Source of the DNA: Hymenobacter properus
Lineage (GTDB): Bacteria; Bacteroidota; Bacteroidia; Cytophagales; Hymenobacteraceae
NCBI RefSeq assembly: GCF_015694735.1
Contig: NZ_JADQDP010000002.1
Span: 744,001 to 808,000, forward strand
DNA: 64,000 nucleotides
Reading direction: 5' to 3'
The notes under the pieces are model-generated. The model was not told the origin of the DNA and did not search any database. It worked only from the letters and a program-made list of their open reading frames with translations. The position numbers and the translations under genes were made by a program. Below, piece by piece: positions 1-64,000 of the stretch. Numbering within the stretch: the first letter of the stretch is position 1; every line of letters begins with the position of its first letter.

Positions 1-1335
1 GAATAAAGGCTGAGCGGCCGTTCGGCGCTGGCGCTGGAAGCTGACCACGGCCGCCACCGCCAGCATTGCCAGCAGCCAGGGCGCGTGCTGCGCCAGCCGC
101 GCCACCAGCGCCGTGAGCGGGTTGGCGTGGGCGGAAATGCGCTCCGCAATCCAGGCCAGGGCCGCCACGCCGGCGGCCACCGCCCCGGCCATTCGCACGG
201 CAGGGTAGCTGGGCGTCTGACTCAGCAAAAGCAGCCAGGGCACCGTGAGGGCAATGACGAACAGCTGCATCAGCTCGATGCCGAGATTGAAGCCCAGAAT
301 GCTTACCGCCATGGGCCCGGCAGGCAGGTTTAGCTCGGCCAAGGTGCTGGCGAAGGCCAACCCGTGCACCAGCCCGAAGCCTGCCGCCACCCAGCCCTCA
401 CGCCCCGGAAACAACGGCCGCACCGCGTGCACCGCCGACACCAGAATGGATACTGCAATCAGCACTTCCACCAGCTGGCCGGGCAGCCGCAGCCAGCCCA
501 GCGCCCCGGCCAGCAGCGTAACGGAGTGCCCCAGCGTGAAAGCCGACACCACCAGCAACAGCCGCCGCACACTGTAGCGCGTGCCACCGAAGCGGCCCCA
601 GCGCTCGCCCTTGCCAAGCAGCAGCGGCGCCGGCAACAGCAGCACCAGTAGAAACAAGAGGTGGTCGGTGCCCTCGGCAATGTGGCGCACGCCCAGCCCC
701 ACCATGCCCCGGAAGCCGGCCCACCACCCGTCGCCCGCCTGGCTGATAAACAGCGGTGGCACCACGTTATTCACCACGTCGAGCCGCACCACGCCCACGT
801 CGATGGGCCGCTCGGTGCCTACGCGGCCCACTTCCCAGTCGCGCCGCACCGACACCAGCGCCACGTGCGTCACCAGCTGATGCACAATCACGTCGTACTT
901 AAAGGTGAAGGCGCGGGCGGTGGCGCCGGCCGGCGGCGTGAGCCACAGCTGGGCCGTGAGCTCCTGGTAGGGGCCGGTGGCCGTTTGCTCGGCGTTCTGA
1001 ATGCGCAGCTCGCGCACGGCCACGGCCCAGGGTTGGCCGTCGGGCGTTTCGGGGCGCACGTGCTGTTGGATGTAGGCGCGCAGCTCGGGGCCGAGGCGCT
1101 GCACCAGCGTTTCGGGCTGTTGGGTGAGGTTTTGGCCAAAGGCAATTTCCAGCTGGCCTAGGGGCAGCTGCACCTCAGCTGCCACGCCGCCGGGGTGCAG
1201 GTCGAGCAGCACCACGGAGTTGGGCATGGGGTGAGCCCAGGTGGGAAAGTTGCTCAGCAAAAGCAGCAAACAAGCCAACCCACGAAACAGGCGCAAAGGG
1301 CAGAGGAGAGGGCGAAGACAGCGCAGCGTTGGCAT
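1..1335 (-). CDS. HupE/UreJ-family membrane protein (3' end outside window)
   Basis: At least 445 codons read leftward from ATG at 1335 to the window edge with no stop seen, so the C-terminus is missing. The first ~25 residues form a signal peptide ending near FPTWAHP. Residues ~25-200 look like a soluble extracytoplasmic domain. From ~205 on there are repeated hydrophobic segments with the HupE/UreJ motifs GVRHIAEGTDHLLFLL, FTLGHSVTLL and FGLVHGLAFAS. The conserved His/Asp in these motifs suggest metal (Ni/Co) handling, as proposed for the family. No hydrogenase or urease genes lie nearby, as is common for HupE-like genes in Bacteroidota, so the substrate is unknown. Confidence 0.85.
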   Translation of the reverse strand, partial: MPTLRCLRPLLCPLRLFRGLACLLLLLSNFPTWAHPMPNSVVLLDLHPGGVAAEVQLPLGQLEIAFGQNLTQQPETLVQRLGPELRAYIQQHVRPETPDGQPWAVAVRELRIQNAEQTATGPYQELTAQLWLTPPAGATARAFTFKYDVIVHQLVTHVALVSVRRDWEVGRVGTERPIDVGVVRLDVVNNVVPPLFISQAGDGWWAGFRGMVGLGVRHIAEGTDHLLFLLVLLLPAPLLLGKGERWGRFGGTRYSVRRLLLVVSAFTLGHSVTLLAGALGWLRLPGQLVEVLIAVSILVSAVHAVRPLFPGREGWVAAGFGLVHGLAFASTLAELNLPAGPMAVSILGFNLGIELMQLFVIALTVPWLLLLSQTPSYPAVRMAGAVAAGVAALAWIAERISAHANPLTALVARLAQHAPWLLAMLAVAAVVSFQRQRRTAAQPLF

Positions 1336-1699
1336 AAGGCAGAACACGAAGTGCCCGATAGTTTCTCAAAGGTGCCTGCCGCTACCTGGCACCGAAAACG
1401 CACTCGGCGGTTTAGCCGCCAGCGCCGACCATTGGCCACCTGTAGCCGACTGCTTCCAACGTTTGCTGCACGTGTGAGGCTTTAAGCACTGGAAGCCTGA
1501 GCAATTGCGCTGCAGCTGCTTCCATTAGATGGCCAACTCCCTTCTTGAAATGATTACCACTTTACTTTTATGCTTTTCTAAGCTCTCAGCCGACATCCGG
1601 GCGGCCGGCTGGAAATAACCAATAACCCGCCGCCCGGGCACCCGTACTACTGTTCTGCTCGGAGCAGGGGTGGAGAAGCTTTAGTTGTTGATTTCTAAT
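1336..1699. other. Intergenic region between HupE-like and BLUF genes
   Basis: About 360 nt between two divergent genes, so it should hold both promoters. I see no convincing ORF, no strong hairpin and no clear TAnnTTTG box. A weak AT-rich stretch lies around 1540-1575. Confidence 0.5.
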
Positions 1700-2152
1700 A
1701 TGATTCACATTGTGTACATGAGCCGGGCCGTACGTCCGCTCTCCGACCAGGACCTGCAGGAGCTGTTGATGCAGTGCCGCCGCGACAACGCCGCGCACAA
1801 CGTGACCGGCGTGCTGTTCTACAGCCACGGCAACATCGCTCAACTCATTGAAGGCGAAAAAGAAGTGCTGGAGCCCCTGTTCGAAACCATCTCGCGCGAC
1901 GGGCGCCACTCCAACGTAATCAAGCTAGTGGACAAGCCCATCACCGTGCGCAGCTTCTCGGACTGGTCGATGGCGTTTCATCCCCTCGAACCCAGCGGCT
2001 TCGAGGCCCTGCAGGGTTTCCTGCTGCCCCACCACCTGCCCCCGCCCCCCAGCTCGCTCAGCATCGCCGATTCCTTGTTGGTTGATTTGGTGAAGCTGGC
2101 GGTGTTTGGGGCCGAAGAAGTCCCGGCCGGTCTGGGGGCGTTGGATGCGTAG
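1700..2152 (+). CDS. BLUF-domain blue-light sensor
   Basis: A 150-residue protein consisting of a BLUF domain (residues ~1-95) and a short helical tail. BLUF domains bind FAD and sense blue light. All key positions are present: Tyr6 in IVYMS, Asn34 in NVTG, Gln48 in IAQLIEG, and Trp89 and Met91 in DWSMAF. I chose ATG 1700 over the upstream in-frame ATG at 1685 because it puts the Tyr six residues from the start, as is usual. It carries no output domain, so it probably signals through a partner. The PAS histidine kinase 83 bp downstream on the same strand is the obvious candidate, by inference only. Confidence 0.9.
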   Translation: MIHIVYMSRAVRPLSDQDLQELLMQCRRDNAAHNVTGVLFYSHGNIAQLIEGEKEVLEPLFETISRDGRHSNVIKLVDKPITVRSFSDWSMAFHPLEPSGFEALQGFLLPHHLPPPPSSLSIADSLLVDLVKLAVFGAEEVPAGLGALDA

Positions 2153-2235
2153 AAGCCCAATCGTTTCTGCGCGTCAGTGCGGCGCATTCGGCGCCAATGC
2201 GGGCGCTTACCCACGGCGGCTGCCTACCTTTGGCC

Positions 2236-4101
2236 ATGCGTGAGCAACAACTTCGGGATATTTTAGGGCACATGCCGGCCGGAGTCGCCACGCTGCAAGG
2301 AGCGGAGCTGCGCTACGGGTTTGTAAACGAGGCCATGCAGGCCGTGCTGGGCCCGGCCGTGCGCGAAGGCGATGCCGTGGCCGAGCACCCGGGTGCCATT
2401 CCGACCGATTTGCTGGAGGTGATGCGGCAGGTGTACGACGCCGACCGTCCCTTCGTGGCCAAGGCCTACTGCCTGCCCCTGCCCACCACGGCCGACGAAA
2501 AGCCCGCGCCGCGCTACTTCGACATTGCCCTGGAGCCCGTGCACGAGGGCGACGGCCCGGTGAGCGGCCTGCTGCTGTTTGCCGTGGATGTGACGGTGCA
2601 GGAGGAGGCCCGGCAGCGGGCCCACCACCTGTCCATCGAAACCCGCCGCCTCGACACGCGCCTGCGGGTGCTGACGGAAACTGTGCCCCAAATCACGTTC
2701 ACCGTCGATGCCGACAGCCGGTTTGAGTACGTGAGCCCGCAGTGGTACTACTTCACCGGCCAGCCGCCCACGGCCGACCTGAACGCCATATGGCCCCTGC
2801 TTATTCACCCCGACGACCGCCTGCGCGTGCTCTACCAGTCCGACACGGCCCGGGCCAGCGGCGTGGGCTGGAGCTACGAGTACCGCCTGCGCCGCCACGA
2901 CGGCCAGTACCGCTGGATGCTGAGCCGCGCCCTGCCCGAGCTGCACGCCCCCGACCAGGCCGTGTTCTGGCACGGCGCCCTCACCGAAGTGCACGACCAG
3001 CGCGAGCTGGCCGATGCCCTGCGCCGCGGCGAGGCTGAGCTGCGCTTCCTGGCCGACAGCATACCTGAGCTCATCTGGACGGCCACGGCCGAGGGCTTTA
3101 TTGATTACTACAACCACTACACCGGCGAGTACTCGGGCCTGACCAAGGAGGAGCTGGGGCCTACGGGCTGGATAAACCTGCTGGAACCCAGCGAGCAGGC
3201 CGGCGCGGCCCGGCGCTGGGTGCAGAGCATAGCCACTGGCCTCCCTTACGAGGGCCTGTTTCGGATGCGGCGGCATGACGGGCGCTACCGCTGGCACATC
3301 ATCCGGGCGCGGCAGCTCACCGACGAGCGGGGCCCGCGTTGGTTCGGTACCTGCACCGATGTGGACGACCAATACCGCCTGCGCGAAGTGCTCCAAACGC
3401 AATACGACGAGCTGGCCCGCACCAACCGCGACCTCGACACCTTTGTGTACACGGCCAGCCACGACCTCAAGCAGCCCGTGCTGAACCTGCGCGGCTTGTT
3501 TGACGAACTGCGCCGCTCGGCGTCCTTCGATGACCCCGAGGAAGGCGAAATTGTGGGCATGCTCGACGAAGCCCTGCTTCAGCTCGACATCACCCTGCAA
3601 GACCTGGCCGCCACCGTGCAGGAGCAGCGCGGCCTCTCGGCGCCGGTAGAAGCGCTGGACCTGCGCAGCGTGGCCGACGAAGTGCTGCTAGGCCTACGCG
3701 CCCAGGTGCAGGAAGCCGAGGCCACTGTCAGCCTGGACTTTGAGGCGGCGCCCACGCTCACCTACGGCCGCGCCAACCTGCGCTCCATCCTGCACAACCT
3801 GTTCAGCAACGCCCTCAAGTTTGCCGACCCCGCCCGGCCGCTGCACCTCACGGTGCGCAGCTCCCTAACCGACGCCGGCCAGCCCGTGCTCACCGTGCAG
3901 GACAACGGTATGGGCATGGAGCTGCCGGGCCGCCCGGCGCCGGTGTTCCAGCCGTTTGCCCGGCAGCATCCGCACATTGCCGGGGCCGGCGTGGGCATGT
4001 ACCTGGTGCAGCGCATTGTGGCCAGCCGCGGCGGCCACCTGCAAGTAAGCAGCACGGTGGGTGAGGGCACCACCTTCACCATCCATTGGTTTGAGAGCTG
4101 A
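2236..4101 (+). CDS. Multi-PAS sensor histidine kinase
   Basis: About 621 residues without membrane segments. There are three PAS-like regions (roughly residues 10-130, 140-260 and 270-390); the second and third end in PAC-type motifs (RHDGQYRWM, RHDGRYRWH). A kinase core follows: H-box TASHDLKQPVLN with phosphoacceptor His409, N-box HNLFSNALKF, G1 DNGMGM and G2 GVGMYLVQRIV. This is a cytoplasmic two-component sensor without a receiver domain. ATG 2236 was preferred to ATG 2197 because the 13 extra residues are not PAS-like. It follows a BLUF gene on the same strand. No cognate regulator is adjacent, so its target is unknown. Confidence 0.9.
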   Translation: MREQQLRDILGHMPAGVATLQGAELRYGFVNEAMQAVLGPAVREGDAVAEHPGAIPTDLLEVMRQVYDADRPFVAKAYCLPLPTTADEKPAPRYFDIALEPVHEGDGPVSGLLLFAVDVTVQEEARQRAHHLSIETRRLDTRLRVLTETVPQITFTVDADSRFEYVSPQWYYFTGQPPTADLNAIWPLLIHPDDRLRVLYQSDTARASGVGWSYEYRLRRHDGQYRWMLSRALPELHAPDQAVFWHGALTEVHDQRELADALRRGEAELRFLADSIPELIWTATAEGFIDYYNHYTGEYSGLTKEELGPTGWINLLEPSEQAGAARRWVQSIATGLPYEGLFRMRRHDGRYRWHIIRARQLTDERGPRWFGTCTDVDDQYRLREVLQTQYDELARTNRDLDTFVYTASHDLKQPVLNLRGLFDELRRSASFDDPEEGEIVGMLDEALLQLDITLQDLAATVQEQRGLSAPVEALDLRSVADEVLLGLRAQVQEAEATVSLDFEAAPTLTYGRANLRSILHNLFSNALKFADPARPLHLTVRSSLTDAGQPVLTVQDNGMGMELPGRPAPVFQPFARQHPHIAGAGVGMYLVQRIVASRGGHLQVSSTVGEGTTFTIHWFES

Positions 4102-4147
4102 GGGCCGAATTTTATATCAACCACTGGCCCGGAAAGGGCGTACAGAA

Positions 4148-4178
4148 AAAGCCGGACCGTTTCCGGCTTTCTTCTTTT
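4148..4178 (+). terminator. Rho-independent terminator after the PAS kinase
   Basis: A 9-bp stem (aaagccgga/tccggcttt) with a 5-nt loop is followed by a T-rich run. It ends about 20 nt before the next ATG, so it separates the kinase transcript from the PfpI gene or acts as an attenuator in the PfpI leader. Confidence 0.75.
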
Positions 4179-4196
4179 ATATCCTCCCTTTCCACC

Positions 4197-4775
4197 ATGA
4201 GCATTTTCAGCAGCGACAAACTCAAGGGCAAGAAAATTGCCATTATCGCCACCGACGGCTTCGAGCAGGCCGAACTCGACGAACCCAAAAAATACCTCGA
4301 AGGCGAAGGCGCCGAAACCCACGTCATCTCCCTCAAAAGCGGCTCCATCAAGGGCTGGGACGGTCCTAACAAAGACTGGGGCAGCAAAGTCGACGTCGAC
4401 AAGGTCATCACCGACGTGCAGCCGGCCGACTACGACGCCCTGGTGCTTCCCGGCGGCCAGATGAACCCCGACATCCTGCGCACCAATAAAGACGTGGTGA
4501 GCTTCGTGAAGCAGTTCGCCGGCTCGGGCAAGGTGCTGGCCGCCATCTGCCACGGCCCCTGGCTGTTGGTAGAAGCCGATGTGGTGCGCGGCAAGCGCGT
4601 CACGAGCTGGCCCAGCGTCCACACCGACCTCAAAAACGCAGGCGCCCTCTGGGAGGATTCCGAAGTAGTGACCGACCACGGCCTCATCACCAGCCGCAAG
4701 CCCGAAGACATCCCCGCTTTCAATAAGAAAATCGTGGAAGAAATGCTGGAGCCCCAGCACGGCGGGCATAACTAA
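4197..4775 (+). CDS. PfpI/DJ-1 family protein (YhbO-like)
   Basis: A 192-residue single-domain protein of the DJ-1/PfpI superfamily. The nucleophile elbow AICHGPW carries Cys118-His119, and the supporting Glu23 lies in GFEQAEL. Family members are reported as intracellular cysteine peptidases or as glyoxalase/deglycase-like stress proteins; the sequence alone does not separate these. The length matches the short bacterial class, and there is no signal peptide, so it should be cytoplasmic. It is preceded by a terminator and is probably monocistronic. Confidence 0.92.
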   Translation: MSIFSSDKLKGKKIAIIATDGFEQAELDEPKKYLEGEGAETHVISLKSGSIKGWDGPNKDWGSKVDVDKVITDVQPADYDALVLPGGQMNPDILRTNKDVVSFVKQFAGSGKVLAAICHGPWLLVEADVVRGKRVTSWPSVHTDLKNAGALWEDSEVVTDHGLITSRKPEDIPAFNKKIVEEMLEPQHGGHN

Positions 4776-4798
4776 ACAACGGATAGTCTGGGCGTCGT

Positions 4799-4972
4799 CT
4801 GTCATTGCGAGGCGTAGCCGAAGCAATCCGTCCTGTTAGGACCAGACCTGCCCTTTTACCAGAAAGCCCCGGCACCACTGCGGTACCGGGGCTTTTTGAA
4901 TTGGGCTTTGTCACGTTAATAGGCTGGTTGCGGCTAAGAGGACGGATTGCCGCGCTTCGCTCGCAATGACAG
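4799..4972. repeat. Palindromic repeat, family A (copy 1)
   Basis: A ~174-bp imperfect inverted repeat. The outer arms start ctgtcattgcgag and end ctcgcaatgacag, with the block caatccgtcct/aggacggattg inside. The centre carries a second hairpin, a GC stem of the type aaagccccgg/ccggggcttt, that resembles a terminator. It starts 23 nt after the PfpI stop codon. Other copies lie at 52397-52561 and 55307-55480. Confidence 0.85.
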
Positions 4973-5002
4973 ATGTTACTTCTTGAATGACAGACGCCGG
5001 CC

Positions 5003-6178
5003 CTATTTCTGGCTCGCAATCCACTTATAAATATCCGTCGGCGTATCGGGGTTGAAGGCGGCGGACGCAGCTTCGGCCGGCGTGTTGCTGGCGAACTGCA
5101 AGGCGTGGTTGAGGTTGGGGTAGCGCAGCTCCGCCACGCGGGCGTTGTTGCGCAGGCCTTTGCGCAGGGCCGTTAGATTGGCAGTGGCGTTCACCTGCTG
5201 GTCGGCCTCACCTTGCAGTAGCAGCACGGGGCATTTCACGCCGGGCAGGGCAGGCTGCGGGTCGAAATTGAGGTAGCTGCGATATGTGGGGGTGGTGAGG
5301 GTTTGCACGCTGGCCTGCAGGTCTTGGGGCGCAATGCCGGGATAGCGCTGGCGCAGCATGTTGCCCAAAATGGCCTGGGCCTGGCCATTGTCAGGGGTTT
5401 GGCGCACAATTTCGAGCATGGCCCGCTGCTGCTTGAGGAGGGCTTCCTCGTCGCGGCGCATGGCGGCTTTCTGGCGCAGGCGCTGCTGGTCGAGGTAGGT
5501 TTGCACCTGGGCGGCGTTGGAGCCGTGCAGGCGCATTTTGGCGGCTTCCTGCTCGGCGGCCACCATTTCGAGGCGGTACTTGCGCGCGCGTTGGGCGTCG
5601 GTCGAGTCATTGCCCAGCACCTTGCCGTACATGGTGGGCTGGCTGGCCAGCACTTCGCGGCCGGTGAGGCCCGCCGCGCCCATGGCTACTACAAACGTGG
5701 GCGCCAGCGGCTGCGCACCGGCCAGCAGGGCCACGTTGCCCCCTTCGCCGTGGCCAATGAGGCCGAGGCGCGTCACGTCGACCTGGGGCCGGGTGCGCAG
5801 GTAGTTGAGGGCCGCAATGGCGTCGGCAGTGCGCTCGGCCAGCGTGGTGGTGGCGGCCGAACCGCCAGAGCCGCCCAGGCCCCGCTCGTGCAGGCGCAGC
5901 ACTATCACGCCCTGGCGCACCAGGTATTCGGCCAGGCTGCTCAGCAGCTGGTTGTTGGCCGAGTTGGGGTCGCTGGCGTCCACGCCGCGCTCGGGCAGCA
6001 GCACCGCCGCCGGGAAGGGGCCCTGGCCGGTGGGCAGTCGCAAGATGCCGTTGAGGCGAACGCCGCCGGCGGGGCTGGTTACGGCCACGGCTTCTACGCG
6101 GTCGAAGGTGTTTGCAGAAGCTCCCAAAACGGGAGCCAGCGACAAAAGGCAGCTGAAAAAGAGGGTAAAAAGGCGCAT
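5003..6178 (-). CDS. Secreted alpha/beta-hydrolase with Gly at the nucleophile position
   Basis: About 391 residues from ATG 6178, chosen because it begins a clear signal peptide (MRLFTLFFSCLLSLAPV). An alpha/beta-hydrolase core follows, with the strand and oxyanion region AAVLLPERG, the elbow LIGHGEGGN, a ~100-residue helical lid rich in Gln/Arg, then LLQGEAD (acid Asp) and NLNHALQ (His). Relatives normally read GHSEGG at the elbow; here the Ser codon is GGC (Gly144 of the mature numbering from this start). It is therefore probably not a conventional serine hydrolase. It is flanked by a family-A repeat and probably monocistronic. Confidence 0.85.
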   Translation of the reverse strand: MRLFTLFFSCLLSLAPVLGASANTFDRVEAVAVTSPAGGVRLNGILRLPTGQGPFPAAVLLPERGVDASDPNSANNQLLSSLAEYLVRQGVIVLRLHERGLGGSGGSAATTTLAERTADAIAALNYLRTRPQVDVTRLGLIGHGEGGNVALLAGAQPLAPTFVVAMGAAGLTGREVLASQPTMYGKVLGNDSTDAQRARKYRLEMVAAEQEAAKMRLHGSNAAQVQTYLDQQRLRQKAAMRRDEEALLKQQRAMLEIVRQTPDNGQAQAILGNMLRQRYPGIAPQDLQASVQTLTTPTYRSYLNFDPQPALPGVKCPVLLLQGEADQQVNATANLTALRKGLRNNARVAELRYPNLNHALQFASNTPAEAASAAFNPDTPTDIYKWIASQK

Positions 6179-6401
6179 ATAATTCCTGCTTAGGGCTAAA
6201 CGGCGAATGACAATCAGCCAGCCGGTGCCCGTAGCAGGATTACTCAAATTTCATCTATCAGCGTGATTACTAAAAGATAAATAAGTTAAACCTGCCGCTT
6301 TGGCCGACTTACTGGCAAATTCGCCCGATGAAAGAAACGAGATTCTCCCTAAGTCGGATTTTGTTCCCAATATGAGATTCAAGATGTTGGCTAAACAATG
6401 A

Positions 6402-6899
6402 TTAAATAAGCGGTATCCAAGCCTGCCCTTGCCAGTGCAATAGACACCACACAGCCGCATCAAACACCAGCAGAAAGCCGCCCTGCACCCACAGCGCCCG
6501 GCCAAAACCATCCAGGCGCGCCGCATTGGCTTGGCCCGGCACCGCCGCCAGCGCCCGCAGGTAAAAGCCCGTCATCACGTAGGCCACGTCAAGCCCCGTG
6601 TTGAGCAAAAAGAGGTTTTCGTTGTGCAGCTGCTCCGCCACCAGCTCGGCCAGCCGCAGGCCCGGCGGCGAGGTAAAGCGCAGGTGCAGAATGCCCCAGC
6701 AGGCCAGCACGGTGTTCACCAAGCCCCAACCCACGTTCATGCCGTGGAAGTAATAGGGCACAAAGCGGCGGTCGGCCCGCCGCAGTAGGATGCCGCTCAC
6801 CAGCAGGTTGAGCAGGGCCCAGGCGGCCAGCACGGCCAGCGCCCGGCCCAGCAGCATTTCGCGGGCGTGGTCCAGCGCCGCTACGTCGAGCCCGGGCAT
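6402..6899 (-). CDS. Four-TM membrane protein of unknown function
   Basis: 165 residues with four probable membrane segments, near residues 18-40, 50-75, 92-118 and 135-158. Polar motifs such as HGMNVGWGLVNT and NTGLDVAYVMTG punctuate them. I do not recognise an enzymatic family. The stop of the neighbouring 6909-7592 gene lies 9 nt upstream of this ATG and both are read leftward, so the two may be cotranscribed. Codon use resembles the neighbours. Confidence 0.75.
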   Translation of the reverse strand: MPGLDVAALDHAREMLLGRALAVLAAWALLNLLVSGILLRRADRRFVPYYFHGMNVGWGLVNTVLACWGILHLRFTSPPGLRLAELVAEQLHNENLFLLNTGLDVAYVMTGFYLRALAAVPGQANAARLDGFGRALWVQGGFLLVFDAAVWCLLHWQGQAWIPLI

Positions 6900-6908
6900 G
6901 CGGGCCCG

Positions 6909-7592
6909 CTATTTTTTGAAGCCCAGCCCCAGGTACAGCTGAAAAACCTGGTTGCGGATGTTGTTGTCGCCAATGGCCGCGCCAGTGGTGGAGTTGTAGC
7001 GCACCACCGTTCCGTCCTTGTATACCTTGCCCAGGCTCCAGTCGAAACGGGCGCCCACTTTGGCAAAGCCCAGGCGGGCTTCGGCGCCCACAATGCCGCC
7101 GTAGTCGAGGCTGTTGAAACCGTTGTCTTTGATGCTTACGCTGAGGTCGCCGTTGCGCACGTTGGTAAGCAGCGACACCTGCGGCCCCACGTGGATGCTG
7201 AGCGTTTCGGTGATGTTGCCCACGAAGAGGATGGGCAGCTCGAGGTAGTCGAGGCGGGTGTCGCGCGTGGCGGTGCCCAGGTAGTCGGTGCGGTAGCCTT
7301 TGCGCGAGTATAGCAGCTCCACCATCAGCGAAGCAAAGTTGTTGAACCCGAACTGGCCGTACACGCCCGCGTGAAAATCCTTCAGGTTGTCGCGGTTGGT
7401 AAACAGGCTGGTGCCCGTGCCCTGAATGCTGGCCAGGTTGTAGCCGCCCTTGATGCCGAAGCCGGTGTTGCGCGATTCCGTGCCGTCGCCGGCCGTGTAA
7501 TCAGTTGACGAGCCCACGCCAGGGCCCTGCTGGGCCTGCACGGCCGGCGCCAGGGCCAGCCCGAGCGCCAGGGTGAATAAGGTTGTTTTCAT
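6909..7592 (-). CDS. Outer-membrane beta-barrel protein (PorT-like), paralogue 1
   Basis: 227 residues starting at the signal peptide MKTTLFTLALGLALAPAVQAQ; the longer reading frame upstream has no coding look. The body alternates short amphipathic strands: GIKGGYNLASIQG, FHAGVYGQFGFN, VELLYSRKGY and FQLYLGLGFKK. This is typical of 8-10-stranded outer-membrane beta-barrels in Bacteroidota, and it ends in an aromatic-rich strand. The function is unknown. It is a clear paralogue of the next gene upstream (7722-8420), sharing the order NTGFG-KGGYNL, FHAGVYGQFGFN and FHVGPQVSLL-like motifs, so the pair arose by tandem duplication. Confidence 0.88.
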   Translation of the reverse strand: MKTTLFTLALGLALAPAVQAQQGPGVGSSTDYTAGDGTESRNTGFGIKGGYNLASIQGTGTSLFTNRDNLKDFHAGVYGQFGFNNFASLMVELLYSRKGYRTDYLGTATRDTRLDYLELPILFVGNITETLSIHVGPQVSLLTNVRNGDLSVSIKDNGFNSLDYGGIVGAEARLGFAKVGARFDWSLGKVYKDGTVVRYNSTTGAAIGDNNIRNQVFQLYLGLGFKK

Positions 7593-7671
7593 GCTTAAAA
7601 ACAATGAATGGATTGCTAGGGAAAACGGACGCCCGCGGCCAGGGTTGCCACCAGGCGCTTGGCTGCGCACA

Positions 7672-7697
7672 AAAAAAGAGGCCCGAAGGCCTCTTTT
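7672..7697 (-). terminator. Terminator after beta-barrel paralogue 2
   Basis: The hairpin aaaagaggcc-ttcg-ggcctctttt is followed by a T-run when read on the minus strand. It lies 25 nt downstream of the stop at 7722 and separates the two tandem barrel genes transcriptionally. Confidence 0.8.
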
Positions 7698-7721
7698 CTG
7701 AACCATAACAGTAAGCGTTGC

Positions 7722-8420
7722 TTATTGGGTGAAGCCGAAGCCTACATATACCTGCAGCAGGTTGTTGTAGATGTTAGAGTTTTTGTATTGGCTGGCAACG
7801 TATGCGCCTGCTGCATTGGGGTTGTCGGGGCTTTTGAACAGCTTGCCAAGGCTCAGGTTGTAGCGGGCGCCCAAGCGGGCGGGGCCAAAACGTGCTTCCA
7901 GGCCACCTACTCCACCGTAGTCGAACGAGTGGATGCCGTTAGCCGCAAAATCGAGCGAAGAGCCGTTGTTGGCATTCACCAGCAAGGAAACCTGCGGGCC
8001 TACGTGGAAGCTGAAGTTGTCGGTAAAATTGCCGACATACATAATGGGCAGCGAAACGTAGTCGAGGTGGAAGGTTTGCGTGGTTTTGGTCGAGGAGCCG
8101 GTCGGCGTAAAATCGGCGGAGAAGCCCTGCCGCGAATACAGCAGTTCAGCCTGGATGGAGGAAAAGTCGTTGAAGCCGAACTGGCCATACACCCCGGCGT
8201 GGAAGCTGCTGAGCGAATTGCGATTAAGGCCCACTACGTCATCGCCGCGTATGCCGCTGAGGTTGTAGCCGCCTTTTACACCGAAGCCGGTGTTGCCCGA
8301 CTCGGTCACGGCGCCGCCGGTGTAGTCCTTAGAAGATTGAGCGCCGCCCGGGGCAGCTTGTGCAAAAGCAGCCGGCCCGGAAGCCACAGCGAGCAGCAGA
8401 AACAGAAAAATCTTTTTCAT
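7722..8420 (-). CDS. Outer-membrane beta-barrel protein (PorT-like), paralogue 2
   Basis: 232 residues with signal peptide MKKIFLFLLLAVASGPAAFA. It has the same motif order as its downstream paralogue: NTGFGVKGGYNLSGI, FHAGVYGQFGFNDF, ELLYSRQGF, SFHVGPQVSLLV, ARLGARYNLSLGK and LLQVYVGFGFTQ. It is a predicted small outer-membrane barrel of unknown ligand. A terminator follows directly, so each paralogue seems to have its own transcript. Confidence 0.88.
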   Translation of the reverse strand: MKKIFLFLLLAVASGPAAFAQAAPGGAQSSKDYTGGAVTESGNTGFGVKGGYNLSGIRGDDVVGLNRNSLSSFHAGVYGQFGFNDFSSIQAELLYSRQGFSADFTPTGSSTKTTQTFHLDYVSLPIMYVGNFTDNFSFHVGPQVSLLVNANNGSSLDFAANGIHSFDYGGVGGLEARFGPARLGARYNLSLGKLFKSPDNPNAAGAYVASQYKNSNIYNNLLQVYVGFGFTQ

Positions 8421-8572
8421 GGTGAAAGAAGGTAAGGAAATGAGGCCACAGGCCCGGGAAGATTACTATTCCCGTTTGCCCCTATACTTTCCCGGGCTCA
8501 GAAAGTTGCCCCCGCGGCCAGCGCACGGGAAAAAAAGCCGAGTCGCCTGGTGTTCCAAAAGCGCACAAGTAC

Positions 8573-8580
8573 TACCTTTG
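8573..8580 (+). promoter_or_regulatory. -7 box of the tRNA-Val promoter
   Basis: TACCTTTG matches the Bacteroidota -7 consensus TAnnTTTG exactly and lies 33 nt before the tRNA, so the transcript would begin with a ~27-nt leader. I see no clean -33 TTTG at the right spacing. Confidence 0.6.
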
Positions 8581-8613
8581 GGGTTGCTCAGCAGCCCTGG
8601 CAGGGCCGATTCC

Positions 8614-8688
8614 GGAGTGTTAGCTCAGTTGGTTCAGAGCGCCACCCTGACACGGTGGAGGTCGTTGGTTCGAGCCCAATACACTTCA
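8614..8688 (+). tRNA. tRNA-Val (GAC)
   Basis: A 75-nt cloverleaf. The acceptor stem ggagtgt/acacttc has one G-T pair. The D-loop region tagctcagttggttcagagc is canonical. The anticodon stem ccacc/ggtgg encloses the loop ctgacac with anticodon GAC at 8649-8651. The T-arm carries ggttcgagccc. CCA is not encoded (cga follows). Confidence 0.97.
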
Positions 8689-8690
8689 CG

Positions 8691-8723
8691 AAAACCGTCT
8701 TTGCGAAGCGCAGAGGCGGTTTT
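8691..8723 (+). terminator. Terminator of the tRNA-Val transcript
   Basis: A long paired hairpin, with outer stem aaaaccg/cggtttt and inner tgcg-aag-cgca, starts 2 nt after the tRNA and ends in a T-run. Confidence 0.8.
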
Positions 8724-8872
8724 TACATATACGGTTCCTGGCTTTACTAAAAATGGGGTACTTAGGAGGTGGCAAATAATGCGCTTAGTACCATCACCTC
8801 ATCGTTATTATTGACACGACAAAATAGCGGCCAGCACGAGCATGGCTTCGGGCTTTTACCACCTTTTTCCTC

Positions 8873-9271
8873 TTGTTTTTGAAGGCACTTCATTCTACCT
8901 CGACTTTCTTCTTGCTCCTTTCCGTCGCTGGTTTCGTCAGTTGCAATTCAGAACGCGTCACCAGCAGCCCCTCTTCGTTGCGGGGGCAGGAAGAGGTGCG
9001 ATTCCGCGCGGCCCCCGGCAGTGCCCCGGTATTGGTGGGCCGGGTGCAAGTGGTAGATGAGGCCGGAAGATTCCCCGTAGCCAAAGCATTGGTTTCAATC
9101 GATGGCCAAGCACACTACACCGATGCGTTCGGGGCGTACCGTGTACCCGTCGCGCCCGGCAAGCACCAGGTGGTCGTGGAGCATACGGGCATGCGCCCTG
9201 CCCGCACCACGGTCAAGGTGGAGCCCGGCGATTCCGTGCAGGTCACCTTTTACCTGCGCCACAACGACTGA
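8873..9271 (+). CDS. Small lipoprotein with a carboxypeptidase-regulatory-like fold
   Basis: 132 residues. The N-terminal hydrophobic stretch ends in VAGFVSC, a lipobox with Cys24, so it should be lipid-anchored. The rest (GRVQVVDEAGRFPVAKALVS, YTDAFGAYRVPVAPGKHQVV, TVKVEPGDSVQVTFYL) is an Ig-like carboxypeptidase-regulatory/CNA-B type beta-sandwich. Such domains occur on surface proteins of this phylum as structural modules. There is no catalytic part, and its role is unknown. Confidence 0.8.
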   Translation: MFLKALHSTSTFFLLLSVAGFVSCNSERVTSSPSSLRGQEEVRFRAAPGSAPVLVGRVQVVDEAGRFPVAKALVSIDGQAHYTDAFGAYRVPVAPGKHQVVVEHTGMRPARTTVKVEPGDSVQVTFYLRHND

Positions 9272-9572
9272 ACACGCAGTGGCAGTCGAGGTATGACAGC
9301 CGACGGAATGAGCGTCGCCTTGATTTAAGCCTTGGCTCCGTTGTTCACCTGAGCACTGGCTACCTGCTGTGCAGGCCCTCAAGCCGCACCACGTCAACCA
9401 GCACGAGTGGCCAGGCAACGGTCCAACGTGCTGCATCGGCCTCTGGCAAGAAAAGACCGACGAGTCTGTGCGCATTCCATTGCCGCCCGCCGTTGCTATC
9501 TGGTAACGCTGGGGCGGGCACCTGCCCATTGGCGTGCACGGAACAGATGGCATCGCCATTTTAAGAGAAAAT
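9272..9572. other. Non-coding stretch
   Basis: About 300 nt between the lipoprotein stop and a leftward terminator. Reading frames here are short or are shadows that run into neighbouring genes. I recognise no RNA, repeat or gene remnant. Confidence 0.5.
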
Positions 9573-9604
9573 AAAAAGCCCCGGCCAACTGGCCAGGGCT
9601 TTTG
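9573..9604 (-). terminator. Terminator of the 9624-9890 gene
   Basis: Read leftward, the hairpin aaaagccctggcca/tggccggggcttttt is followed by T-rich sequence. It begins 20 nt downstream of the stop at 9624. Confidence 0.8.
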
Positions 9605-9623
9605 TGTAGCGGGGCGCCAAAGG

Positions 9624-9890
9624 CTAATTGAGCCATACCCGCTCGATGATTTCAAATCGGTGCTGGCTGAAGGCATTAAAATAGGGCGCTTCGCCCTGAA
9701 AGCCCAGCACGTGCACTAGTTCCGTTCCTTCGGCCTTGCCCTCCGTCACGCGCACGGGGTAAATCTGGCCCTCAACTGGCCAATCGCCTACGTGCTTGGC
9801 CGGACGGTTGCTGTCGTCTACGCACACGGCGTAGTCGATGAAGGGCGCGGTGGTGGTGGCTTCGGCGAGGGTGTGGTTAGTTACTTCCAT
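9624..9890 (-). CDS. Conserved-looking 88-residue hypothetical protein
   Basis: A short acidic soluble protein without a signal peptide. The segment CVDDSNRPAKHVGDWPVEG followed by QIYPVRV resembles a small family often seen in Bacteroidota genomes and phages, with pattern C-DDSNRP-x(n)-W-x(n)-G-x-Y-x-V. Its function is unknown to me. A good terminator follows. A 10-bp hairpin (9904-9932) lies just upstream of the start and may belong to its leader. Confidence 0.7.
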   Translation of the reverse strand: MEVTNHTLAEATTTAPFIDYAVCVDDSNRPAKHVGDWPVEGQIYPVRVTEGKAEGTELVHVLGFQGEAPYFNAFSQHRFEIIERVWLN

Positions 9891-9903
9891 AATTTAAAAT
9901 TAC

Positions 9904-9932
9904 AAACGGCCAGCGGATGAGACTGGCCGTTT
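9904..9932. other. Hairpin upstream of the 9890 start
   Basis: A perfect 10-bp stem, aaacggccag/ctggccgttt, with a 9-nt loop. It could be a leader hairpin of the leftward gene or a terminator. No gene to its right ends here. Confidence 0.5.
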
Positions 9933-10173
9933 GGTATGGCTCTGGTGTTTCCTCAGCTTGGCCAGCAGCTGGTGTCCACTAATGCAATAGTAGCCGCTCT
10001 GCCAGTATAACGCAAGTATTGTAGGTTATGATTCCAAGAACAAGTCAAGCGTCGTACGCCACGGCTGCCACGCGGCGGGATGGAATCCCGTGCGCCGGGC
10101 ATTGAAACCGTCGAGCAAGCACTCATATTGAGAGTTATAAGCCAGCACCTACCAGCCCTGCCAGAAATAACCA
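9933..10173. other. Non-coding stretch
   Basis: About 240 nt with no credible ORF or RNA. It leads into the long inverted repeat at 10174. Confidence 0.45.
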
Positions 10174-10244
10174 GAGCCCAGTACGTCTGAATAAAAACCC
10201 TCACCGCCTTGCGGTGAGGGTTTTTATTCAGACGTACTGGGCTC
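10174..10244. repeat. Perfect 34-bp inverted repeat with a 3-nt loop
   Basis: The arms 10174-10207 and 10211-10244 are exactly complementary, from gagcccagtacgtctg outward to aaccctcaccgc inward, around ctt. The inner part (ataaaaaccctcaccgc and complement) looks like a bidirectional terminator. It ends 10 nt from the paoC-like stop codon. The perfect outer arms are longer than a terminator needs. Confidence 0.9.
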
Positions 10245-10254
10245 GAATCAGCCA

Positions 10255-12489
10255 CTACACCAGCTTGTCCGGCGTGATGGGCAGCTCGCGCACGCGCTTG
10301 CCGGTGGCGTTGAACACGGCGTTGGCAATGGCCGGGGCCACGCCGATGGTGGCAATCTCGCCGATGCCTTTGGTGCCCAGCGCGTTCACGTGCGGGTCGG
10401 GCTGGTTCACGAAGTACACCTCTACGGCCGGCGCGTCGGCGTGCACGGGCACGTGGTAGTCGGCCAGGTCCTTGGTCACGTAGCGGCCGAAACGGTCGTC
10501 GATGATGGCGTGCTCCATCAGGGCCATGCCGATGCCGCCCACGGCGCCGCCTTTCATCTGGTTGCCGGCGGTTTTTTCGTTCACAATGGTGCCGGCATCG
10601 GCGCAGCTCACCAGCTTGCTCACGCGCACCTCGCCGGTCAGCTCGTGCACGCGCACCTCGGCAAAATGCACCGAAAACGAGTACATAGAATACTTCTGCC
10701 CCTCGCCGCTGGGCTTCGATTCCACGGTCACGGCCGTGCCGCCGGCCTGCTTCACCAAGTCGGCGTAGGCGGCGCGGGCAGCGGGGTTGCCGGCCAAGGT
10801 GAGGTGGTTGTCGGTAAAAGTTATGTCTTCTTTTTTGGCGGTGGCAAAAGCGCCGTTGCTAGCCGCGGCCAGCTCGCGCAACTTGTCTTTCAAGGCCAGG
10901 CAGGCTTCCTGCACGGCCGGGCCCACGGTGTTCACAATGGCCGAGCCGCCTTGGGTGGGGGCCTGGGCAAAGTCGGAATTGCCCCACTCGAAGCGGATTT
11001 TCTCTGGGGCCAGGCCCAGGGTATCGGCCGCAATCTGCGTCATGGCCGTGCCGGTGCCAGGACCAATGTCCGTCACGGCGCTTTGCAGCAGCACGGTGCC
11101 GTTGGGCAGCAGCTGGGCGCTGGCCTTGGAGGAGCCCCGGTGCGCCCCAAAGGTGCCCACGCCCATGCCGTAGCCCACCAGCCATTCGCCGTCGCGCAGG
11201 GCGCCGGGCTTAAGCTGGCGCTTGTTCCAGCCGATGCGCTGGGCGCCGGCCTGGTAGCATTCCTTCAGAAACTTGCTGCTCCAGGGACGGTCCTTTTCGG
11301 GGTCCTGCTCGGTGTAGTTGCGCATGCGGAATTCCAGCGGGTCGAGGTTCAGCAGGTGAGCCATTTCGTCCATGGCCGATTCCAGGGCGAAGGCGCCGGT
11401 GGCCTCACCCGGGCCGCGCATCCAGATGGGCGAGCCTATATCGAGCGCCGCCAGCCGGTAGCGGGTGGTCAGGTTCGGCGACTGATACATCATCTTGGTC
11501 TGCCCCAGGGTCGATTCGGTAAACTCCTCATAAGTAGAAGTCTGACCGATGCTCTCGTGGGTGATGGCCGTGATTTTGCCGTCGGCCGTGGCACTCATGC
11601 CGATTTTCTGCCAGGTGTGGGGCCGGTAGCCCACCATCGTGAACATCTGCTCGCGCGTGAGCATCAGCTTCACGGGCCGGTTCACCACTTTAGCCGCAAT
11701 AATGGCCGCCGACTCGTGGGGCCAGCTGTGCAGGGCGTTGCCGAAGGCCCCGCCCACGAAGGTGGCAATGACTTTCACGTTGGCCTCGGGCAGGCCCCAC
11801 TGCCGCGCAAAGTCGCGGCGGGTGGCCATGGTGCCCTGGGTTTTGTCGTAGAGCGTGAGCCGGTCGGGCGCCTCCCAGTGCGCCGTGATGGACTGCAGCT
11901 CCATGGGGTGGTGCACCTCGGTCGGTATCACGTATTCGGCTTCCAGCTTGAGGGCGCCGGTTTTGTAGGCGTCCACCTGCCCGCGCTGGTAGTCGGCCGT
12001 GGGCGACTTCGGGTTCTTCTTGGCCTGGGTGGGCAGGAAGGCGTTGGGCTTGGCGGCTTCCAGGTTGGTGAGGTGCTTTTCGGCAGCGTACCGGGCCTGC
12101 ACCAGCCGCGCCGCGAAGCGGGCCCGCTCCAGCGTGTCGGCCACCACCACGGCAATGGGCTGGTCGTTGAAGCGAATGTTGTCGTCTACGAGCACCTGCA
12201 GAGCGCTGCCCACCGTTTGCGGCTGCGAGGGGTCTTTGCCGGCGGGCTTGATGCCGGGCGCCTTGGGCGCGTTGAGGTGGGTGATGACGGCCAGCACGCC
12301 CGGAGCCCGCTCGGCAGCTTTGGTGTCGAGGCCCGTGAGGCGGCCCTTGGCGATGGTGCTGCCCACCAGCACGGCGTAGGCCATATTGGGCAGCTCGTAC
12401 TCGGCCGAATACTTGGCCGCGCCGGTCACTTTCTGGCGGCCGTCCACCCGGTTCATGGGCTTGCCAATTTTCTTTTCTGGGGCGTTCAT
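10255..12489 (-). CDS. paoC: Molybdopterin-binding subunit of aldehyde/xanthine oxidoreductase (PaoC-type)
   Basis: 744 residues, the large subunit of the xanthine oxidase family. The N-terminal part (KVTGAAKYSAEY) matches the Ald_Xan_dh_C 'a/b hammerhead' domain. The middle and C-terminal parts carry the Moco-binding motifs FVGGAFGNA and MRGPGEATGAFALE, and the catalytic Glu711 lies in GTKGIGEIAT. With PaoB and PaoA it would oxidise aldehydes or related hydroxylatable substrates and pass electrons through FAD and Fe-S centres. The size fits three-subunit PaoABC enzymes. It has no signal peptide of its own. A palindromic repeat fills the gap to paoB. The maturation chaperone gene is not seen here. 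Confidence 0.93.
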   Translation of the reverse strand: MNAPEKKIGKPMNRVDGRQKVTGAAKYSAEYELPNMAYAVLVGSTIAKGRLTGLDTKAAERAPGVLAVITHLNAPKAPGIKPAGKDPSQPQTVGSALQVLVDDNIRFNDQPIAVVVADTLERARFAARLVQARYAAEKHLTNLEAAKPNAFLPTQAKKNPKSPTADYQRGQVDAYKTGALKLEAEYVIPTEVHHPMELQSITAHWEAPDRLTLYDKTQGTMATRRDFARQWGLPEANVKVIATFVGGAFGNALHSWPHESAAIIAAKVVNRPVKLMLTREQMFTMVGYRPHTWQKIGMSATADGKITAITHESIGQTSTYEEFTESTLGQTKMMYQSPNLTTRYRLAALDIGSPIWMRGPGEATGAFALESAMDEMAHLLNLDPLEFRMRNYTEQDPEKDRPWSSKFLKECYQAGAQRIGWNKRQLKPGALRDGEWLVGYGMGVGTFGAHRGSSKASAQLLPNGTVLLQSAVTDIGPGTGTAMTQIAADTLGLAPEKIRFEWGNSDFAQAPTQGGSAIVNTVGPAVQEACLALKDKLRELAAASNGAFATAKKEDITFTDNHLTLAGNPAARAAYADLVKQAGGTAVTVESKPSGEGQKYSMYSFSVHFAEVRVHELTGEVRVSKLVSCADAGTIVNEKTAGNQMKGGAVGGIGMALMEHAIIDDRFGRYVTKDLADYHVPVHADAPAVEVYFVNQPDPHVNALGTKGIGEIATIGVAPAIANAVFNATGKRVRELPITPDKLV

Positions 12490-12515
12490 AAGGAGAAAGT
12501 GCTTATGCTATAGCA

Positions 12516-12616
12516 CGTCATGCCGAGCGCAGTCGAGGCATCTCGCATGCCGAAGTAAACCAATCGATTGAGTTGCGTTGCGCACGCGAGATGCCTCGGC
12601 TGCGCTCGGCATGACG
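12516..12616. repeat. Palindromic repeat, family B (copy 1), inside the pao operon
   Basis: The arms 12516-12546 and 12586-12616 (cgtcatgccgagcgcagt.. and its complement) differ at one base. The element abuts the paoB stop codon (12617) with no spacer and lies 27 nt before the paoC start, so it is transcribed within the operon. Confidence 0.9.
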
Positions 12617-13597
12617 CTATACCGCAGCGGCCGTTTTCAGGGCTTGCACAATTGCGTTGGGGCCCAGACGCAGCTTGTATTCATTGTATTTGAAGGCCTT
12701 GGCGCCCTGCATGGCCACGGCGGCAGCTTGCTGGAACGTGGCTTCCGTGGCCGGTTTGCCCACCAGCGCCTGCTCAGCGGCGGTGAGGCGCCAGGGCTTG
12801 TGCGCCACACCACCCATCGCGAGCCGCGCCGCCCTAATGGTGCCATTGTCGATATCCAGCGCCGCGGCCACCGAGAGCAGGGCGAAGGCGTAGCTGGCCC
12901 GCTCGCGCACTTTCTGGTAGTGCACGTGCTTGGTGAAGGGGCTGTCGGGCAGGTCCACGGCCGTAATTAGTTCGCCGGGCTCCAGGTTGGTGTCCTTTTC
13001 GGGCGTGTCGCCGGGCAGGCGGTGGAAGTCGGCAAAGGGGATGCTGCGGTTGCCCTTGGGGCCGCTCACCTGCACGGTGGCATCGAGGGCCACGAGGGCC
13101 ACGCTCATGTCGGAGGGGTGCACGGCAATGCACTTGTCGCTGAATCCGAAAATGGCGTGCATGCGGTTGATGCCTTCCAGCGCGCCGCAGCCGGAGCCGG
13201 GCTGGCGCTTGTTGCAGGGCATGGTGATGTCGTAGAAGTAGGCGCAGCGAGTGCGCTGCAGCATGTTGCCGCCCACGGTAGCCATGTTGCGCAACTGCGG
13301 GCTGGCCCCGGCATTCAGTGCCAGAGCCAGCAGTGGGTGCCGCTCGCGCACCTGCCGGTCGTTGGCTACGGTGGAGTTCAGGGCCAGGGCACCGATGCGC
13401 AGGGTATTGCCCTCCCGCTCGATTTTGCGGAAGTCTAGGCGGTTGATGTCGACCAACTTTTGCGGGGTCATCACGCCGCGCTTCATCAAATCCACGAGGT
13501 TAGTGCCGCCGGCAATGAAGCGGGCGTTGGCGTCTTTGGCCACTGCGTCGATGGCGGCCTGCGGCTTGGTGGGCCGCACGTACTGAAACTGGTTCAT
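12617..13597 (-). CDS. paoB: FAD-binding subunit of aldehyde oxidoreductase (PaoB-type)
   Basis: 326 residues from ATG 13597. The family motifs FIAGGTNLVDLMKRGV and NMATVGGNMLQRT bind FAD. Four cysteines (Cys118, 128, 137 and 156, in CAYFYD, MPCNKR, SGCGA, DKCIA) lie in the insertion that carries an extra [4Fe-4S] cluster in PaoB-like subunits. The protein relays electrons between the 2Fe-2S subunit and the Mo subunit. Its ATG overlaps the paoA stop codon (ATGA), indicating translational coupling. The longer upstream frame was rejected because it lies inside paoA. Confidence 0.93.
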   Translation of the reverse strand: MNQFQYVRPTKPQAAIDAVAKDANARFIAGGTNLVDLMKRGVMTPQKLVDINRLDFRKIEREGNTLRIGALALNSTVANDRQVRERHPLLALALNAGASPQLRNMATVGGNMLQRTRCAYFYDITMPCNKRQPGSGCGALEGINRMHAIFGFSDKCIAVHPSDMSVALVALDATVQVSGPKGNRSIPFADFHRLPGDTPEKDTNLEPGELITAVDLPDSPFTKHVHYQKVRERASYAFALLSVAAALDIDNGTIRAARLAMGGVAHKPWRLTAAEQALVGKPATEATFQQAAAVAMQGAKAFKYNEYKLRLGPNAIVQALKTAAAV

Positions 13598-14226
13598 ACC
13601 TTTTGCCCTCCCGATTTCACGTCCTGAATGGCGGCCACAATGTTGGTGTAAGCCCCGCAGCGGCAGATGTTGCCACTCATGTACTCCCGGATTTCGGCCT
13701 CCGAGCCGGCGTGGCCCTCGCGCACGCAGGCCACGGCGCTCATAATCTGGCCCGGGGTGCAGTAGCCGCACTGGAAGCCGTCGTGCTTCACGAACGCCTC
13801 CTGCATGGGGTGCAGCTTGTCGCCGTCGGCCAGGCCCTCAATGGTGGTGATTTCCTGGCCGTCGTGCATCACCGCGAAGCTCAGGCAGCTGTTCACGCGC
13901 TGACCATCCACGTGCACGGTGCAGGCGCCGCACTGCCCGTAGTCGCAGCCTTTTTTGGTGCCGGTCAGGTTTAGGTTTTCGCGCAGCAAGTCGAGCAGCG
14001 TGGTGCGCGGCTCCACCGAGAGCTTGTATTTCTTGCCGTTTACTTTCAGGCTCAGCGGCACTTTCTCGATGGATTCAGCCACCCGCTCGTCCAGCTTAGC
14101 CTCGGCAGCCGACACCACCGGGGCCGGCACCAGGGCCAGGGCCGTGAGTAGCGATGACTGCTTGAGGAAATTGCGGCGGTTTTCGTCGTGGGGCGCCGGC
14201 ACGTCCGGCTCGGGGTTCATCGCCAT
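13594..14226 (-). CDS. paoA: [2Fe-2S] subunit of aldehyde oxidoreductase with Tat signal (PaoA-type)
   Basis: 210 residues from ATG 14226. The N-terminus has a twin-arginine signal (ENRRNFLKQSS then LLTALALVPAPVVSAA), so the complex should be exported folded to the periplasm; only this subunit carries the signal. Next come a plant-type ferredoxin domain (CDYGQCGACTVHVDG with a distal Cys) and a second [2Fe-2S] domain (CGYCTPGQ and ICRCGAYTNI). It is the first gene of the leftward operon paoA-paoB-paoC. An ATG two codons further in is possible. Confidence 0.93.
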   Translation of the reverse strand: MAMNPEPDVPAPHDENRRNFLKQSSLLTALALVPAPVVSAAEAKLDERVAESIEKVPLSLKVNGKKYKLSVEPRTTLLDLLRENLNLTGTKKGCDYGQCGACTVHVDGQRVNSCLSFAVMHDGQEITTIEGLADGDKLHPMQEAFVKHDGFQCGYCTPGQIMSAVACVREGHAGSEAEIREYMSGNICRCGAYTNIVAAIQDVKSGGQKV

Positions 14227-14441
14227 AGAAGGAAAGGAATGGAAGTGAGAGCAAAAGATAAGCAATGTGCCAGCCCTAAGCCAGGCTGATGCCAGCGGGC
14301 CCAAGAACAGCCGTCGCTGGGATTAACCAACCACAAGCGGCCCCAGAGGTTACCGGTCGCGCTTTCTTTTAAGAGGATTAGTTGTGCGGTAAAGATGCTT
14401 CGCTGCGCTCTGCATGATGGGCTGTACCCGATTCAGCCCCG
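14227..14441. other. Intergenic region with a solitary family-B arm
   Basis: This holds the promoter region of paoA (leftward) and, at 14393-14419, a single right arm of the family-B repeat (agatgcttcgctgcgctctg, then catgatg) without a partner arm nearby. It looks like a decayed or half element. Confidence 0.6.
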
Positions 14442-16049
14442 CTACTCCGTGCCCAGCAGCTGCGGCTGTTTCTCACGCAGCTTGTACTCCTCCAAATCCA
14501 GGATGGTGAGGTACTTGCGGATGATTTCCTCGTCGAACTCCATGCGGTGGTTCATCTCGTGCAGCAGGGTGCGCTGCTGGTCGAGCAGCTGCAGGTAGCT
14601 TTGGTGGAAGCGGTGCAGGCGGTCGTCGGGCGGGCCGGCGGGGGCTTCGAGTTGGTGGGTGAAAAAGGCCGCGTCGAGCTGCAGGCGGGCGCGCAGGTTT
14701 TGCATGTAGTCGCTGGGCGGGCCGTCGGCGGCTTCCACGGAGCGAAGGGCTTGCAGGGCCAGCTTTTTCTGCAAAATCAATTCCTGCTGCTCGGGCGCAA
14801 TGGGCTGGTGACTGGCCACCGGCTTCACCATACGAATGAGCCAGGGCAGCGTGAGCCCCTGAAAAACCAGCGTGACGAGGATGACCACGAAGGTGATGAA
14901 CAAAATCAGGTTGCGGTAGGGGAAGGGCTGGCCCTGCGGCGTAAGCAGCGGAATGGACAGCGCCGCCGCCAACGACACCACCCCGCGCATGCCCGCCCAG
15001 CCCAGCACCACCGGCCCGCGCCAGCCCGGGTTGGCATCGGCCACGGTGATGAAGTGGCTGGCAAACCTGGTAAAGAGCACCGCCCCAAAGGAGCACAGCA
15101 GCCGAGCCAGCACCAGCGTGAGCGAAATCAGCAGCCCGTAGCCAATGGCCGGGCCCAGGCCGCCGTCGAGCTGCTGGGTGATGGCGGGCAGCTCCAGCCC
15201 GATGAGCAGAAACACCAGCCCGTTCAGCACGAAGCTCAGCACGCTCCATACGTCGATGCTCTCGATGCGGCTGCGGTAGGTGAGCATGGCGTGGCGCTGG
15301 CTGGAGAGTAGCAGGCCGCCGCTCACCACGGCCAGCACACCGGAATAGTGGAAATGCTCGGCCGCGTAGTAAAGGCAGTAGGGTGTGAGCAGGGTAAGCA
15401 CCGTGTCGATGCTGGGCGTGGTGGGCAGCCAGCGGTGAATGGCGTAGAACACCAGCCCGATGCCCATGCCAATGGCCGTGCCCATCACAATGACTAGAAA
15501 AAAGCTGCCCGCCGCCGCGCTAAACGCAAACTGCCCCGTGAGCACGGCCGCCAGCGCAAACCGAAACACTATCAGCGAAGAAGCGTCATTCAGCAGGCTT
15601 TCGCCCTCGATGATGCTCACCATCTGGCGCGGCACCTGCACGTTGCGCATGATGGTGGTAGCCGAAATGGCATCGGGCGGCGACACGATGCCGCCCAGCA
15701 GAAACCCCAGCGCCAGTGTGAACCCCGGAATGAGCGAGTGCGCCACCACCGCCACGATGCATGAGGTGATAATAACCACCGGAAACGCGAAGCTGGCAAT
15801 CACCCGCCGCCACTTCCAGAATTCCTTCCACGACACCTGCCAGGCCGCCTCATACAGCAGCGGCGGCAGAAACACCAGAAACACAATTTCCGGGTCGATG
15901 GTGATGTTGGCAAACCAGCCCGTGACGCTCAGGGCCAGCCCGCCCAGCACCAGCACAATGGGGTAGGCCAGCCGCAGCTTCTGGGCCAGCATCACCAGCG
16001 CCAGAATGATGAGCACCAGAAAAACGAACTCGAAGAACAGGTTTTGCAT
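14442..16049 (-). CDS. Na+/H+ antiporter, CPA1 family
   Basis: About 535 residues from ATG 16049. It has ~12 membrane segments and a ~110-residue cytoplasmic C-terminal tail that is helical and charged. CPA1 signatures are visible: GGIVSPPDAISAT, EGESLLNDASSLIVF (the transport Asn-Asp pair), and later GWAGMRGVVSLAAALSIP. The family exchanges Na+ (or K+) for H+ across the inner membrane for pH and salt homeostasis. The upstream in-frame ATG at 16100 is less likely. It seems monocistronic. Confidence 0.93.
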   Translation of the reverse strand: MQNLFFEFVFLVLIILALVMLAQKLRLAYPIVLVLGGLALSVTGWFANITIDPEIVFLVFLPPLLYEAAWQVSWKEFWKWRRVIASFAFPVVIITSCIVAVVAHSLIPGFTLALGFLLGGIVSPPDAISATTIMRNVQVPRQMVSIIEGESLLNDASSLIVFRFALAAVLTGQFAFSAAAGSFFLVIVMGTAIGMGIGLVFYAIHRWLPTTPSIDTVLTLLTPYCLYYAAEHFHYSGVLAVVSGGLLLSSQRHAMLTYRSRIESIDVWSVLSFVLNGLVFLLIGLELPAITQQLDGGLGPAIGYGLLISLTLVLARLLCSFGAVLFTRFASHFITVADANPGWRGPVVLGWAGMRGVVSLAAALSIPLLTPQGQPFPYRNLILFITFVVILVTLVFQGLTLPWLIRMVKPVASHQPIAPEQQELILQKKLALQALRSVEAADGPPSDYMQNLRARLQLDAAFFTHQLEAPAGPPDDRLHRFHQSYLQLLDQQRTLLHEMNHRMEFDEEIIRKYLTILDLEEYKLREKQPQLLGTE

Positions 16050-16157
16050 GGGGGAGAGCCGGGCGTAAAACAGCGAAAGCCCAATGCTGGGCTTTCGCAA
16101 GGTAATTCGTCACCTGCTCGTTCGGCTGTTCGGCAGCTGCTGAGCCACTGGCAAAAC

Positions 16158-16183
16158 GGTCATGCCGAGCGCAGCCGAGGCAT
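16158..16183. repeat. Solitary family-B repeat arm
   Basis: ggtcatgccgagcgcagccg then aggcat matches the left arm of family B but has no complementary partner. It sits 15 nt from a complete B2 element. Confidence 0.65.
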
Positions 16184-16197
16184 ATCAACTGCGCCGC

Positions 16198-16288
16198 CTG
16201 TCATCCTAAGCGCAGCGAAGGACCTTCTCACGGCTGAACAACTAATGTTTAAACGTGATAAGGTCCTTCGCTGCGCTCAGGATGACAG
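16198..16288. repeat. Palindromic repeat, family B, subtype B2 (copy 1)
   Basis: The 29-bp arms 16198-16226 and 16260-16288 read ctgtcatcctaagcgcagcg.. and the complement with one mismatch. The core is aaggacctt/aaggtcctt instead of gcatctcgc. It lies 9 nt downstream of the GH97 stop codon. Confidence 0.9.
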
Positions 16289-16297
16289 AGGATTGAG

Positions 16298-18448
<2,151 letters not shown>

Positions 18449-18530
18449 CTAGAGCGGGTGTGAAAACGTTTGCACAAATGTCATGATTCTTTCGGAATGC
18501 GCAAGTGCACCCAGTTGGTAGCCGCCTGCC

Positions 18531-18621
18531 GGTCATGCTGAGCAGAGTCGAAGCATCTCTACCGCAATAATATGTGATTACGTTGCGCGGGAGAGATGCT
18601 TCGACTCCGCTCAGCATGACC
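18531..18621. repeat. Palindromic repeat, family B (copy 2)
   Basis: The 30-bp arms 18531-18560 and 18592-18621 (ggtcatgctgagcagagtcg.. and complement) have one mismatch. This is the only complete copy not next to a stop codon: it lies between the divergent starts of GH97 and the deacetylase. Confidence 0.9.
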
Positions 18622-18707
18622 GACAACAAATTTTCACCGGTTGCTTTGTGCCTTGGCATCAGTTGCTCCAAACCGGCCACTACGGTGCTTATTTCGTTAC
18701 CTACCCG

Positions 18708-19607
18708 ATGCTGTCCATTGCCCTCGCCCCCAACTACGACCACCCGCTACCTGTCGGCCACCGCTTCCCCATGCTGAAATACGAGCTGCTGCCCGAGCAG
18801 CTTCTCCATGAAGGCACTGCCACCGCGGCCGACTTCTTCGTGGCCCAGCCCCCACCCGACGAGGACATTCTGCGGGTGCACGACGCCGACTACTACCAGC
18901 GCCTCCGCCTCGGCCAGCTCACCCGGCAGGAGGAGAGGGCCACCGGCTTCCCGTGGTCGGCGCAGCTGTTCGAGCGCGAAATCACCATCCTGGGCGGCAC
19001 CATTGAGTGCGCGCGCCGGGCCCTCGCGCACGGCGTAGCTTTCAATATCGCCGGCGGTACCCACCACGCCTTCTGCGACCGGGGCGAGGGCTTCTGCCTG
19101 CTCAACGACCAGGCTGCCGCGGCTGCCTGGCTGCTGGCCCACGGCCACGCCCGCCAGGTCCTCATCGTCGACCTCGACGTGCACCAAGGCAACGGCACGG
19201 CCACCATTTTTCGCGATGAGCCGCGGGTATTCACCTTCTCCATGCACGGTGCCCGCAACTACCCCGCCCGCAAAGAGCATTCCGACCTCGACCTGCCCCT
19301 GCCCGACGGCACCGACGACGCCTCGTACCTCAAGCTGCTGGCCGACACGCTTCCGCGCCTGCTAACCGACGTGCGGCCCGATTTTGTGTTCTACCTCGCT
19401 GGCGTCGACGTGCTGGCCACCGACAAGCTGGGCCACCTCGCCCTCACCCGCGAAGGCTGCCGCCAGCGCGACGAACTCGTGTTGCGCCTCTGTCAGCAGC
19501 ACCGGCTGCCCGTGGTGGTGTGCATGGGCGGCGGCTACTCCGAGCGCATCGCCGATATCGTGGAGGCGCACGCCAATACGTTTCGGGTGGCGGCGGGCAT
19601 CTATTAG
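18708..19607 (+). CDS. Histone-deacetylase-family (AcuC-like) deacetylase
   Basis: 299 residues from ATG 18708. The class I/II HDAC fold is supported by AGGTHHAFCDRGEGFC (the catalytic His pair), VDLDVHQGNGT (Zn-binding Asp and His) and LAGVDVLATDKLG (Zn-binding Asp). In bacteria such enzymes deacetylate acetyl-CoA synthetase, acetylpolyamines or similar small substrates; which one applies here cannot be said. There is no signal peptide. The upstream ATG at 18648 would add 20 residues that do not fit the family start. Confidence 0.92.
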   Translation: MLSIALAPNYDHPLPVGHRFPMLKYELLPEQLLHEGTATAADFFVAQPPPDEDILRVHDADYYQRLRLGQLTRQEERATGFPWSAQLFEREITILGGTIECARRALAHGVAFNIAGGTHHAFCDRGEGFCLLNDQAAAAAWLLAHGHARQVLIVDLDVHQGNGTATIFRDEPRVFTFSMHGARNYPARKEHSDLDLPLPDGTDDASYLKLLADTLPRLLTDVRPDFVFYLAGVDVLATDKLGHLALTREGCRQRDELVLRLCQQHRLPVVVCMGGGYSERIADIVEAHANTFRVAAGIY

Positions 19608-19677
19608 CGGTGAATGGTTAACGATTAATGAATAGTAGCCCGTATGCATGTGGTCACTACCCACTAACCGTTCATCG
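19608..19677. repeat. Degenerate inverted-repeat spacer between convergent genes
   Basis: 70 nt built from related units (gtgaatggttaacgat on one side; the complement resembles it on the other) between the deacetylase and methyltransferase stops. It is similar in style to family E at 20383-20487, but the pairing is poor, so this is tentative. Confidence 0.35.
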
Positions 19678-20379
19678 CTAACCGCTGATAATTACTTGCC
19701 ACCGAAACGCCCAGCGCCAGCGCAGCTCATACCGCTCAATACCGGCCCGCGCCAGCAGCGCCACCCAATCTTCGCGCCGGAAGGCCCGGGCCACCGACAG
19801 CGGCGCATCGTGCCGCACCAGGTAGGAGCCGCCCAGCAGCCGCGTCAGCCACTTAATGCTGTGGTAGGCCAGCCAGTGCCGGTGCAGGTCATTGATGACG
19901 ACAGCCACCTGCGCCTGCTGCTGCCACTGTCGCAACAGCGTCACCAGCTCTGCATCGGTGAAGTGGTGGCAGAACAGGCTGCACGTGAGCACGTCGTAGG
20001 GCTGCGCCTGAAATTCGGGCGCGAAAATGTCGAACTGCCGGTAGCTGATTTCGGCGTAATCCGCGCTTTTGCCAGCCGCGTACTCCAGCATGAATTCGTT
20101 GGCGTCGATGCCGGTCAGCTCCACGGCAACGCCCCGGCGGCGGGCCCAGCGGGCTATCTGCCGCAGGGTGTCGCCGCCGCCGCTGCCTAAGTCAGCTATA
20201 CGCAGGGGTCGGCCGGCCGGGAACCGGGGGCGCAGGCGGTCCAACGCATCCAGCACCGGCGCGTAGCCGCCCAGCCAGGTATTGATGGTTTCGAGCTCGT
20301 CGAGGTTCTGGCGCAGGGCGTCGGAGGCCAACGTCAGGTCGTCCATCAGCTCGGGACCGGCAGCGCGCTCTGCAAACAT
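19678..20379 (-). CDS. SAM-dependent methyltransferase of the type III polyketide cassette
   Basis: 233 residues from ATG 20379. The class I methyltransferase motif I is IADLGSGGGDTLRQ, with motif II around VELTGIDANEFML and the post-motif CSLFCHHFTD. It begins 17 nt after the polyketide synthase stop. In the SrsA-SrsB-SrsC type cassettes known from Streptomyces, the methyltransferase acts on the alkylresorcinol ring. Here the same trio of enzyme types suggests a methylated phenolic lipid. The substrate is inferred from context only. Confidence 0.85.
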   Translation of the reverse strand: MFAERAAGPELMDDLTLASDALRQNLDELETINTWLGGYAPVLDALDRLRPRFPAGRPLRIADLGSGGGDTLRQIARWARRRGVAVELTGIDANEFMLEYAAGKSADYAEISYRQFDIFAPEFQAQPYDVLTCSLFCHHFTDAELVTLLRQWQQQAQVAVVINDLHRHWLAYHSIKWLTRLLGGSYLVRHDAPLSVARAFRREDWVALLARAGIERYELRWRWAFRWQVIISG

Positions 20380-20382
20380 TGT

Positions 20383-20487
20383 CAGTGAACAGTTATCAGT
20401 GAACAGTGAGCAGTTTTGCTTCACGCACGGTTTCTTCCTGCTGCTGATGAGCCGCAACTGCTAACTGTTCACTGCCAACTGTTAACT
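20383..20487. repeat. Palindromic repeat, family E, overlapping the end of the polyketide synthase
   Basis: The arms at about 20383-20415 and 20455-20487 are built from the unit gtgaacagt/actgttcac with imperfect pairing. The right arm coincides exactly with the start of the non-homologous tail of the polyketide synthase. The left arm overlaps its stop and the gap to the methyltransferase. Confidence 0.75.
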
Positions 20488-21586
20488 GTAAAAGCATGGC
20501 TTCCATCGTCAGGCCCGGGCCAAAGGCGAAGCTGAGCACTGGCGCGCCATCGTCGGCCGGCGTGGCAGCGGCCAGTACCTCGCGCAGCACATACAGCACC
20601 GTGGCCGACGACATGTTGCCATAGTCGCGAAGCACGCGGTAGGCGTGGCGGTTGTCGTCGCGCGTCAGCCCCAGCGCCGCCTCGATGGCTTCCAGAATCT
20701 TGCGGCCGCCGGGATGAATGGCGAAGTGCCGCACGTCGCCCAGCTGCACCGGCAAGCGGTCCAGCAGCCCATCGGTCAGGGTGCGGATGCCGCGCTGAAT
20801 GAGCTTGGGCACGTAGCTGCTCAGCGTCATCTCAAACCCGAAGTCGTTGATGTGCCAGGCCATGTCGTCGTGCCCATCAGGCTCCAGGCCGCAGTGAAAG
20901 GCTTGCAGGGCCAAGCTAGGCACCTCATTGGGCAGCGGAGCAGCCTGCACCAGGCAGGCGACCGCGCCGTCGCCAAACAGCGCATTGCTCACCAGGTGGT
21001 CTTCCTCGGGGCTTTTCTGAAAATGCAGGGTGCACAGCTCCACGCTCACGATGAGCACACGGGCCCCGGCATCGGCCAGGCAGAAGGCGTCGGCCAGCTT
21101 CAGGGCGTTCACGGCAGCGTAGCAGCCCATGAAGTTGACGCAGGTCCGGCGCACGTCGGGCGGCAGGCCTAGGGCCCGCACCAGCTCAATGTCGAGCCCC
21201 GGCGCGTACATGCCCGTGCAGCTCACCGTCACGAGGTGCGTGATGCTGCCCGCAGCCACATCCGGTACCTGACGCAGGCTATTGCGCACGGCCTCCACGG
21301 CCAGGGGCAGGGCCTCGCGGCGGTAGGCGGCCATGCGCTGGCCCACGCTGGGAAATGGCTCCAAGTCGGGTGTGTTGGGGAAGAAGGTATACTCGCCGTT
21401 GGCCCGGCCGTAGTCGAGCAGCACCGAGTAGCGGTGCTCAATGCCCGACACGCGGTACAGCGCCCGCAGCTTGCGCGTATCGGCCTCGCCAAAGCCCAAC
21501 GCACTGGCCATGAACTCGGCTATCTGCGGCTGGGCAATGCGGTGGACAGGATTGGCTGTGCCGATGGCACCTAAATAACTCGGCAT
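20396..21586 (-). CDS. Type III polyketide synthase (chalcone/stilbene-synthase family)
   Basis: 396 residues from ATG 21586. The catalytic triad is Cys155 (NFMGCYAA), His291 (FAIHPGG) and Asn324 (DYGNMSS). The conserved GPGLTMEAMLL marks the normal C-terminus, where family members usually stop within a few residues. Here a further ~29 residues, rich in Gln and Glu, follow, encoded by a palindromic repeat. The enzyme would condense an acyl-CoA starter with malonyl-CoA into an alkylresorcinol or alkylpyrone. It sits between a flavoprotein gene upstream and a methyltransferase downstream, all leftward. Confidence 0.93.
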   Translation of the reverse strand: MPSYLGAIGTANPVHRIAQPQIAEFMASALGFGEADTRKLRALYRVSGIEHRYSVLLDYGRANGEYTFFPNTPDLEPFPSVGQRMAAYRREALPLAVEAVRNSLRQVPDVAAGSITHLVTVSCTGMYAPGLDIELVRALGLPPDVRRTCVNFMGCYAAVNALKLADAFCLADAGARVLIVSVELCTLHFQKSPEEDHLVSNALFGDGAVACLVQAAPLPNEVPSLALQAFHCGLEPDGHDDMAWHINDFGFEMTLSSYVPKLIQRGIRTLTDGLLDRLPVQLGDVRHFAIHPGGRKILEAIEAALGLTRDDNRHAYRVLRDYGNMSSATVLYVLREVLAAATPADDGAPVLSFAFGPGLTMEAMLLQLTVGSEQLAVAAHQQQEETVREAKLLTVH

Positions 21587-21769
21587 GCCGGAAGGAAAAT
21601 GACGGGCGGAAGGAGAGCGTAGCCGCTGCCCGGAACAACATCCGCGCCTCGGCACACCCTATTTACGGGATTACAAACAGTTTTGCGCGCTGCTCGGCTA
21701 AAATCCCGTCAATAACTTTTTGGCGTCAGGCGGGAAGCGCTTTGGAAAATTGGTTTGAGCAAGGAAACG

Positions 21770-21927
21770 GGCGGGCTGCCGGCTTGTCGCCGGCTGTCCG
21801 CTCTATGGGCAACGGATTGTCTGGCGAAGAGCAAGCCGCCGACGCCAGCCATGCTGCTGTCCGCTCAGCAAGCGGCAAATTTGCCTGGCGAAGAGCGGAC
21901 AGCCGGCGAAAAGCCGGCAGCCCGCCC
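21770..21927. repeat. Palindromic repeat, family D
   Basis: The ~35-bp outer arms (gggctgccggcttgtcgccg.. at the left, its complement ending near 21927) have a single mismatch, and each arm contains its own small gccggc hairpin. It lies 5 nt downstream of the flavoprotein stop codon, inside the polyketide cassette. Confidence 0.85.
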
Positions 21928-21932
21928 CGGCG

Positions 21933-23051
21933 CTAGAATTCCCGGCCGTGGGTGCGCCGCATCAGGGCCTGCACCGCGCCCGGCCAGTGGCGCAGGCCGC
22001 CTATCACCAGCTCGCTCAGCACCGGCCCGCCAAACAGCTGCTGCACCGCCCGCCCCACCCGCAGCCGCGCGCCAAACTGCGCCTGCCAGGCCCGCGCATA
22101 AGCGGTTTCCATGCCCGCCCGCGTGGTTTTGTGGCTGAGAAAGTCATCGGCCGCCACTGCGGCCAGTGCCGCGCCGTGCAGGGCCATGGCCATGCCGTTG
22201 CCGCACAGCGGGGTGATGAGCCCGGCCGCGTCGCCCACCATCAGAATGTGCTGCTCCACCGGCTGCTTGGGCGCGAAGGAAATTTCATTAATCACCTCCG
22301 GCTGCGGATACAGCACCTCGGCCGCGCCCAGAATCTCGCGCAGCCGTGGATTTTGGGCCAGTACTGCGGCCTCCATTGCCGGAATGTTGCCGTGGCGGCG
22401 CAGGTTTTCGCGGGTGGTGAGGTAGCAGAAGCACAGCTTGTCCTCTTCAATAGCCGAAATGCCCGCGTAGCCATCGGCGAAATTGTGCAGCGCAATCACG
22501 TCGCGCCGAAAGCCGGGCAGACGCAAGTGGTACTTCACGCCGAGGTAGGGCGAGCGTTGCCCAAAGAAGCCGCGCCCGAGCTGCCGGTCCAGGTTGGCGC
22601 GCTTGCCGTAGGTGCCCAGCACCATGCGGGCCGTCAGCTGGCGGCCATCGGCCAGCGCCACCACGTGCTGGTCGGCGGTGGCATCAAAGGCCACGTCCGT
22701 CACCGTGCTTTTCAGGTAGAACGTGACGCCCCGCGCCGCGGCCTGTTGGTACAGAAAGTCGTCGAGCGCGTAGCGGCTCACGCCGAAGCCGCCCAGGTCG
22801 AGCGGGGCCGTGAGGGTGCGCCCGCCCGGCGACGACAGTAGGAACTGCGTGATGGCTGCCGGCCCCAGCCCCACCGGGTCGGCCCCGAGGCGGCGCAGGT
22901 AGGGCAGCACTTCGTTGCTCACGTACTCGCCGCACACCTTATGGAAGGGGTACTGCTTGCGCTCCACCACCGCCACGCGGTGGCCGCGCCCGGCCAGGTC
23001 GAGGGCCGCCGCCAAGCCGGCCAGCCCGCCGCCAATCAGGAGAATATCCAC
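21933..23051 (-). CDS. FAD-dependent oxidoreductase of the polyketide cassette
   Basis: 372 residues. The N-terminal Rossmann motif is LLIGGGLAGLAAALDLAGRG and the distal FAD motif is MVGDAAGLITPLCGNGMAMA, the arrangement of aromatic hydroxylases and geranylgeranyl-reductase-like flavoproteins. It has no membrane anchor. It is the first gene of a leftward series with the type III polyketide synthase and a methyltransferase, the same trio as SrsC/SrsA/SrsB, so a ring hydroxylase/oxidase role on a phenolic lipid is likely. Reduction of an isoprenoid or fatty chain is an alternative. Confidence 0.88.
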   Translation of the reverse strand: MDILLIGGGLAGLAAALDLAGRGHRVAVVERKQYPFHKVCGEYVSNEVLPYLRRLGADPVGLGPAAITQFLLSSPGGRTLTAPLDLGGFGVSRYALDDFLYQQAAARGVTFYLKSTVTDVAFDATADQHVVALADGRQLTARMVLGTYGKRANLDRQLGRGFFGQRSPYLGVKYHLRLPGFRRDVIALHNFADGYAGISAIEEDKLCFCYLTTRENLRRHGNIPAMEAAVLAQNPRLREILGAAEVLYPQPEVINEISFAPKQPVEQHILMVGDAAGLITPLCGNGMAMALHGAALAAVAADDFLSHKTTRAGMETAYARAWQAQFGARLRVGRAVQQLFGGPVLSELVIGGLRHWPGAVQALMRRTHGREF

Positions 23052-23146
23052 TTAATTGGTCGGCAAAATGAGAACGGCGGAAGCGAAAACAACGTAATTC
23101 ATCGAGGTTTCTGTATATTGAGAGTGGCTCGGCAAATTAACTGCCG

Positions 23147-23154
23147 TACCTTTG
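23147..23154 (+). promoter_or_regulatory. -7 box upstream of the T9SS-tail protein
   Basis: TACCTTTG fits TAnnTTTG exactly. It lies 70 nt before the ATG at 23224, leaving a leader of about 63 nt. The nearest upstream TTG is 26 nt away, longer than ideal. Confidence 0.5.
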
Positions 23155-23223
23155 TCAACTAAAATCACCATTTTTCGTTATCTCCTCTACGCCTCGCGCG
23201 CCTTTCCACCCGCTAACTATACT

Positions 23224-23616
23224 ATGATGCAACGCTACTTTCTATCTTTCTTGCTATGTATGGGCCTGAGCTTTGGCTTTGCCCCCATGCTGCGCACGCT
23301 GCCCGCTGCCGCCGCTACCACCCTGCACCGCCCCGGCCAGCAAGGCAGCAAACCCGGCAACGATGAAAAAACGCTGGTGGTATACCCCAACCCCAGCACC
23401 GGCATCGTGCACCTGACCATCAACAACCAGCAAGGTAAAAAAGTGGAGCTGAGCGTGCTCAACGTCATCGGTTCGGTGATGTACCGCGAAACGCTCACCG
23501 AACTCAACGACCGTTACACCAAAATGCTCGACCTGAGCAAATTTGCCAACGGCCTCTATTACGTGCGTCTCGAGTCGGACAACAACAGCCAGATGTGCAA
23601 GCTGGTCATCCGCTAA
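23224..23616 (+). CDS. Minimal secreted protein consisting almost only of a T9SS sorting domain
   Basis: 130 residues from ATG 23224. The signal peptide is ~residues 1-30 (MMQRYFLSFLLCMGLSFGF). A linker of about 25 residues rich in Gly, Gln and Lys follows. Then comes a complete type-A Por/T9SS C-terminal domain: VYPNPSTGIVHLTI, VLNVIGSVMY, LDLSKFANGLYYVRL and a C-terminal KLVIR. Such domains normally sit behind a large cargo; here there is none. The processed form would be tiny, so a structural, signalling or decoy role is possible. Confidence 0.85.
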   Translation: MMQRYFLSFLLCMGLSFGFAPMLRTLPAAAATTLHRPGQQGSKPGNDEKTLVVYPNPSTGIVHLTINNQQGKKVELSVLNVIGSVMYRETLTELNDRYTKMLDLSKFANGLYYVRLESDNNSQMCKLVIR

Positions 23617-23644
23617 GCGCTTCATTGGCTAAGCCAGAACAACA

Positions 23645-23672
23645 AAAAAAGCAGCTCTTGGGCTGCTTTTTT
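23645..23672. terminator. Bidirectional terminator
   Basis: The 11-bp stem aaaaaagcagc/gctgctttttt with a 6-nt loop lies 28 nt after the T9SS-tail stop. Read leftward, it also follows the small ORF at 23696-23803. Confidence 0.85.
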
Positions 23673-23695
23673 TCATTTAACCAAACGGCTGAGAA

Positions 23696-23803
23696 CTACT
23701 TCGCGCGCACCGGAGCGGGCGTCAGCATTTCCTTAATGTCGTTAACGGTGCTGTAGGCGAGGATGGCCGTGACAACGAGCAGGCCGAGCATGAACAGAAA
23801 CAT
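23696..23803 (-). CDS. Candidate 35-residue single-TM microprotein
   Basis: The ORF runs from ATG 23803 to TAG 23696-23698. It encodes an N-terminal membrane helix (MFLFMLGLLVVTAILAYSTV) and a short polar tail, NDIKEMLTPAPVRAK. A terminator begins about 23 nt downstream in its own direction, and no other gene explains that leftward terminator use. Very short, so unproven. Confidence 0.45.
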   Translation of the reverse strand: MFLFMLGLLVVTAILAYSTVNDIKEMLTPAPVRAK

Positions 23804-23947
23804 GATAGTGAACGAAAAAGCGGGTGGATGAAAACGGCTCCGGTCGGGGAGTCGCTGTTGGGTATTCAACCCCAAACAGGGAACGCGGGTTTCAACAAGA
23901 TTTAGGCATTTGAGGCGTGGCGCCCGTCCAGGCGGGCGCCTGGTTCG

Positions 23948-26818
23948 CTAGCCTTGCTCCGGAAATTCGGCGCGGAGGGCGGCCATTACTTCCTCGGTCA
24001 CGGCGCGCACCTGGGCAATTTGTCGGGCGGCGTGAGCAGGGTTGGGGGCGGCATCGCCATAGGCCTCAATCTCGCGGATGACGTGGCGCAGGCTTTCCAC
24101 GCCCAGGCCGTCGAGCGAGCTTTTCAGGTGGTGGGCAGCGTCGCCCACGGCCTCCCAGTCGGGCTTCACCAGGGCTTCGTCGAGGGCGGTGAGGATGGCG
24201 GGCGTGGTTTCGATGAAGGCCCAGGCCAGGCGGCGCACAATGGTTTCGTCCTGGCGCACCAACTGGCGCACGTTGCTCAGGTCGTAGAGGGGTTTTGCAG
24301 AAGACATGGTGTCGGCGGTATGGTAAGGGTGAGTTGGTTCGGCGGCGTGGCGGGCCAATACGGCGCGCATGGTTTCGAGGAGTTGTTCTTCGCGGTAGGG
24401 CTTGGAGAGGTAGCCGTCGAAGCCGGCGGCCTGCAGGCGCTCGGCTTCGCCGGCCTGGGCGCGGGCCGTGAGGGCAATGATGGGTGTGGCGGCGCGGGCG
24501 GCATCGGGGTGCAGACGCAGGGCGCGGGCGGCGGTTTCGCCGTCCATGCCGGGCATCTGAATGTCCATCAGCACCAGGTCGAAGGGCCGGTGCTCGAAGA
24601 GCTGAATGGCCGCCGGGCCGCTGGCGGCGGTGGTCACCTGGAAGCCCCAGTTGCGGAGCACGGTTTCGGCCAGCAGGCTGTTCACCAGGTTGTCTTCCAC
24701 CAGCAGGATGCGGCCGGCTTCGGCCTCCGTGGGCGGCGCAATGGGCGGCGCGGGCGCGGGTGCCTCCAGCGGCACCGGCCGCAGCGGCAGCGTGAAGGCA
24801 AACGTGCTGCCCTGGTGCAGCTCGCTGCTCACGCGCAGCGTGCCGCCCATCAGCCGCACCAGGCCTTCGGAAATGCTCAGCCCCAGGCCCGAGCCGCCGT
24901 ACTCGCGGTCGGTGCTGGCGGCGGCCTGGGCGAAGGGTTCGAACACCTTGTCCAGCGTTTCGGGGGCAATGCCCAGCCCGGTGTCGCTCACCACAAACTG
25001 CAGCCACACCGTGTCGGCGGGCTCGGCGTGGTGCAGGGGGGCAGGCACCCGCCGGCAGCGCAGCCGCACCTGCCCGGCTTCGGTAAACTTGATGGCGTTG
25101 CTGACCAGGTTGAGCAGCACCTGGCGCAGCCGGTGGGCGTCGCCCAGCACCTCGGGCAGGGCAGCGGGCCGGTCGATGCGCAGGCGCAGGCCCTTTTCGC
25201 GGGCCCGGGGCCGCAGCAGGGCTGCGCAGCCAACCAGCAGCTCGGTGGGGTCGAAGGGCGTCGATTCGGGCTGCAGCTTGCCCGCGCCGAGGCGGGCGGT
25301 GGTCAGCACGTCGTTCAGCACCGTGAGCAGGTGCTCGGCCGACTCGCCCAGCAGCCGCAGGTAGTCGTGCTGGCTGCGGCTGAGGTTGGTTTTGGCCAGC
25401 ACCCCGGTCAGGCCCAGAATGCCGTGCAGCGGGGTGCGAATCTCGTGGCTCATGTTGGCCAAAAAATCCTGCTTGGCCTGCGCGTCCACTTCGGCTTCGC
25501 CAATGGCTTGTTCCAGGGCCCGCTGGGTGCGCTTCAGCTCGGTGATGTTACTGTCGAGGCCCAGCACCTGGGCCGTGCCGTCGGCGCGCACAAACAGGCG
25601 CTTCACGCTGCTGAACCACGACACCGTGCCGTCCAGGGCCGTGTACGATTCCTCCACGGTGAGGTCTTCGCCGGTGGCCAGCACCTGCCGGTCCTGCTCG
25701 ATGTAGCGGGCCAGGTCGCCGTGGTCCTGCATGGGCAGGCTGGCCGCGTCGAGACGCACCAGTTCTTCGGGCGTGAGGCCATAGAGCGCGCCCATGGCGC
25801 GGTTCGCCAGCTGGTAGTTGCCGTGGCCATCTTTGAGGTAGATGGGGTGCGGCAGCGCATCGATGACCTGTCGGAACAGGCGGTGCTGCTCGGCCAGGCG
25901 GTCGGTGGCGGCGCGGCGGTGGGCGTCGGTGGCGCGGCGGTCGGTCACGTCTTCGGCCACGCCGATGATGCTGGTGACTTCCCCATTGGCGGCCCGCGCA
26001 AACGGCGTGTGGGTGCTGCGCAGCCAGCGCACCGTGCCGTTGCGGTGCTGCACGGCAAATTCCAGGGTAAGCACCTCGCCGTCGGGCAGGCGGGCCACCT
26101 CCCGCCAGTGGGCCAGCAGCCGTTCCCGCTCCTCGGGGCTGAGCAGCTGGGGTAGCAAGGCGCCTTGCGGCAAGGCCAGCAATTCCTCGCTGGCATAGCC
26201 CAGCATCAGCTCCAGGCGCCGGTTGGAATACACGTTGCGCTCCTGCCGCAGGTCGTAGATGTAAATCAGGTTGGGCACCAAGTCCACCACCTGGCGCAGC
26301 AGGTGCCGGTTGTGGCGCAACTCGTCCACGGCGGCGCGGTGGCGGGTCACGTCTTCGGCGCTGCCCATCAGCTCCCGCACGTTGCCGTGGGGGCCCAGCA
26401 CGCTGGCCCGTAGGCGCAGGCGCAGCCAGCGCCAGCTGCCGTCGCGGTGCCGGGCGCGGCAGTCCCAGCTAATGGGCCGCTCGGAGTGCAGCAGCGTGTG
26501 CAGGTTGCCCAGCTGGGCCTGCTGCATCGATTCCGGGTGCAACAAGGCACTCACCATGCCGGTGCCCAAGGAGAGGAGCTCCTGCGGCGAATAGCCCAGC
26601 ACGGTTTGGCAGTGCTGGTTGCAGTGCCGCAGCCGGCGGTGCTGCACGTCGTAATAAAACAGAATGAGCGGCACCTTATCGGCCAGTCCGTCGCCGAAGA
26701 TGAGCGGCTCGGTATCGGGCCGGGCGCCCGCCCAACGAGCCGGCCGTTCGGCCGCCCGCCGGGTGCTGGGCGCGGCCGGCCGGCGGGCCACACGAGGAGA
26801 GCGGGAGCGACGCATCAT
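23948..26818 (-). CDS. Hybrid histidine kinase: PAS-PAS-PAS-HK-REC-HPt
   Basis: 956 residues, cytoplasmic, with an Arg/Pro-rich N-terminus (1-35). Three PAS/PAC units cover about 45-165, 170-300 and 310-430. The kinase core has H-box FLANMSHEIRTPLHG (His458), N-box LLNLVSNAIKF, G1 SDTGLGI and G2 GGSGLGLSIS. The receiver domain (~702-820) has phosphoacceptor Asp752 in LVLMDIQMPGMDG, and the HPt domain (~845-950) has His896 in AHHLKSS. This is a full phosphorelay in one chain. The sigma-54 activator gene starts further upstream on the same strand, with 57 nt between them, so the pair is probably an operon and cognate. Confidence 0.93.
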   Translation of the reverse strand: MMRRSRSPRVARRPAAPSTRRAAERPARWAGARPDTEPLIFGDGLADKVPLILFYYDVQHRRLRHCNQHCQTVLGYSPQELLSLGTGMVSALLHPESMQQAQLGNLHTLLHSERPISWDCRARHRDGSWRWLRLRLRASVLGPHGNVRELMGSAEDVTRHRAAVDELRHNRHLLRQVVDLVPNLIYIYDLRQERNVYSNRRLELMLGYASEELLALPQGALLPQLLSPEERERLLAHWREVARLPDGEVLTLEFAVQHRNGTVRWLRSTHTPFARAANGEVTSIIGVAEDVTDRRATDAHRRAATDRLAEQHRLFRQVIDALPHPIYLKDGHGNYQLANRAMGALYGLTPEELVRLDAASLPMQDHGDLARYIEQDRQVLATGEDLTVEESYTALDGTVSWFSSVKRLFVRADGTAQVLGLDSNITELKRTQRALEQAIGEAEVDAQAKQDFLANMSHEIRTPLHGILGLTGVLAKTNLSRSQHDYLRLLGESAEHLLTVLNDVLTTARLGAGKLQPESTPFDPTELLVGCAALLRPRAREKGLRLRIDRPAALPEVLGDAHRLRQVLLNLVSNAIKFTEAGQVRLRCRRVPAPLHHAEPADTVWLQFVVSDTGLGIAPETLDKVFEPFAQAAASTDREYGGSGLGLSISEGLVRLMGGTLRVSSELHQGSTFAFTLPLRPVPLEAPAPAPPIAPPTEAEAGRILLVEDNLVNSLLAETVLRNWGFQVTTAASGPAAIQLFEHRPFDLVLMDIQMPGMDGETAARALRLHPDAARAATPIIALTARAQAGEAERLQAAGFDGYLSKPYREEQLLETMRAVLARHAAEPTHPYHTADTMSSAKPLYDLSNVRQLVRQDETIVRRLAWAFIETTPAILTALDEALVKPDWEAVGDAAHHLKSSLDGLGVESLRHVIREIEAYGDAAPNPAHAARQIAQVRAVTEEVMAALRAEFPEQG

Positions 26819-26875
26819 CGGGAAAAAGCGAGGCAGAAACGGAATGCAGCGGCAAGGTAGTGAAGCGGCGTCGGC

Positions 26876-28234
26876 TTAGCTGACGTGCAGTTCCCGCTGC
26901 TGTATCATCCGGTAAATGGTCGATTTGCCGATGCGCAGGCGGGCGGCCACGGCCAGCACGTCGCCCTCCATCTCGTCGAGGCAATGCTGCACTATAGCTG
27001 TGGTTTGCTCGCGGAGCGACAGCTGGCTGCCCGGGCCCACGGTGGTGCGGCCGGCGCGCAGGGGCAGGTCGTCGCCGTTGATGGCTTCGCCATCGGCCAG
27101 CACCGCGGCCAGCTCCACCACAGCCTTCAACTCGCGCACATTGCCGGGGAAGGGGTGCCCCTTGAGGCGCTCGCGGGCGTCGTCGGTGAGCAGGCGGGGC
27201 GGCAGGTTGTTTTGGGTGCAGAAGTCGCGCACAAATTCCTCGGCCAACAGCAGCACGTCGTTGCCGCGCTGGCGCAGGGGCGGCAGGGCAATGGGCAGGC
27301 CCAGCAGGCGGTAGTACAGGTCTTCGCGGAAGCGGCCGGCCTGCACCTCAGCCAGCAGGTCGCGGTGGGTGGCCACTATCAGGCGCACGTCGAAGGCCAC
27401 GGCTTGGCTGCCGCCCACGCGCGTCACCTCGCGCTCCTGTAGCACGCGCAGCAGCTTGGCCTGCAAGCTCAGGTCGAGGTCGGCAATTTCGTCGAGGAAA
27501 AGGGTGCCGCCGTTGGCTTCTTCGAGCCGGCCCACCCGCCGGGCCACTGCCCCCGTGAAAGCGCCCTTTTCGTGGCCAAACAGCTCGCTCTCCACCAGCT
27601 CGCGCGGAATGGCCGCCATGTTCACGGCTACAAACGGCTGGCCGGCGCGGCTCGACTGGAAATGGATGGCTTTGGCCACCAGCTCTTTGCCGGTGCCGGT
27701 TTCGCCGCTCACGCTCACCGTGATGGTGGTGCGGGCGGCTTTGGCAATGAGCGTGTGCACTTGCTGAATGGACGCGTGCTCGCCCAGAATGGCCTGTCCG
27801 GCCCCGTAGCGCGCCCCAATCTGCTGGCGCAGCTGGTTGTTTTCGCGGCGCAGGCGGGCCTGCTGCTCCACCTTGCCCACAATGTTCCAGAGGCGGTCCA
27901 GGGTGTTTTCGTCCTTCACCAGGTAGTCGTAGGCACCCTGGCGCAGCATGCTCACGGCGGTGCCCACGTCTTCCTGCCCGCTCACCACCAGCACCTCGGT
28001 GCCGGGCAGGCGCTCCCGAATCTGGCGCAGCAACTGCTCGCCCTTGGCGTCGGGCAGCGAATAGTCGAGCGTGATGAAGTCGGGTTTTTCGTCCAGGTGG
28101 TCGAGGCAGGCCCGGGCCGTGGCGAAGCGCTGCACGCTGTGGTTGGGGTTCTGGCTCAGCCGGTACACCAGCAGCTCGCCATACCACTCGTTGTCTTCGA
28201 TGACAAAAATCTTGAAGGGTAAGGTAGATGTCAT
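26876..28234 (-). CDS. NtrC-family sigma-54-dependent response regulator
   Basis: 452 residues. The receiver domain (1-125) has Asp57 in ITLDYSLPD. The AAA+ domain (~145-375) has Walker A GETGTGKE (177-184), the sigma-54 contact loop GAFTGA (224-229) and GGTLFLDEIADL as Walker B. A Fis-type helix-turn-helix at the C-terminus reads VAARLRIGKSTIYRMI. It activates RpoN promoters when phosphorylated. It is the first gene of the leftward pair with the hybrid kinase. I found no convincing -24/-12 site in the adjacent intergenic region, so its targets are elsewhere or were missed. Confidence 0.95.
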   Translation of the reverse strand: MTSTLPFKIFVIEDNEWYGELLVYRLSQNPNHSVQRFATARACLDHLDEKPDFITLDYSLPDAKGEQLLRQIRERLPGTEVLVVSGQEDVGTAVSMLRQGAYDYLVKDENTLDRLWNIVGKVEQQARLRRENNQLRQQIGARYGAGQAILGEHASIQQVHTLIAKAARTTITVSVSGETGTGKELVAKAIHFQSSRAGQPFVAVNMAAIPRELVESELFGHEKGAFTGAVARRVGRLEEANGGTLFLDEIADLDLSLQAKLLRVLQEREVTRVGGSQAVAFDVRLIVATHRDLLAEVQAGRFREDLYYRLLGLPIALPPLRQRGNDVLLLAEEFVRDFCTQNNLPPRLLTDDARERLKGHPFPGNVRELKAVVELAAVLADGEAINGDDLPLRAGRTTVGPGSQLSLREQTTAIVQHCLDEMEGDVLAVAARLRIGKSTIYRMIQQRELHVS

Positions 28235-28594
28235 GGGACAAAGGAATGAAGATGTGTATGCAAGATGGCCCAGCGAATAGCGGTTGATGCCTGGGTGTGC
28301 TTAATACATTGGAAAAATTATAATTACGAAATTACATCATAAACGACTTTGACGGCAAAAAAGCTCGTCAAAATGGGTGATGTACGAAGTAGAATTGCGT
28401 TCGGATTGCATCAACATATTAGCTGATTTCTCAATTTAGGAATATATTCCACGTTTGGGAACAATGATTATTGCTGCTCAAATCATATCTAATTGAAAAT
28501 AAGCCATACAGCCGGATTGGCACACGGTGGCCGCGGAATTGCAAGAGGAGAGCAGGCACAGTGCCAATTAGTTAAAATATTTCTCTTCAACGTC
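28235..28594. other. AT-rich divergent intergenic region
   Basis: 360 nt between divergent starts, markedly AT-rich from 28290 to 28500. It must hold promoters for the response regulator and for the T9SS cargo gene. No ORF, hairpin or repeat is obvious. Confidence 0.55.
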
Positions 28595-30838
28595 ATGCAC
28601 GCTTTTACTCACATGCTCTATTCCACCGGCCGGCTTCGGGCTTTGCTGGTGATGGCTCTTGCGATGGTTCTGCATACTGGGGTTTCACTCGCAGCGGGCC
28701 TCCCGGTTTATTCAAACAATAACCAGTATTCAGACTACGACCCTTACGTCTCCACAACTGTTCCCTTCACTTCCGTCACTTTAGAATCGGGGGTGCAGAA
28801 TCCGGAGCGGACAGCCGATGCGTCGCTTACCAACTATGCCACCCTGAACACCACCATTGGGGTGCTTTCTTCTTCGGGCATTCGCCTGGGATTGAATGGC
28901 ACGGGGGCGGTGGGCGACCGCGCCGGCATTGTGGTGGCCAACGTGAGCACCAACCGAAATCTGGTTAACCTCAATGCCTTGGGTACCATCACGCTGCGTA
29001 CTTATGGCAACGGCAACAACGTGCTGGAAACGCGCGTGGTATCGGCCGCTGTGGTGCGCGACCTTCTGGCGGGCGACGAGCGTCCCACGCAGCTGGAATT
29101 TGTAGCCAACCGGGCTTTTTCCAAAATCAGCATCACCGTGGGCGGAGTGGCCTCGGTTTCTTTTAAGCTGCGGATTTATTATGCCTACGCCGTGCCGTCG
29201 CTGCAGCAGCAGCAGGCCCGAGGCATCCTGTCACAGTTCAACCTGCCGGCCGGTTCGCTCACGCCGTACTACGGCGCCAGCACCTCCAACGTGGGCGTGG
29301 TGAGCGTGTGCGCCGGGGCAGGGGTGCTCAACCCCGAACAGGCCGTGAACAACAGCCTCACCGACTACGCGCAGTTTGTGACGCCGGTGGGCGTGTCGTG
29401 CGCGCAGTCGCTGTCGGTGAAGCTGGCCGATACCCGGCCCGCCCCGGCCGGCTACTACGCCGGCTTTGTGATTGGCAACGGCGGCCTGCTCGATTTGGAC
29501 GTGCTGGCGGGCCTGCGCATCAGCACCTACCGCAACGGCGTGGCCACCGGCGAGTCGGCCACCGACGTAGGCCTGCTGGAGCTGCGGGCCTTGCCCGACG
29601 GCAAATACCAGGTTAGCTTCCCCACCACGCTGCCCTTTGATGAAGTGAAGATTGAGCGCGTGGGCACGGTGTCGGCCCTCGACAACCTGCGGCTGTACTA
29701 CGGGTTTGGCGTGGAGCCGCGCGCGTTCGATGGCACCACGGACGTGCTGTCGGACAACGACCCCACGCAGCCCGGCTTCTCGAATACTTATGAAGTGCGG
29801 CAGAACGCTGTGGTGTGCGTAGCCCTCAACGGCTCTTGCGGCGTGACCAACCCGGCCGGTGCCGCCGACAACGACCCTAACACCTTTGCCACCATCACCA
29901 TGCCCACAGCCGCTCTCTCTACCGTCGACCTGAAGCTGGCCCTGAACGGCACGGGCGCCGCGGGCAACCGGGCCGGTATGGTGGTAGGCGCGGGGGCAGG
30001 CCTGCTCGACGCGGCGGCCCTCGACCAGCTCACCCTCACTACTTACGATGCTAATGGCAACGTGCTGGAAAGCGCCTCGGGCAGCTCGTTGCTGTCGGTA
30101 AACCTGCTGCCCAACGGCCGCCAGGAAATCTCCTTCCTCACCACGCAGGCCTTCAAGTCGGTGCAGATTACCGCCGCGTCCGGCGTGTCGCTGCTGACGA
30201 GCCTGCCCGTGTACACGGCCTTTGCCGACGACCGCAGCGGGGGCCTGCCCTCGGTCATCATTCCGCTGCCCGTAGAGCTGACGGCCTTTGCTGCTAAATG
30301 GAGTAACGGCGGCGCCGACCTGACCTGGGCCACGGCATTGGAGAAAAACAGCAATTATTTCATCGTAGAGCGCGCCAAGGGCCCCGAGGCTGCCTTCGAG
30401 GCCGTGGGCCAGGTGGCCGCTGCCGGCAACAGCAGCCAGGCTCATACTTATAAGCTGCGCGATGCGGAGGCCGGGGCGCAGGGCGCCGACATCCTGTACT
30501 ACCGCCTGCGCCAGGTCGACTTGGACGGCAGCACCACCCTGTCGCCCCTAGTGGCGCTGCGCGTGGGCAAGCTCGGCGCTGCCCCGCAGCTGCAGGTGTA
30601 TCCCAACCCCGCCTCAGGCGCCGAAACTGTGCTGGTGCGCTGCCCCAACCTGCCGGCCATGGGTGGCGTGGTGCAGGCCTACTCGCAGCTGGGCCAGCTG
30701 GTGGGACAAATGTCCGTGTCGCCCGCGGCCGAGGCCCCGCAGCTGCCCGCGCTGAAGCCCGGCCTCTATCATGTGGTGCTGCGCGATGCCGAAGGCCGCC
30801 TGCTGGACACGCAGCGCCTGGTAATCGGGAACCGCTAA
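28595..30838 (+). CDS. T9SS-secreted protein with three ~140-residue repeats
   Basis: 747 residues from ATG 28595, with a signal peptide ending near HTGVSLAAG. The body has three related repeats. Each starts with a (V/T)xNPxxAxDxxLxxYA-type motif, then LxLNGTG-GxxAGxVV, LLxLxxLxxLxxxTY, and ends LxxYYAYA or LRLYYGFG. They span roughly residues 55-200, 225-375 and 400-545 and look like lectin/sandwich domains. A fibronectin-like segment follows (LPVELTAFAAKWSNGGADL), then a type-A T9SS sorting domain (QLQVYPNPAS.. to LDTQRLVIGNR). Surface-exposed or released; ligand unknown. Confidence 0.88.
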   Translation: MHAFTHMLYSTGRLRALLVMALAMVLHTGVSLAAGLPVYSNNNQYSDYDPYVSTTVPFTSVTLESGVQNPERTADASLTNYATLNTTIGVLSSSGIRLGLNGTGAVGDRAGIVVANVSTNRNLVNLNALGTITLRTYGNGNNVLETRVVSAAVVRDLLAGDERPTQLEFVANRAFSKISITVGGVASVSFKLRIYYAYAVPSLQQQQARGILSQFNLPAGSLTPYYGASTSNVGVVSVCAGAGVLNPEQAVNNSLTDYAQFVTPVGVSCAQSLSVKLADTRPAPAGYYAGFVIGNGGLLDLDVLAGLRISTYRNGVATGESATDVGLLELRALPDGKYQVSFPTTLPFDEVKIERVGTVSALDNLRLYYGFGVEPRAFDGTTDVLSDNDPTQPGFSNTYEVRQNAVVCVALNGSCGVTNPAGAADNDPNTFATITMPTAALSTVDLKLALNGTGAAGNRAGMVVGAGAGLLDAAALDQLTLTTYDANGNVLESASGSSLLSVNLLPNGRQEISFLTTQAFKSVQITAASGVSLLTSLPVYTAFADDRSGGLPSVIIPLPVELTAFAAKWSNGGADLTWATALEKNSNYFIVERAKGPEAAFEAVGQVAAAGNSSQAHTYKLRDAEAGAQGADILYYRLRQVDLDGSTTLSPLVALRVGKLGAAPQLQVYPNPASGAETVLVRCPNLPAMGGVVQAYSQLGQLVGQMSVSPAAEAPQLPALKPGLYHVVLRDAEGRLLDTQRLVIGNR

Positions 30839-30855
30839 TTCAACCTTCCTTTCTG

Positions 30856-30900
30856 CAAACAAAAAGCCCTGCTGACGCCGTCAGCAGGGCTTTTTGTTTG
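30856..30900. terminator. Bidirectional terminator between convergent T9SS genes
   Basis: A perfect 21-bp stem, caaacaaaaagccctgctga with complement, around a gcc loop. It ends 18 nt after the rightward stop and 21 nt before the leftward stop. Confidence 0.95.
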
Positions 30901-30921
30901 CCGCAGTACCAGGCGCCAGGC

Positions 30922-32520
30922 TTAGTTGGCGGCGTTGCGCAGCAAGCGCACGCTTTGGCTGCCGTCGATGGTGCGGGCCAGGTAAAGCCCGGCCGGCAGG
31001 GTAGCGGCCGGCTGCCAGCGAACCGAACCGTCGGGCTGGCTGCGCACGGTGGCCACGGCGCGGCCCAGGTTGTCGCTGATGGTCAGCACCTGCACGCCCG
31101 GCGTGCTCAGCTGGAACTGCACCGCCTCGGTGAAGGGGTTGGGGTAGGCGTCGATAACAAGGGCAGTTTTGGCGCGGGCGGCCAGGGGCCCGCTCGCCAC
31201 CACATTGAAGGTAACCAGCTTGGTGTCCATGCCTTTGATGGGGCAGGAGTTGTCTTCGGCCGTCACGGCCACGCGGTAGCTGCCGGGCACCGTGCCCAGG
31301 GCGGGCGTGAAGGTGAGGCGGGCCTGGCCGTTGCCGAGGTTTTGCAGAGTGGTGCCGGGCACGGCGTTGTAGGCGAGGGTGAGGGCGAGGGCTTGGCCGG
31401 CGTTGCGGTCGGAGGCGTTGATGAGCACCGATACCGACTCGCCTGCCACCACCGGGATGGCCTGGCCCAAGGCTTGCACCGTGCTGCGCGTGCCCGTTTG
31501 CACGGTCACCTGCGGGCTCACCACCGGCATAAGGTTGTTGCCGCAGTCGTACACCATAAAGTACAGCTCGCGCCGCATGGTGCCCACAAGCACATAGCGC
31601 CCGTTGATGCGCCGGTATTCGCTGATTTTGATGGAAGCCGCGTATTTATTGTCTCCGTTGGCGCTGGGGGTGTTCAGGTAGCGGCCCGGCTGCAGGGTGA
31701 CGTTGCCCGTACGGGCATCGAAGAAGAAGCGCGGGTTAATGCCCGTCTTCACCGGGCAGGTGCCCACGGTGTCGGTATCAACAAAAATGGGCAAGGCGGC
31801 GCTGTACGCCGAGATGGGCAACGGCTGGAAGGTGCAGGCCGGATTAGTGCTGATAACGCCGGTAGCGGAGGGATAAGAGGCAAAGCTCACCGGCATGCCA
31901 CAACCTTGCAGCGGCGTTTCGAGCGAATACACCAGCGAGTCGCCGTCCACATCGAATGCGTTATTGCTCAGGGAAGTAAGCTGGTGCACCGGCACAAAAA
32001 AAGCGGGCTGCACGCTGGCTGTTGGCGAGTTGTTGACAATGGAAGTGGTGGTGCCCGCTATCAAATTGTTCAGCGTAGCTTCAAAATAAAGGTCGCCGGG
32101 ATTGGTAATGTTGGTGGTGCTGGGCCGAGCGTTCTGAGCGGTGCTCAGCACCCATTGCGCGGCCGGGGGCAAGGTCACAGTGGCTGTGTAAGTATATGCT
32201 TCGGTGTTGGTGACGGTGGCATTGCACAGGCCCGTGAGGGTGGCGCAGTACTGGGTCGACACCACGGGGGCTCCCACCTGCACGAACGGCGTGGTGACGG
32301 TAGCCGGGGTGCCGCAGCCACCCGAGCGGCACACCAAATCGAATGAAGAGGGAAGGATGCCGGAGCAGTCGCGGTAGATGTGCAGCGTGACGAGGTAGCG
32401 GTTGTTGCCCAGCGAGGCGTAGGTCAGGTCGCCGCCCTGCATGTGGGAAGCCGCCGCGGGTTTGGCGAAGAACAGGCCGAGCAGGACCAGTAGCCAGGAA
32501 AACTGTAAGCGTTTGCGCAT
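30922..32520 (-). CDS. T9SS-secreted surface protein, Cys-rich
   Basis: 532 residues with signal peptide MRKRLQFSWLLVLLGLFFAK. The mature start ASHMQGGDLTYASLGNNRY followed by LVTLHIYRDCSG is a recurring opening in large surface proteins of Bacteroidota, including gliding-associated ones. Several paired cysteines suggest disulphides. A cadherin/Ig-like segment around 365-440 (TFTPALGTVPGSYRVAVTAED) precedes a sorting domain (VIDAYPNPFTEAVQF to SVRLLRNAAN). The precise function is unknown. It converges with the other T9SS gene and shares its terminator. Confidence 0.85.
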   Translation of the reverse strand: MRKRLQFSWLLVLLGLFFAKPAAASHMQGGDLTYASLGNNRYLVTLHIYRDCSGILPSSFDLVCRSGGCGTPATVTTPFVQVGAPVVSTQYCATLTGLCNATVTNTEAYTYTATVTLPPAAQWVLSTAQNARPSTTNITNPGDLYFEATLNNLIAGTTTSIVNNSPTASVQPAFFVPVHQLTSLSNNAFDVDGDSLVYSLETPLQGCGMPVSFASYPSATGVISTNPACTFQPLPISAYSAALPIFVDTDTVGTCPVKTGINPRFFFDARTGNVTLQPGRYLNTPSANGDNKYAASIKISEYRRINGRYVLVGTMRRELYFMVYDCGNNLMPVVSPQVTVQTGTRSTVQALGQAIPVVAGESVSVLINASDRNAGQALALTLAYNAVPGTTLQNLGNGQARLTFTPALGTVPGSYRVAVTAEDNSCPIKGMDTKLVTFNVVASGPLAARAKTALVIDAYPNPFTEAVQFQLSTPGVQVLTISDNLGRAVATVRSQPDGSVRWQPAATLPAGLYLARTIDGSQSVRLLRNAAN

Positions 32521-32791
32521 GTGAGAGAAGGGAAAAGGTGAAAAAAAGAATTGTGATGAGCAGTTAAATCGTCAGACCAAGCAATGCAAGAAAAGGCTGC
32601 CGACCCAGGAAAAATTAGAGTATACAAGTATCAAATATCATTCCATAAAGCTGATTGTCAATGCCAAAATCTTGTGCTTTCCTCATGTAGGATAATGATA
32701 AAGCAACCGTAACATTGCGATGGTGCCGCCGCAGTACCGTCGCCGGAATTTTGCGGCCACCATTCACTCTTTTACCCTTTCTCTTTTTTTT
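32521..32791. other. Divergent promoter region
   Basis: About 270 nt between the T9SS surface protein and the nuclease starts. AT-rich around 32590-32700. No repeat or ORF supported. Confidence 0.45.
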
Positions 32792-33679
32792 ATGAAGCTT
32801 ACTTTTACCCGAATCAGCAGCCTAGCGCTGCTGGCGGCCCTGGCCGTATCGTGCTCGCGCGACGAGCAACTGGCTCCCAGCCAGGGCCCCACCGCCGCCA
32901 CCGTGAACCAGGACGCCACGCGCGACAACAACCTGGCCATGGGCAACCCCAGCGGCGCTGTGACCGACGCCACCAACTCCCCCAACAACTACCTGATGAC
33001 CAAAACCCAGTACAGCCTGTCGTATAGCCGCGACCGGGGCAAGCCAAACTGGGTGAGCTGGCACCTGAGCAGCGCCTGGCTCGGCAGCACCCCCCGCCAA
33101 GACAATTTTGCGTCTGACGGCACGCTGCCCAGCACATGGTTCCACGCCACGAGCAGCAGCTACACCGGCTCGGGCTTCGACCGCGGCCACAACTGCCCCT
33201 CGGCCGACCGCACCGGCTCCGTGGCCGACAACTCGGCCACCTTCCTCATGACCAACATGATGCCCCAGGCCGCCAACAACAACCAGCAAACCTGGGCCAA
33301 CCTCGAAAACTACGAGCGCACCCTCGTGAGCCAGGGCTACGAGCTGTACGTCATCTGCGGCAGCTACGGCAGCGGCGGCACCGGCGTGAACGGCTACGCC
33401 ACCACCATTGCCAGCGGCAAAATCACGGTGCCCGCCCGCTGCTGGAAGGTAGTAGTGGTGCTGCCCGAAGGCAGCTCCGACGCCAGCCGCGTGACCACCA
33501 GCACGCGCATCATCGCCATCGACACCCCCAACACCACCAGCATCAGCTCCAGCTGGGGCTCCTACCGCACCACCGTGGACGCCATCGAGCAGGCCACCGG
33601 CTACGACATCCTCTCGGCCGTGAACAGCACCGTGCAAGCCACCATCGAATCGAAGGTGGACACCGGCCCTACCAGCTGA
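32792..33679 (+). CDS. Secreted DNA/RNA non-specific endonuclease (NucA/beta-beta-alpha-Me)
   Basis: 295 residues from ATG 32792, with a lipobox at LAALAVSC (Cys21). The catalytic motif FDRGHNCPSADRT contains His133; the later TNMMPQAANNNQQTWANLE provides the metal-binding Asn and helix. The family degrades DNA and RNA without sequence specificity with Mg2+. Lipidation suggests it sits at the cell envelope or surface, fitting nutrient scavenging or clearance of extracellular DNA. The Ser/Thr-rich C-terminus is shorter than a sorting domain. A terminator follows. Confidence 0.92.
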   Translation: MKLTFTRISSLALLAALAVSCSRDEQLAPSQGPTAATVNQDATRDNNLAMGNPSGAVTDATNSPNNYLMTKTQYSLSYSRDRGKPNWVSWHLSSAWLGSTPRQDNFASDGTLPSTWFHATSSSYTGSGFDRGHNCPSADRTGSVADNSATFLMTNMMPQAANNNQQTWANLENYERTLVSQGYELYVICGSYGSGGTGVNGYATTIASGKITVPARCWKVVVVLPEGSSDASRVTTSTRIIAIDTPNTTSISSSWGSYRTTVDAIEQATGYDILSAVNSTVQATIESKVDTGPTS

Positions 33680-33745
33680 TTTGCGGTATTGTGCAGGCTG
33701 GTGGCTGATTTAACACGCTTGTGCTAAATGCGCTGCCCACCAAGC

Positions 33746-33784
33746 AAAAAGGCCATGAAATACCGCGTATTTCATGGCCTTTTT
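33746..33784 (+). terminator. Terminator after the nuclease
   Basis: A 17-bp stem from aaaaaggccatgaaata to its complement, loop ccgcg, ending in a T-run about 70 nt after the stop. It is symmetrical enough to work in both directions. Confidence 0.85.
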
Positions 33785-34012
33785 GCTGCCTGCTGCATAC
33801 GGCCGACGGCTGCATTTCGGGGGCAAAGCTGTCAAAGTTACGGCGGCTTGTGGTTGCAGCGCAATGCGTTACAGCTGGGCGAAATTTTTTATTCGCTGGC
33901 AGATATAGTGAAAAGGGCTCTGATTAAGGAGTTAGGGCGGAAACAAAACGTTGAAAAAACATCGCAGTAAAAATTTAATATTACCAAAGCCTGTAGGGGC
34001 GTAACGACTCCT
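33785..34012. other. Non-coding stretch
   Basis: About 230 nt of increasing AT content. Two overlapping short frames (to 33927 and 33970) have no coding character. It leads to the promoter-like site at 34013. Confidence 0.45.
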
Positions 34013-34020
34013 TAATTTTG
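34013..34020 (+). promoter_or_regulatory. -7 box of a short transcription unit
   Basis: TAATTTTG fits TAnnTTTG exactly and is preceded by AT-rich sequence. It would start a transcript near 34027 that ends at the terminator at 34225-34254. Confidence 0.5.
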
Positions 34021-34026
34021 CACCGT

Positions 34027-34254
34027 GCTTCACCTCAAAAACCAAACGATGAAGTGCGAAACGTCCGGTTACGACGCTTCGCAACGAGACCAGAAGGTCT
34101 TGTCGCCCGTCGGTTTTGCCGATATTTTGGCTGCTTTTCCCGGTTTTTGTTCCGTTGCCGTTCCGGTGTTCCGAAACGGTTTTTTTGTGCCCACGCCGGC
34201 CGCCGTGCCGCCGCTTCCTGTGTAGCCGTTTCGTTGTCGAAGCGGCTTTTTTTC
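34027..34254 (+). ncRNA. Candidate small transcript (~230 nt), RNA or tiny-protein gene
   Basis: It is bounded by a promoter-like box and a good terminator, and lies between the nuclease and the pyrimidine genes. A 58-codon frame (ATG 34049 to 34225) fills most of it. The predicted peptide has five Phe, many Pro and two Cys, with no recognisable domain. The frame's stop lies inside the terminator stem. Whether this is an sRNA, a leader of the pyrimidine block or a small protein cannot be decided here. Confidence 0.35.
34225..34254 (+). terminator. Terminator of the short unit before pyrD
   Basis: A 10-bp stem, agccgtttcg/cgaagcggct, with loop ttgt and a run of T. Confidence 0.8.
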
Positions 34255-34344
34255 TGCCTGATTGTTTCTGAATCGTACGAATTACTCCTTTGATTTCAGT
34301 ATTTTAGATTCAACGCCCCGGTATTTGCCTAACACTTTACACAC

Positions 34345-34420
34345 TGCGCAGCGCTTACAGCTGCGCCGCAATTGAAAACAAAACTTGGCTGCTAGGTGCC
34401 GTCCGGCAGCTAGCAGCCAG
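34345..34420 (+). promoter_or_regulatory. Two leader hairpins before the pyrD-like gene
   Basis: The first stem is gcgcagc/gctgcgc (34346-34352 with 34360-34366). The second is ggctgctag/ctagcagcc (34387-34395 with 34410-34418), with four further inner pairs. The second ends 26-28 nt before the ATG. They could form an attenuator or antiterminator for the pyrimidine genes; no T-run follows. Confidence 0.45.
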
Positions 34421-34446
34421 TAACAAGAAACTATCCCCAGAAGCAT

Positions 34447-35286
34447 ATGAAACTCGGCGCCATTACCCTACAGAATCCGGTGTGCCTGGCCGCCGCGCCC
34501 TGGGAACTCGACGGCGCAGGCTACGAGCAGTTGGGCGCGATTTTCACCAAAACCGTGACCATGGAGCCCCGCGCCGGCCTGCCCGGCGACGAAGGCATTC
34601 TGCAAGTAGCCGACCAAACCCTGCTCAACCGCACCGACCTGCGCATCGAGGGCGCCGAGCTGCTGGTGCAGGAGCACCTGCCGCGCCTGCGCCGCTTCGG
34701 CGTGCCGGTGTTTGTGAGCATCACGGCGCCGGGCGTGCCGGGCTTCCGCAAGATTGCGCGCTACCTGCAGCGCGAGGCCGGCGAGCAGATTGCGGGCCTC
34801 GAAGTATATATCACCACGCCGCACGGTGGCTCGGGTGCCGACGTGACGCCCCGCTACGTGCGCGAGGCCACCGAGGCCGTGCGCAACGAGCTACACCCCG
34901 ACCTGGCTTTGGTGGTGAAGCTACCCCCATGGCCCGAGCACATCCGGGGCCTGGCCCTGGGCGCGCAGGAGGGCGGCGCCACCGCCCTGGCCGCCACCAA
35001 CACCCTCAAGGTGCTGCACCTGCCCGCCGACCCCAATGCCGCGCCGCTGGTGGGTGGCCTCTCGGGCGAGGCGCTGCGGCCTTTGTCGCTGCGCTGCGTG
35101 TGGGAGTTGGCGAATGATGAGAAACTGACGCTGCCCATCTTCGGTACGGGCGGCATTTTCACCCTCCGCGACGTGGAAGACTACCTGAAAGTAGGCGCCC
35201 AGGCCGTGCAAGTGGCCAGCGGCGAGTGGCTGTCGCCGGGCCTCACGGCGCGGCTGGCTTCGGAGGTGATGCAGAACGTGAAATGA
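34447..35286 (+). CDS. pyrD: Dihydroorotate-dehydrogenase-like protein (divergent active site)
   Basis: 279 residues, FMN-dependent TIM barrel of the class 1 DHODH fold: N-terminal LGAITLQNPVCLAAAP, LVVKLPPW, ALAATNTL, GGLSGEALRPLSLR and the phosphate site PIFGTGGIFTLRDVEDYLKV. DHODH oxidises dihydroorotate to orotate in pyrimidine synthesis. The loop that normally reads NxSCPN (Cys or Ser base) reads YITTPH here, with Thr124 at the base position. The substrate-binding NxxGLxN motif is also weakened (LNRTDLRIEG). The pyrF and pyrE genes follow, so the pathway context is right, but activity as true PyrD is uncertain. Confidence 0.8.
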   Translation: MKLGAITLQNPVCLAAAPWELDGAGYEQLGAIFTKTVTMEPRAGLPGDEGILQVADQTLLNRTDLRIEGAELLVQEHLPRLRRFGVPVFVSITAPGVPGFRKIARYLQREAGEQIAGLEVYITTPHGGSGADVTPRYVREATEAVRNELHPDLALVVKLPPWPEHIRGLALGAQEGGATALAATNTLKVLHLPADPNAAPLVGGLSGEALRPLSLRCVWELANDEKLTLPIFGTGGIFTLRDVEDYLKVGAQAVQVASGEWLSPGLTARLASEVMQNVK

Positions 35287-35297
35287 TGAATAGAAAC

Positions 35298-35387
35298 GTC
35301 ATGCCGAGCGCAGCGAAGCATCTCACGTGCTTCAACTAATCATTAATTACTGCTGCACGCGAGATGCTTCGCTGCGCTCGGCATGAC
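35298..35387. repeat. Palindromic repeat, family B (copy 3)
   Basis: Perfect 27-bp arms 35298-35324 and 35361-35387 (gtcatgccgagcgcagcgaa.. and complement). It starts 11 nt after the pyrD-like stop codon. Confidence 0.95.
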
Positions 35388-35452
35388 AGCCTGATATAAA
35401 TTCTCTCTTTCTCCCCCAAATCCCACCCAAACCCTCCGCTTCGCACCCCGCC

Positions 35453-36232
35453 ATGCAAAAGCTCCTCACTCGCGTCGAAACCGTCAATTCCCTACTGTGC
35501 GTGGGCCTCGACCCTACGGGCGACGACGCCCAGGCCACCCAGCGGCTGCGCGAAGTCATTGCTGAAACCGCGCCCTACGCGGCTGCTTTCAAGCCCAACC
35601 TGGCCTTTTTCCTGAGCCGCGAAAACGGCGTGGCCATGCTCCGCGACACCGTGCGCAGCATCCCGCAGGACATTCCGGTGATTCTGGACGGCAAATTCGG
35701 CGACATTGCTAACACCGCTGAGCAGTACGCCCGCTTCGCCTACGACATTGTGGGGGCCGACGCCGTGACGGTGAACCCCTACATGGGCGACGACACCATC
35801 CGGCCCTTCGCCCGGCCCGGCAAAATGGTGTTCTCGCTCGCCAAAACTTCCAACAAACCCCTGCACGGCCTGCAGGACGCCGCCATGACGCGCGGCGGCT
35901 CCATCAGCGACTGGGCCGCCCGCCTGGCCCGCCTCATGGACGAGGAGCTGACCGAATCGACCATCGGGCTGGTGGTGGGCGCCACCGAGCCGGCTGCCGT
36001 AGCCAAAGTGCGGGCCGCCTGCCCCGAGCAGTGGTTTCTGGTGCCGGGCATCGGCGCACAGGGCGGCGACCTGGCCGCTACGCTTCGCGCCGGCCTCCGC
36101 GCCGACGGTAGCGGCCTGCTGATAAACTCCTCGCGCGGCATCTGGCAGGCGAAGGATGCGGGCGCCGCCGCGCGCGAATTGCAAGAACAAATCAACGAAT
36201 TTCGGGCCGTGACGAGCCCAACCCACGCCTGA
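35453..36232 (+). CDS. pyrF: Orotidine-5'-phosphate decarboxylase, type 2
   Basis: 259 residues. The catalytic Asp-Lys-Asp array is visible in ILDGKFGDIANTA, and the N-terminal LCVGLDPTGDD matches the longer type 2 subfamily. The C-terminal phosphate site is VPGIGAQGGD with SSRGI. It decarboxylates OMP to UMP, the last step of de novo pyrimidine synthesis, in the cytoplasm. It sits between the pyrD-like gene and pyrE. A hairpin directly after the stop may limit read-through to pyrE. Confidence 0.96.
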   Translation: MQKLLTRVETVNSLLCVGLDPTGDDAQATQRLREVIAETAPYAAAFKPNLAFFLSRENGVAMLRDTVRSIPQDIPVILDGKFGDIANTAEQYARFAYDIVGADAVTVNPYMGDDTIRPFARPGKMVFSLAKTSNKPLHGLQDAAMTRGGSISDWAARLARLMDEELTESTIGLVVGATEPAAVAKVRAACPEQWFLVPGIGAQGGDLAATLRAGLRADGSGLLINSSRGIWQAKDAGAAARELQEQINEFRAVTSPTHA

Positions 36233-36235
36233 ACC

Positions 36236-36261
36236 AAAAAGCCGCTTTACTGCGGCTTTTT
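36236..36261 (+). terminator. Intercistronic hairpin between pyrF and pyrE
   Basis: aaaaagccg/cggcttttt stem starting 3 nt after the pyrF stop; it resembles an intrinsic terminator. Since pyrE follows 24 nt later, it may act as an attenuator. Confidence 0.75.
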
Positions 36262-36284
36262 GCATGGTAGTTTTTCTGAATCAG

Positions 36285-36911
36285 ATGACTGAAACCACCA
36301 ACACCCATTCGCCCATTGCCCTCGACGCCGAGCTGCTGGAGCAGCAGCTGCGGCAGGAAGACGCCCTGCTGCGCGGGCACTTCCGGCTGTCGTCGGGCCT
36401 GCATTCCGATGCTTACGTGCAGTGCGCCCGCTTCCTGCGCCGGCCCGATTTGGCCGCGCCGGCCGCCGCCGCGCTGGCCGGGCAGATTCAGGCCGCCGGC
36501 CTGCAGCCCGACGTGGTGGTGGGCCCCGCCATGGGCGGCGTGGTGATTGGCTACGAGCTGGCCCGGCAGCTGGGCTTGCCCGGCATCTTCACCGAGCGCG
36601 ACGCCGACGGGCAGATGACCCTGCGCCGCGGCTTCACCTTGGAGCCCGGCGAGCGGGTGGTCATTGCCGAAGATGTGGTGACGACCGGCAAGAGCACGCT
36701 GGAAGTAGCCAAGGTGCTGCGCGAAATGGGGGCCGAAGTGCTGGCCGTGGCTTCGTTGATTGACCGCACTGGCGGTAAAGGCGGGCTGGATTTCCCGCAT
36801 TTCGCGCTTTTGCAGGTGCAGGCCGCCACTTATGCGCCCGAGAGCTGCCCTTTGTGCGCGGCGGGCGTGCCGGTGGTGAAGCCCGGCAGCCGACCGGAGA
36901 AAGCGTTTTGA
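36285..36911 (+). CDS. pyrE: Orotate phosphoribosyltransferase
   Basis: 208 residues from ATG 36285. The PRPP motif VVIAEDVVTTGKST is canonical, and the N-terminal FRLSSGLHSDAYVQC and GPAMGGVVIGYELA match PyrE. It converts orotate and PRPP to OMP. The C-terminal FALLQVQAATYAPESCPLC is typical of the form found in many Gram-negatives. ATG 36264 is possible, but it would begin only 3 nt after the hairpin. Confidence 0.96.
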   Translation: MTETTNTHSPIALDAELLEQQLRQEDALLRGHFRLSSGLHSDAYVQCARFLRRPDLAAPAAAALAGQIQAAGLQPDVVVGPAMGGVVIGYELARQLGLPGIFTERDADGQMTLRRGFTLEPGERVVIAEDVVTTGKSTLEVAKVLREMGAEVLAVASLIDRTGGKGGLDFPHFALLQVQAATYAPESCPLCAAGVPVVKPGSRPEKAF

Positions 36912-36925
36912 TAGAAGAGTTAAAA

Positions 36926-37043
36926 AGAACGTCATGCAGAGCGCAGCGAAGCATCTCGCGTGCCACCACTAATCAGTGACGTTCTAACGAAAGGATTACC
37001 AACCCAAGCGAGATGCTTCGCTGCGCTCTGCATGACGTTCTTA
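36926..37043. repeat. Palindromic repeat, family B (copy 4)
   Basis: Perfect 35-bp arms 36926-36960 and 37009-37043 (aagaacgtcatgcagagcgc.. and complement), the longest perfect arms of the family here. It starts 14 nt after the pyrE stop and ends 23 nt before purL. Confidence 0.95.
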
Positions 37044-37066
37044 AATAAGGCGTTCCGATATCAGCA

Positions 37067-40000
37067 ATGTCCGATACCACCATCCAAAGCACCCACACCA
37101 TCCAGCTCACGCTGAAACCCGGCCAGCACGACGGCGATGGCCAGCGCGTGGCCGAAGCCGCCGCCCGCCACCTTGGCCTCCGCACCGGCCGCGTGCGCAG
37201 CGCCGCTCTCTACACCGTGCGCTACCCGCTGAGCGAAACCCAGCTGCGCGACTTCGCCACCCGCTGCCTGGCCGACCCGGTGCTGCACGACGTACGCCTG
37301 AACGAGCTGACCGGCGCCGAGGGCTACGCCACCTACATCCTGGTGGCCCGCCGCCCCGGGGTGACCGACGACGAAGGCACTTCGGCCCAAAACGCCCTGG
37401 CCGACCTGCTGAACGAGCCGCTGGATGTGCATACCCAGCACATTTTCAGCAAGAAGCTCTACCTGCTCGAAAACGACCTGCCCGAAACCAACCTGCGCCG
37501 CATCGCGGAAGAGCTGCTCGGCAACAAGCTCATCAACTGGCTGGAAGTGGGCCGCGTGGCCGACGGCATCCGCGACTACACGCCGCGCCCCGGCGGTGGC
37601 GCCGAGGCCATCACCGAAGTCGTTTCGTTGACTGGTCTGAGCGACGCTGAGCTGTTGCAATTGTCGAAAGACAACATCTACGCGTTGAACCTGGAGGAAA
37701 TGCGCGCCGTGCGCGACTACTTCGCCGCTGCTGACACCCAGGCTGAGCGGAAAGCCGCGGGCTTGCCGGCCGACCCGACGGATTGCGAGCTGGAAATCAT
37801 TGCCCAGACCTGGTCGGAACACTGCAAGCACAAGGAATTCGCGGCCGTTATCAACTACAAAGACACCGAGACGGGCGAAGAAAAGCAGATTGACTCGCTC
37901 TTCAAGACCTACATCAAAAACGCCACTTCGGAAGTGGACCGCCAGCTGCGCGCCAACGGCAACGACTGGCTGATTAAGGTGTTTTCGGACAACGCCGGCG
38001 CGGTGCGCATCAACCCCGATTCGCTGTTCGTGTGGAAGGTGGAAACGCACAACTCGCCCTCGGCCATCGACCCCTACGGCGGGGCCATCACGGGCATACT
38101 GGGCAACAACCGCGACCCGTTGGCCACTGGCATCGGGGGCGCGCGGCTGCTGTTTAACACCAACGTGCTGTGCTTCGGCAACCCGGAGTTTGACGGGCAA
38201 CTGCTGACTGGGCAGCTGCACCCGCGTCGCATCCTAGAAGGGGTGCGCAAAGGCATTGAAGACGGCGGCAACAAGTCGGGCGTGCCAACGGTGAACGGCG
38301 CGATTGTGTTTGATGACCGGTACGCTGGCAAGCCGCTGGTGTATTGCGGCACCGGCGCGGTGATGCCCATGCAATTCGCGGGCCTAGACTCGTGGGAGAA
38401 GAAGATTGACGCCGGCGACCGCATCATCATGGCCGGTGGCCGTGTGGGCAAGGACGGCATCCACGGCGCCACGTTCTCGAGCATCGAGCTGGACGAAACG
38501 GCGCCCGCCACAGCCGTGCAAATCGGCTCGCCCATCACCCAGAAGCTGGCCATGGATTTCCTGCTGCTGGCGGCCCGTCGCGGCCTGCTGAAATGCAGTA
38601 CCGACAACGGCGCTGGAGGCCTCTCATCCTCCGTGGGCGAGTTGGCCGGCATCTCGGGCGGCGCGGTGGTGGAGCTGGAGCGCGTGCCGCTGAAGTACCC
38701 GGGCCTGCGGCCTTGGGAGATTTTCGTGAGCGAATCGCAGGAGCGGTTTACGCTGGTAGTCGAGCCCGGTAAAATGGCCGAATTGCTAGCACTGGGCCAG
38801 GAAATGGAAGTGGAGCTGACCGACATCGGCTTCTTCACCGCCGACGGTTTCCTGGACGTGCGCTTCGACGGCGCCCCGGTGGCCCGGCTGAACATGGAGT
38901 TTCTGCACGAGGGCGTGCCGCGCAAAACCCTAGAAGCGGAGTGGACCAAGCCTGCCACCGCCGAGCCGCAGATTCCCGCCGCAACTGACTACACCGAAAC
39001 GCTGGCCCAACTGCTGGGCTCGCTCAACATCTGCTCGCGTGAGTCCGTGATTCGCCAGTACGACCACGAGGTGAAGGGCCGCACCATCGTGAAGCCGCTG
39101 ATGGGCGCGACGGGTCAGGCGCCGCAGGATGCAGCCGTGGTGCGCTTCAATTTCGAGAGCTGGGAAGGCGTGGCCGTGAGCAACGGCATCCTGCCGCGCT
39201 ACGGCGATTTGGACGCTTACGATATGTCGGCCGGCTCGTTTGACGAGGCCGTTCGGCAGATTATTGCGGTAGGCGGCAAGCTGCCCAACCTGACGCCGGG
39301 CGACAACATTTTCTGGTCGGTGAACGACAACTTCTGCGTGCCCGATTCGGTGTACGACCCCGCCAGCAACCCCGACGGCAAGCAGAAACTGGCCAAGCTG
39401 GTGCGAATGTGCGAAGCACTGCGCGACGCCACGGCGGCCTACTGCATCCCGCTCACCAGCGGCAAGGACTCGATGAAAAACGACTTCAAGGCCGACGGCG
39501 TGAAGATTTCGGTGCCACCCACCGTGCTCTACTCCATGACGGCCAAGATGGAAGACGTGCGCCGCGCCATCACCTCCGACTTCAAGCAGGCTGACGACGT
39601 GGTGTATCTGCTTGGCGAAACCCACGACGAGCTGGGCGGCTCGGAGTTCTACGCCCTGCACGGGCAGCTGGGCGCCAATGTGCCGAAGGTTGACTTTGCC
39701 AAAGCCAAAGCCCTCTACACCCTTATCGGCCAAGCCAACGACCAGAACCTCATCCAGTCCTGCCACGACCTGAGCGACGGCGGCCTCGCCGTGGCGCTGG
39801 CCGAAACTACCTTCGGCTACGGCTACGGGGCCGAAATAGAGCTGCCCGCCACAGGCCTGCCGCTGGCTACGCAGCTGTTCTCGGAGTCGCACTCGCGCTT
39901 CGTGGCCACGGTGGCGCCCGAGGACGTGGTGGCGTTTGAGCAGCTGCTCGGCGAGCGCGCCACGCGCCTCGGCCGGGTGACGGCTGATAGCAAGCTGACT

Positions 40001-40132
40001 GTGCGCCACGCCGGCCAGACGGTTATTGCCGCTGACAGCGCTTCTCTGCGCACCGCCTGGACCAACGGGCCGGTTAATAATCTGCTGGGTGTGGTATCCA
40101 ATTACAACCTCAGCCACTCTAACTCGCTCTAA
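37067..40132 (+). CDS. purL: Phosphoribosylformylglycinamidine synthase, synthetase part (long-type PurL without glutaminase)
   Basis: 1021 residues. The N-terminal ~170 residues form a PurS-like domain (TIQLTLKPGQHDGDGQ, LYTVRYPLSE). A linker follows, then two AIRS-like halves; EHCKHKEF, KVETHNSPSAIDPYGGA and DNGAGGLSSSVGELA are hallmark motifs. The chain ends before any class I glutaminase domain, which is encoded by the next gene. Together, ~1330 residues, they equal the length of the single-chain E. coli-type enzyme. The enzyme makes FGAM from FGAR, ATP and glutamine (purine step 4). Confidence 0.95.
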   Translation: MSDTTIQSTHTIQLTLKPGQHDGDGQRVAEAAARHLGLRTGRVRSAALYTVRYPLSETQLRDFATRCLADPVLHDVRLNELTGAEGYATYILVARRPGVTDDEGTSAQNALADLLNEPLDVHTQHIFSKKLYLLENDLPETNLRRIAEELLGNKLINWLEVGRVADGIRDYTPRPGGGAEAITEVVSLTGLSDAELLQLSKDNIYALNLEEMRAVRDYFAAADTQAERKAAGLPADPTDCELEIIAQTWSEHCKHKEFAAVINYKDTETGEEKQIDSLFKTYIKNATSEVDRQLRANGNDWLIKVFSDNAGAVRINPDSLFVWKVETHNSPSAIDPYGGAITGILGNNRDPLATGIGGARLLFNTNVLCFGNPEFDGQLLTGQLHPRRILEGVRKGIEDGGNKSGVPTVNGAIVFDDRYAGKPLVYCGTGAVMPMQFAGLDSWEKKIDAGDRIIMAGGRVGKDGIHGATFSSIELDETAPATAVQIGSPITQKLAMDFLLLAARRGLLKCSTDNGAGGLSSSVGELAGISGGAVVELERVPLKYPGLRPWEIFVSESQERFTLVVEPGKMAELLALGQEMEVELTDIGFFTADGFLDVRFDGAPVARLNMEFLHEGVPRKTLEAEWTKPATAEPQIPAATDYTETLAQLLGSLNICSRESVIRQYDHEVKGRTIVKPLMGATGQAPQDAAVVRFNFESWEGVAVSNGILPRYGDLDAYDMSAGSFDEAVRQIIAVGGKLPNLTPGDNIFWSVNDNFCVPDSVYDPASNPDGKQKLAKLVRMCEALRDATAAYCIPLTSGKDSMKNDFKADGVKISVPPTVLYSMTAKMEDVRRAITSDFKQADDVVYLLGETHDELGGSEFYALHGQLGANVPKVDFAKAKALYTLIGQANDQNLIQSCHDLSDGGLAVALAETTFGYGYGAEIELPATGLPLATQLFSESHSRFVATVAPEDVVAFEQLLGERATRLGRVTADSKLTVRHAGQTVIAADSASLRTAWTNGPVNNLLGVVSNYNLSHSNSL

Positions 40133-40173
40133 AAGCACAAGACCCTTTTCCATTGGCCCAAAAGACTTTTGAA

Positions 40174-41091
40174 ATGGTACAAGACTCGGCTCAAGGAGCA
40201 CATAAAGTTCAATCGGAAGTACAAGCTGGCGCGGTGCGGGCGCTGGTGCTGACTGGTTTCGGCATCAACTGCGAGGAAGAATTTGCTGCTGCCTACCGTT
40301 TGGCTGGCGCAGAAGCTACCATCGTGCACTTCAACCAGGTGTTGCACGGGCAGGTGAGCATCCACGATTTCGACGTGCTGAACTTCCCCGGCGGCTTTTC
40401 CTTCGGCGACGACTTGGGCTCGGGTGTAGTGCTGGCCAACAAGTTGCGCTACCGCCAAACCAGTGCCGCCGGCCGCACCCTGCTCGACGACATCAAGCAA
40501 TTCATTGCCGACGGCAAGTTCGTGCTGGGCATCTGCAATGGCTTCCAAGTGCTGGTGAAGCTGGGCCTGCTGCCTAACCTGGGCGGCGACGTGACCCCCG
40601 AAGTGACGCTGACCCACAACGCCAGCGGCCGCTACGAAGACCGGTGGGTGACGCTCCGCGTGAACCCCGCCTCCCGCACGCCATTCCTCACCGGCATAGA
40701 TAAGCTGGAGGTGCCTGTGCGCCACGGCGAAGGCCGCTTGGTGGTGCCCGACGATGCCACCCGCGCTGCCATTGAGGCCGCCGGCCTCAACTGCCTCAGC
40801 TACATCGACGCCAATGGCGACGGCACCAGCGAGTACCCCCTCAACCCCAACGGCGCCGACCTGAACTGCGCCGGCCTCACCGACCCCACGGGCCAGGTGT
40901 TCGGCCTCATGCCGCACCCCGAGGCCTTCCTGGCCGCCTACAACCACCCCGACTGGGCCCGTCGCCGCCGCCAGAACCCCGGCGCTAGCGAAGAAGGGGA
41001 GGGGCTGCAGATTTTTAAGAATATCGTGGCCCACATCGCCGAAAAGCACACCACCAAGGCAGCCACTGTGCAACTCGCCAACCAAAACTAG
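40174..41091 (+). CDS. purQ: FGAM synthase glutaminase subunit
   Basis: About 305 residues. Class I amidotransferase with nucleophile Cys in LGICNGFQVL and the His-Glu pair in GLMPHPEAFL. The start ALVLTGFGINCEEEFAAAYR matches the C-terminal domain of long PurL rather than short PurQ of ~225 residues. It releases ammonia from glutamine for PurL. It begins 41 nt after purL. ATG 40174 is preferred; an in-frame TTG at 40153 is an alternative start. Confidence 0.94.
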   Translation: MVQDSAQGAHKVQSEVQAGAVRALVLTGFGINCEEEFAAAYRLAGAEATIVHFNQVLHGQVSIHDFDVLNFPGGFSFGDDLGSGVVLANKLRYRQTSAAGRTLLDDIKQFIADGKFVLGICNGFQVLVKLGLLPNLGGDVTPEVTLTHNASGRYEDRWVTLRVNPASRTPFLTGIDKLEVPVRHGEGRLVVPDDATRAAIEAAGLNCLSYIDANGDGTSEYPLNPNGADLNCAGLTDPTGQVFGLMPHPEAFLAAYNHPDWARRRRQNPGASEEGEGLQIFKNIVAHIAEKHTTKAATVQLANQN

Positions 41092-41110
41092 GCTCCCAGA
41101 AACGCAGTTA

Positions 41111-42523
41111 ATGAACACCCTCACCCACTTCGCTTCTCCCCAACTCCCCCTGCTGCACCGCGGCAAAGTGCGCGACAGCCTGCGCGCGCCCAGCGGCGAC
41201 CGCCTCATCATTGTGACGGACCGCCTCTCGGCGTTCGACAGCGTGCTGGAAACGGCCATCCCGCACAAAGGCGCGGTGCTGAACGGCTTGGCGAACTTCT
41301 GGTTTGATAAGACCTCGCACATCATCCCCAACCACGTTATCAAGCTCGTGGATGCCAACGCCATGCTGGTGAAGGAAGCCCAGCCCATCAAGGTGGAAAT
41401 GGTGGTGCGCCAGTACCTGACGGGCTCGATGTGGCGCGGCTACCAGGCCGGCCAGCGGACGTTTTCCGGCGTGACGGTGCCGGACGGGATGACCAAGAAC
41501 CAAGCCTTCCCGCAGGCCATCGTGACGCCGACGACCAAAGAGGAATCGGACCGCGAAATCACGCCCGAAAACCTGGTGAGTGAAGGCTGGGTGACCAAGG
41601 AATTGTACGACCAGATGGCCGTGAAGGCCCAAATGCTGTTTGCCGTGGGTTCGCGTCTGCTGGCCGAGAAGGGCATCATTCTGGTGGACACCAAGTATGA
41701 GTTCGGCTTGCTGAATGGCCAGCTGATTCTCATCGACGAGATGCACACGCCCGATTCTTCCCGCTTCTGGAGCACCGAGGATTACGCCCGGAACCCCGAA
41801 ACGGCCGAGCAAATGGACAAGGAGTATGTGCGCCAGTGGCTCATCGCCAACAAAAAGGACGGCCAGTACCCCCGTGCCCTCACTCCGGAAGTAACGCAGG
41901 AAGCCAGCCGCCGCTACCTCGACATCTACGAGCGCATCGTGGGCGAGCCCCTGCCCACGGCCGAAACCGGCGCCGCCTACGCACCCCACACCGGCCGCCA
42001 GGACGCCCGCGCCCGCATGCAGGCCAACCTCGTGCAGGCCGGCCTGATTAAGGACGCCTGGGTGAGCATCGTGCTGGACGCGCCGGAGCACAAGGCGCAC
42101 GGCGAGCAAATCCGCCAGCAGCTGGCGGGCTACGACGTGTTCACGCAACTGCGCGTGGCCTCGGCCCAGCAAAACGGCGAAACCATTGCCGGCCTGGCCG
42201 AAACCTGGAACAACAGCATCGAGCCTGGCGTCGTCATCGCCGCGGCTGGCAACGGCCTCGGTGCCGCGCTGGCGGCCAACGTGAACGTGCCCGTGATTTC
42301 GTGCCCACCCTACCAGGACTACACCGAGCTGGCCCTAGGCCTCAACTCGGCGGCGGTACTGCCCTCTGGCACGCCTAGCCTCACAGCGGTGCGCCCCGAT
42401 AACGCCGCCCAGGGAGCACTGCGAGCACTGAATCTGCCCCGCCTGCGCGAGCGCCTGGGCCAAGACATGCAAGCCACCAAAGCCAAGCTGCGCGCAGCTG
42501 ACGAAGAGTTTAAAGCCCTGTAA
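41111..42523 (+). CDS. purC: SAICAR synthetase fused to a PurE/AIRC-like domain
   Basis: 470 residues. Residues 1-~310 are SAICAR synthetase (LLHRGKVRDSL, LSAFDSVL, RQYLTGSMWRGY, LIDEMHTPDSSRFW). Residues ~325-470 resemble AIR carboxylase, with VPVISCPPYQDY and LNSAAVLPSG, closest in pattern to the animal PAICS layout. However, the GSxSD motif reads VLDAPEHK, SAHxGP reads SAQQNGE, and AGRSNGLG is shortened to AGNGLG. The synthetase half should be active in purine step 8. The second half may be degenerate or regulatory. Confidence 0.9.
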   Translation: MNTLTHFASPQLPLLHRGKVRDSLRAPSGDRLIIVTDRLSAFDSVLETAIPHKGAVLNGLANFWFDKTSHIIPNHVIKLVDANAMLVKEAQPIKVEMVVRQYLTGSMWRGYQAGQRTFSGVTVPDGMTKNQAFPQAIVTPTTKEESDREITPENLVSEGWVTKELYDQMAVKAQMLFAVGSRLLAEKGIILVDTKYEFGLLNGQLILIDEMHTPDSSRFWSTEDYARNPETAEQMDKEYVRQWLIANKKDGQYPRALTPEVTQEASRRYLDIYERIVGEPLPTAETGAAYAPHTGRQDARARMQANLVQAGLIKDAWVSIVLDAPEHKAHGEQIRQQLAGYDVFTQLRVASAQQNGETIAGLAETWNNSIEPGVVIAAAGNGLGAALAANVNVPVISCPPYQDYTELALGLNSAAVLPSGTPSLTAVRPDNAAQGALRALNLPRLRERLGQDMQATKAKLRAADEEFKAL

Positions 42524-42533
42524 TTAAAACCTG

Positions 42534-42917
42534 ATGGAAGCTGCCGCGTCCAAGCAACTTGTTGAAGCTTACATCGAAGCGTACAACCGCTTTGATGTGG
42601 CTGGCATGCTCGCGCCCTTGCATGAGGACGTGGTGTTTCGCAACATTTCCAACGGCGAGGTAAACCTGACCACGACGGGCAAAGCGGCGTTTCGGCAGCA
42701 GGCCGAGCGGGCCACGCATTATTTCTCTAAGCGGGAGCAACGAGCTACCGATTGGCAGGTCAATGGCCCGCGCGTTGAAGTTGCCATTGACTACTCGGCG
42801 GTGGCCGCTATTGAATTTCCCAGCGGCCTGAAACCGGGCGACGCTTTGCAGCTGCAGGGCCAGTCCGTTTTTGAGATTGAAAACGGCCAGATTATTTCCA
42901 TCGAAGACATCAGCTAG
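42534..42917 (+). CDS. SnoaL/NTF2-like protein inside the purine block
   Basis: 127 residues of an NTF2-like cone fold: the N-terminal helix LVEAYIEAYNRFDVAGMLA, then LHEDVVFRNIS, VEVAIDYSAVAAIEF and VFEIENGQIISIED strands. The family includes small-molecule isomerases, dehydratases and many unassigned proteins. It begins 10 nt after the purC fusion and ends 27 nt before purD, so it is very probably cotranscribed. No purine step requires it, so its role is unknown. Confidence 0.85.
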   Translation: MEAAASKQLVEAYIEAYNRFDVAGMLAPLHEDVVFRNISNGEVNLTTTGKAAFRQQAERATHYFSKREQRATDWQVNGPRVEVAIDYSAVAAIEFPSGLKPGDALQLQGQSVFEIENGQIISIEDIS

Positions 42918-42944
42918 CCTTCGCCAGCCTAAGCCTTTATTCCC

Positions 42945-44234
42945 TTGACTGACTCCAAAACCCTTCTCCTCCTCGGTTCCGGCGCGCGCGAGCACGCCCT
43001 GGCCGAAAAGCTGACCCGCGACGGGGCCACGGTGCACGTGCTGCCCGGCAACGCCGGCATCCCCAACAGCCACCCCGAGGTGAACCCGCTGGACTTTGAG
43101 GCTGTGCGCGCCTTCGCGCAAACCCACAATTCCAAGCTGATTGTGGTGGGGCCCGAGGCACCGCTGGCGGCTGGTATCACCGACTTTTTCGCTGGTTCTG
43201 ATATCCAGGTGTTCGGCCCGACCCGCTCGGCGGCGCGGCTGGAAAGCTCGAAGGTGTGGAGCAAGGAATTCATGCGCCGCCACGGCGTGGCTACCGCGCA
43301 GGCGTGGCCGTTTCGGAGCGACAACATCGCAGCGGCCCGCGCCAAGGCGGCCGAGCTGGGCGGGCATGTGGTGGTGAAGTACGACGGCCTAGCCGCCGGC
43401 AAGGGCGTGTACGTGTGCTCGTCGCCGGAAGAAGCCGAGGCGGCTTTTGATGATTTGCAAACGAGCTATTCGGGCTGGTTTTCCTTCCTGCTTGAAGAGA
43501 AGCTGACCGGCCCCGAAATCAGCATCATCGGCCTCACTGATGGGCACGTTATCCGCCTGCTGGCTACCTCGCAGGACCACAAACAGCTGCTGGCCGGCGA
43601 CCAGGGCCCCAACACCGGCGGCATGGGCGCCTACTGCCCCGTGCCCTTCGCCGATGCCAACGTGCTGGCCGCTATCCGCCGCGACATCGTGGACCCCACC
43701 CTGCGCGGCCTGCAAAACGAGCAGTTCGAGTTCCGGGGCTTCCTGTATTTCGGCATCATGCTCACGCCCACTGGCCCCAAGCTGCTGGAATACAACGTGC
43801 GCCTCGGCGACCCCGAAGCCGAAGTACTGCTGCCCGCCCTGGATAGCAGCCTACTCACGCTCATCGAAGCCACTTTGGATGGCACCCTTGCCAAACAAGG
43901 CGTGCAGCAGCGGCCCGGCGCCTTTGTGGGCGTGGTGCTGGCCTCGGGCGGCTACCCAGCCGCGGGATTCCCCACCGGCTTTCCCATCTCCGGCCTCGAC
44001 AACCTGCCGAACGGTGTGCGCGCCTACCACGGCGCCACCAAACGCAACGACGCCGGGGAGCTAGTGACAAACGGTGGCCGCGTTCTGGTGCTCTCGGCCC
44101 ACGGCCACGACCTGGAAGAAGCCACCGCCCGCGCTTACGAGGCCTGCGCCCGCGTCACCTTCGAAGGCGCCTACTTCCGCCCCGACATTGCCCAGCGCCC
44201 CGCGCCGGTACTCACCACCGAAGTCGTAAATTGA
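42945..44234 (+). CDS. purD: Phosphoribosylamine-glycine ligase
   Basis: 429 residues. The N-terminus TLLLLGSGAREHALAEKL is the standard GARS start, which fixes a TTG start codon at 42945; no ATG lies near. The ATP-grasp domain shows VVKYDGLAAGKGVYVC and GDQGPNTGGMGAYCPVPF, and NVRLGDPEAEVLLP near 280-300 binds metal. It makes GAR from phosphoribosylamine and glycine (step 2). Its TGA overlaps a possible TTG start of purN. Confidence 0.95.
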   Translation: MTDSKTLLLLGSGAREHALAEKLTRDGATVHVLPGNAGIPNSHPEVNPLDFEAVRAFAQTHNSKLIVVGPEAPLAAGITDFFAGSDIQVFGPTRSAARLESSKVWSKEFMRRHGVATAQAWPFRSDNIAAARAKAAELGGHVVVKYDGLAAGKGVYVCSSPEEAEAAFDDLQTSYSGWFSFLLEEKLTGPEISIIGLTDGHVIRLLATSQDHKQLLAGDQGPNTGGMGAYCPVPFADANVLAAIRRDIVDPTLRGLQNEQFEFRGFLYFGIMLTPTGPKLLEYNVRLGDPEAEVLLPALDSSLLTLIEATLDGTLAKQGVQQRPGAFVGVVLASGGYPAAGFPTGFPISGLDNLPNGVRAYHGATKRNDAGELVTNGGRVLVLSAHGHDLEEATARAYEACARVTFEGAYFRPDIAQRPAPVLTTEVVN

Positions 44235-44257
44235 GACCCGAAGCCCAACTGAAACTC

Positions 44258-44947
44258 ATGAAGCTCCTCGCCTCATTTGAGCAATTGAAGCAGTCCGCTT
44301 TCTCCTTCGGGGAAGAGCAGGAGGGGGGGAAGGCGCGCCTGGCCATTCTGCTGTCCGGCCGGGGCTCCAACATGCTGGCCTTGCTTGAAGCCACCAAAAC
44401 CGGCGTGCTGAAAGACTTGGCCGAAGTAGTGGTGGTGTTCAGCAACAAGCCCGACGCGCCCGGCCTGGCCTTTGCGGCTGAGCGGGGCTGCCCCGTGGCC
44501 GCGCTGCCCAGCCAGGGCCGCAAGCGCGAAGCCTTCGACGCCGAGGCCGCCGCGCTGCTCCAGCGGTATCAGCCCGATTTGGTGGTGCTGGCGGGCTACA
44601 TGCGCATTCTGTCGCCGGCGTTTATTCAGCCGTTTGCGGGGCGCATCCTCAATATTCATCCGGCCGACACCCAGCAGCACCAAGGTTTGCACGCCTACGA
44701 GTGGGCCTTTGAAAACCACTTGCCCGAAACCAAAATCACCGTGCACCTGGTTGACGAAGGCCTCGATACCGGTCCCATCCTGGCCCAGCAAACCGTGGAC
44801 TTGCGCGGGGCCGATACCCTGGAAGAAGTAGAGCGCCGCGGCTTGGCCGTGGAGCATTACTTATACGCGGAAACGCTGGCCGAACTGATTAAAGGCAACC
44901 AAACCGTCATGTCGAGCGCAGGCGAGGCATCTCGCGTGCCGAAGTAA
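44258..44947 (+). CDS. purN: Phosphoribosylglycinamide formyltransferase with a repeat-encoded tail
   Basis: About 229 residues from ATG 44258; a TTG at 44231 overlapping the purD stop is an alternative. LAILLSGRGSNMLALLEA binds the phosphoribosyl group; the catalytic Asn-His-Asp are in ILNIHPAD and HLVDEGLDTGPIL. It formylates GAR with 10-formyl-THF (step 3). The last ~14 residues (TVMSSAGEASRVPK) and the stop codon are read from the left arm of a family-B palindromic repeat, so the native C-terminus was replaced or extended. Confidence 0.93.
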   Translation: MKLLASFEQLKQSAFSFGEEQEGGKARLAILLSGRGSNMLALLEATKTGVLKDLAEVVVVFSNKPDAPGLAFAAERGCPVAALPSQGRKREAFDAEAAALLQRYQPDLVVLAGYMRILSPAFIQPFAGRILNIHPADTQQHQGLHAYEWAFENHLPETKITVHLVDEGLDTGPILAQQTVDLRGADTLEEVERRGLAVEHYLYAETLAELIKGNQTVMSSAGEASRVPK

Positions 44948-44991
44948 TTAGTTGTCCGCAGCGAGATGCCTCGGCTGCGCTCGACATGACG
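44905..44991. repeat. Palindromic repeat, family B (copy 5), overlapping the purN 3' end
   Basis: The 31-bp arms 44905-44935 and 44961-44991 (cgtcatgtcgagcgcaggcg.. and complement) have one mismatch. The variant bases gtcgagc/gctcgac differ from other copies but remain paired. The left arm is translated as the end of purN. Confidence 0.92.
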
Positions 44992-45023
44992 TTCTTAATT
45001 GACTAGCAACAACCCCATTTGAT

Positions 45024-46526
45024 ATGTGCGGAATAGTAGGTTTTCACGGTCCCGATGACGTAGTGGCCGACATGGTGGTGGGCCTCACGGCTCTGCAGCA
45101 CCGCGGGCAAGACGCGGCCGGCATTGCCACCTTTGATGGCACGTCGTTTCACCTGCACAAGGGGCAGGGCCTGGTAAACGACGTGTTCAAAAAGAAACAC
45201 GTGAAAAAGCTGAAGGGTACCAGCGGCATCGGCCACGTGCGCTACACCACCCAGGGCGCCAACGACTCCAACCTGGCCCAGCCCTTCACCACCAGCTACC
45301 CCTTCGGGCTTGCCATGGTGCACAACGGCAACGTCATCAACTTCCGCGACGTGGCCAAGCGCTTGCACGACCAGTACCACGTGCTGCCCAAAACCACCAA
45401 CGACCTGGAGCTCATCATGTACACCTTCGCCTCGGAGCTGCGCGTGAAAGACCTCGACCACCTCTCGGTGGTGGACATTTTCGATGCCGTAGAAACCACG
45501 CAGGAGCTGGTGAAGGGCGCCTATGCCACCATCACCCTCATTGCCGGGCACGGCCTGCTGGCCTTCACCGACCCGCTGGCCATCCGGCCGCTGGTGCTGG
45601 GCCGCCGCGACACGCCCGCCGGCCCGGTGTACGCCTTCGCCTCGGAAAGCACCTGCTTCGATTTCCTCGGGTTTGATTTTGTGGAGAATGTGGGCCCGGG
45701 CCAGGCCATCCTCATTGACAACGACTACCAGGTTCACCGCAAGAACCCCTACGAGCTGCCCAAAAACTTCTGCGTATTCGAGCAGATTTACTTCGCCCGC
45801 GAAGACTCTGTGATTCACGGCCGCCTGGTGGCGCGGGAGCGGGTGCGCCTGGGCAAGCGCCTGGCCCGCAAGGTGGCCGACGCCGGCCTGCGCCCCGACA
45901 TGGTGATTGACGTGCCCAGCTCGGGCTACTTCTCCGCCTCCGGGCTGGCCGAGGCCATTGGCGTGCCCTACCGCCGCGCGCTGGTGAAAAACAACCACAT
46001 GGGCCGCTCCTTCATCGTGGCCACCCAGGCCGGGCGCGAAGACGTGGTGAAGAAGAAGCTGAACCCCATCCGCGAGTTCGTGGAAGGCAAGAAGATTGCC
46101 GTGGTGGACGACAGCATCGTGCGGGGCACCACCTCGCGCCGCATCGTGCGACTGCTGCGCGAGGCCGGGGCCACGGAGGTGTACTTCATTTCGAGCGCGC
46201 CGCCCATCGTGTCGCCCTGCATCTACGGCATCGACATGGCCATGAGCACCGAGCTAATAGCGGCCAACTATACCGAGGACGAAATCTGCCGCTACATCGA
46301 GGCTGACCGGGTAATTTATCAGGATTTGGAGGATTTGCAGGAGCTGTTTTCCGAGGAAAAGGGCCACGGCGGCAACTGCTTCGCCTGCTTCTCGGGCAAG
46401 TACCCCACCGGCGACGTGACCCACTACCTGCGCCACATCCAGGAGGAGCGCGCCAGCCACCGCAGCGGCAAGGAAAAGAAAAGCCAGTCGGTGAGCGCCA
46501 AGGCGCCCGCGCCGACTGAGCATTAA
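45024..46526 (+). CDS. purF: Amidophosphoribosyltransferase
   Basis: 500 residues. Cys2 (MCGIVGFHG) is the glutaminase nucleophile with no propeptide. The N-terminal Ntn glutaminase (LQHRGQDAAGI, GIGHVRYTTQG) is followed by a phosphoribosyltransferase domain with PRPP loop VVDDSIVRGTTSRR. Cysteines in SPCIYGIDM and NCFACFSGKYP sit where some PurF enzymes carry an Fe-S cluster. It commits PRPP to purine synthesis (step 1) and is usually feedback-inhibited. The Ser/Lys-rich tail (~475-500) is non-conserved. Confidence 0.95.
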   Translation: MCGIVGFHGPDDVVADMVVGLTALQHRGQDAAGIATFDGTSFHLHKGQGLVNDVFKKKHVKKLKGTSGIGHVRYTTQGANDSNLAQPFTTSYPFGLAMVHNGNVINFRDVAKRLHDQYHVLPKTTNDLELIMYTFASELRVKDLDHLSVVDIFDAVETTQELVKGAYATITLIAGHGLLAFTDPLAIRPLVLGRRDTPAGPVYAFASESTCFDFLGFDFVENVGPGQAILIDNDYQVHRKNPYELPKNFCVFEQIYFAREDSVIHGRLVARERVRLGKRLARKVADAGLRPDMVIDVPSSGYFSASGLAEAIGVPYRRALVKNNHMGRSFIVATQAGREDVVKKKLNPIREFVEGKKIAVVDDSIVRGTTSRRIVRLLREAGATEVYFISSAPPIVSPCIYGIDMAMSTELIAANYTEDEICRYIEADRVIYQDLEDLQELFSEEKGHGGNCFACFSGKYPTGDVTHYLRHIQEERASHRSGKEKKSQSVSAKAPAPTEH

Positions 46527-46539
46527 AGTACAACAAACC

Positions 46540-46646
46540 AGAACGTCATGCAGCGCGCAGCGAAGCATCTCGCGTGTTTTAACTAATCCGTTGGTTGGAT
46601 TGCGTTGCGCACGCGAGATGCTTCGCTGCGCGCTGCATGACGTTCT
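46540..46646. repeat. Palindromic repeat, family B (copy 6)
   Basis: Perfect 35-bp arms 46540-46574 and 46612-46646, with the variant agcgcgc/gcgcgct in place of agagcgc/gcgctct. It starts 13 nt after the purF stop and ends 30 nt before purM. Confidence 0.95.
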
Positions 46647-46676
46647 TTTAGCTTGACATTCCCCGACCGTTTTCGC

Positions 46677-47774
46677 ATGAACGACACGAAAAATAACCCC
46701 GCCGGCTATTCCATCGAAGAAGGCAACGCCGCTTCCCGCAACGCCTACGGCTGGGCCAAAAAGACCTTTGCCAACCGCACCGGCAAGCCCGGCGAAGCCG
46801 CCCAGGACCTCGACGGCGGCTTTGCCAATGAAATCCGCTTCGGCAACGCTCGCCTCGGCATCAGCTCCGACGGCATTGGGACCAAGATTGAAGTGGCCGA
46901 GCGCACCGGCCGCTACGACACTCTGGGCTTCGACCTTGTGGCCATGACGGCCGACGACCTCATTGTGGCCGGCTTCGTGCCCACCAACCTCTCCAACATC
47001 ATCGACGTGAATCACCTCGACTACGACGTGGTAGACCAGATGATGCGCGGCCTGCACGACGCCTGCAACTTCGCCCAAATTGCCATCACCGGTGGCGAAA
47101 TTGCCGAGTTGGGCAACCGCATCGGCGGCTGGCCCGGTGCCAAAATGAACTTCAACTGGTGCTCCACGGCCATCGGCAGCCTGCACCCCAGCCTAGCGCG
47201 CCCCCTGAGTGGGCACACCGCCCAGGCCGGCATGACGGTGGTGGCCCTGCAGTCGCCCTCGTTCCGCTCCAACGGCTACTCGCTGGCCCGCAAAACCCTC
47301 ACCCGCCTCTTCGGCGACAACTGGCACGAGGCCCCCTACGACGGCACCGATGCCGACCAGTTCGCCACCTGGGGCGAGGCCCTGCTCGCGCCCTCGCTCA
47401 TCTACTCGCCCGGCATTTCGGCCCTGCTCGATGCTGGTCTGCCGCTGCACGGCGCCGCCCACATCACCGGCGGGGGCGTGGCCGATAACTTCAAGCGCGT
47501 GCTGAAAAACGGCCTCGGCGCCGTGCTCGACAACCTGTTTGCCCCTTTGCCGGCCATGCAACGGCTGATGGAAATCGGCGACATTGATGCCGAAACAGCT
47601 TACCTCTACTGGAACATGGGCACTGGCATGCTGCTGGTAACCGAAGAAGCCAGTGCCGCTGCCGTGGTGGCGTCGTTGCAAGCCAGCGGCTACCGGGCCC
47701 AAGTGGCCGGCCGCCTCACGGCTGAAAGCGGGGTGACCTTGCGCGTGGGTGCAGGCGAACTGCGGTACGCGTAA
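46677..47774 (+). CDS. purM: Phosphoribosylformylglycinamidine cyclo-ligase (AIR synthetase)
   Basis: 365 residues from ATG 46677. AIRS motifs: LGISSDGIGTKIEVAER, DLVAMTADDLIVAGFVP, ITGGEIAELGN, FRSNGYSLARK and HITGGGVADN. It closes FGAM to AIR (step 5). The sequence is more divergent from textbook PurM than the other genes of the block (for example SSDGIGTK rather than a VDGVGTK form), like versions in other Bacteroidota. It is the last recognised gene of the block; purE, purK, purB and purH are not in the window. Confidence 0.92.
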   Translation: MNDTKNNPAGYSIEEGNAASRNAYGWAKKTFANRTGKPGEAAQDLDGGFANEIRFGNARLGISSDGIGTKIEVAERTGRYDTLGFDLVAMTADDLIVAGFVPTNLSNIIDVNHLDYDVVDQMMRGLHDACNFAQIAITGGEIAELGNRIGGWPGAKMNFNWCSTAIGSLHPSLARPLSGHTAQAGMTVVALQSPSFRSNGYSLARKTLTRLFGDNWHEAPYDGTDADQFATWGEALLAPSLIYSPGISALLDAGLPLHGAAHITGGGVADNFKRVLKNGLGAVLDNLFAPLPAMQRLMEIGDIDAETAYLYWNMGTGMLLVTEEASAAAVVASLQASGYRAQVAGRLTAESGVTLRVGAGELRYA

Positions 47775-47866
47775 GCTGCTGGGCGCTGGCCGAGCATGAT
47801 GTTTGTAGGTAGTTGCGGCAATAGTTCATCGGCTGGCACCGTTAGGGCTGGTAACAACAACTCGGC

Positions 47867-48343
47867 ATGAATGTACCACGACTACTAAACGGGGCAGCGC
47901 TACTACTAGGCCTGCTGGGCGTGTACTTCAAAATGCACTGGTGGTACGGCGCCAATGCGCTGATGCTAGCCGGGTTCGGGGCCCTGCTGGCGTCGGTGCT
48001 GGGCTTTACGGCGCGCGCCAACGCCGAAGCCGGCACCTCCGACGCGCTGAACTACGTGATGGTGGCTACCCTCACCGTAGGCATTCTGGGCGTGGTGTTC
48101 CGGGTGATGCACTGGCCCGGCGACGCCCTGTTGGTGGTAGCCTCCGACGTGTTGCTGCTGGCACTGGCCGTGCTGCTGATTTTTTCGCGCAACCGGGTGG
48201 TGTCGCACCAGTTCGTGACGGTGTTGGCCGTGTTTTTTAGCCTGGTGATTGCGCTGCTGACTTTTACCTCGGGCCACCATACGGCGCCCAAGCCCCGGCC
48301 GGAACCCGTGGCACTAGAGGAAAATTGGCCGGAGTTTGATTAG
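47867..48343 (+). CDS. Four-TM protein with GldL-like HWPG repeats
   Basis: 158 residues with four hydrophobic segments (about 5-25, 30-50, 65-85, 90-110; a fifth stretch at 115-135). Two internal copies of a motif, GVYFKMHWWYGANALMLAG and GVVFRVMHWPGDALLVVAS, resemble the TM region of GldL, the proton-driven T9SS/gliding motor ring protein, which has a KxxHWPG signature. It lacks GldL's long C-terminal coiled region, so it is a related membrane protein, not GldL itself. A strong terminator follows. Confidence 0.7.
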   Translation: MNVPRLLNGAALLLGLLGVYFKMHWWYGANALMLAGFGALLASVLGFTARANAEAGTSDALNYVMVATLTVGILGVVFRVMHWPGDALLVVASDVLLLALAVLLIFSRNRVVSHQFVTVLAVFFSLVIALLTFTSGHHTAPKPRPEPVALEENWPEFD

Positions 48344-48365
48344 CAGCGGCACAAATGATTCAACC

Positions 48366-48412
48366 AAAAAAGCCCTCATGCTGAACCTGTGCTCAGCATG
48401 AGGGCTTTTTTT
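48366..48412. terminator. Bidirectional terminator
   Basis: A 19-bp stem (aaaaaagccctcatgctga and complement) lies between the convergent GldL-like and pncB genes. Confidence 0.95.
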
Positions 48413-48426
48413 GGGCTAATCAACTG

Positions 48427-49917
48427 CTACGCCCCGCGTACCGGCTTCTTCTCCAGAATGAGTTCTGTGCGGTAGTCGCACAGCGTTTTTTCGAGGCCCA
48501 CGGGGTAGGTGTGGGGGTTGAGGAAGCGACGAATGCTGGGGTCGAGGCTTTGCACCTCGCGCTGGGCATGGGCGCGGCTGTCGGCCAGCGTGGGCAGGTC
48601 CAGCACCCGTTTACCCTGCCGGAACACCGGCTCCAGCAGCTCCCGAAACTTGGTTTCGGGCTTGATGGCCAGGCGGCGGGTGAGGTCGGCCGGGTCGATG
48701 ATGGTGAGTTGGTCGGGGAGGGGCTCGGCGGTGTTGTAGAGCATGTCGGCGCGGGGCTTGCCGTACTCGTTGAGGTAGCGGCGCACCTGCAGGATGCCCG
48801 GCACGCTGGTTTTGGCCACCTGCTCCGACAGCTTGATGGTGAAGTCCCAGCCCGAGTCGTCGGCCTTGCGCAGGGCGGCCAGCTTATACACGCCCCCCAG
48901 CGCAGCCTGGTTGTAGGCCGTCACGAGCTGGGTGCCCACGCCCCAGGTATCAATGCGGGCGCCCTGCTGCTTGAGGCTGGTAATGAGGTTTTCCTCCAAA
49001 TCGTTGCTGGCCACGATGCGTGTTTCCGTGAAGCCGGCCTCATCGAGCACGGCCCGCGCCTCGCGGCTCAGGTAGGCCAGGTCGCCCGAATCGAGCCGGA
49101 TGCCGGCCAGCTCGTGCCCGTTGGCGCGCATCTCGCGGGCCACTTTGATGGCCTGGCGCACGCCTTCCAGCGTGTCGTAGGTATCGACCAGAAACACCGA
49201 GTCGTCGGGAAACGCCTTGGCATAGGCCGAAAACGCCGTTACCTCGTCCGTAAACGACATCACCCAGCTGTGAGCGTGCGTGCCGCGCACCGGAATGCCG
49301 TAGCGCTGACCCGCCAGCACGTTGCTGGTGGCGTCGGCCCCGCCCAGGAAAGCCGCCCGGCTGGCCCCCAGGCCCCCATCGAAGCCCTGGGCGCGGCGCA
49401 GGCCGAATTCCAGCACCTGGTCCGTGGGCCCGGCGGCTTCGCGAATGCGGGCTGCTTTGGTCGCAATCAGGGTTTGGAAGTTGATGAGCGTGAGCAGGGC
49501 CGTTTCCAGCAGCTGGGCTTGCAGCAGGGGGCCGCGCACGCGCAGCAGCGGCTCGTTGCCAAATACCACGGTGCCCTCGGCCACGGCGTCGATGTCGCAG
49601 ATGAATTTCAACTGCCGCAGGTATTCCAGAAACTCGGCCGGAAACAGGGCTGTGCCCTTGCTGCCGCGCAGGCTGCCCAGGTAGGCCAGGTCATCTTCCG
49701 AGAAATGCAGATTTTCCACCCAGTCCACCGCCAGGGCCAGCCCGGCCGCCACCGCGTAGCCACCCTGAAACGGCGCCTTGCGGAAGTAGAGGTGAAACAC
49801 GGCCTCGCGGTCTTGCAGGCCCTGCTGCCAGTAGCCGTAGGCCATGGTGAGCTGGTAGAGGTCGGTGACGAGGGCGAGCGAGGGCGCGTAGAGGCCGGAA
49901 AGGGGCGCTGAATTCAT
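48427..49917 (-). CDS. pncB: Nicotinate phosphoribosyltransferase
   Basis: 496 residues from ATG 49917. NAPRTase signatures: LVTDLYQLTMAYGYWQQG, EFGLRRAQGFDGGLGASRAA, GTHAHSWVMSF, IRLDSGDLAYLS and WGVGTQLVTAY. It salvages nicotinate with PRPP to NaMN for NAD synthesis, and so shares PRPP with the purine and pyrimidine genes nearby. The length suits the long bacterial/eukaryotic-like class. Cytoplasmic. It converges on the GldL-like gene and shares its terminator. Confidence 0.95.
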   Translation of the reverse strand: MNSAPLSGLYAPSLALVTDLYQLTMAYGYWQQGLQDREAVFHLYFRKAPFQGGYAVAAGLALAVDWVENLHFSEDDLAYLGSLRGSKGTALFPAEFLEYLRQLKFICDIDAVAEGTVVFGNEPLLRVRGPLLQAQLLETALLTLINFQTLIATKAARIREAAGPTDQVLEFGLRRAQGFDGGLGASRAAFLGGADATSNVLAGQRYGIPVRGTHAHSWVMSFTDEVTAFSAYAKAFPDDSVFLVDTYDTLEGVRQAIKVAREMRANGHELAGIRLDSGDLAYLSREARAVLDEAGFTETRIVASNDLEENLITSLKQQGARIDTWGVGTQLVTAYNQAALGGVYKLAALRKADDSGWDFTIKLSEQVAKTSVPGILQVRRYLNEYGKPRADMLYNTAEPLPDQLTIIDPADLTRRLAIKPETKFRELLEPVFRQGKRVLDLPTLADSRAHAQREVQSLDPSIRRFLNPHTYPVGLEKTLCDYRTELILEKKPVRGA

Positions 49918-50020
49918 AAACGAAACATAGAAAACACCGACAGCCGCCGGCGCCACAAAGGAAGCATTTGCTGAGGTAAAAGTTTCGGCGCGCTGGGCTG
50001 CTGCCGCCGTACTTTGCGGC

Positions 50021-50734
50021 GTGCCAACATCTTCTCCCAGCTTTCTTTTTCGGGCCGTTCACCGCGTGGGCCGCGTGTCGGCGGGCTACCGGCTGCTGAT
50101 AGGCCTGGCCCTGGGGGCGCTGGCCTGGGCCAACACCCCGGCCAGCCCCCACCACATCAGCCAGTGGGTGGCCGCCTGGGACGCCTTCGCCGCCGCCACG
50201 CTGCTGCTCATCGCCGCGGCCATATTCACGGCCAGCACTGCCCGCATCCGCGAAGTGGCCAACGACGAAGACCCCAGCCGGGCGCTGGCCTTCGTGTTTG
50301 TGCTGGTGGCCGCCCTGGCCAGTCTGCTGGGCGTGGTGGCCCTACTGCGCTCCACCAAAGACCCAAACCAGCACATCAGCCTCGCCACCGAAGGAATGGC
50401 GCTAAACGTGGCGCTGAGCATGGCGGCCGTGTTCGAGGCTTGGCTACTGGTACACACGGTGTTCACACTGCGCTACGCCCACATTTTTTACGACAACAAC
50501 GAGGCTGCCGGGGGCGACACCGGCGGCCTGGAATTCCCTGGCCAGGAACCCGAGCCTGACTACCTCGACTTCGCTTACTTCGCCTTCACCATCGGCATGG
50601 CCGCCCAAACGGCCGATGTCACCATCCCCGGCCGGCGCCAGCGCCGCACCGCCCTGCTCCACGCCTTTATCTCCTTCAGCTTCAACACCGCTATTGTGGC
50701 CCTGAGCATCAGTGCCATCGGGGGGCTTTTATGA
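50021..50734 (+). CDS. DUF1345-type membrane protein
   Basis: 237 residues with five to six membrane segments. The signature PDYLDFAYFAFTIGMAAQTADV near residue 180-200, with the preceding VHTVFTLRYAHIFY, marks the DUF1345 family, whose function is unknown. The start is GTG at 50021; no ATG fits the N-terminus (PSFLFRAVHRVGRVSAGYRL). It is divergent from pncB and converges with a NarL-type regulator, separated by a short inverted repeat. Confidence 0.85.
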   Translation: MPTSSPSFLFRAVHRVGRVSAGYRLLIGLALGALAWANTPASPHHISQWVAAWDAFAAATLLLIAAAIFTASTARIREVANDEDPSRALAFVFVLVAALASLLGVVALLRSTKDPNQHISLATEGMALNVALSMAAVFEAWLLVHTVFTLRYAHIFYDNNEAAGGDTGGLEFPGQEPEPDYLDFAYFAFTIGMAAQTADVTIPGRRQRRTALLHAFISFSFNTAIVALSISAIGGLL

Positions 50735-50738
50735 GTGA

Positions 50739-50793
50739 ATTGGCGGGCTAGTGGATTGGTGGATTAGCATCGTAGGCAATCCGCCAATCCACC
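50739..50793. repeat. Short inverted repeat, family F
   Basis: Arms around 50750-50765 (agtggattggtggatt) and 50778-50793 (the complement with two differences) between convergent genes; the right arm abuts the regulator's stop codon. Related arms flank the family-A copy at 52397-52561. Confidence 0.6.
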
Positions 50794-51449
50794 TAAGAAA
50801 TCAGCCCCCGGCTCACGGCCAGCTTGATGAGGGCGGCGGTGTTTTTGGCCTGGGTTTTGGCGATGATGTTTTGGCGGTGGGTTTCGATGGTGCGCTTGCT
50901 GGTGAAAAGCTTGTCGGCAATTTCGCCGTTGGTGAGGCCTTCAGCGATGAGCTTGAGCACTTCCAGCTCGCGGGCCGTGAGGTCGGCCCCGGCGTGGCTG
51001 CTCATGTCGTCGGGTGCGGCGCTGCCCAGGTTGGCCACGGCCTTGTAGAGCAGGTTCATGCCGATTTCCGTGCACAAAAACGGGTTGCCCGCCGCCACCG
51101 TCCGAATGGCGTACATAATTTCGTTGATGGCGGCGTTTTTGAGCACGTAGCCCAGGGCTCCGGCCTCAAACATGCGCACCACGTAGTTTTCGTGGTCGAG
51201 CATGGTGAGCACCAGCACGTGCACCTCCGGAAAGCGCTGGCGCAGCTCGGGCATGGTAGCAAAACCGTCGAGCACGGGCATTTGCACGTCCATCAGCAAC
51301 ACGTCGGCGGAGGTGGTTTCCAGCATGGTCAGCACTTCGGCGCCGTTGCTGGCTTCGCCCACCACTTCCAAGTCGGGGGCGGCGGAAAGCAAGGCCCGAA
51401 TGCCGTCGCGTAGAATAGTGTGGTCGTCGGCTAGCAGGATGCGGGTCAT
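50793..51449 (-). CDS. NarL/FixJ-type response regulator 1
   Basis: 218 residues from ATG 51449. The receiver domain (1-120) has Asp54 in LLMDVQMPVLDG and Lys104 in YVLKNA. The LuxR-type HTH at ~155-215 reads LTARELEVLKLIAEGLTNGE and KRTIETHRQNI. It should bind DNA when phosphorylated. No kinase gene is adjacent. It is divergent from a paralogue with an almost identical recognition helix (LFTSKRTxETHRQNI), so both may bind similar sites in their shared intergenic region. Confidence 0.93.
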   Translation of the reverse strand: MTRILLADDHTILRDGIRALLSAAPDLEVVGEASNGAEVLTMLETTSADVLLMDVQMPVLDGFATMPELRQRFPEVHVLVLTMLDHENYVVRMFEAGALGYVLKNAAINEIMYAIRTVAAGNPFLCTEIGMNLLYKAVANLGSAAPDDMSSHAGADLTARELEVLKLIAEGLTNGEIADKLFTSKRTIETHRQNIIAKTQAKNTAALIKLAVSRGLIS

Positions 51450-51717
51450 AGCGGGGAGGAAGAGAAGAGTATTGGAACAGCGGGCAAACCGCAAAGTTGA
51501 ACCAACTGCCTTATACGGAAAACAGCGCTCCGTATTTGTACCAAATCGGCCCCTAATGCCCGGATATTTTAAGGGATTTATACGGCTTTTATTAGCGGGT
51601 TTAGGGTTCAGCTTGCCCTTATCTGTACTTTCGAGGTGCCGAAAACCAGTTTTGTTGCGCTGCAAACCAAAATCGGCTTCTTTTCGGTTTACGCGCTTGA
51701 TTTCCCTTTCTACACCC
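51450..51717. promoter_or_regulatory. Shared promoter region of the divergent regulators
   Basis: 268 nt. It contains an inverted repeat atacgga-N9-tccgtat (51513-51535), a candidate operator, and TACTTTCG at 51626-51633 with ttta about 20 nt upstream, a possible -33/-7 pair for the rightward gene. Confidence 0.45.
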
Positions 51718-52368
51718 ATGATTCGCCTGCTTCTTTCCGATGGCCACGCCCCCACGCGCGAAGTGTTGCGCCTCGGATTGGCGGCGGCCCCCGGGCTCGA
51801 AGTAGTGGGCGAGGCCGGCGACGGCGATGAGCTGTTAGCCCAATTGAGCACCGCCAGCCCCAGCGTGGTGCTGCTCGACCTGAACCTGCCCGGCCCCGAC
51901 GCCATGGCCCTGCTGCCCGCCCTGCGCGGCCAATACCCGCAGGTGCGCGTGCTGGCCCGCGGCGAACTCACCAACGAGCACTACGTAACGCGCGCCTTCG
52001 ACCTCGGTGCCCACGGCTACATCCTCAAAAGCGCTGTGCCCACCGAGCTTGTGCACGCTCTGGCCACCGTGGCTTCGGGCCGGTCGTTTCTGTGCTCCGC
52101 CATCGGGCTGGCCTTGCTGGGCCGCCTCCACGCCTCCACGCCCGCCGACGGCGACGCCGCCCGTGCGGCCCTGGGCCTGAGCAAGCGCGAAATGGAAGTG
52201 CTGGGCCTGGTGGCCGCCGGCCTCACCAACGCCGAAATTGCCCTTAAGCTCTTCACCAGCAAGCGCACCGTCGAGACCCACCGCCAAAACATCATGGACA
52301 AGACCCAGACGCGCAACACCGCCGCCCTCATCCGGCTGGCCGCCAGCCAGGGTTTGCTGCCGGGGTAA
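51718..52368 (+). CDS. NarL/FixJ-type response regulator 2
   Basis: 216 residues from ATG 51718. The receiver phosphoacceptor Asp lies in VVLLDLNLPGPDA and the switch Lys in YILKSA. The LuxR HTH reads LSKREMEVLGLVAAGLTNAE and KRTVETHRQNI. It is a paralogue of the divergent neighbour: the output domains are close to identical in the recognition helix, but the receivers differ (SDGHAPTREVLRL against ADDHTILRDGIRA). The N-terminal acidic pair is SDG rather than DD, which may weaken Mg2+ binding. Confidence 0.92.
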   Translation: MIRLLLSDGHAPTREVLRLGLAAAPGLEVVGEAGDGDELLAQLSTASPSVVLLDLNLPGPDAMALLPALRGQYPQVRVLARGELTNEHYVTRAFDLGAHGYILKSAVPTELVHALATVASGRSFLCSAIGLALLGRLHASTPADGDAARAALGLSKREMEVLGLVAAGLTNAEIALKLFTSKRTVETHRQNIMDKTQTRNTAALIRLAASQGLLPG

Positions 52369-52396
52369 TGATGGGTTAGCCGATTGGTGGGGTGGT

Positions 52397-52561
52397 GGAT
52401 TGTCAATGCGAGGCAGAGCCGAAGCAATCCGTCCTGTCAATACCAGCCACGTTCTTTTACCAGAAAGCCCCGGCACTACACAGCGCCGGGGCTTCGTCAC
52501 ATTAGAAGGCTGGTCGCTAAGAACAGAACGGATTGCTTCGCTGCGCTCCTATTGACAATCC
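52397..52561. repeat. Palindromic repeat, family A (copy 2), nested in family-F arms
   Basis: Arms from ggattgtcaatgcgaggcag.. to ..attgacaatcc, with the inner aaagccccggc/gccggggctt hairpin. It is flanked by gattggtggggtggtgg on the left and its rough complement ccactccaccaactcaccaatc on the right, as if inserted into a family-F element. It starts 28 nt after the regulator 2 stop. Confidence 0.8.
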
Positions 52562-52586
52562 GCCACTCCACCAACTCACCAATCCA

Positions 52587-53120
52587 CTATTCACTCCCTT
52601 TGTCGTCCACCGGCGGCTGGGTGTGGCCCTGGGCCGCGATGATGAACTCGGCCAATTCACGGAAGCAGCCGTGCCCGCCAAAGGCTTGGCAATGAAAATC
52701 GGCCGCCGCGCGGGCAAACGAAGTGGCGTCGCCGGGGCAGGCCGAAAACCCCACCAGGCCCAGGATTTCCAGGTCGTTGGTGTCATCGCCGATGAAGGCA
52801 ATCTCGTCGGCGCGCAGCCCCGTGCGGGCCATGATTTCCTGCAGGCAGGCGGGCTTGTCTTTGATGCCGAGGTGCAGCTCATCGATGCGCAGCTTGGCCG
52901 CCCGGGTGCGAACCGACGGCGACACCTCGCCCGTGATGATGCCCGTGGCAATGCCTTGGTTGCGGAGCCGCTCCACGCCCATGCCGTCGCGGATGTTGAA
53001 GCGCTTCATTTCCTCGCCGCGCTCAGAGTAATACACGCCGCCGTCGGTGAGCACGCCGTCGCAGTCGGTGAGGACGAGGCGGATGCGGCGGGCACGGGCG
53101 GTGAGGTCGGCTAGTTTCAT
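52587..53120 (-). CDS. kdsC: KDO-8-phosphate phosphatase (HAD family, KdsC)
   Basis: 177 residues from ATG 53120. HAD motif I is LVLTDCDGVLTDGGVYY, followed by FNIRDGMGVERLR, motif II ITGE and motif IV FIGDDTNDLEIL, the capless C0/IIIA subfamily of KdsC. It removes phosphate from KDO-8-P in lipopolysaccharide inner-core synthesis. The tail (HTQPPVDDKGSE) is non-conserved. Other kds genes are not adjacent. A closely related sialate or NulO phosphatase cannot be excluded. Confidence 0.92.
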   Translation of the reverse strand: MKLADLTARARRIRLVLTDCDGVLTDGGVYYSERGEEMKRFNIRDGMGVERLRNQGIATGIITGEVSPSVRTRAAKLRIDELHLGIKDKPACLQEIMARTGLRADEIAFIGDDTNDLEILGLVGFSACPGDATSFARAAADFHCQAFGGHGCFRELAEFIIAAQGHTQPPVDDKGSE

Positions 53121-53281
53121 AAAATCAAGAAAAGGAGTTGGGGAATAACGGCGCAAAGCTTCCGGCAAAGGCCAATGCGACCGCAAGAACGGCACCAGCA
53201 CGCAAACGAAAGCTGGCCACGAATTGTAATTATCCCGTAATCCGTATCTTAGCCATTAATAAGCCATTACCCTTGTATATT

Positions 53282-54208
53282 ATGAAGAATTCCTTGACTG
53301 TTATAGCACTATTGGCTTTGGCGCTGCCATTTCAGGGGTGGAGCCAGGCCCGTCAGGCGGTGGTTGACGCCGAAAATTCATTCGCCGCGCAATCGGCGCA
53401 AGCGGGCACCAAAGCAGCTTTCTTAGCTTTTAGCGCCCCCACGGCATTTGTGGCCGAAGGGGGCAAACTTGTGAATGCCCAGGATGTGTGGCAGGCCCGC
53501 CCGGCCCAGCCCAACACGCGCCTGACCTGGTATCCTGTGCTGGCTGATGTGGCCCAATCGGGCGACCTGGGCTACACCACCGGCCCCTGGACGCAGCTCA
53601 AGGACGGCCAGCCCCAGGCTGCGGGCGAGTACGTGACCGTGTGGCGCAAGCAGCCCGACGGCACCTGGAAATTTGCCGTCGACATGGGCATCGAGCGCAT
53701 TGGTGCGGCGCCCGCCAAGCCCACCGCGGTGCCGGCGCCGCGCCTGCAGCCGGCCGTTGCCACGCCCAGCATGGCCCCCTCGGGCATCATTCTCGACGTG
53801 GACCGCAAGTTTGCTAACGCGGAGTTGACCAAGCCGGGCGAAACCTATGAGCAGTCGCTGAGTGCCGAAGCGCGCCTCTACCGGCCGGGCCTCTCCATGA
53901 TGCAGGGCGCCGCCGCTGTGGCCAACATGAAAAACCTCGGCGACAGCTACATTTTTGCCCCTACCACCGGCTACCTTGCCGCCGCCGGCGACCTGGGCTA
54001 TGTGGTGGGCGACCTGCGCCGCATGGCCACCGCCAAGCACCCCGAAGAAAAAGGCAGTTACCTGCGCATTTGGCGTCGCGAGGCCGTGGCCGGCTGGCGC
54101 GTGGTGCTCGAAATTTTCAACTTCGCACCGGTGCCCGTTACCACCGCCGGCTCGCCGCAGGGCTCGACTGGCAGCGCCGCGCAGTCGCCCCTGAAGCGGG
54201 CGCAGTAA
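53282..54208 (+). CDS. Periplasmic protein with two SnoaL/DUF4440-like domains
   Basis: 308 residues from ATG 53282, with signal peptide MKNSLTVIALLALALPFQGW. Two tandem NTF2-like domains follow: residues ~22-140 (VDAENSFAAQSAQAGTKAAF, GDLGYTTGPW, YVTVWRKQPDGTWKFAVD) and ~170-290 (LDVDRKFANAELTKPGETYE, GDLGYVVGDLR, YLRIWRREAVAGWRVVLE). Each ends in the same strand pair, showing internal duplication. The Pro/Ala linker and C-terminal Ser/Gly tail are flexible. It is exported and of unknown substrate; a terminator follows. Confidence 0.85.
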   Translation: MKNSLTVIALLALALPFQGWSQARQAVVDAENSFAAQSAQAGTKAAFLAFSAPTAFVAEGGKLVNAQDVWQARPAQPNTRLTWYPVLADVAQSGDLGYTTGPWTQLKDGQPQAAGEYVTVWRKQPDGTWKFAVDMGIERIGAAPAKPTAVPAPRLQPAVATPSMAPSGIILDVDRKFANAELTKPGETYEQSLSAEARLYRPGLSMMQGAAAVANMKNLGDSYIFAPTTGYLAAAGDLGYVVGDLRRMATAKHPEEKGSYLRIWRREAVAGWRVVLEIFNFAPVPVTTAGSPQGSTGSAAQSPLKRAQ

Positions 54209-54235
54209 CAGGTCTGGCTCTTGGAAGCTTCATTG

Positions 54236-54267
54236 AAGCCCTTGCTGCATCAGCAGCAAGGGCTTTT
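54236..54267 (+). terminator. Terminator
   Basis: aagcccttgctg-cat-cagcagcaagggctt stem followed by T-run, 27 nt after the stop of the double NTF2-like gene. Confidence 0.9.
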
Positions 54268-54446
54268 TGATGCGGCTAACTGTGTAATGACGCGCTTAGT
54301 CGGGATGTTTGGGGAGCTTGCCAGCTCGCGGTACAATGGGTTGGAGAATAGTCAGCCAATGGATTTAAACGAGCTGAAGATGCCCATTTCCCGGCGGCGG
54401 CCGTAATCTTGCGGTGCGAGCCGGGCCGAGCCCCTCGCTGCCTTGC

Positions 54447-55025
54447 ATGACCCCTTCCGTTCCCAACCCGGCGCAGTGGCTCGACCGCTACGGCGACGAG
54501 CTTTTTCGCTTTGCCCTCAGCCGTGTGAGCGACACCACCGTGGCTGAAGAACTGGTGCAGGAAACCTTTCTTAGCGCCCTTGATGGCTTGGCCACCTTCC
54601 GGGCCGAGGCTTCGGAGCGAACCTGGCTGTTCGTCATCCTGCGGCGCAAAATCATCGACCACTACCGCCGCCAGGCCCGCAGTACCCGCGTTGGGCTCGA
54701 GGAAGTGGAGGCCGGCGGACCCACGGAAGCCGATTTTTTCAATCCTGAAAACGGCCACTGGACCAACGCGCAGGCGCCCGTGAGCTGGCTGAACGCCGAT
54801 GCGGCTTTGGAGCAGCAGGAGCTGCACGAGGTACTGGCGCGCTGCCAGGCCCGGCTGCCGGCCCAGCAGAGCGCCGTGTTTGCCATGCGCTTCGTGGAGG
54901 AATTATCGGCCGAAGAAATTTGTCAGGAGCTGGGCCTCACCGCGTCCAACTACTGGGTGCTGGTGCACCGGGCCAAGCTGCAGCTGCGCCGCTGCCTCGA
55001 AAAACACGGCTTAGGCAAGAATTAA
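54447..55025 (+). CDS. ECF-type RNA polymerase sigma factor
   Basis: 192 residues from ATG 54447. Region 2 (FRFALSRVSDTTVAEELVQE, then TFLSALDGLATFRAEASERT, WLFVILRRKIIDHYRRQ) and region 4 (LPAQQSAVFAMRFVEELSAE and LTASNYWVLVHRAKLQLRRC) are clear, joined by an acidic linker of ~60 residues. It recruits core RNA polymerase to specific stress promoters. A small zinc-finger-type gene 9 nt downstream is the likely anti-sigma factor. A TAATCTTG box just upstream may be its promoter. Confidence 0.95.
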   Translation: MTPSVPNPAQWLDRYGDELFRFALSRVSDTTVAEELVQETFLSALDGLATFRAEASERTWLFVILRRKIIDHYRRQARSTRVGLEEVEAGGPTEADFFNPENGHWTNAQAPVSWLNADAALEQQELHEVLARCQARLPAQQSAVFAMRFVEELSAEEICQELGLTASNYWVLVHRAKLQLRRCLEKHGLGKN

Positions 55026-55034
55026 CCCTCTGCG

Positions 55035-55289
55035 ATGCTACGACTCATTACCTGCCAAAACGCCACCCGCCTGCTCGACCAGCGCCCCGACCGTGCCCTG
55101 CCGTGGGGGCCGCGCGCCAGCCTGTGGGTGCACCTGCGCTACTGCCCCTACTGCCAGCGCTACGCGAAGCAAACCGTGCTGCTGGCCGAATGGGCCAAAG
55201 CGGCGGCCACTACCCGCGAGCATTCCGGCCCGACGTTATCCGCCGCTGCGAAACAGCGAATGCGAGAACGGCTGGCAGCAGGGGGGTAG
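55035..55289 (+). CDS. Small zinc-binding anti-sigma factor candidate
   Basis: 84 residues without a membrane segment. HLRYCPYCQRYAKQ gives the His-x3-Cys-x2-Cys pattern of the ZAS anti-sigma domain, preceded by an N-terminal helix with another Cys (ITCQNATRLLDQRPDRAL). It lies 9 nt after the ECF sigma gene, so the two are cotranscribed. It should hold the sigma factor inactive in the cytoplasm until a signal, possibly redox or metal, releases it. The assignment rests on motif and context. Confidence 0.8.
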   Translation: MLRLITCQNATRLLDQRPDRALPWGPRASLWVHLRYCPYCQRYAKQTVLLAEWAKAAATTREHSGPTLSAAAKQRMRERLAAGG

Positions 55290-55306
55290 GATTCGCGTTT
55301 TTTCGT

Positions 55307-55480
55307 CTGTCATTGCGAGCGAAGCGCGGCAATCCGTCCTGTCAAAACCAGATACGTTCTTCTACCAGAAAGCCCCGGTACCACAATGGCACCGGGGCTT
55401 TCTGATTGGCTTTATCACAACTCAGGGTTGGTCGCGGTTGAGAGGACGGATTGCCACGGCCTGCGGCCTCGCAATGACAG
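55307..55480. repeat. Palindromic repeat, family A (copy 3)
   Basis: ctgtcattgcgagcgaagcg.. to ..ctcgcaatgacag with the inner aagccccggt/accggggctt hairpin. It starts 17 nt after the anti-sigma stop codon. Confidence 0.88.
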
Positions 55481-55506
55481 GCGACTTCAGGCGGCGGTTG
55501 CCTACG

Positions 55507-55833
55507 CTACGCGCCCGTGGGCACGAGGCGCACCACTAGCCCATCGGTGTGGGGCGTGAGGCGGATTTGGCAGCTCAGGCGCGAGCCTTCGTGCACCATG
55601 GGCAGGGTTTCGAGCATATCGAGCTCGGCGTCTTCGGGCTCGGGCAGGGCGGGGCCGGCCAGTACTTCCACGTGGCAAGTGGCGCAGAGGGCCATGCCGC
55701 CGCAAGTGGCCTGAATGTCGTAGCCGCTGGCTTTCAGCAGCTCCATCAGGCTGAGGCCCATGTCGGTGGGGCCGGTAAGCTCGGTGCGCTGGCCGGGGGC
55801 TTCCTCGACGTAAACGCGAATATCTTCTTGCAT
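55507..55833 (-). CDS. [2Fe-2S] ferredoxin, adrenodoxin-like
   Basis: 108 residues from ATG 55833. Cluster ligands are in ATCGGMALCATCHVEV (three Cys) and SRLSCQIRL (fourth Cys), the spacing of adrenodoxin/Isc-type ferredoxins rather than plant type. It shuttles electrons in the cytoplasm. The ferredoxin-NADP reductase gene lies upstream in the same direction, with a repeat element between, so the pair likely forms one NADPH-driven electron chain. Confidence 0.93.
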   Translation of the reverse strand: MQEDIRVYVEEAPGQRTELTGPTDMGLSLMELLKASGYDIQATCGGMALCATCHVEVLAGPALPEPEDAELDMLETLPMVHEGSRLSCQIRLTPHTDGLVVRLVPTGA

Positions 55834-55862
55834 AGGGTAGGAGGGGGAAGGGCACAAAAGAA

Positions 55863-55952
55863 CGTCATGCCGAGCGAAGTCGAAGCATCTCGTGTGCGGC
55901 AGTAAATGAATACTATTGCGGTAGAGATGCTTCGGCTGCGCTCGGCATGACG
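55863..55952. repeat. Palindromic repeat, family B (copy 7)
   Basis: 28-bp arms 55863-55890 and 55925-55952 (cgtcatgccgagcgaagtcg.. and complement) with two mismatches. It lies 15 nt from the reductase stop codon, between it and the ferredoxin gene. Confidence 0.9.
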
Positions 55953-55967
55953 GTCTAGTTCGCCATT

Positions 55968-56984
55968 TTACATAGAAGGTGCCCCGTTCACGGTCGTGTA
56001 CTTGAGCGTGTACTTCTTATCGGGGAAGATGTATTTGAACGCGCCCTGGCACATGAGCGCGGCCTCGTGGAAGCCGCAGAGGATGAGCTTAAGCTTGCCG
56101 GGGTAGGTGTTGATGTCGCCAATGGCGAACACGCCGGGCAGGGAGGTGCTGTAGTCGAGCGTGTCCACTTTCACGGCGTCATTCTCGATTTCCAACCCCC
56201 ACTCGCCGATGGGGCCGAGCTTGGGCGTGAGGCCAAACAGCGGGATGAAGCAGTCGAGCGGCACGGTCTCGGCCTTGCCGTCGTTGCCGGTGATGGTTAC
56301 TTCTTTCAGCTCGCCGTTGCCGTGCAGGTGCGTCACGTTGGAGCTGAGCACGAGCTTGATTTTGCCGGCTTCGGCCAGGGTTTTCACTTTCTCGGCCGAG
56401 TCGGCGGCGCCGCGGAAGGTAGTGCCGCGGTGCACCAGCGTCACATCAGAAGCCACGTTGGCGAGGAAGTTGGTCCAGTCGAGGGCCGAGTCGCCGCCGC
56501 CGGCGATGACAATTTTCTTGTCGCGGAAGTGCTCGGGGTCGCGCACCATGTAGTGCACGCCGCGGCCGCCTTCGAACTGCTCCAAGTTCTCCACGGCCGG
56601 CTTGCGCGGCTCGAACGAGCCCAGGCCGCCGGCAATGGCCACGGCCTTGCACTGGATTTCGGTGCCGTCGGTGGTGAAGAGCTTGAACGAGCCGTCGTCC
56701 AGCTTCTCAAATTTCTCCACCCGCTCGCCCAGCGTGAAGGTGGGGTGGAAGGGCTCAATCTGCTTCATCAGATTGTCGACCAGGTCGCCGGCCAGCACCT
56801 CGGGGAAGCCCGGAATGTCGTAAATCGGCTTTTTGGGGTAAATCTCGGAGAGCTGGCCGCCGGGCTGCGGCAGGGCATCAACGACGTGGCAGCGGAGCTT
56901 GAGCAAGCCCGCCTCAAACACTGCAAACAGACCGACCGGGCCGGCTCCGATGATGCAGATATCGGTGGAAATGGGGGTGGACAT
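55968..56984 (-). CDS. Ferredoxin-NADP reductase, thioredoxin-reductase-like
   Basis: 338 residues from ATG 56984. FAD motif ICIIGAGPVGLFAVFEAG, NADPH motif IVIAGGGDSALDWTNFL and GVFAIGDINTYPGKLKLILC place it in the TrxR-like FNR class found in Bacteroidota and Firmicutes. It lacks the CxxC of thioredoxin reductases. It transfers electrons between NADPH and ferredoxin; the ferredoxin gene follows. A TAnnTTTG promoter box lies 67 nt upstream. Confidence 0.95.
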   Translation of the reverse strand: MSTPISTDICIIGAGPVGLFAVFEAGLLKLRCHVVDALPQPGGQLSEIYPKKPIYDIPGFPEVLAGDLVDNLMKQIEPFHPTFTLGERVEKFEKLDDGSFKLFTTDGTEIQCKAVAIAGGLGSFEPRKPAVENLEQFEGGRGVHYMVRDPEHFRDKKIVIAGGGDSALDWTNFLANVASDVTLVHRGTTFRGAADSAEKVKTLAEAGKIKLVLSSNVTHLHGNGELKEVTITGNDGKAETVPLDCFIPLFGLTPKLGPIGEWGLEIENDAVKVDTLDYSTSLPGVFAIGDINTYPGKLKLILCGFHEAALMCQGAFKYIFPDKKYTLKYTTVNGAPSM

Positions 56985-57050
56985 AAGGGTAATAGTGCCT
57001 TTAACCGGGCGTCGGCTTTGAAGCGGCCACAACGTAGGAAGCCGTTAGCG

Positions 57051-57080
57051 CAAAGGTACGGGCCGGGGCGGGGGCCGCCC
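57051..57080 (-). promoter_or_regulatory. Promoter of the ferredoxin-NADP reductase gene
   Basis: Read leftward: TTG, 21 nt, then TACCTTTG at 57058-57051, which fits the Bacteroidota -33/-7 promoter. The start would be near 57044, giving a leader of about 60 nt. Confidence 0.6.
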
Positions 57081-57161
57081 AACCAGCACACTGCTTATAA
57101 CAGCAGCGCCGCCGGAAACGTTGGCGGTGGGAATCCCCTCAAAGGCAATAATTGGCCGGTT

Positions 57162-57575
57162 TTAGGCCGCCGTGTTGGTGTGGAGCTGCAGCTGGTCGAG
57201 AAACTGCGTGGCGTCCCAGATGTCCAGAAAATACTCCACGGGCATGGCCTGGCGGGTGGTCACGGCGTCGGTGTAGCGACGGGTGGGCAGGCCGGGCAGG
57301 TGCACTTCGGCCACCAGGTGCACGCCCCGCTGCACGATGAGCTGCTCCACGGCTTGGAATTCGGCGAGCAGGGCGCCGCCGTTTTCGTTCACTATCTGCA
57401 TATCGGTAAGGATGCAGAACCCGGGCTGCACTTCGGCCAGGGCGGCGTTCCAATCGTCGCGGTAGTGGGGCAGGGCCGCAGCGGTACGCATTGGGCCGAA
57501 ATTCTGGTAGAAAATGCGGTTTTGGGCCCGGTCGACCGTGATTTGGTATTCGGTGCGGAAAGCAATGAGAAGCAT
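57162..57575 (-). CDS. Hypothetical protein, possibly STAS-like
   Basis: 137 residues from ATG 57575. The alternating beta/alpha pattern (MLLIAFRTEYQITVDRAQNR, then IFYQNFGPMRT, PGFCILTDMQIVNEN, GVHLVAEVHLPGL) is reminiscent of STAS-like domains used in regulation. There is no catalytic signature, signal peptide or membrane segment. It seems to stand alone. The weak similarity is by eye only. Confidence 0.55.
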   Translation of the reverse strand: MLLIAFRTEYQITVDRAQNRIFYQNFGPMRTAAALPHYRDDWNAALAEVQPGFCILTDMQIVNENGGALLAEFQAVEQLIVQRGVHLVAEVHLPGLPTRRYTDAVTTRQAMPVEYFLDIWDATQFLDQLQLHTNTAA

Positions 57576-57932
57576 GGCAACACGGAACCTAGAAGAACCA
57601 ACAGCACATCTGTCTGGCAATGTTAATAGCTGGTCTCGTTTAAACCTAATTTACTGATTCGAATACGCAGCGGTGTGTTGATGCAGCAGAAGCAAGGTGC
57701 TGGCTATTAGCAGGTAATGCCAGATGATTAAAAAGCGAACCTCGTTTGTGTTTAGTAATGGGCTGGCAATGTGAGGCGTGCTTCCAAGCGATAGTGAAAA
57801 AGTGTTTGGCAACAGCAAAGGCCGTACTAGCCGCATGGCGGCTACGTTATAGGGCCACTGGTTTTCGGCCGCTGGGTAGTTCGCTACGTAATGCCTATAC
57901 TTCGCCCCAAAACCTTGCCTAGCGCTTATTCT
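57576..57932. other. Intergenic region before the tubulin/actin-like cluster
   Basis: About 360 nt, AT-richer than its surroundings from 57620 to 57790. It should carry the promoters of two divergent genes. No supported ORF and no clear -7 box. Confidence 0.45.
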
Positions 57933-59270
57933 ATGCCGATTTCCGTTTCCGCGGGCTTGCCTGCGTCGCGTTTGTTTCGTTGTTTCCGGCTCGCTGGGGC
58001 GTTTTTTGGAACATTTTCCCTCCTGACGGCCTGCAACTCGGAGCCGGCCGAAACCACCGCCAGCAAGCCCACTAAAGCCCCCAAAGCCGATACCGAAGCC
58101 TCCACTGCGCCCCAAGCCGCGCCGCTGCGGGTAAGCGTATTTCTGGAATATTCGGGCGGCATGAAGGGCTTTGTGCCGCGCGGCGGGGCCGATAAGCCGG
58201 CCACCGAGTTTCAGCAGCGCATCGGCGCGCTCATCACCGAAACGCAGGTGAACGGGGCAGTGGCCGAGCGCAAGTACTACCTCTGCGAAAACGCCGCGCC
58301 CAAGCCGGTGAAGTTCGAGGAGCTGCGCAACCTGGTGCAGGGCAACGTGGCCCAGGCCGCCCTGGGCACCGAGCTGCCGCAGATGCTGGAAGGCATCTTC
58401 AACCGGCCGAAGGCCACGGAGGAAGTCAGCGTCATCATCTCCGACTTCATCTACGGGCCGGAAGACCGGTCGGCCTTTTCGCAGCTGCCGAACCTGATTC
58501 GTACGTCCATCGCGCCCGTGAGCCGCCAGCAGCTGGCAGTGGCCGTGTTTGGGGAGACGTCGCGCTTCTACGGCAGCTACTTCCCCGCCGTGAAAACGCC
58601 GGTGCAGAAGCGCACGCTCAACGGCGAAAAGGTGCCCTACTACGTGTGGGTGGTTGGGCCGCCCGCGCAGGTGGCGCGCTACGCCGCCGAAGTGTTTCGC
58701 AACGCGCCGGCCCAGCAGGCATTTTTTGGGTTGAAAACGAGCACGCCGGCTTTTGCGCCGCTGCTCACCAAGCTCACCGACCCCAAATTAAAGTCGAGCG
58801 GCGGCACCGTGTACGCCGAGAACAACGGTCTGACGCTGAACCCTTCCGACGACCCGGTGGACTTTTCGGTGGGCCTGGATTTGAAGGAATTGCCCGCCGC
58901 GTGGCAGAAACCCGCATTTTTGGCCCAACATCTGCAAGTGCGCCTGCCCAACGGCCAGGCCAGCCTGCTGCCCAACTCGGTGCGCCCCCTCACCGACGAC
59001 GAGCAGAGCGGCCAGCCCGTGCTGGCGCCCTACACCCACGTAGCGCGCCTTCGCGTGAGCAAACTGGCGGCCCCCACCGCCACGCTCACCCTGAGCCTGC
59101 CCGCCCCGGAAACGCCGGACTGGGTAGCGGCCTGGAGCACCACCAACGACAATACGCCCGCCCCGCGCACGTTTGGCCTCGACCAAATTCTGGCGGGCGT
59201 CCGCCAATCGTATCCCACGCCCTTGCCGGCCGTATTCACGGTCCAACTGCCACTTAAAAACGATAAATAA
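57933..59270 (+). CDS. Lipoprotein with a vWA-like domain
   Basis: 445 residues from ATG 57933, with a lipobox at FSLLTAC (Cys34) and a low-complexity Ala/Lys/Thr spacer to residue 62. The domain starting LRVSVFLEYSGGMKGFVPRG and continuing VSVIISDFIYG looks like a von Willebrand A fold whose MIDAS reads ExSGG instead of DxSxS, so metal binding is doubtful. The C-terminal ~150 residues form a beta-rich domain (HVARLRVSKLAAPTATLTLS). It is anchored at the envelope. It begins a rightward cluster, with the next gene 15 nt downstream. Confidence 0.8.
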   Translation: MPISVSAGLPASRLFRCFRLAGAFFGTFSLLTACNSEPAETTASKPTKAPKADTEASTAPQAAPLRVSVFLEYSGGMKGFVPRGGADKPATEFQQRIGALITETQVNGAVAERKYYLCENAAPKPVKFEELRNLVQGNVAQAALGTELPQMLEGIFNRPKATEEVSVIISDFIYGPEDRSAFSQLPNLIRTSIAPVSRQQLAVAVFGETSRFYGSYFPAVKTPVQKRTLNGEKVPYYVWVVGPPAQVARYAAEVFRNAPAQQAFFGLKTSTPAFAPLLTKLTDPKLKSSGGTVYAENNGLTLNPSDDPVDFSVGLDLKELPAAWQKPAFLAQHLQVRLPNGQASLLPNSVRPLTDDEQSGQPVLAPYTHVARLRVSKLAAPTATLTLSLPAPETPDWVAAWSTTNDNTPAPRTFGLDQILAGVRQSYPTPLPAVFTVQLPLKNDK

Positions 59271-59285
59271 CCCGCGCTTCCCGCT

Positions 59286-59696
59286 ATGCAAACCTTCTTC
59301 ACCAGCCTGTACTCGGCTCTTATTTCCATCTTTCAAAGCCAGCGCCCGGCCGATTACGGCCTGTATAAAACCGACCTGTTTTCACTGGTGGGTTGGAGCA
59401 CGCTGGGCGTGAGCTTGTTGCTGGTACTAGTCTTCTATTATGTATTCAATTCGGCCCTGCGCACGGGCATGTTCCGTACCACGCACTGGGTATTGACGCT
59501 GGCGCTGGCCGCTGGCCTGGGCACCTTTCTGGCCAACAGCCTCAGCAAGAGCCACGGCGCCGAAGTGAGCAGCTACCTGGGCTACTTCATGGTGGTGAAC
59601 ATGCTGGTGGCCGCCTTGTGGTTTCTGATTTTCTCGGTGCTGCTGAAGCGCTGGAGCACGTATGCGCGCACCACACCGTTTGTGGGGCCGTTTTAG
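59286..59696 (+). CDS. Three-TM membrane protein of the cluster
   Basis: 136 residues with membrane segments at about 40-58, 67-87 and 96-120. The N-terminal ~35 residues are amphipathic (LYSALISIFQSQRPADYGLY). I do not recognise the family. The 15-nt spacing from the lipoprotein gene means they are almost certainly cotranscribed, so it may link the lipoprotein to the cytoplasmic tubulin- and actin-like proteins. Confidence 0.8.
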   Translation: MQTFFTSLYSALISIFQSQRPADYGLYKTDLFSLVGWSTLGVSLLLVLVFYYVFNSALRTGMFRTTHWVLTLALAAGLGTFLANSLSKSHGAEVSSYLGYFMVVNMLVAALWFLIFSVLLKRWSTYARTTPFVGPF

Positions 59697-59712
59697 TTTT
59701 TTCTGTCAACAT

Positions 59713-59817
59713 CTGTCATCCTGAGCGCAGCGAAGGACCTTCCCACGTCTGGATACTTTGAATTTATTGCGAATGACTCTGGCTTGATAAGGTCCTTCGC
59801 TGCGCTCAGGATGACAG
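59713..59817. repeat. Palindromic repeat, family B, subtype B2 (copy 2), inside the cluster
   Basis: Perfect 29-bp arms 59713-59741 and 59789-59817 (ctgtcatcctgagcgcagcg.. and complement), core aaggacctt. It starts 16 nt after the membrane-protein stop and ends 38 nt before the tubulin-like gene. Confidence 0.95.
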
Positions 59818-59855
59818 ACGTGAAAACGACAGCTTTCTCAATTCGCTAGAAAACA

Positions 59856-61337
59856 ATGTCCAAACTATTCATCTTTGCCGTGGGCGGCACCGGAGCCCGC
59901 GTGCTGCGCTCCCTCACCATGCTGCTGGCCTCGGGTGTTCGCATTCCGAACTGTGACCAGGTGGTGCCCGTCCTCATTGACCCCGACACCCAGAACGGCG
60001 ACGTGACGCGCACGGTGGCCCTGCTCAAGCGCTACGCCCGCATCCACGAGGCGCTGTACGGCGACGGCCAGAAAGAGAAAACCGGCTTCTTCAGCCAGCC
60101 CATGAACACGCTGGCCCACCTGAACACCAGCGGGGGCGGGGAGGAACTGCGCGACTCGTTCGTGTACGACTTCGGCGGCATCAGCCAGCCGTTCCGCGAC
60201 TACTTGCGCTACAACGACCTCTCGGTGGAAACCCAGGGTCTGGTTGATTTGCTGTTCACGCAGGACAGCCTCGCGGCCAACCTCGACGTAGGCTTCCGCG
60301 GCTCGCCCAACGTGGGCTCGGTGGTACTGAACGCGGTGGTGCAGAGCAAGGAAATGCGCTACCTCGCCCAGAGCCTGCAGGACGGCGACCGCGCCTTTTT
60401 CATCAGCTCGATTTTTGGTGGTACGGGCGCGGCGGGCTTCCCGCTGCTGGTGAAAAACCTGCGCGATGCCAACTCACCGCTGGCCCACCCCGAAATCCGC
60501 CGCCGCCTCAAGGCCGGGGCACTAGTGATGCTGCCCTATTTCAAGCTAGCTGACCCTTCGGCTGATGAGAAAGCCGCCGGCCAGGATTTCATTGACTCCA
60601 ACACCTTCATTACGAAGACGAAAACGGCCCTCTCGTACTATGCCGACAACCTGCAGGGGCTGGAAGCCATGTACTACTTGGGCGACCAGCCCGGCCAGCC
60701 GCTGGCCAACCATCCCGGCCGCGCCGAGCAGCGCAACCAGGCCCACCTGCTCGAAATGCTGGGCGCGCTGTCCATCCAGCACTTCATGGAAGTGCCCGAC
60801 AACCAGCTCGATGGCAACCAGCCGCTTTTCCATGAATACGGCCTGAAATCGGACACGACGGACGTGGATTTTGGTCAGTTGCCCAGCGACATGCGCCTGG
60901 AAGTGGCCCGCCCGCTGATTCAGTTGCATTACTTCGCCCGCTATTTCCTCAAGCACACGCCCGAGGACGCCAAAGCGCCCTACTACGAGGCTGGTGACCT
61001 TTCGGCCCAACTGCGTAACAACCGCGCCTTGCGCGAGCTAACAGACTTTTTCGGCGAGTACAACGAGTGGATTCGGGAACTGGGCGTGAACCAGCGCCGC
61101 TACACCGCCATCCGCGCCGACGAGGCCGATTTCAACAAAATGGTGGCCGATAAAACCGTCGAAACCGGCATTTTCAGCAAAGGCATCACGCCCGGCTATT
61201 TCCGCGACGAGCTGACGAAGGCCGTGGGCAAAGACACCCTGAAAAACCCGACAGAGAACGAGGCGCTGCGCTGGGTAGTGAAGGCGTTTGAGGAGGCGAC
61301 GGGCGAGATTCTGGACAAGAAGCTGCAGTACTCCTGA
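59856..61337 (+). CDS. Tubulin/FtsZ-superfamily GTPase-like protein
   Basis: 493 residues. The N-terminal FIFAVGGTGARVLRSL and the later ISSIFGGTGAAGFPLLVKNL (Gly188-Gly191 region) are the two glycine-rich nucleotide motifs of the 'tubulin-like' (Tubulin_2) family, distinct from FtsZ itself; PVLIDPDTQNGD supplies the T2/T3-type acidic loop. The C-terminal ~200 residues are helical and unassigned. No signal peptide: cytoplasmic. It may polymerise with GTP. It lies between the envelope genes and a large Hsp70/actin-fold protein. Confidence 0.82.
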   Translation: MSKLFIFAVGGTGARVLRSLTMLLASGVRIPNCDQVVPVLIDPDTQNGDVTRTVALLKRYARIHEALYGDGQKEKTGFFSQPMNTLAHLNTSGGGEELRDSFVYDFGGISQPFRDYLRYNDLSVETQGLVDLLFTQDSLAANLDVGFRGSPNVGSVVLNAVVQSKEMRYLAQSLQDGDRAFFISSIFGGTGAAGFPLLVKNLRDANSPLAHPEIRRRLKAGALVMLPYFKLADPSADEKAAGQDFIDSNTFITKTKTALSYYADNLQGLEAMYYLGDQPGQPLANHPGRAEQRNQAHLLEMLGALSIQHFMEVPDNQLDGNQPLFHEYGLKSDTTDVDFGQLPSDMRLEVARPLIQLHYFARYFLKHTPEDAKAPYYEAGDLSAQLRNNRALRELTDFFGEYNEWIRELGVNQRRYTAIRADEADFNKMVADKTVETGIFSKGITPGYFRDELTKAVGKDTLKNPTENEALRWVVKAFEEATGEILDKKLQYS

Positions 61338-61352
61338 CGCCGTTCCCACGTC

Positions 61353-61504
61353 AACCTCACCCCCGGCCCCCTCTCTTTGGGGAGAGGGGGGCCAGACGAC
61401 ATTCTGTTTAAAACAAACTTGAAACAACTCTAGAGGCCCTTCGCAGCCAACGCCCGCGCCGCCGTGGCTCCCCTCTCCTGGGGAGAGGGGTCGGGGGTGA
61501 GGTT
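61353..61504. repeat. Palindromic repeat, family C
   Basis: Outer arms aacctcacccccg / tcgggggtgaggtt with two inner hairpins, ccccctctcttt-ggggagaggggg (61367-61390) and cccctctcctggggagagggg (61470-61490). It starts 15 nt after the tubulin-like stop. This type of CT-rich repeat is common between genes in many bacteria. Confidence 0.85.
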
Positions 61505-61534
61505 CCGCCGTTAGCGCCTCTCGCAATCATACAT

Positions 61535-64000
61535 ATGGCTAAAATCCTGCGTTTGCACGATACTGGCTCCAGCACCCACGAGGGCTGGGGACCGACTGGT
61601 AAAATTGGCCCCCACGAAGTAGAGCGTCTGCTCGACCCGCAGGGCGGCCGCGCCGCCAAGGTGGCGGTTTCGATTCCCTCGCCCTTCGCCCGCATGCACT
61701 TGGTGGAAACGGCCCTGCGCTTTGTGACGCAGGGCGGCGCGGCCCAGGATTCGGTGTACCATCAGCTGGTGAGCCACTTCTGGGACGTGTGGGAAATGGT
61801 GTTCAACTTCCATCAGCGCAAGCTGGCCAACCAGCGCCTGCAAATTCGGGCCTGGCGCAAGGATGAGGAACTGGCCAAGCTGCGCGCCAATCCCGCCACC
61901 CGTCCGCTGGCCGACGTGCTGGCCCTGTACCTCGACGGCCGCTTTGCGAAGCTGACCGAGATGCACCTCATCTACTTTCCCGGCGCCAACGGCGTGCCGC
62001 AGCTCATCGGCGGCACCTCGCCGCTGACGCTGTTCTTCCCCGCGCCCAACGTGAAGCCGCTGCCGGTGCAGCGTCCGCAGGGTGGGGGGTATTATTTTGA
62101 CAACCAGTACGTGCCGCTGGCCAACCGCGAAGCCGCTTTCCGCGACTACGTGTACCAGGAATTTGTAGGCGACCCCGCCCTCACGGCCATGGCGCCGCTG
62201 GTGCGTGATACGCTGGACCGCGGCCTGCTGCAAAAGTGGGCCATGGACGGCACCGCCAGCCTCGCCAACTTCCCGGTGCTGACCGACGCCTCCAACAATC
62301 AGATTGACGTGGCCGGCGTGCTGCTGCGCGTACGGCCCGACGAAGGCACCGTGCGCGGCTCCGACCTGTTCATCCGGCCCACGCGGGCGGGGGTGGCGGG
62401 GCCGCTGCCCATCGTGCTGCGGCCTGGTTTGAAGGCCATTGGCAAGAAGTACTACAACGAAACGCTTTTTGCTGACAGCGGCGCCATTGTGCCTCTCACC
62501 GATGCCCGGCCGCTGAAGGAGCGCACGCTGCCCGGCCCGGAGCTGCCGTATCCGTATCTGACGGTGAACGACTTGCTGGAAGAAACCTTGCTGGCCGTGC
62601 CCTATGAGGTGGACGAAACGCGGTTTTTCAGCGGCAACCTGAAAATTGCGCCCGGCTTCCGGCCCAGCAGCTGGCCGCTGCTGCCCATCAAGCCAGCGTA
62701 TTTTGACTACTTCACGCAACAGGATTTGGCCGAGCACCTCTCGCTGGAGTTGGAATCGGCTTGCATCCGGGTGCGGCTGCGGGTGCCGGTGAGCGGCGGC
62801 GACTACGTGGATTATGAGCGCGCTTACTACGACAACCCGCAGGGCGACGGCGTGGGCCGCCTGCGCGTGACCAACGTAGCGCTGTCGGTGTTCCCCTTCG
62901 TGAAAGTGGCCGACGCGCCGCAGTACAACGACTTCTACAAAGTCATGCTGGTGGATGCCAACAACATCGACCCCAGCATGGTGACCAAGAAGGTGGACCT
63001 GAAATTCTGGGCCAACGGCCACCAGCTCAGCGAAACCGGCACCGACCAGAGCGCCACCCGCTACGAGCGCACCCCCAAAACCAGCCAGGACGAGGGCAGC
63101 ACCTACTACGAGGTGCGCGGCACTCATTTCGACTACCTCGAAGTGCTGAACCCGGCCCCGGCCGAGGGACGCGCGCTCGTGATTCCGCGCTGGCCTGAGG
63201 TGCGGCAGGGCACTAAGGAGTTCCGCTTTGCCATCGACTTCGGCACCACCAACACCCACGTGGCCATGCAGGACAGCCCCGGGCAGGAGCCCAAGCCGTT
63301 CAGCTTCGGCCTGGCCGATACGCCGGTGGCCCTGCTGAAAAAGAGCACCGCCGAGCCCGACCGCACTGCTTATGAGCGTCTGTACCGCGGCATCGACGAC
63401 GACCCGGCCAACTTCGTGCAAATTAAGCGCTGGCAGCAATACCAGGAGCGCGAGTTCGTGCCACCCATCATCGGGGCCGACAGCTCGCCCTACGCCTTCC
63501 CGGCGCGCACCGCCACCTACGAGGCGGCCAACTACGCCACCCAGGAGCTGAGCGTGCTCGGCAACATCAACGTGGCCTTCGGTATCATCACCGAGGAGCA
63601 ACGCCGGCCTAACTACCACACCAACCTGAAGTGGGATAATTCGCTGAACATCGCCAACACCAACCGCGTGCGGGCGTTTTTCAAGGAAATCCTGCTGCTG
63701 TGCCGCGCCAAAGTGGCCCTGAACGGCGGCAACCTCGCGGCCACGCAAATCACCTGGTTTGCCCCACTGAGCTTCTCGACCTACCAGCGCAACCTGTACC
63801 AGCGCGAGTGGGACACGCTGTTTCACGACGTGTTCAAGACGACCAATTCCATGCCCTGCATGGTAGAATCGACGGCGCCGTACTACTACCTCACCCGCCG
63901 CAACATCGTGACGCTGGGGCCGGGCGAAAACGCGGCCTTCATCGACATCGGTGGCGGCACCACCGACGTGCTGCTCTACGCTGACCGCAAGCCGGTGCTG
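61535..64000 (+). CDS. Large Hsp70/actin-fold protein (3' end outside window)
   Basis: 822 codons from ATG 61535, open to the right edge. Residues 1-~560 are a long region of no recognised family, with two beta-rich halves (e.g. LFFPAPNVKPLPVQR, VRLRVPVSGGDYVDY). At ~565 an actin/Hsp70-type ATPase fold begins: phosphate-1 FAIDFGTTNTHVAMQ (Asp568) and phosphate-2 AAFIDIGGGTTDVLLY (Asp804), ~240 residues apart. The rest is cut off. The order suggests a chaperone-like or filament-forming ATPase fused to a big N-terminal module. It clusters with a tubulin-like GTPase, a vWA-like lipoprotein and a three-TM protein. Confidence 0.85.
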   Translation, partial: MAKILRLHDTGSSTHEGWGPTGKIGPHEVERLLDPQGGRAAKVAVSIPSPFARMHLVETALRFVTQGGAAQDSVYHQLVSHFWDVWEMVFNFHQRKLANQRLQIRAWRKDEELAKLRANPATRPLADVLALYLDGRFAKLTEMHLIYFPGANGVPQLIGGTSPLTLFFPAPNVKPLPVQRPQGGGYYFDNQYVPLANREAAFRDYVYQEFVGDPALTAMAPLVRDTLDRGLLQKWAMDGTASLANFPVLTDASNNQIDVAGVLLRVRPDEGTVRGSDLFIRPTRAGVAGPLPIVLRPGLKAIGKKYYNETLFADSGAIVPLTDARPLKERTLPGPELPYPYLTVNDLLEETLLAVPYEVDETRFFSGNLKIAPGFRPSSWPLLPIKPAYFDYFTQQDLAEHLSLELESACIRVRLRVPVSGGDYVDYERAYYDNPQGDGVGRLRVTNVALSVFPFVKVADAPQYNDFYKVMLVDANNIDPSMVTKKVDLKFWANGHQLSETGTDQSATRYERTPKTSQDEGSTYYEVRGTHFDYLEVLNPAPAEGRALVIPRWPEVRQGTKEFRFAIDFGTTNTHVAMQDSPGQEPKPFSFGLADTPVALLKKSTAEPDRTAYERLYRGIDDDPANFVQIKRWQQYQEREFVPPIIGADSSPYAFPARTATYEAANYATQELSVLGNINVAFGIITEEQRRPNYHTNLKWDNSLNIANTNRVRAFFKEILLLCRAKVALNGGNLAATQITWFAPLSFSTYQRNLYQREWDTLFHDVFKTTNSMPCMVESTAPYYYLTRRNIVTLGPGENAAFIDIGGGTTDVLLYADRKPVL

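What the first reader, a model, noticed from the sequence alone, without database searches (positions are those of the whole stretch)
57933..64000. Four-gene cluster joining a tubulin-like GTPase, an Hsp70/actin-fold ATPase, a vWA-like lipoprotein and a membrane protein
Seen: GGTGARV and GGTGAAG motifs in the 493-residue protein; DFGTTN and DIGGGTTD motifs after a ~560-residue unknown region in the last protein; a lipobox and an ExSGG vWA-like motif in the first; three TM helices in the second; all co-directional. Known: FtsZ/tubulin relatives have been noted by comparative genomics next to vWA proteins and proposed to remodel membranes. Inference: an envelope-anchored sensor or adaptor couples to two cytoskeletal-type NTPases. 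This is not cell division or plasmid partition as usually found, and the operon probably continues past the edge.
Basis: partly seen in the sequence, partly recalled or inferred. Interest (0 to 1): 0.88.

Follow-up and report, generated by a model that had tools for sequence, protein, structure and literature searches.

The report
Envelope operon: tubulin, actin, ion motor
A bacterium carries a seven-gene operon, kept in the same order in its relatives, that puts a tubulin-like protein, an actin/Hsp70-like protein, a sensor-type lipoprotein and a flagellar-stator-like ion motor together, which suggests an undescribed machine linking the cell envelope to two cytoskeleton-type enzymes.

Summary
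The four genes are real and co-directional, and the operon runs past the window edge: A vWA-like lipoprotein, B membrane protein, C tubulin-fold protein, D actin/Hsp70-fold protein, E single-pass membrane protein, F ZorA/ExbB-like and G ZorB/MotB-like motor subunits. Order ABCDEFG is kept in 71 of the 80 closest loci; seven of the other nine end at contig ends. AlphaFold2 models support the folds (C: CetZ/FtsZ/tubulin, Z up to 16; D residues ~560-1005: DnaK and MreB, Z ~13-14). G and, weakly, F match solved Zorya motor subunits. C is a short, divergent relative of FtsZl1/Tubulin_2. The core also occurs without F-G in other Bacteroidota and on cyanobacterial plasmids; one distant locus has its own MotA/OmpA pair, another TerD genes. 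It is not Zorya (no effector; likely wall-binding residues lost) nor a GTPase-centric conflict system (no P-loop GTPase). Best reading: an envelope machine in which an ion-driven motor and a vWA lipoprotein control a tubulin/actin NTPase pair. Parts well supported; mechanism inferred. New variant of a known kind.

The parts
57933..59270 (+). Gene A: lipoprotein with a vWA-like domain (the longest ORF starts at 57891)
   Evidence: trimmed domain against 24 vWA domains: hhalign prob 90.2, E 1.6e-6; no Pfam hit to vWA
58032..58034 (+). lipobox cysteine (residue 48 of the 57891 ORF)
   Evidence: column invariant in the 19 proteins of A5; my lipobox pattern fits 56 of 77 relatives
58146..58163 (+). 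degenerate MIDAS-like motif EYSGGM (EVSGSM in 27 of 77 relatives; DGSGSM in the two cyanobacterial homologues aligned)
59286..59696 (+). Gene B: small membrane protein, 2-3 TM helices
   Evidence: kept between A and C
59856..61337 (+). Gene C: tubulin-fold protein, 493 aa, short relative of FtsZl1/Tubulin_2
   Evidence: AF2 pLDDT 83.7, pTM 0.87; VIA Z up to 16; hhalign of nine divergent C proteins against five Tubulin_2 proteins prob 93.7, E 1.9e-7
59883..59903 (+). GGTGARV, T1-like nucleotide loop
   Evidence: the loop name is recalled
60414..60437 (+). FGGTGAAG, T4-type tubulin signature loop
   Evidence: pattern in 77 of 77 relatives; loop name recalled
61535..64000 (+). Gene D: first 822 of 1135 residues of a protein with a ~560-aa N-terminal region and an actin/Hsp70-fold domain (ends at window 64942). 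Downstream genes outside the window, in L009 coordinates: E 8899 or 8920-10014, F 10197-11690, G 11834-12493
   Evidence: AF2 of the L062 orthologue (94.3% identical) pLDDT 81.6, pTM 0.66; Foldseek MreB E 1.6e-9; VIA Z 14.0 DnaK, 13.3 MreB over residues ~560-1005
63236..63253 (+). DFGTTN, phosphate-1 type motif
   Evidence: motif name recalled
63944..63967 (+). DIGGGTTD, phosphate-2 type motif
   Evidence: profile match to actin-family, FtsA and MreB chains here; motif name recalled

Best explanation
A trans-envelope machine encoded by one seven-gene operon. Shown by sequence and predicted structure: a lipoprotein with a vWA-like domain (A), two further membrane proteins (B, E), a tubulin-fold protein (C), an actin/Hsp70-fold protein with a large N-terminal region (D), and a pair related to ZorA/ZorB, ExbB/TolQ and MotB (F, G). 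Inferred: F and G form an ion-driven 5:2-type motor whose long cytoplasmic tail (F residues ~180-497), together with E, passes a periplasmic signal, read by A and the OmpA-like domain of G, to C and D. These NTPases then assemble or change state at the inner membrane to reinforce or remodel the envelope. Because it is close to universal in the family and has a fixed order, an envelope-maintenance or stress role is preferred over a dispensable defence role.
For: Order ABCDEFG in 71 of 80 loci; seven of the other nine are cut by contig ends, while no flanking gene family is shared by more than 27 of 81 loci. C in 94 of 120 genomes of the family, among them all 43 listed for the genus, own genome included; six genomes without a match are not listed by kinship. 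In 395 genomes of the phylum, C is in 13; D has long matches in 8, a contig-cut one in G209 and a partial one in G426, strong F matches are in 6, and all of these hold C. Folds of C and D. G against type I ZorB 8vvn_B 2.7e-8 and ZorB 8qyd_F 3.6e-5 (8VVN identified); an Asp stands before LMT in 69 of 71 relatives and aligns with the ZorB Asp. F against ZorA 8vvn_C 0.0072 over residues 126-186, with three hydropathy peaks and a long tail. Distant locus L165 has its own MotA_ExbB-like protein (1.1e-4, 22.3 bits against a cut-off of 22.9) and OmpA protein (1.2e-16) beside C, D and an A-type lipoprotein (8e-7).
Against: The motor is not obligatory: L157, L160, L161, L163, L164, L059 and the Prevotella and two cyanobacterial loci have C and D without F-G in the stretches read; L132 lacks G and L140 lacks D to G; L162 lacks D. 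In G the HTD of ZorB reads RAA, MAA or RTA in 68 of 71 relatives, 3 not matched by my pattern, so anchoring to the wall is doubtful. F's relation to MotA_ExbB is weak in my own profile comparison (prob 27), two helical proteins outscore ZorA in the PDB search, and F has no meaningful Pfam hit. Foldseek gives C no match below E 0.001, with low TM-scores. No interaction, ion-flux, NTPase or polymer data. The catalytic T7 loop of C could not be assigned.
Confidence: 0.45

Rival explanations
1. An anti-phage or conflict system: the ZorAB-like motor and vWA lipoprotein sense envelope perturbation and the tubulin/Hsp70-type pair is the effector, as proposed for Zorya and for GTPase-centric conflict systems that combine tubulin, HSP70 and vWA.
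For: The closest solved relatives of G, and the closest motor relative of F, are Zorya subunits; PMC7159879 describes tubulin and HSP70 with vWA in predicted conflict systems (passages); patchy outside the family (13 of 395 genomes); core copies on cyanobacterial plasmids.
Against: No nuclease, helicase or toxin recognised in the operon; no Walker A motif in any of the seven; the only PADLOC hits are ZorB models for G; present in all 43 listed genomes of the genus, which is unusual for a defence system; no match of C in 50,697 phage records.
Confidence: 0.25
2. A metal or chemical stress (Ter-type) response: the core is a stress scaffold that works with TerD or DnaK modules in some lineages and with the motor in this one.
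For: L164 encodes three TerD proteins (1.4e-70, 2.8e-68, 4.3e-51) beside C and D; L059 has an HSP70 protein (2.2e-77) beside A, C and D.
Against: No Ter or DnaK gene in the seven-gene form; the TerD-linked locus is a long-branch relative; the small gene of L163 that looked TerD-like had no Pfam hit.
Confidence: 0.2
3. A cell-shape or division accessory cytoskeleton (tubulin plus actin homologue) with no role for the motor beyond co-transcription.
For: Both cytoskeletal folds in adjacent genes.
Against: FtsZ is separate; F and G stay with the core in nearly all close loci; C is missing from 382 of 395 genomes of the phylum.
Confidence: 0.1

Closest known systems
FtsZl1 / Tubulin_2 (PF13809) operons, Makarova and Koonin 2010 (PMC2875224; parts 1 and 2 of 5 and find passages read)
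   Same: Tubulin-fold protein next to a vWA protein, with OmpA-domain proteins in several genomes; membrane remodelling proposed
   Different: The five Tubulin_2 proteins fetched here are 982-1208 aa (one cut by its contig), and the paper gives a long coiled coil; C is 493 aa. The paper's main text has no hit for MotB, TolR, flagell- or HSP70; here an actin-fold protein and a motor pair belong to the unit
Zorya ZorA-ZorB (PMC11890865, 8VVN type I; passages read)
   Same: MotB-like G with the TM Asp; F with three TM helices and a long cytoplasmic part
   Different: No ZorC, ZorD or ZorE; residues in the place of the ZorB HTD not kept; linked to tubulin and actin/Hsp70 folds
GTPase-centric conflict systems with tubulin, HSP70 and vWA (PMC7159879; passages read)
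   Same: tubulin, HSP70-type and vWA proteins together
   Different: centred on a TRAFAC GTPase that is absent here; the paper's main text has no hit for MotA, ExbB, TolQ or Zorya
SrfB (PF07520)
   Same: large Hsp70-like protein (recalled); weak match in 4 of 32 D proteins
   Different: D of the window's genome has no SrfB hit at E up to 1

Membership tests
FtsZl1 / Tubulin_2 | tubulin/FtsZ GTPase fold with GGTG signature loop | tested here: met
FtsZl1 / Tubulin_2 | score over the PF13809 cut-off | tested here: not met
   window C 12 bits against 27; 36 of 42 relatives reach E 0.1, best 1.4e-5; of the C loci only that of G401 (L163) passes, with its neighbours in the frame
FtsZl1 / Tubulin_2 | profile similarity to accepted members over the GTPase region | tested here: met
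   nine divergent C proteins against five Tubulin_2 proteins prob 93.7, E 1.9e-7, 356 columns; the 85-row C set only prob 25.5, E 7.5e-4; FtsZ, vWA and MotA controls below 1
FtsZl1 / Tubulin_2 | extended coiled-coil and helical C-terminal region (about 1000 aa in all) | tested here: not met
   493 aa; secondary structure of the model
Actin/Hsp70 superfamily (D) | ATPase fold and phosphate-1, phosphate-2 and adenosine motifs | tested here: met
vWA domain (A) | profile similarity to vWA domains | tested here: met
   prob 90.2, E 1.6e-6 on domains that I trimmed around MIDAS-like patterns on both sides; four control profiles below 1. Whole protein: prob 0.6; no vWA hit in Pfam for 19 members
vWA domain (A) | canonical MIDAS DxSxS | tested here: not met
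   EYSGGM in the window; DGSGSM in cyanobacterial homologues
5:2 ion-driven motors (MotAB/ExbBD/TolQR/ZorAB) | B-subunit TM Asp and A-subunit TM pair | tested here: met
   G Asp in 69 of 71 relatives; F pattern PLY[LI]GL[LM]GT in 61 of 75. The A-subunit match is weak (0.0072)
5:2 ion-driven motors (MotAB/ExbBD/TolQR/ZorAB) | 5:2 stoichiometry and ion flux | not testable with these tools
   needs cryo-EM and ion-flux assays
Zorya | ZorC/ZorD or ZorE effector genes | tested here: not met
   none recognised among the seven proteins
Zorya | peptidoglycan-binding residues of ZorB | tested here: not met
   HTD of 8vvn_B aligns with RAA; RAA/MAA/RTA in 68 of 71, 3 unmatched. That HTD holds the tested His and Asp (H186, D188 in the paper) is inferred from the H-x-D spacing
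GTPase-centric conflict systems | P-loop (TRAFAC) GTPase | tested here: not met
   no GxxxxGK[ST] in the seven proteins
SrfB | PF07520 match | tested here: inconclusive
   4 of 32 D proteins, best E 0.019

The most novel reading that the evidence does not exclude
A new kind of bacterial machine in which a proton- or ion-driven 5:2 rotary motor directly drives or gates a paired tubulin-like and actin-like cytoskeletal assembly from the cell envelope.
Probability: 0.35. Interest if true: 0.92.

Novelty: new variant of a known kind. Interest (0 to 1): 0.72.

Why it matters
FtsZl1-type tubulins were described in 2010 with a proposed, untested role; I found no functional study in the library searches. 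A fixed operon that ties one branch of them to an actin/Hsp70-fold protein and an ion-motor pair gives a small, testable set of partners in non-pathogenic bacteria. It would also add cytoskeletal-type NTPases to the known partners of 5:2 motors (flagella, Ton, Tol, gliding, Zorya).

Tried and rejected
Zorya membership: rejected (no effector recognised, HTD residues lost). GTPase-centric conflict system: rejected (no P-loop GTPase). Division FtsZ: rejected (FtsZ is elsewhere). SrfB: only weak hits. Phage origin: no match of C in phages. Sequence search of C against the PDB gave only a lysozyme at E 0.68 and A gave nothing; a fold search was needed for C and a profile comparison for A.

The first hhalign matrix used poorly extracted references (two truncated FtsZl1 proteins, several short vWA and MotA fragments). 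It was repeated with longer FtsZl1 proteins and trimmed vWA domains, but not for F against MotA_ExbB, which stays weak (prob 27). In one search both sides were picked and cut by MIDAS-like patterns, which favours a match at the motif. Pairwise hhalign E-values are not calibrated against a database; even FtsZ against FtsZl1 gives prob 0.3. The other 137 of 147 genomes hit by the D profile have 37-67-residue matches in frames of 274-635 aa, apparently FtsA-type; in six of them the place lies within about 2 kb of ftsZ; they were not counted as D. Two weak F matches (G207, G181), in genomes without C, were not counted. In one search the G match of L165 (3e-46) is circular, as that protein was in the model, and is not used.

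The tree of C (36 rows) has long branches that meet and open forks; I use it only to say that motor and no-motor loci are not scattered at random (3 changes, shuffled mean 8.9). 19 near-duplicate rows of A6 and the broken L162 were left out, four incomplete loci had no label, and L132, which lacks G, was labelled as having the motor. VIA lists are second looks at Foldseek's top 1000 chains, so an absent fold is not excluded. Of six plasmid records with a match I looked at three.
Full report
What is there. The window is G000:C2:744001-808000; named relatives with 94-97% identity in C are Hymenobacter. Four co-directional ORFs fill 57.9-64.0 kb. Reading on (L009) gives three more: E (364 or 371 aa), F (497 aa) and G (219 aa), then a DUF4386 protein. 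Library matches are thin: G has Pfam OmpA at 0.0014, under the cut-off, and PADLOC ZorB at 1.3e-6; C has Tubulin 0.016 and Tubulin_2 0.13; D has FtsA 0.014, all under the cut-offs; A, B, E and F have nothing of note.

One unit. In 21 loci of the family (the window's and 20 fetched; 19 primary copies) the order A-B-C-D-F-G was found by phmmer as far as each stretch reached; E is too variable for phmmer in most, but an ORF lies in its place in nearly all. L060 has C and D in pieces. The second copy L058 keeps A, C, D, F and G; L059 is a divergent copy. Of the 80, 71 show ABCDEFG on one strand (65 plain, 4 with a stray E-profile hit upstream on the other strand, 2 with C in two frames); 7 of the other 9 end at a contig end; L132 lacks G and L140 has ABC only. 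The flanks differ: the commonest flanking family occurs in 27 of 81 loci. C is in 94 of 120 genomes of the family and in all 43 listed for the genus, own included, but in 13 of 395 of the phylum. D has long matches in 8 of the 395, a contig-cut one in G209 and a partial one in G426; D lies beside C in G301 and G401 too by ORF search, so only the broken locus of G506 lacks it. Strong F is in 6 of 395. All of these hold C.

C. AlphaFold2 on 42 sequences gives pLDDT 83.7 and pTM 0.87. Foldseek's listed top 50 are FtsZ and tubulin (48 rows; E 1.8e-3 to 1.5e-2, probability 0.91-1.00, TM-scores only 0.2-0.4), plus two nucleoside hydrolase rows with lower probability; nothing is below 0.001. VIA-align gives Z 16.0 (CetZ, 207 residues, 3.2 A); by title 49 of the 50 rows are FtsZ, CetZ, tubulin or microtubule entries, and the last (9w2m) does not say. 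Nine divergent C proteins against five Tubulin_2 proteins give prob 93.7, E 1.9e-7, with controls below 1; the whole 85-row C set gives only prob 25.5. C is thus a short relative of FtsZl1, below the Pfam cut-off and without the coiled-coil region.

D. AlphaFold2 of the L062 orthologue (1135 aa, 94.3% identical; 32 sequences) gives pLDDT 81.6, pTM 0.66. Foldseek: MreB E 1.6e-9, then ParM and Hsp70, 301 matches below 0.001. VIA: DnaK Z 14.0, MreB 13.3, over residues ~560-1005. These are tied, so actin versus Hsp70 type is not decided.

A. Lipobox and a degenerate MIDAS-like motif; the two cyanobacterial homologues read DGSGSM. The trimmed domain matches vWA domains (prob 90.2, E 1.6e-6) and none of four controls; the whole protein did not, and Pfam shows no vWA.

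F and G. G matches ZorB chains 8vvn_B (2.7e-8; type I) and 8qyd_F (3.6e-5), and type II 8vvi_A only at 0.6; an Asp precedes LMT in 69 of 71 relatives. The ZorB HTD reads RAA, MAA or RTA in 68 of 71. F matches the ZorA chain 8vvn_C at 0.0072, and TolQ and another ZorA at ~0.37; two helical proteins score better, through the tail. Three hydropathy peaks and a long C-terminal part resemble ZorA, for which a rod-like cytoplasmic extension needed for activity is reported (PMC11890865, passages).

Beyond the family. By profile: L159 has A-D and F-G; L157, L160 and L161 have A-E, and their genomes have no F match; L162 has A, C in two pieces, F and G but no D; L163 has C, D and an OmpA protein (6e-17), its upstream side cut by the contig; L164 has C, D and three TerD proteins, with an unmatched lipoprotein-like ORF upstream; L165 has an A-type lipoprotein (8e-7), C, D, an OmpA protein (1.2e-16) and a MotA_ExbB-like protein (1.1e-4); L059 has A, C, D and HSP70. 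Gloeothece and Picosynechococcus plasmid loci carry A (on the other strand in Gloeothece), C and D, and Prevotella carries A, B, C and D, with no F-G in the stretches fetched. So A-C-D with a small membrane protein is the core and the motor an associated module. The L165 motor may be a second, independent association, but its C row has a very long branch and its place is unsure.

How it may work. Inferred only: F-G as an ion-driven motor; A and G in the periplasm as sensors or anchors; E and the F tail as links; C and D as cytoplasmic NTPases that assemble or switch when the motor runs. Loss of the likely wall-binding residues suggests that G is tethered by something else, perhaps A.

What is known. 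Makarova and Koonin (2010, parts 1-2 and passages) linked FtsZl1 to vWA, GTPase, kinase and OmpA proteins and proposed membrane remodelling. PMC7159879 (passages) placed tubulin, HSP70 and vWA in GTPase-centric conflict systems. In the held library I found no paper that joins a Zorya- or MotA-type motor to a tubulin-like protein (searches; listings seen, few papers opened); most subscription papers and bioRxiv are not held, so this is no proof of absence.

Noticed in passing
window 59708-59821 (between B and C): A dispersed imperfect palindrome of ~110 bases, with many matches on both strands elsewhere in the genome (40 of 584 candidates scored); single-strand DNA fold z -9.8. Looks like a REP-type element.
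   Followed up: partly
L060, L082, L101, L162: C (and D in L060) is split into two frames in these relatives; decay or sequencing error not decided.
   Followed up: no
tree of C: Hymenobacter rows fall in several places, the window's clade nearer to Pontibacter and Rufibacter than to other Hymenobacter: old duplication, loss or transfer.
   Followed up: no
L164:2175-4063: Three TerD genes in a row beside the C-D pair of a distant relative.
   Followed up: partly
L246 (Picosynechococcus plasmid): The core-like genes lie on a plasmid near F0F1 ATP synthase and phosphonate transport genes.
   Followed up: no
window 50793-52368: Two similar response-regulator-like proteins on opposite strands in overlapping frames (by reading, no family search).
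   Followed up: no
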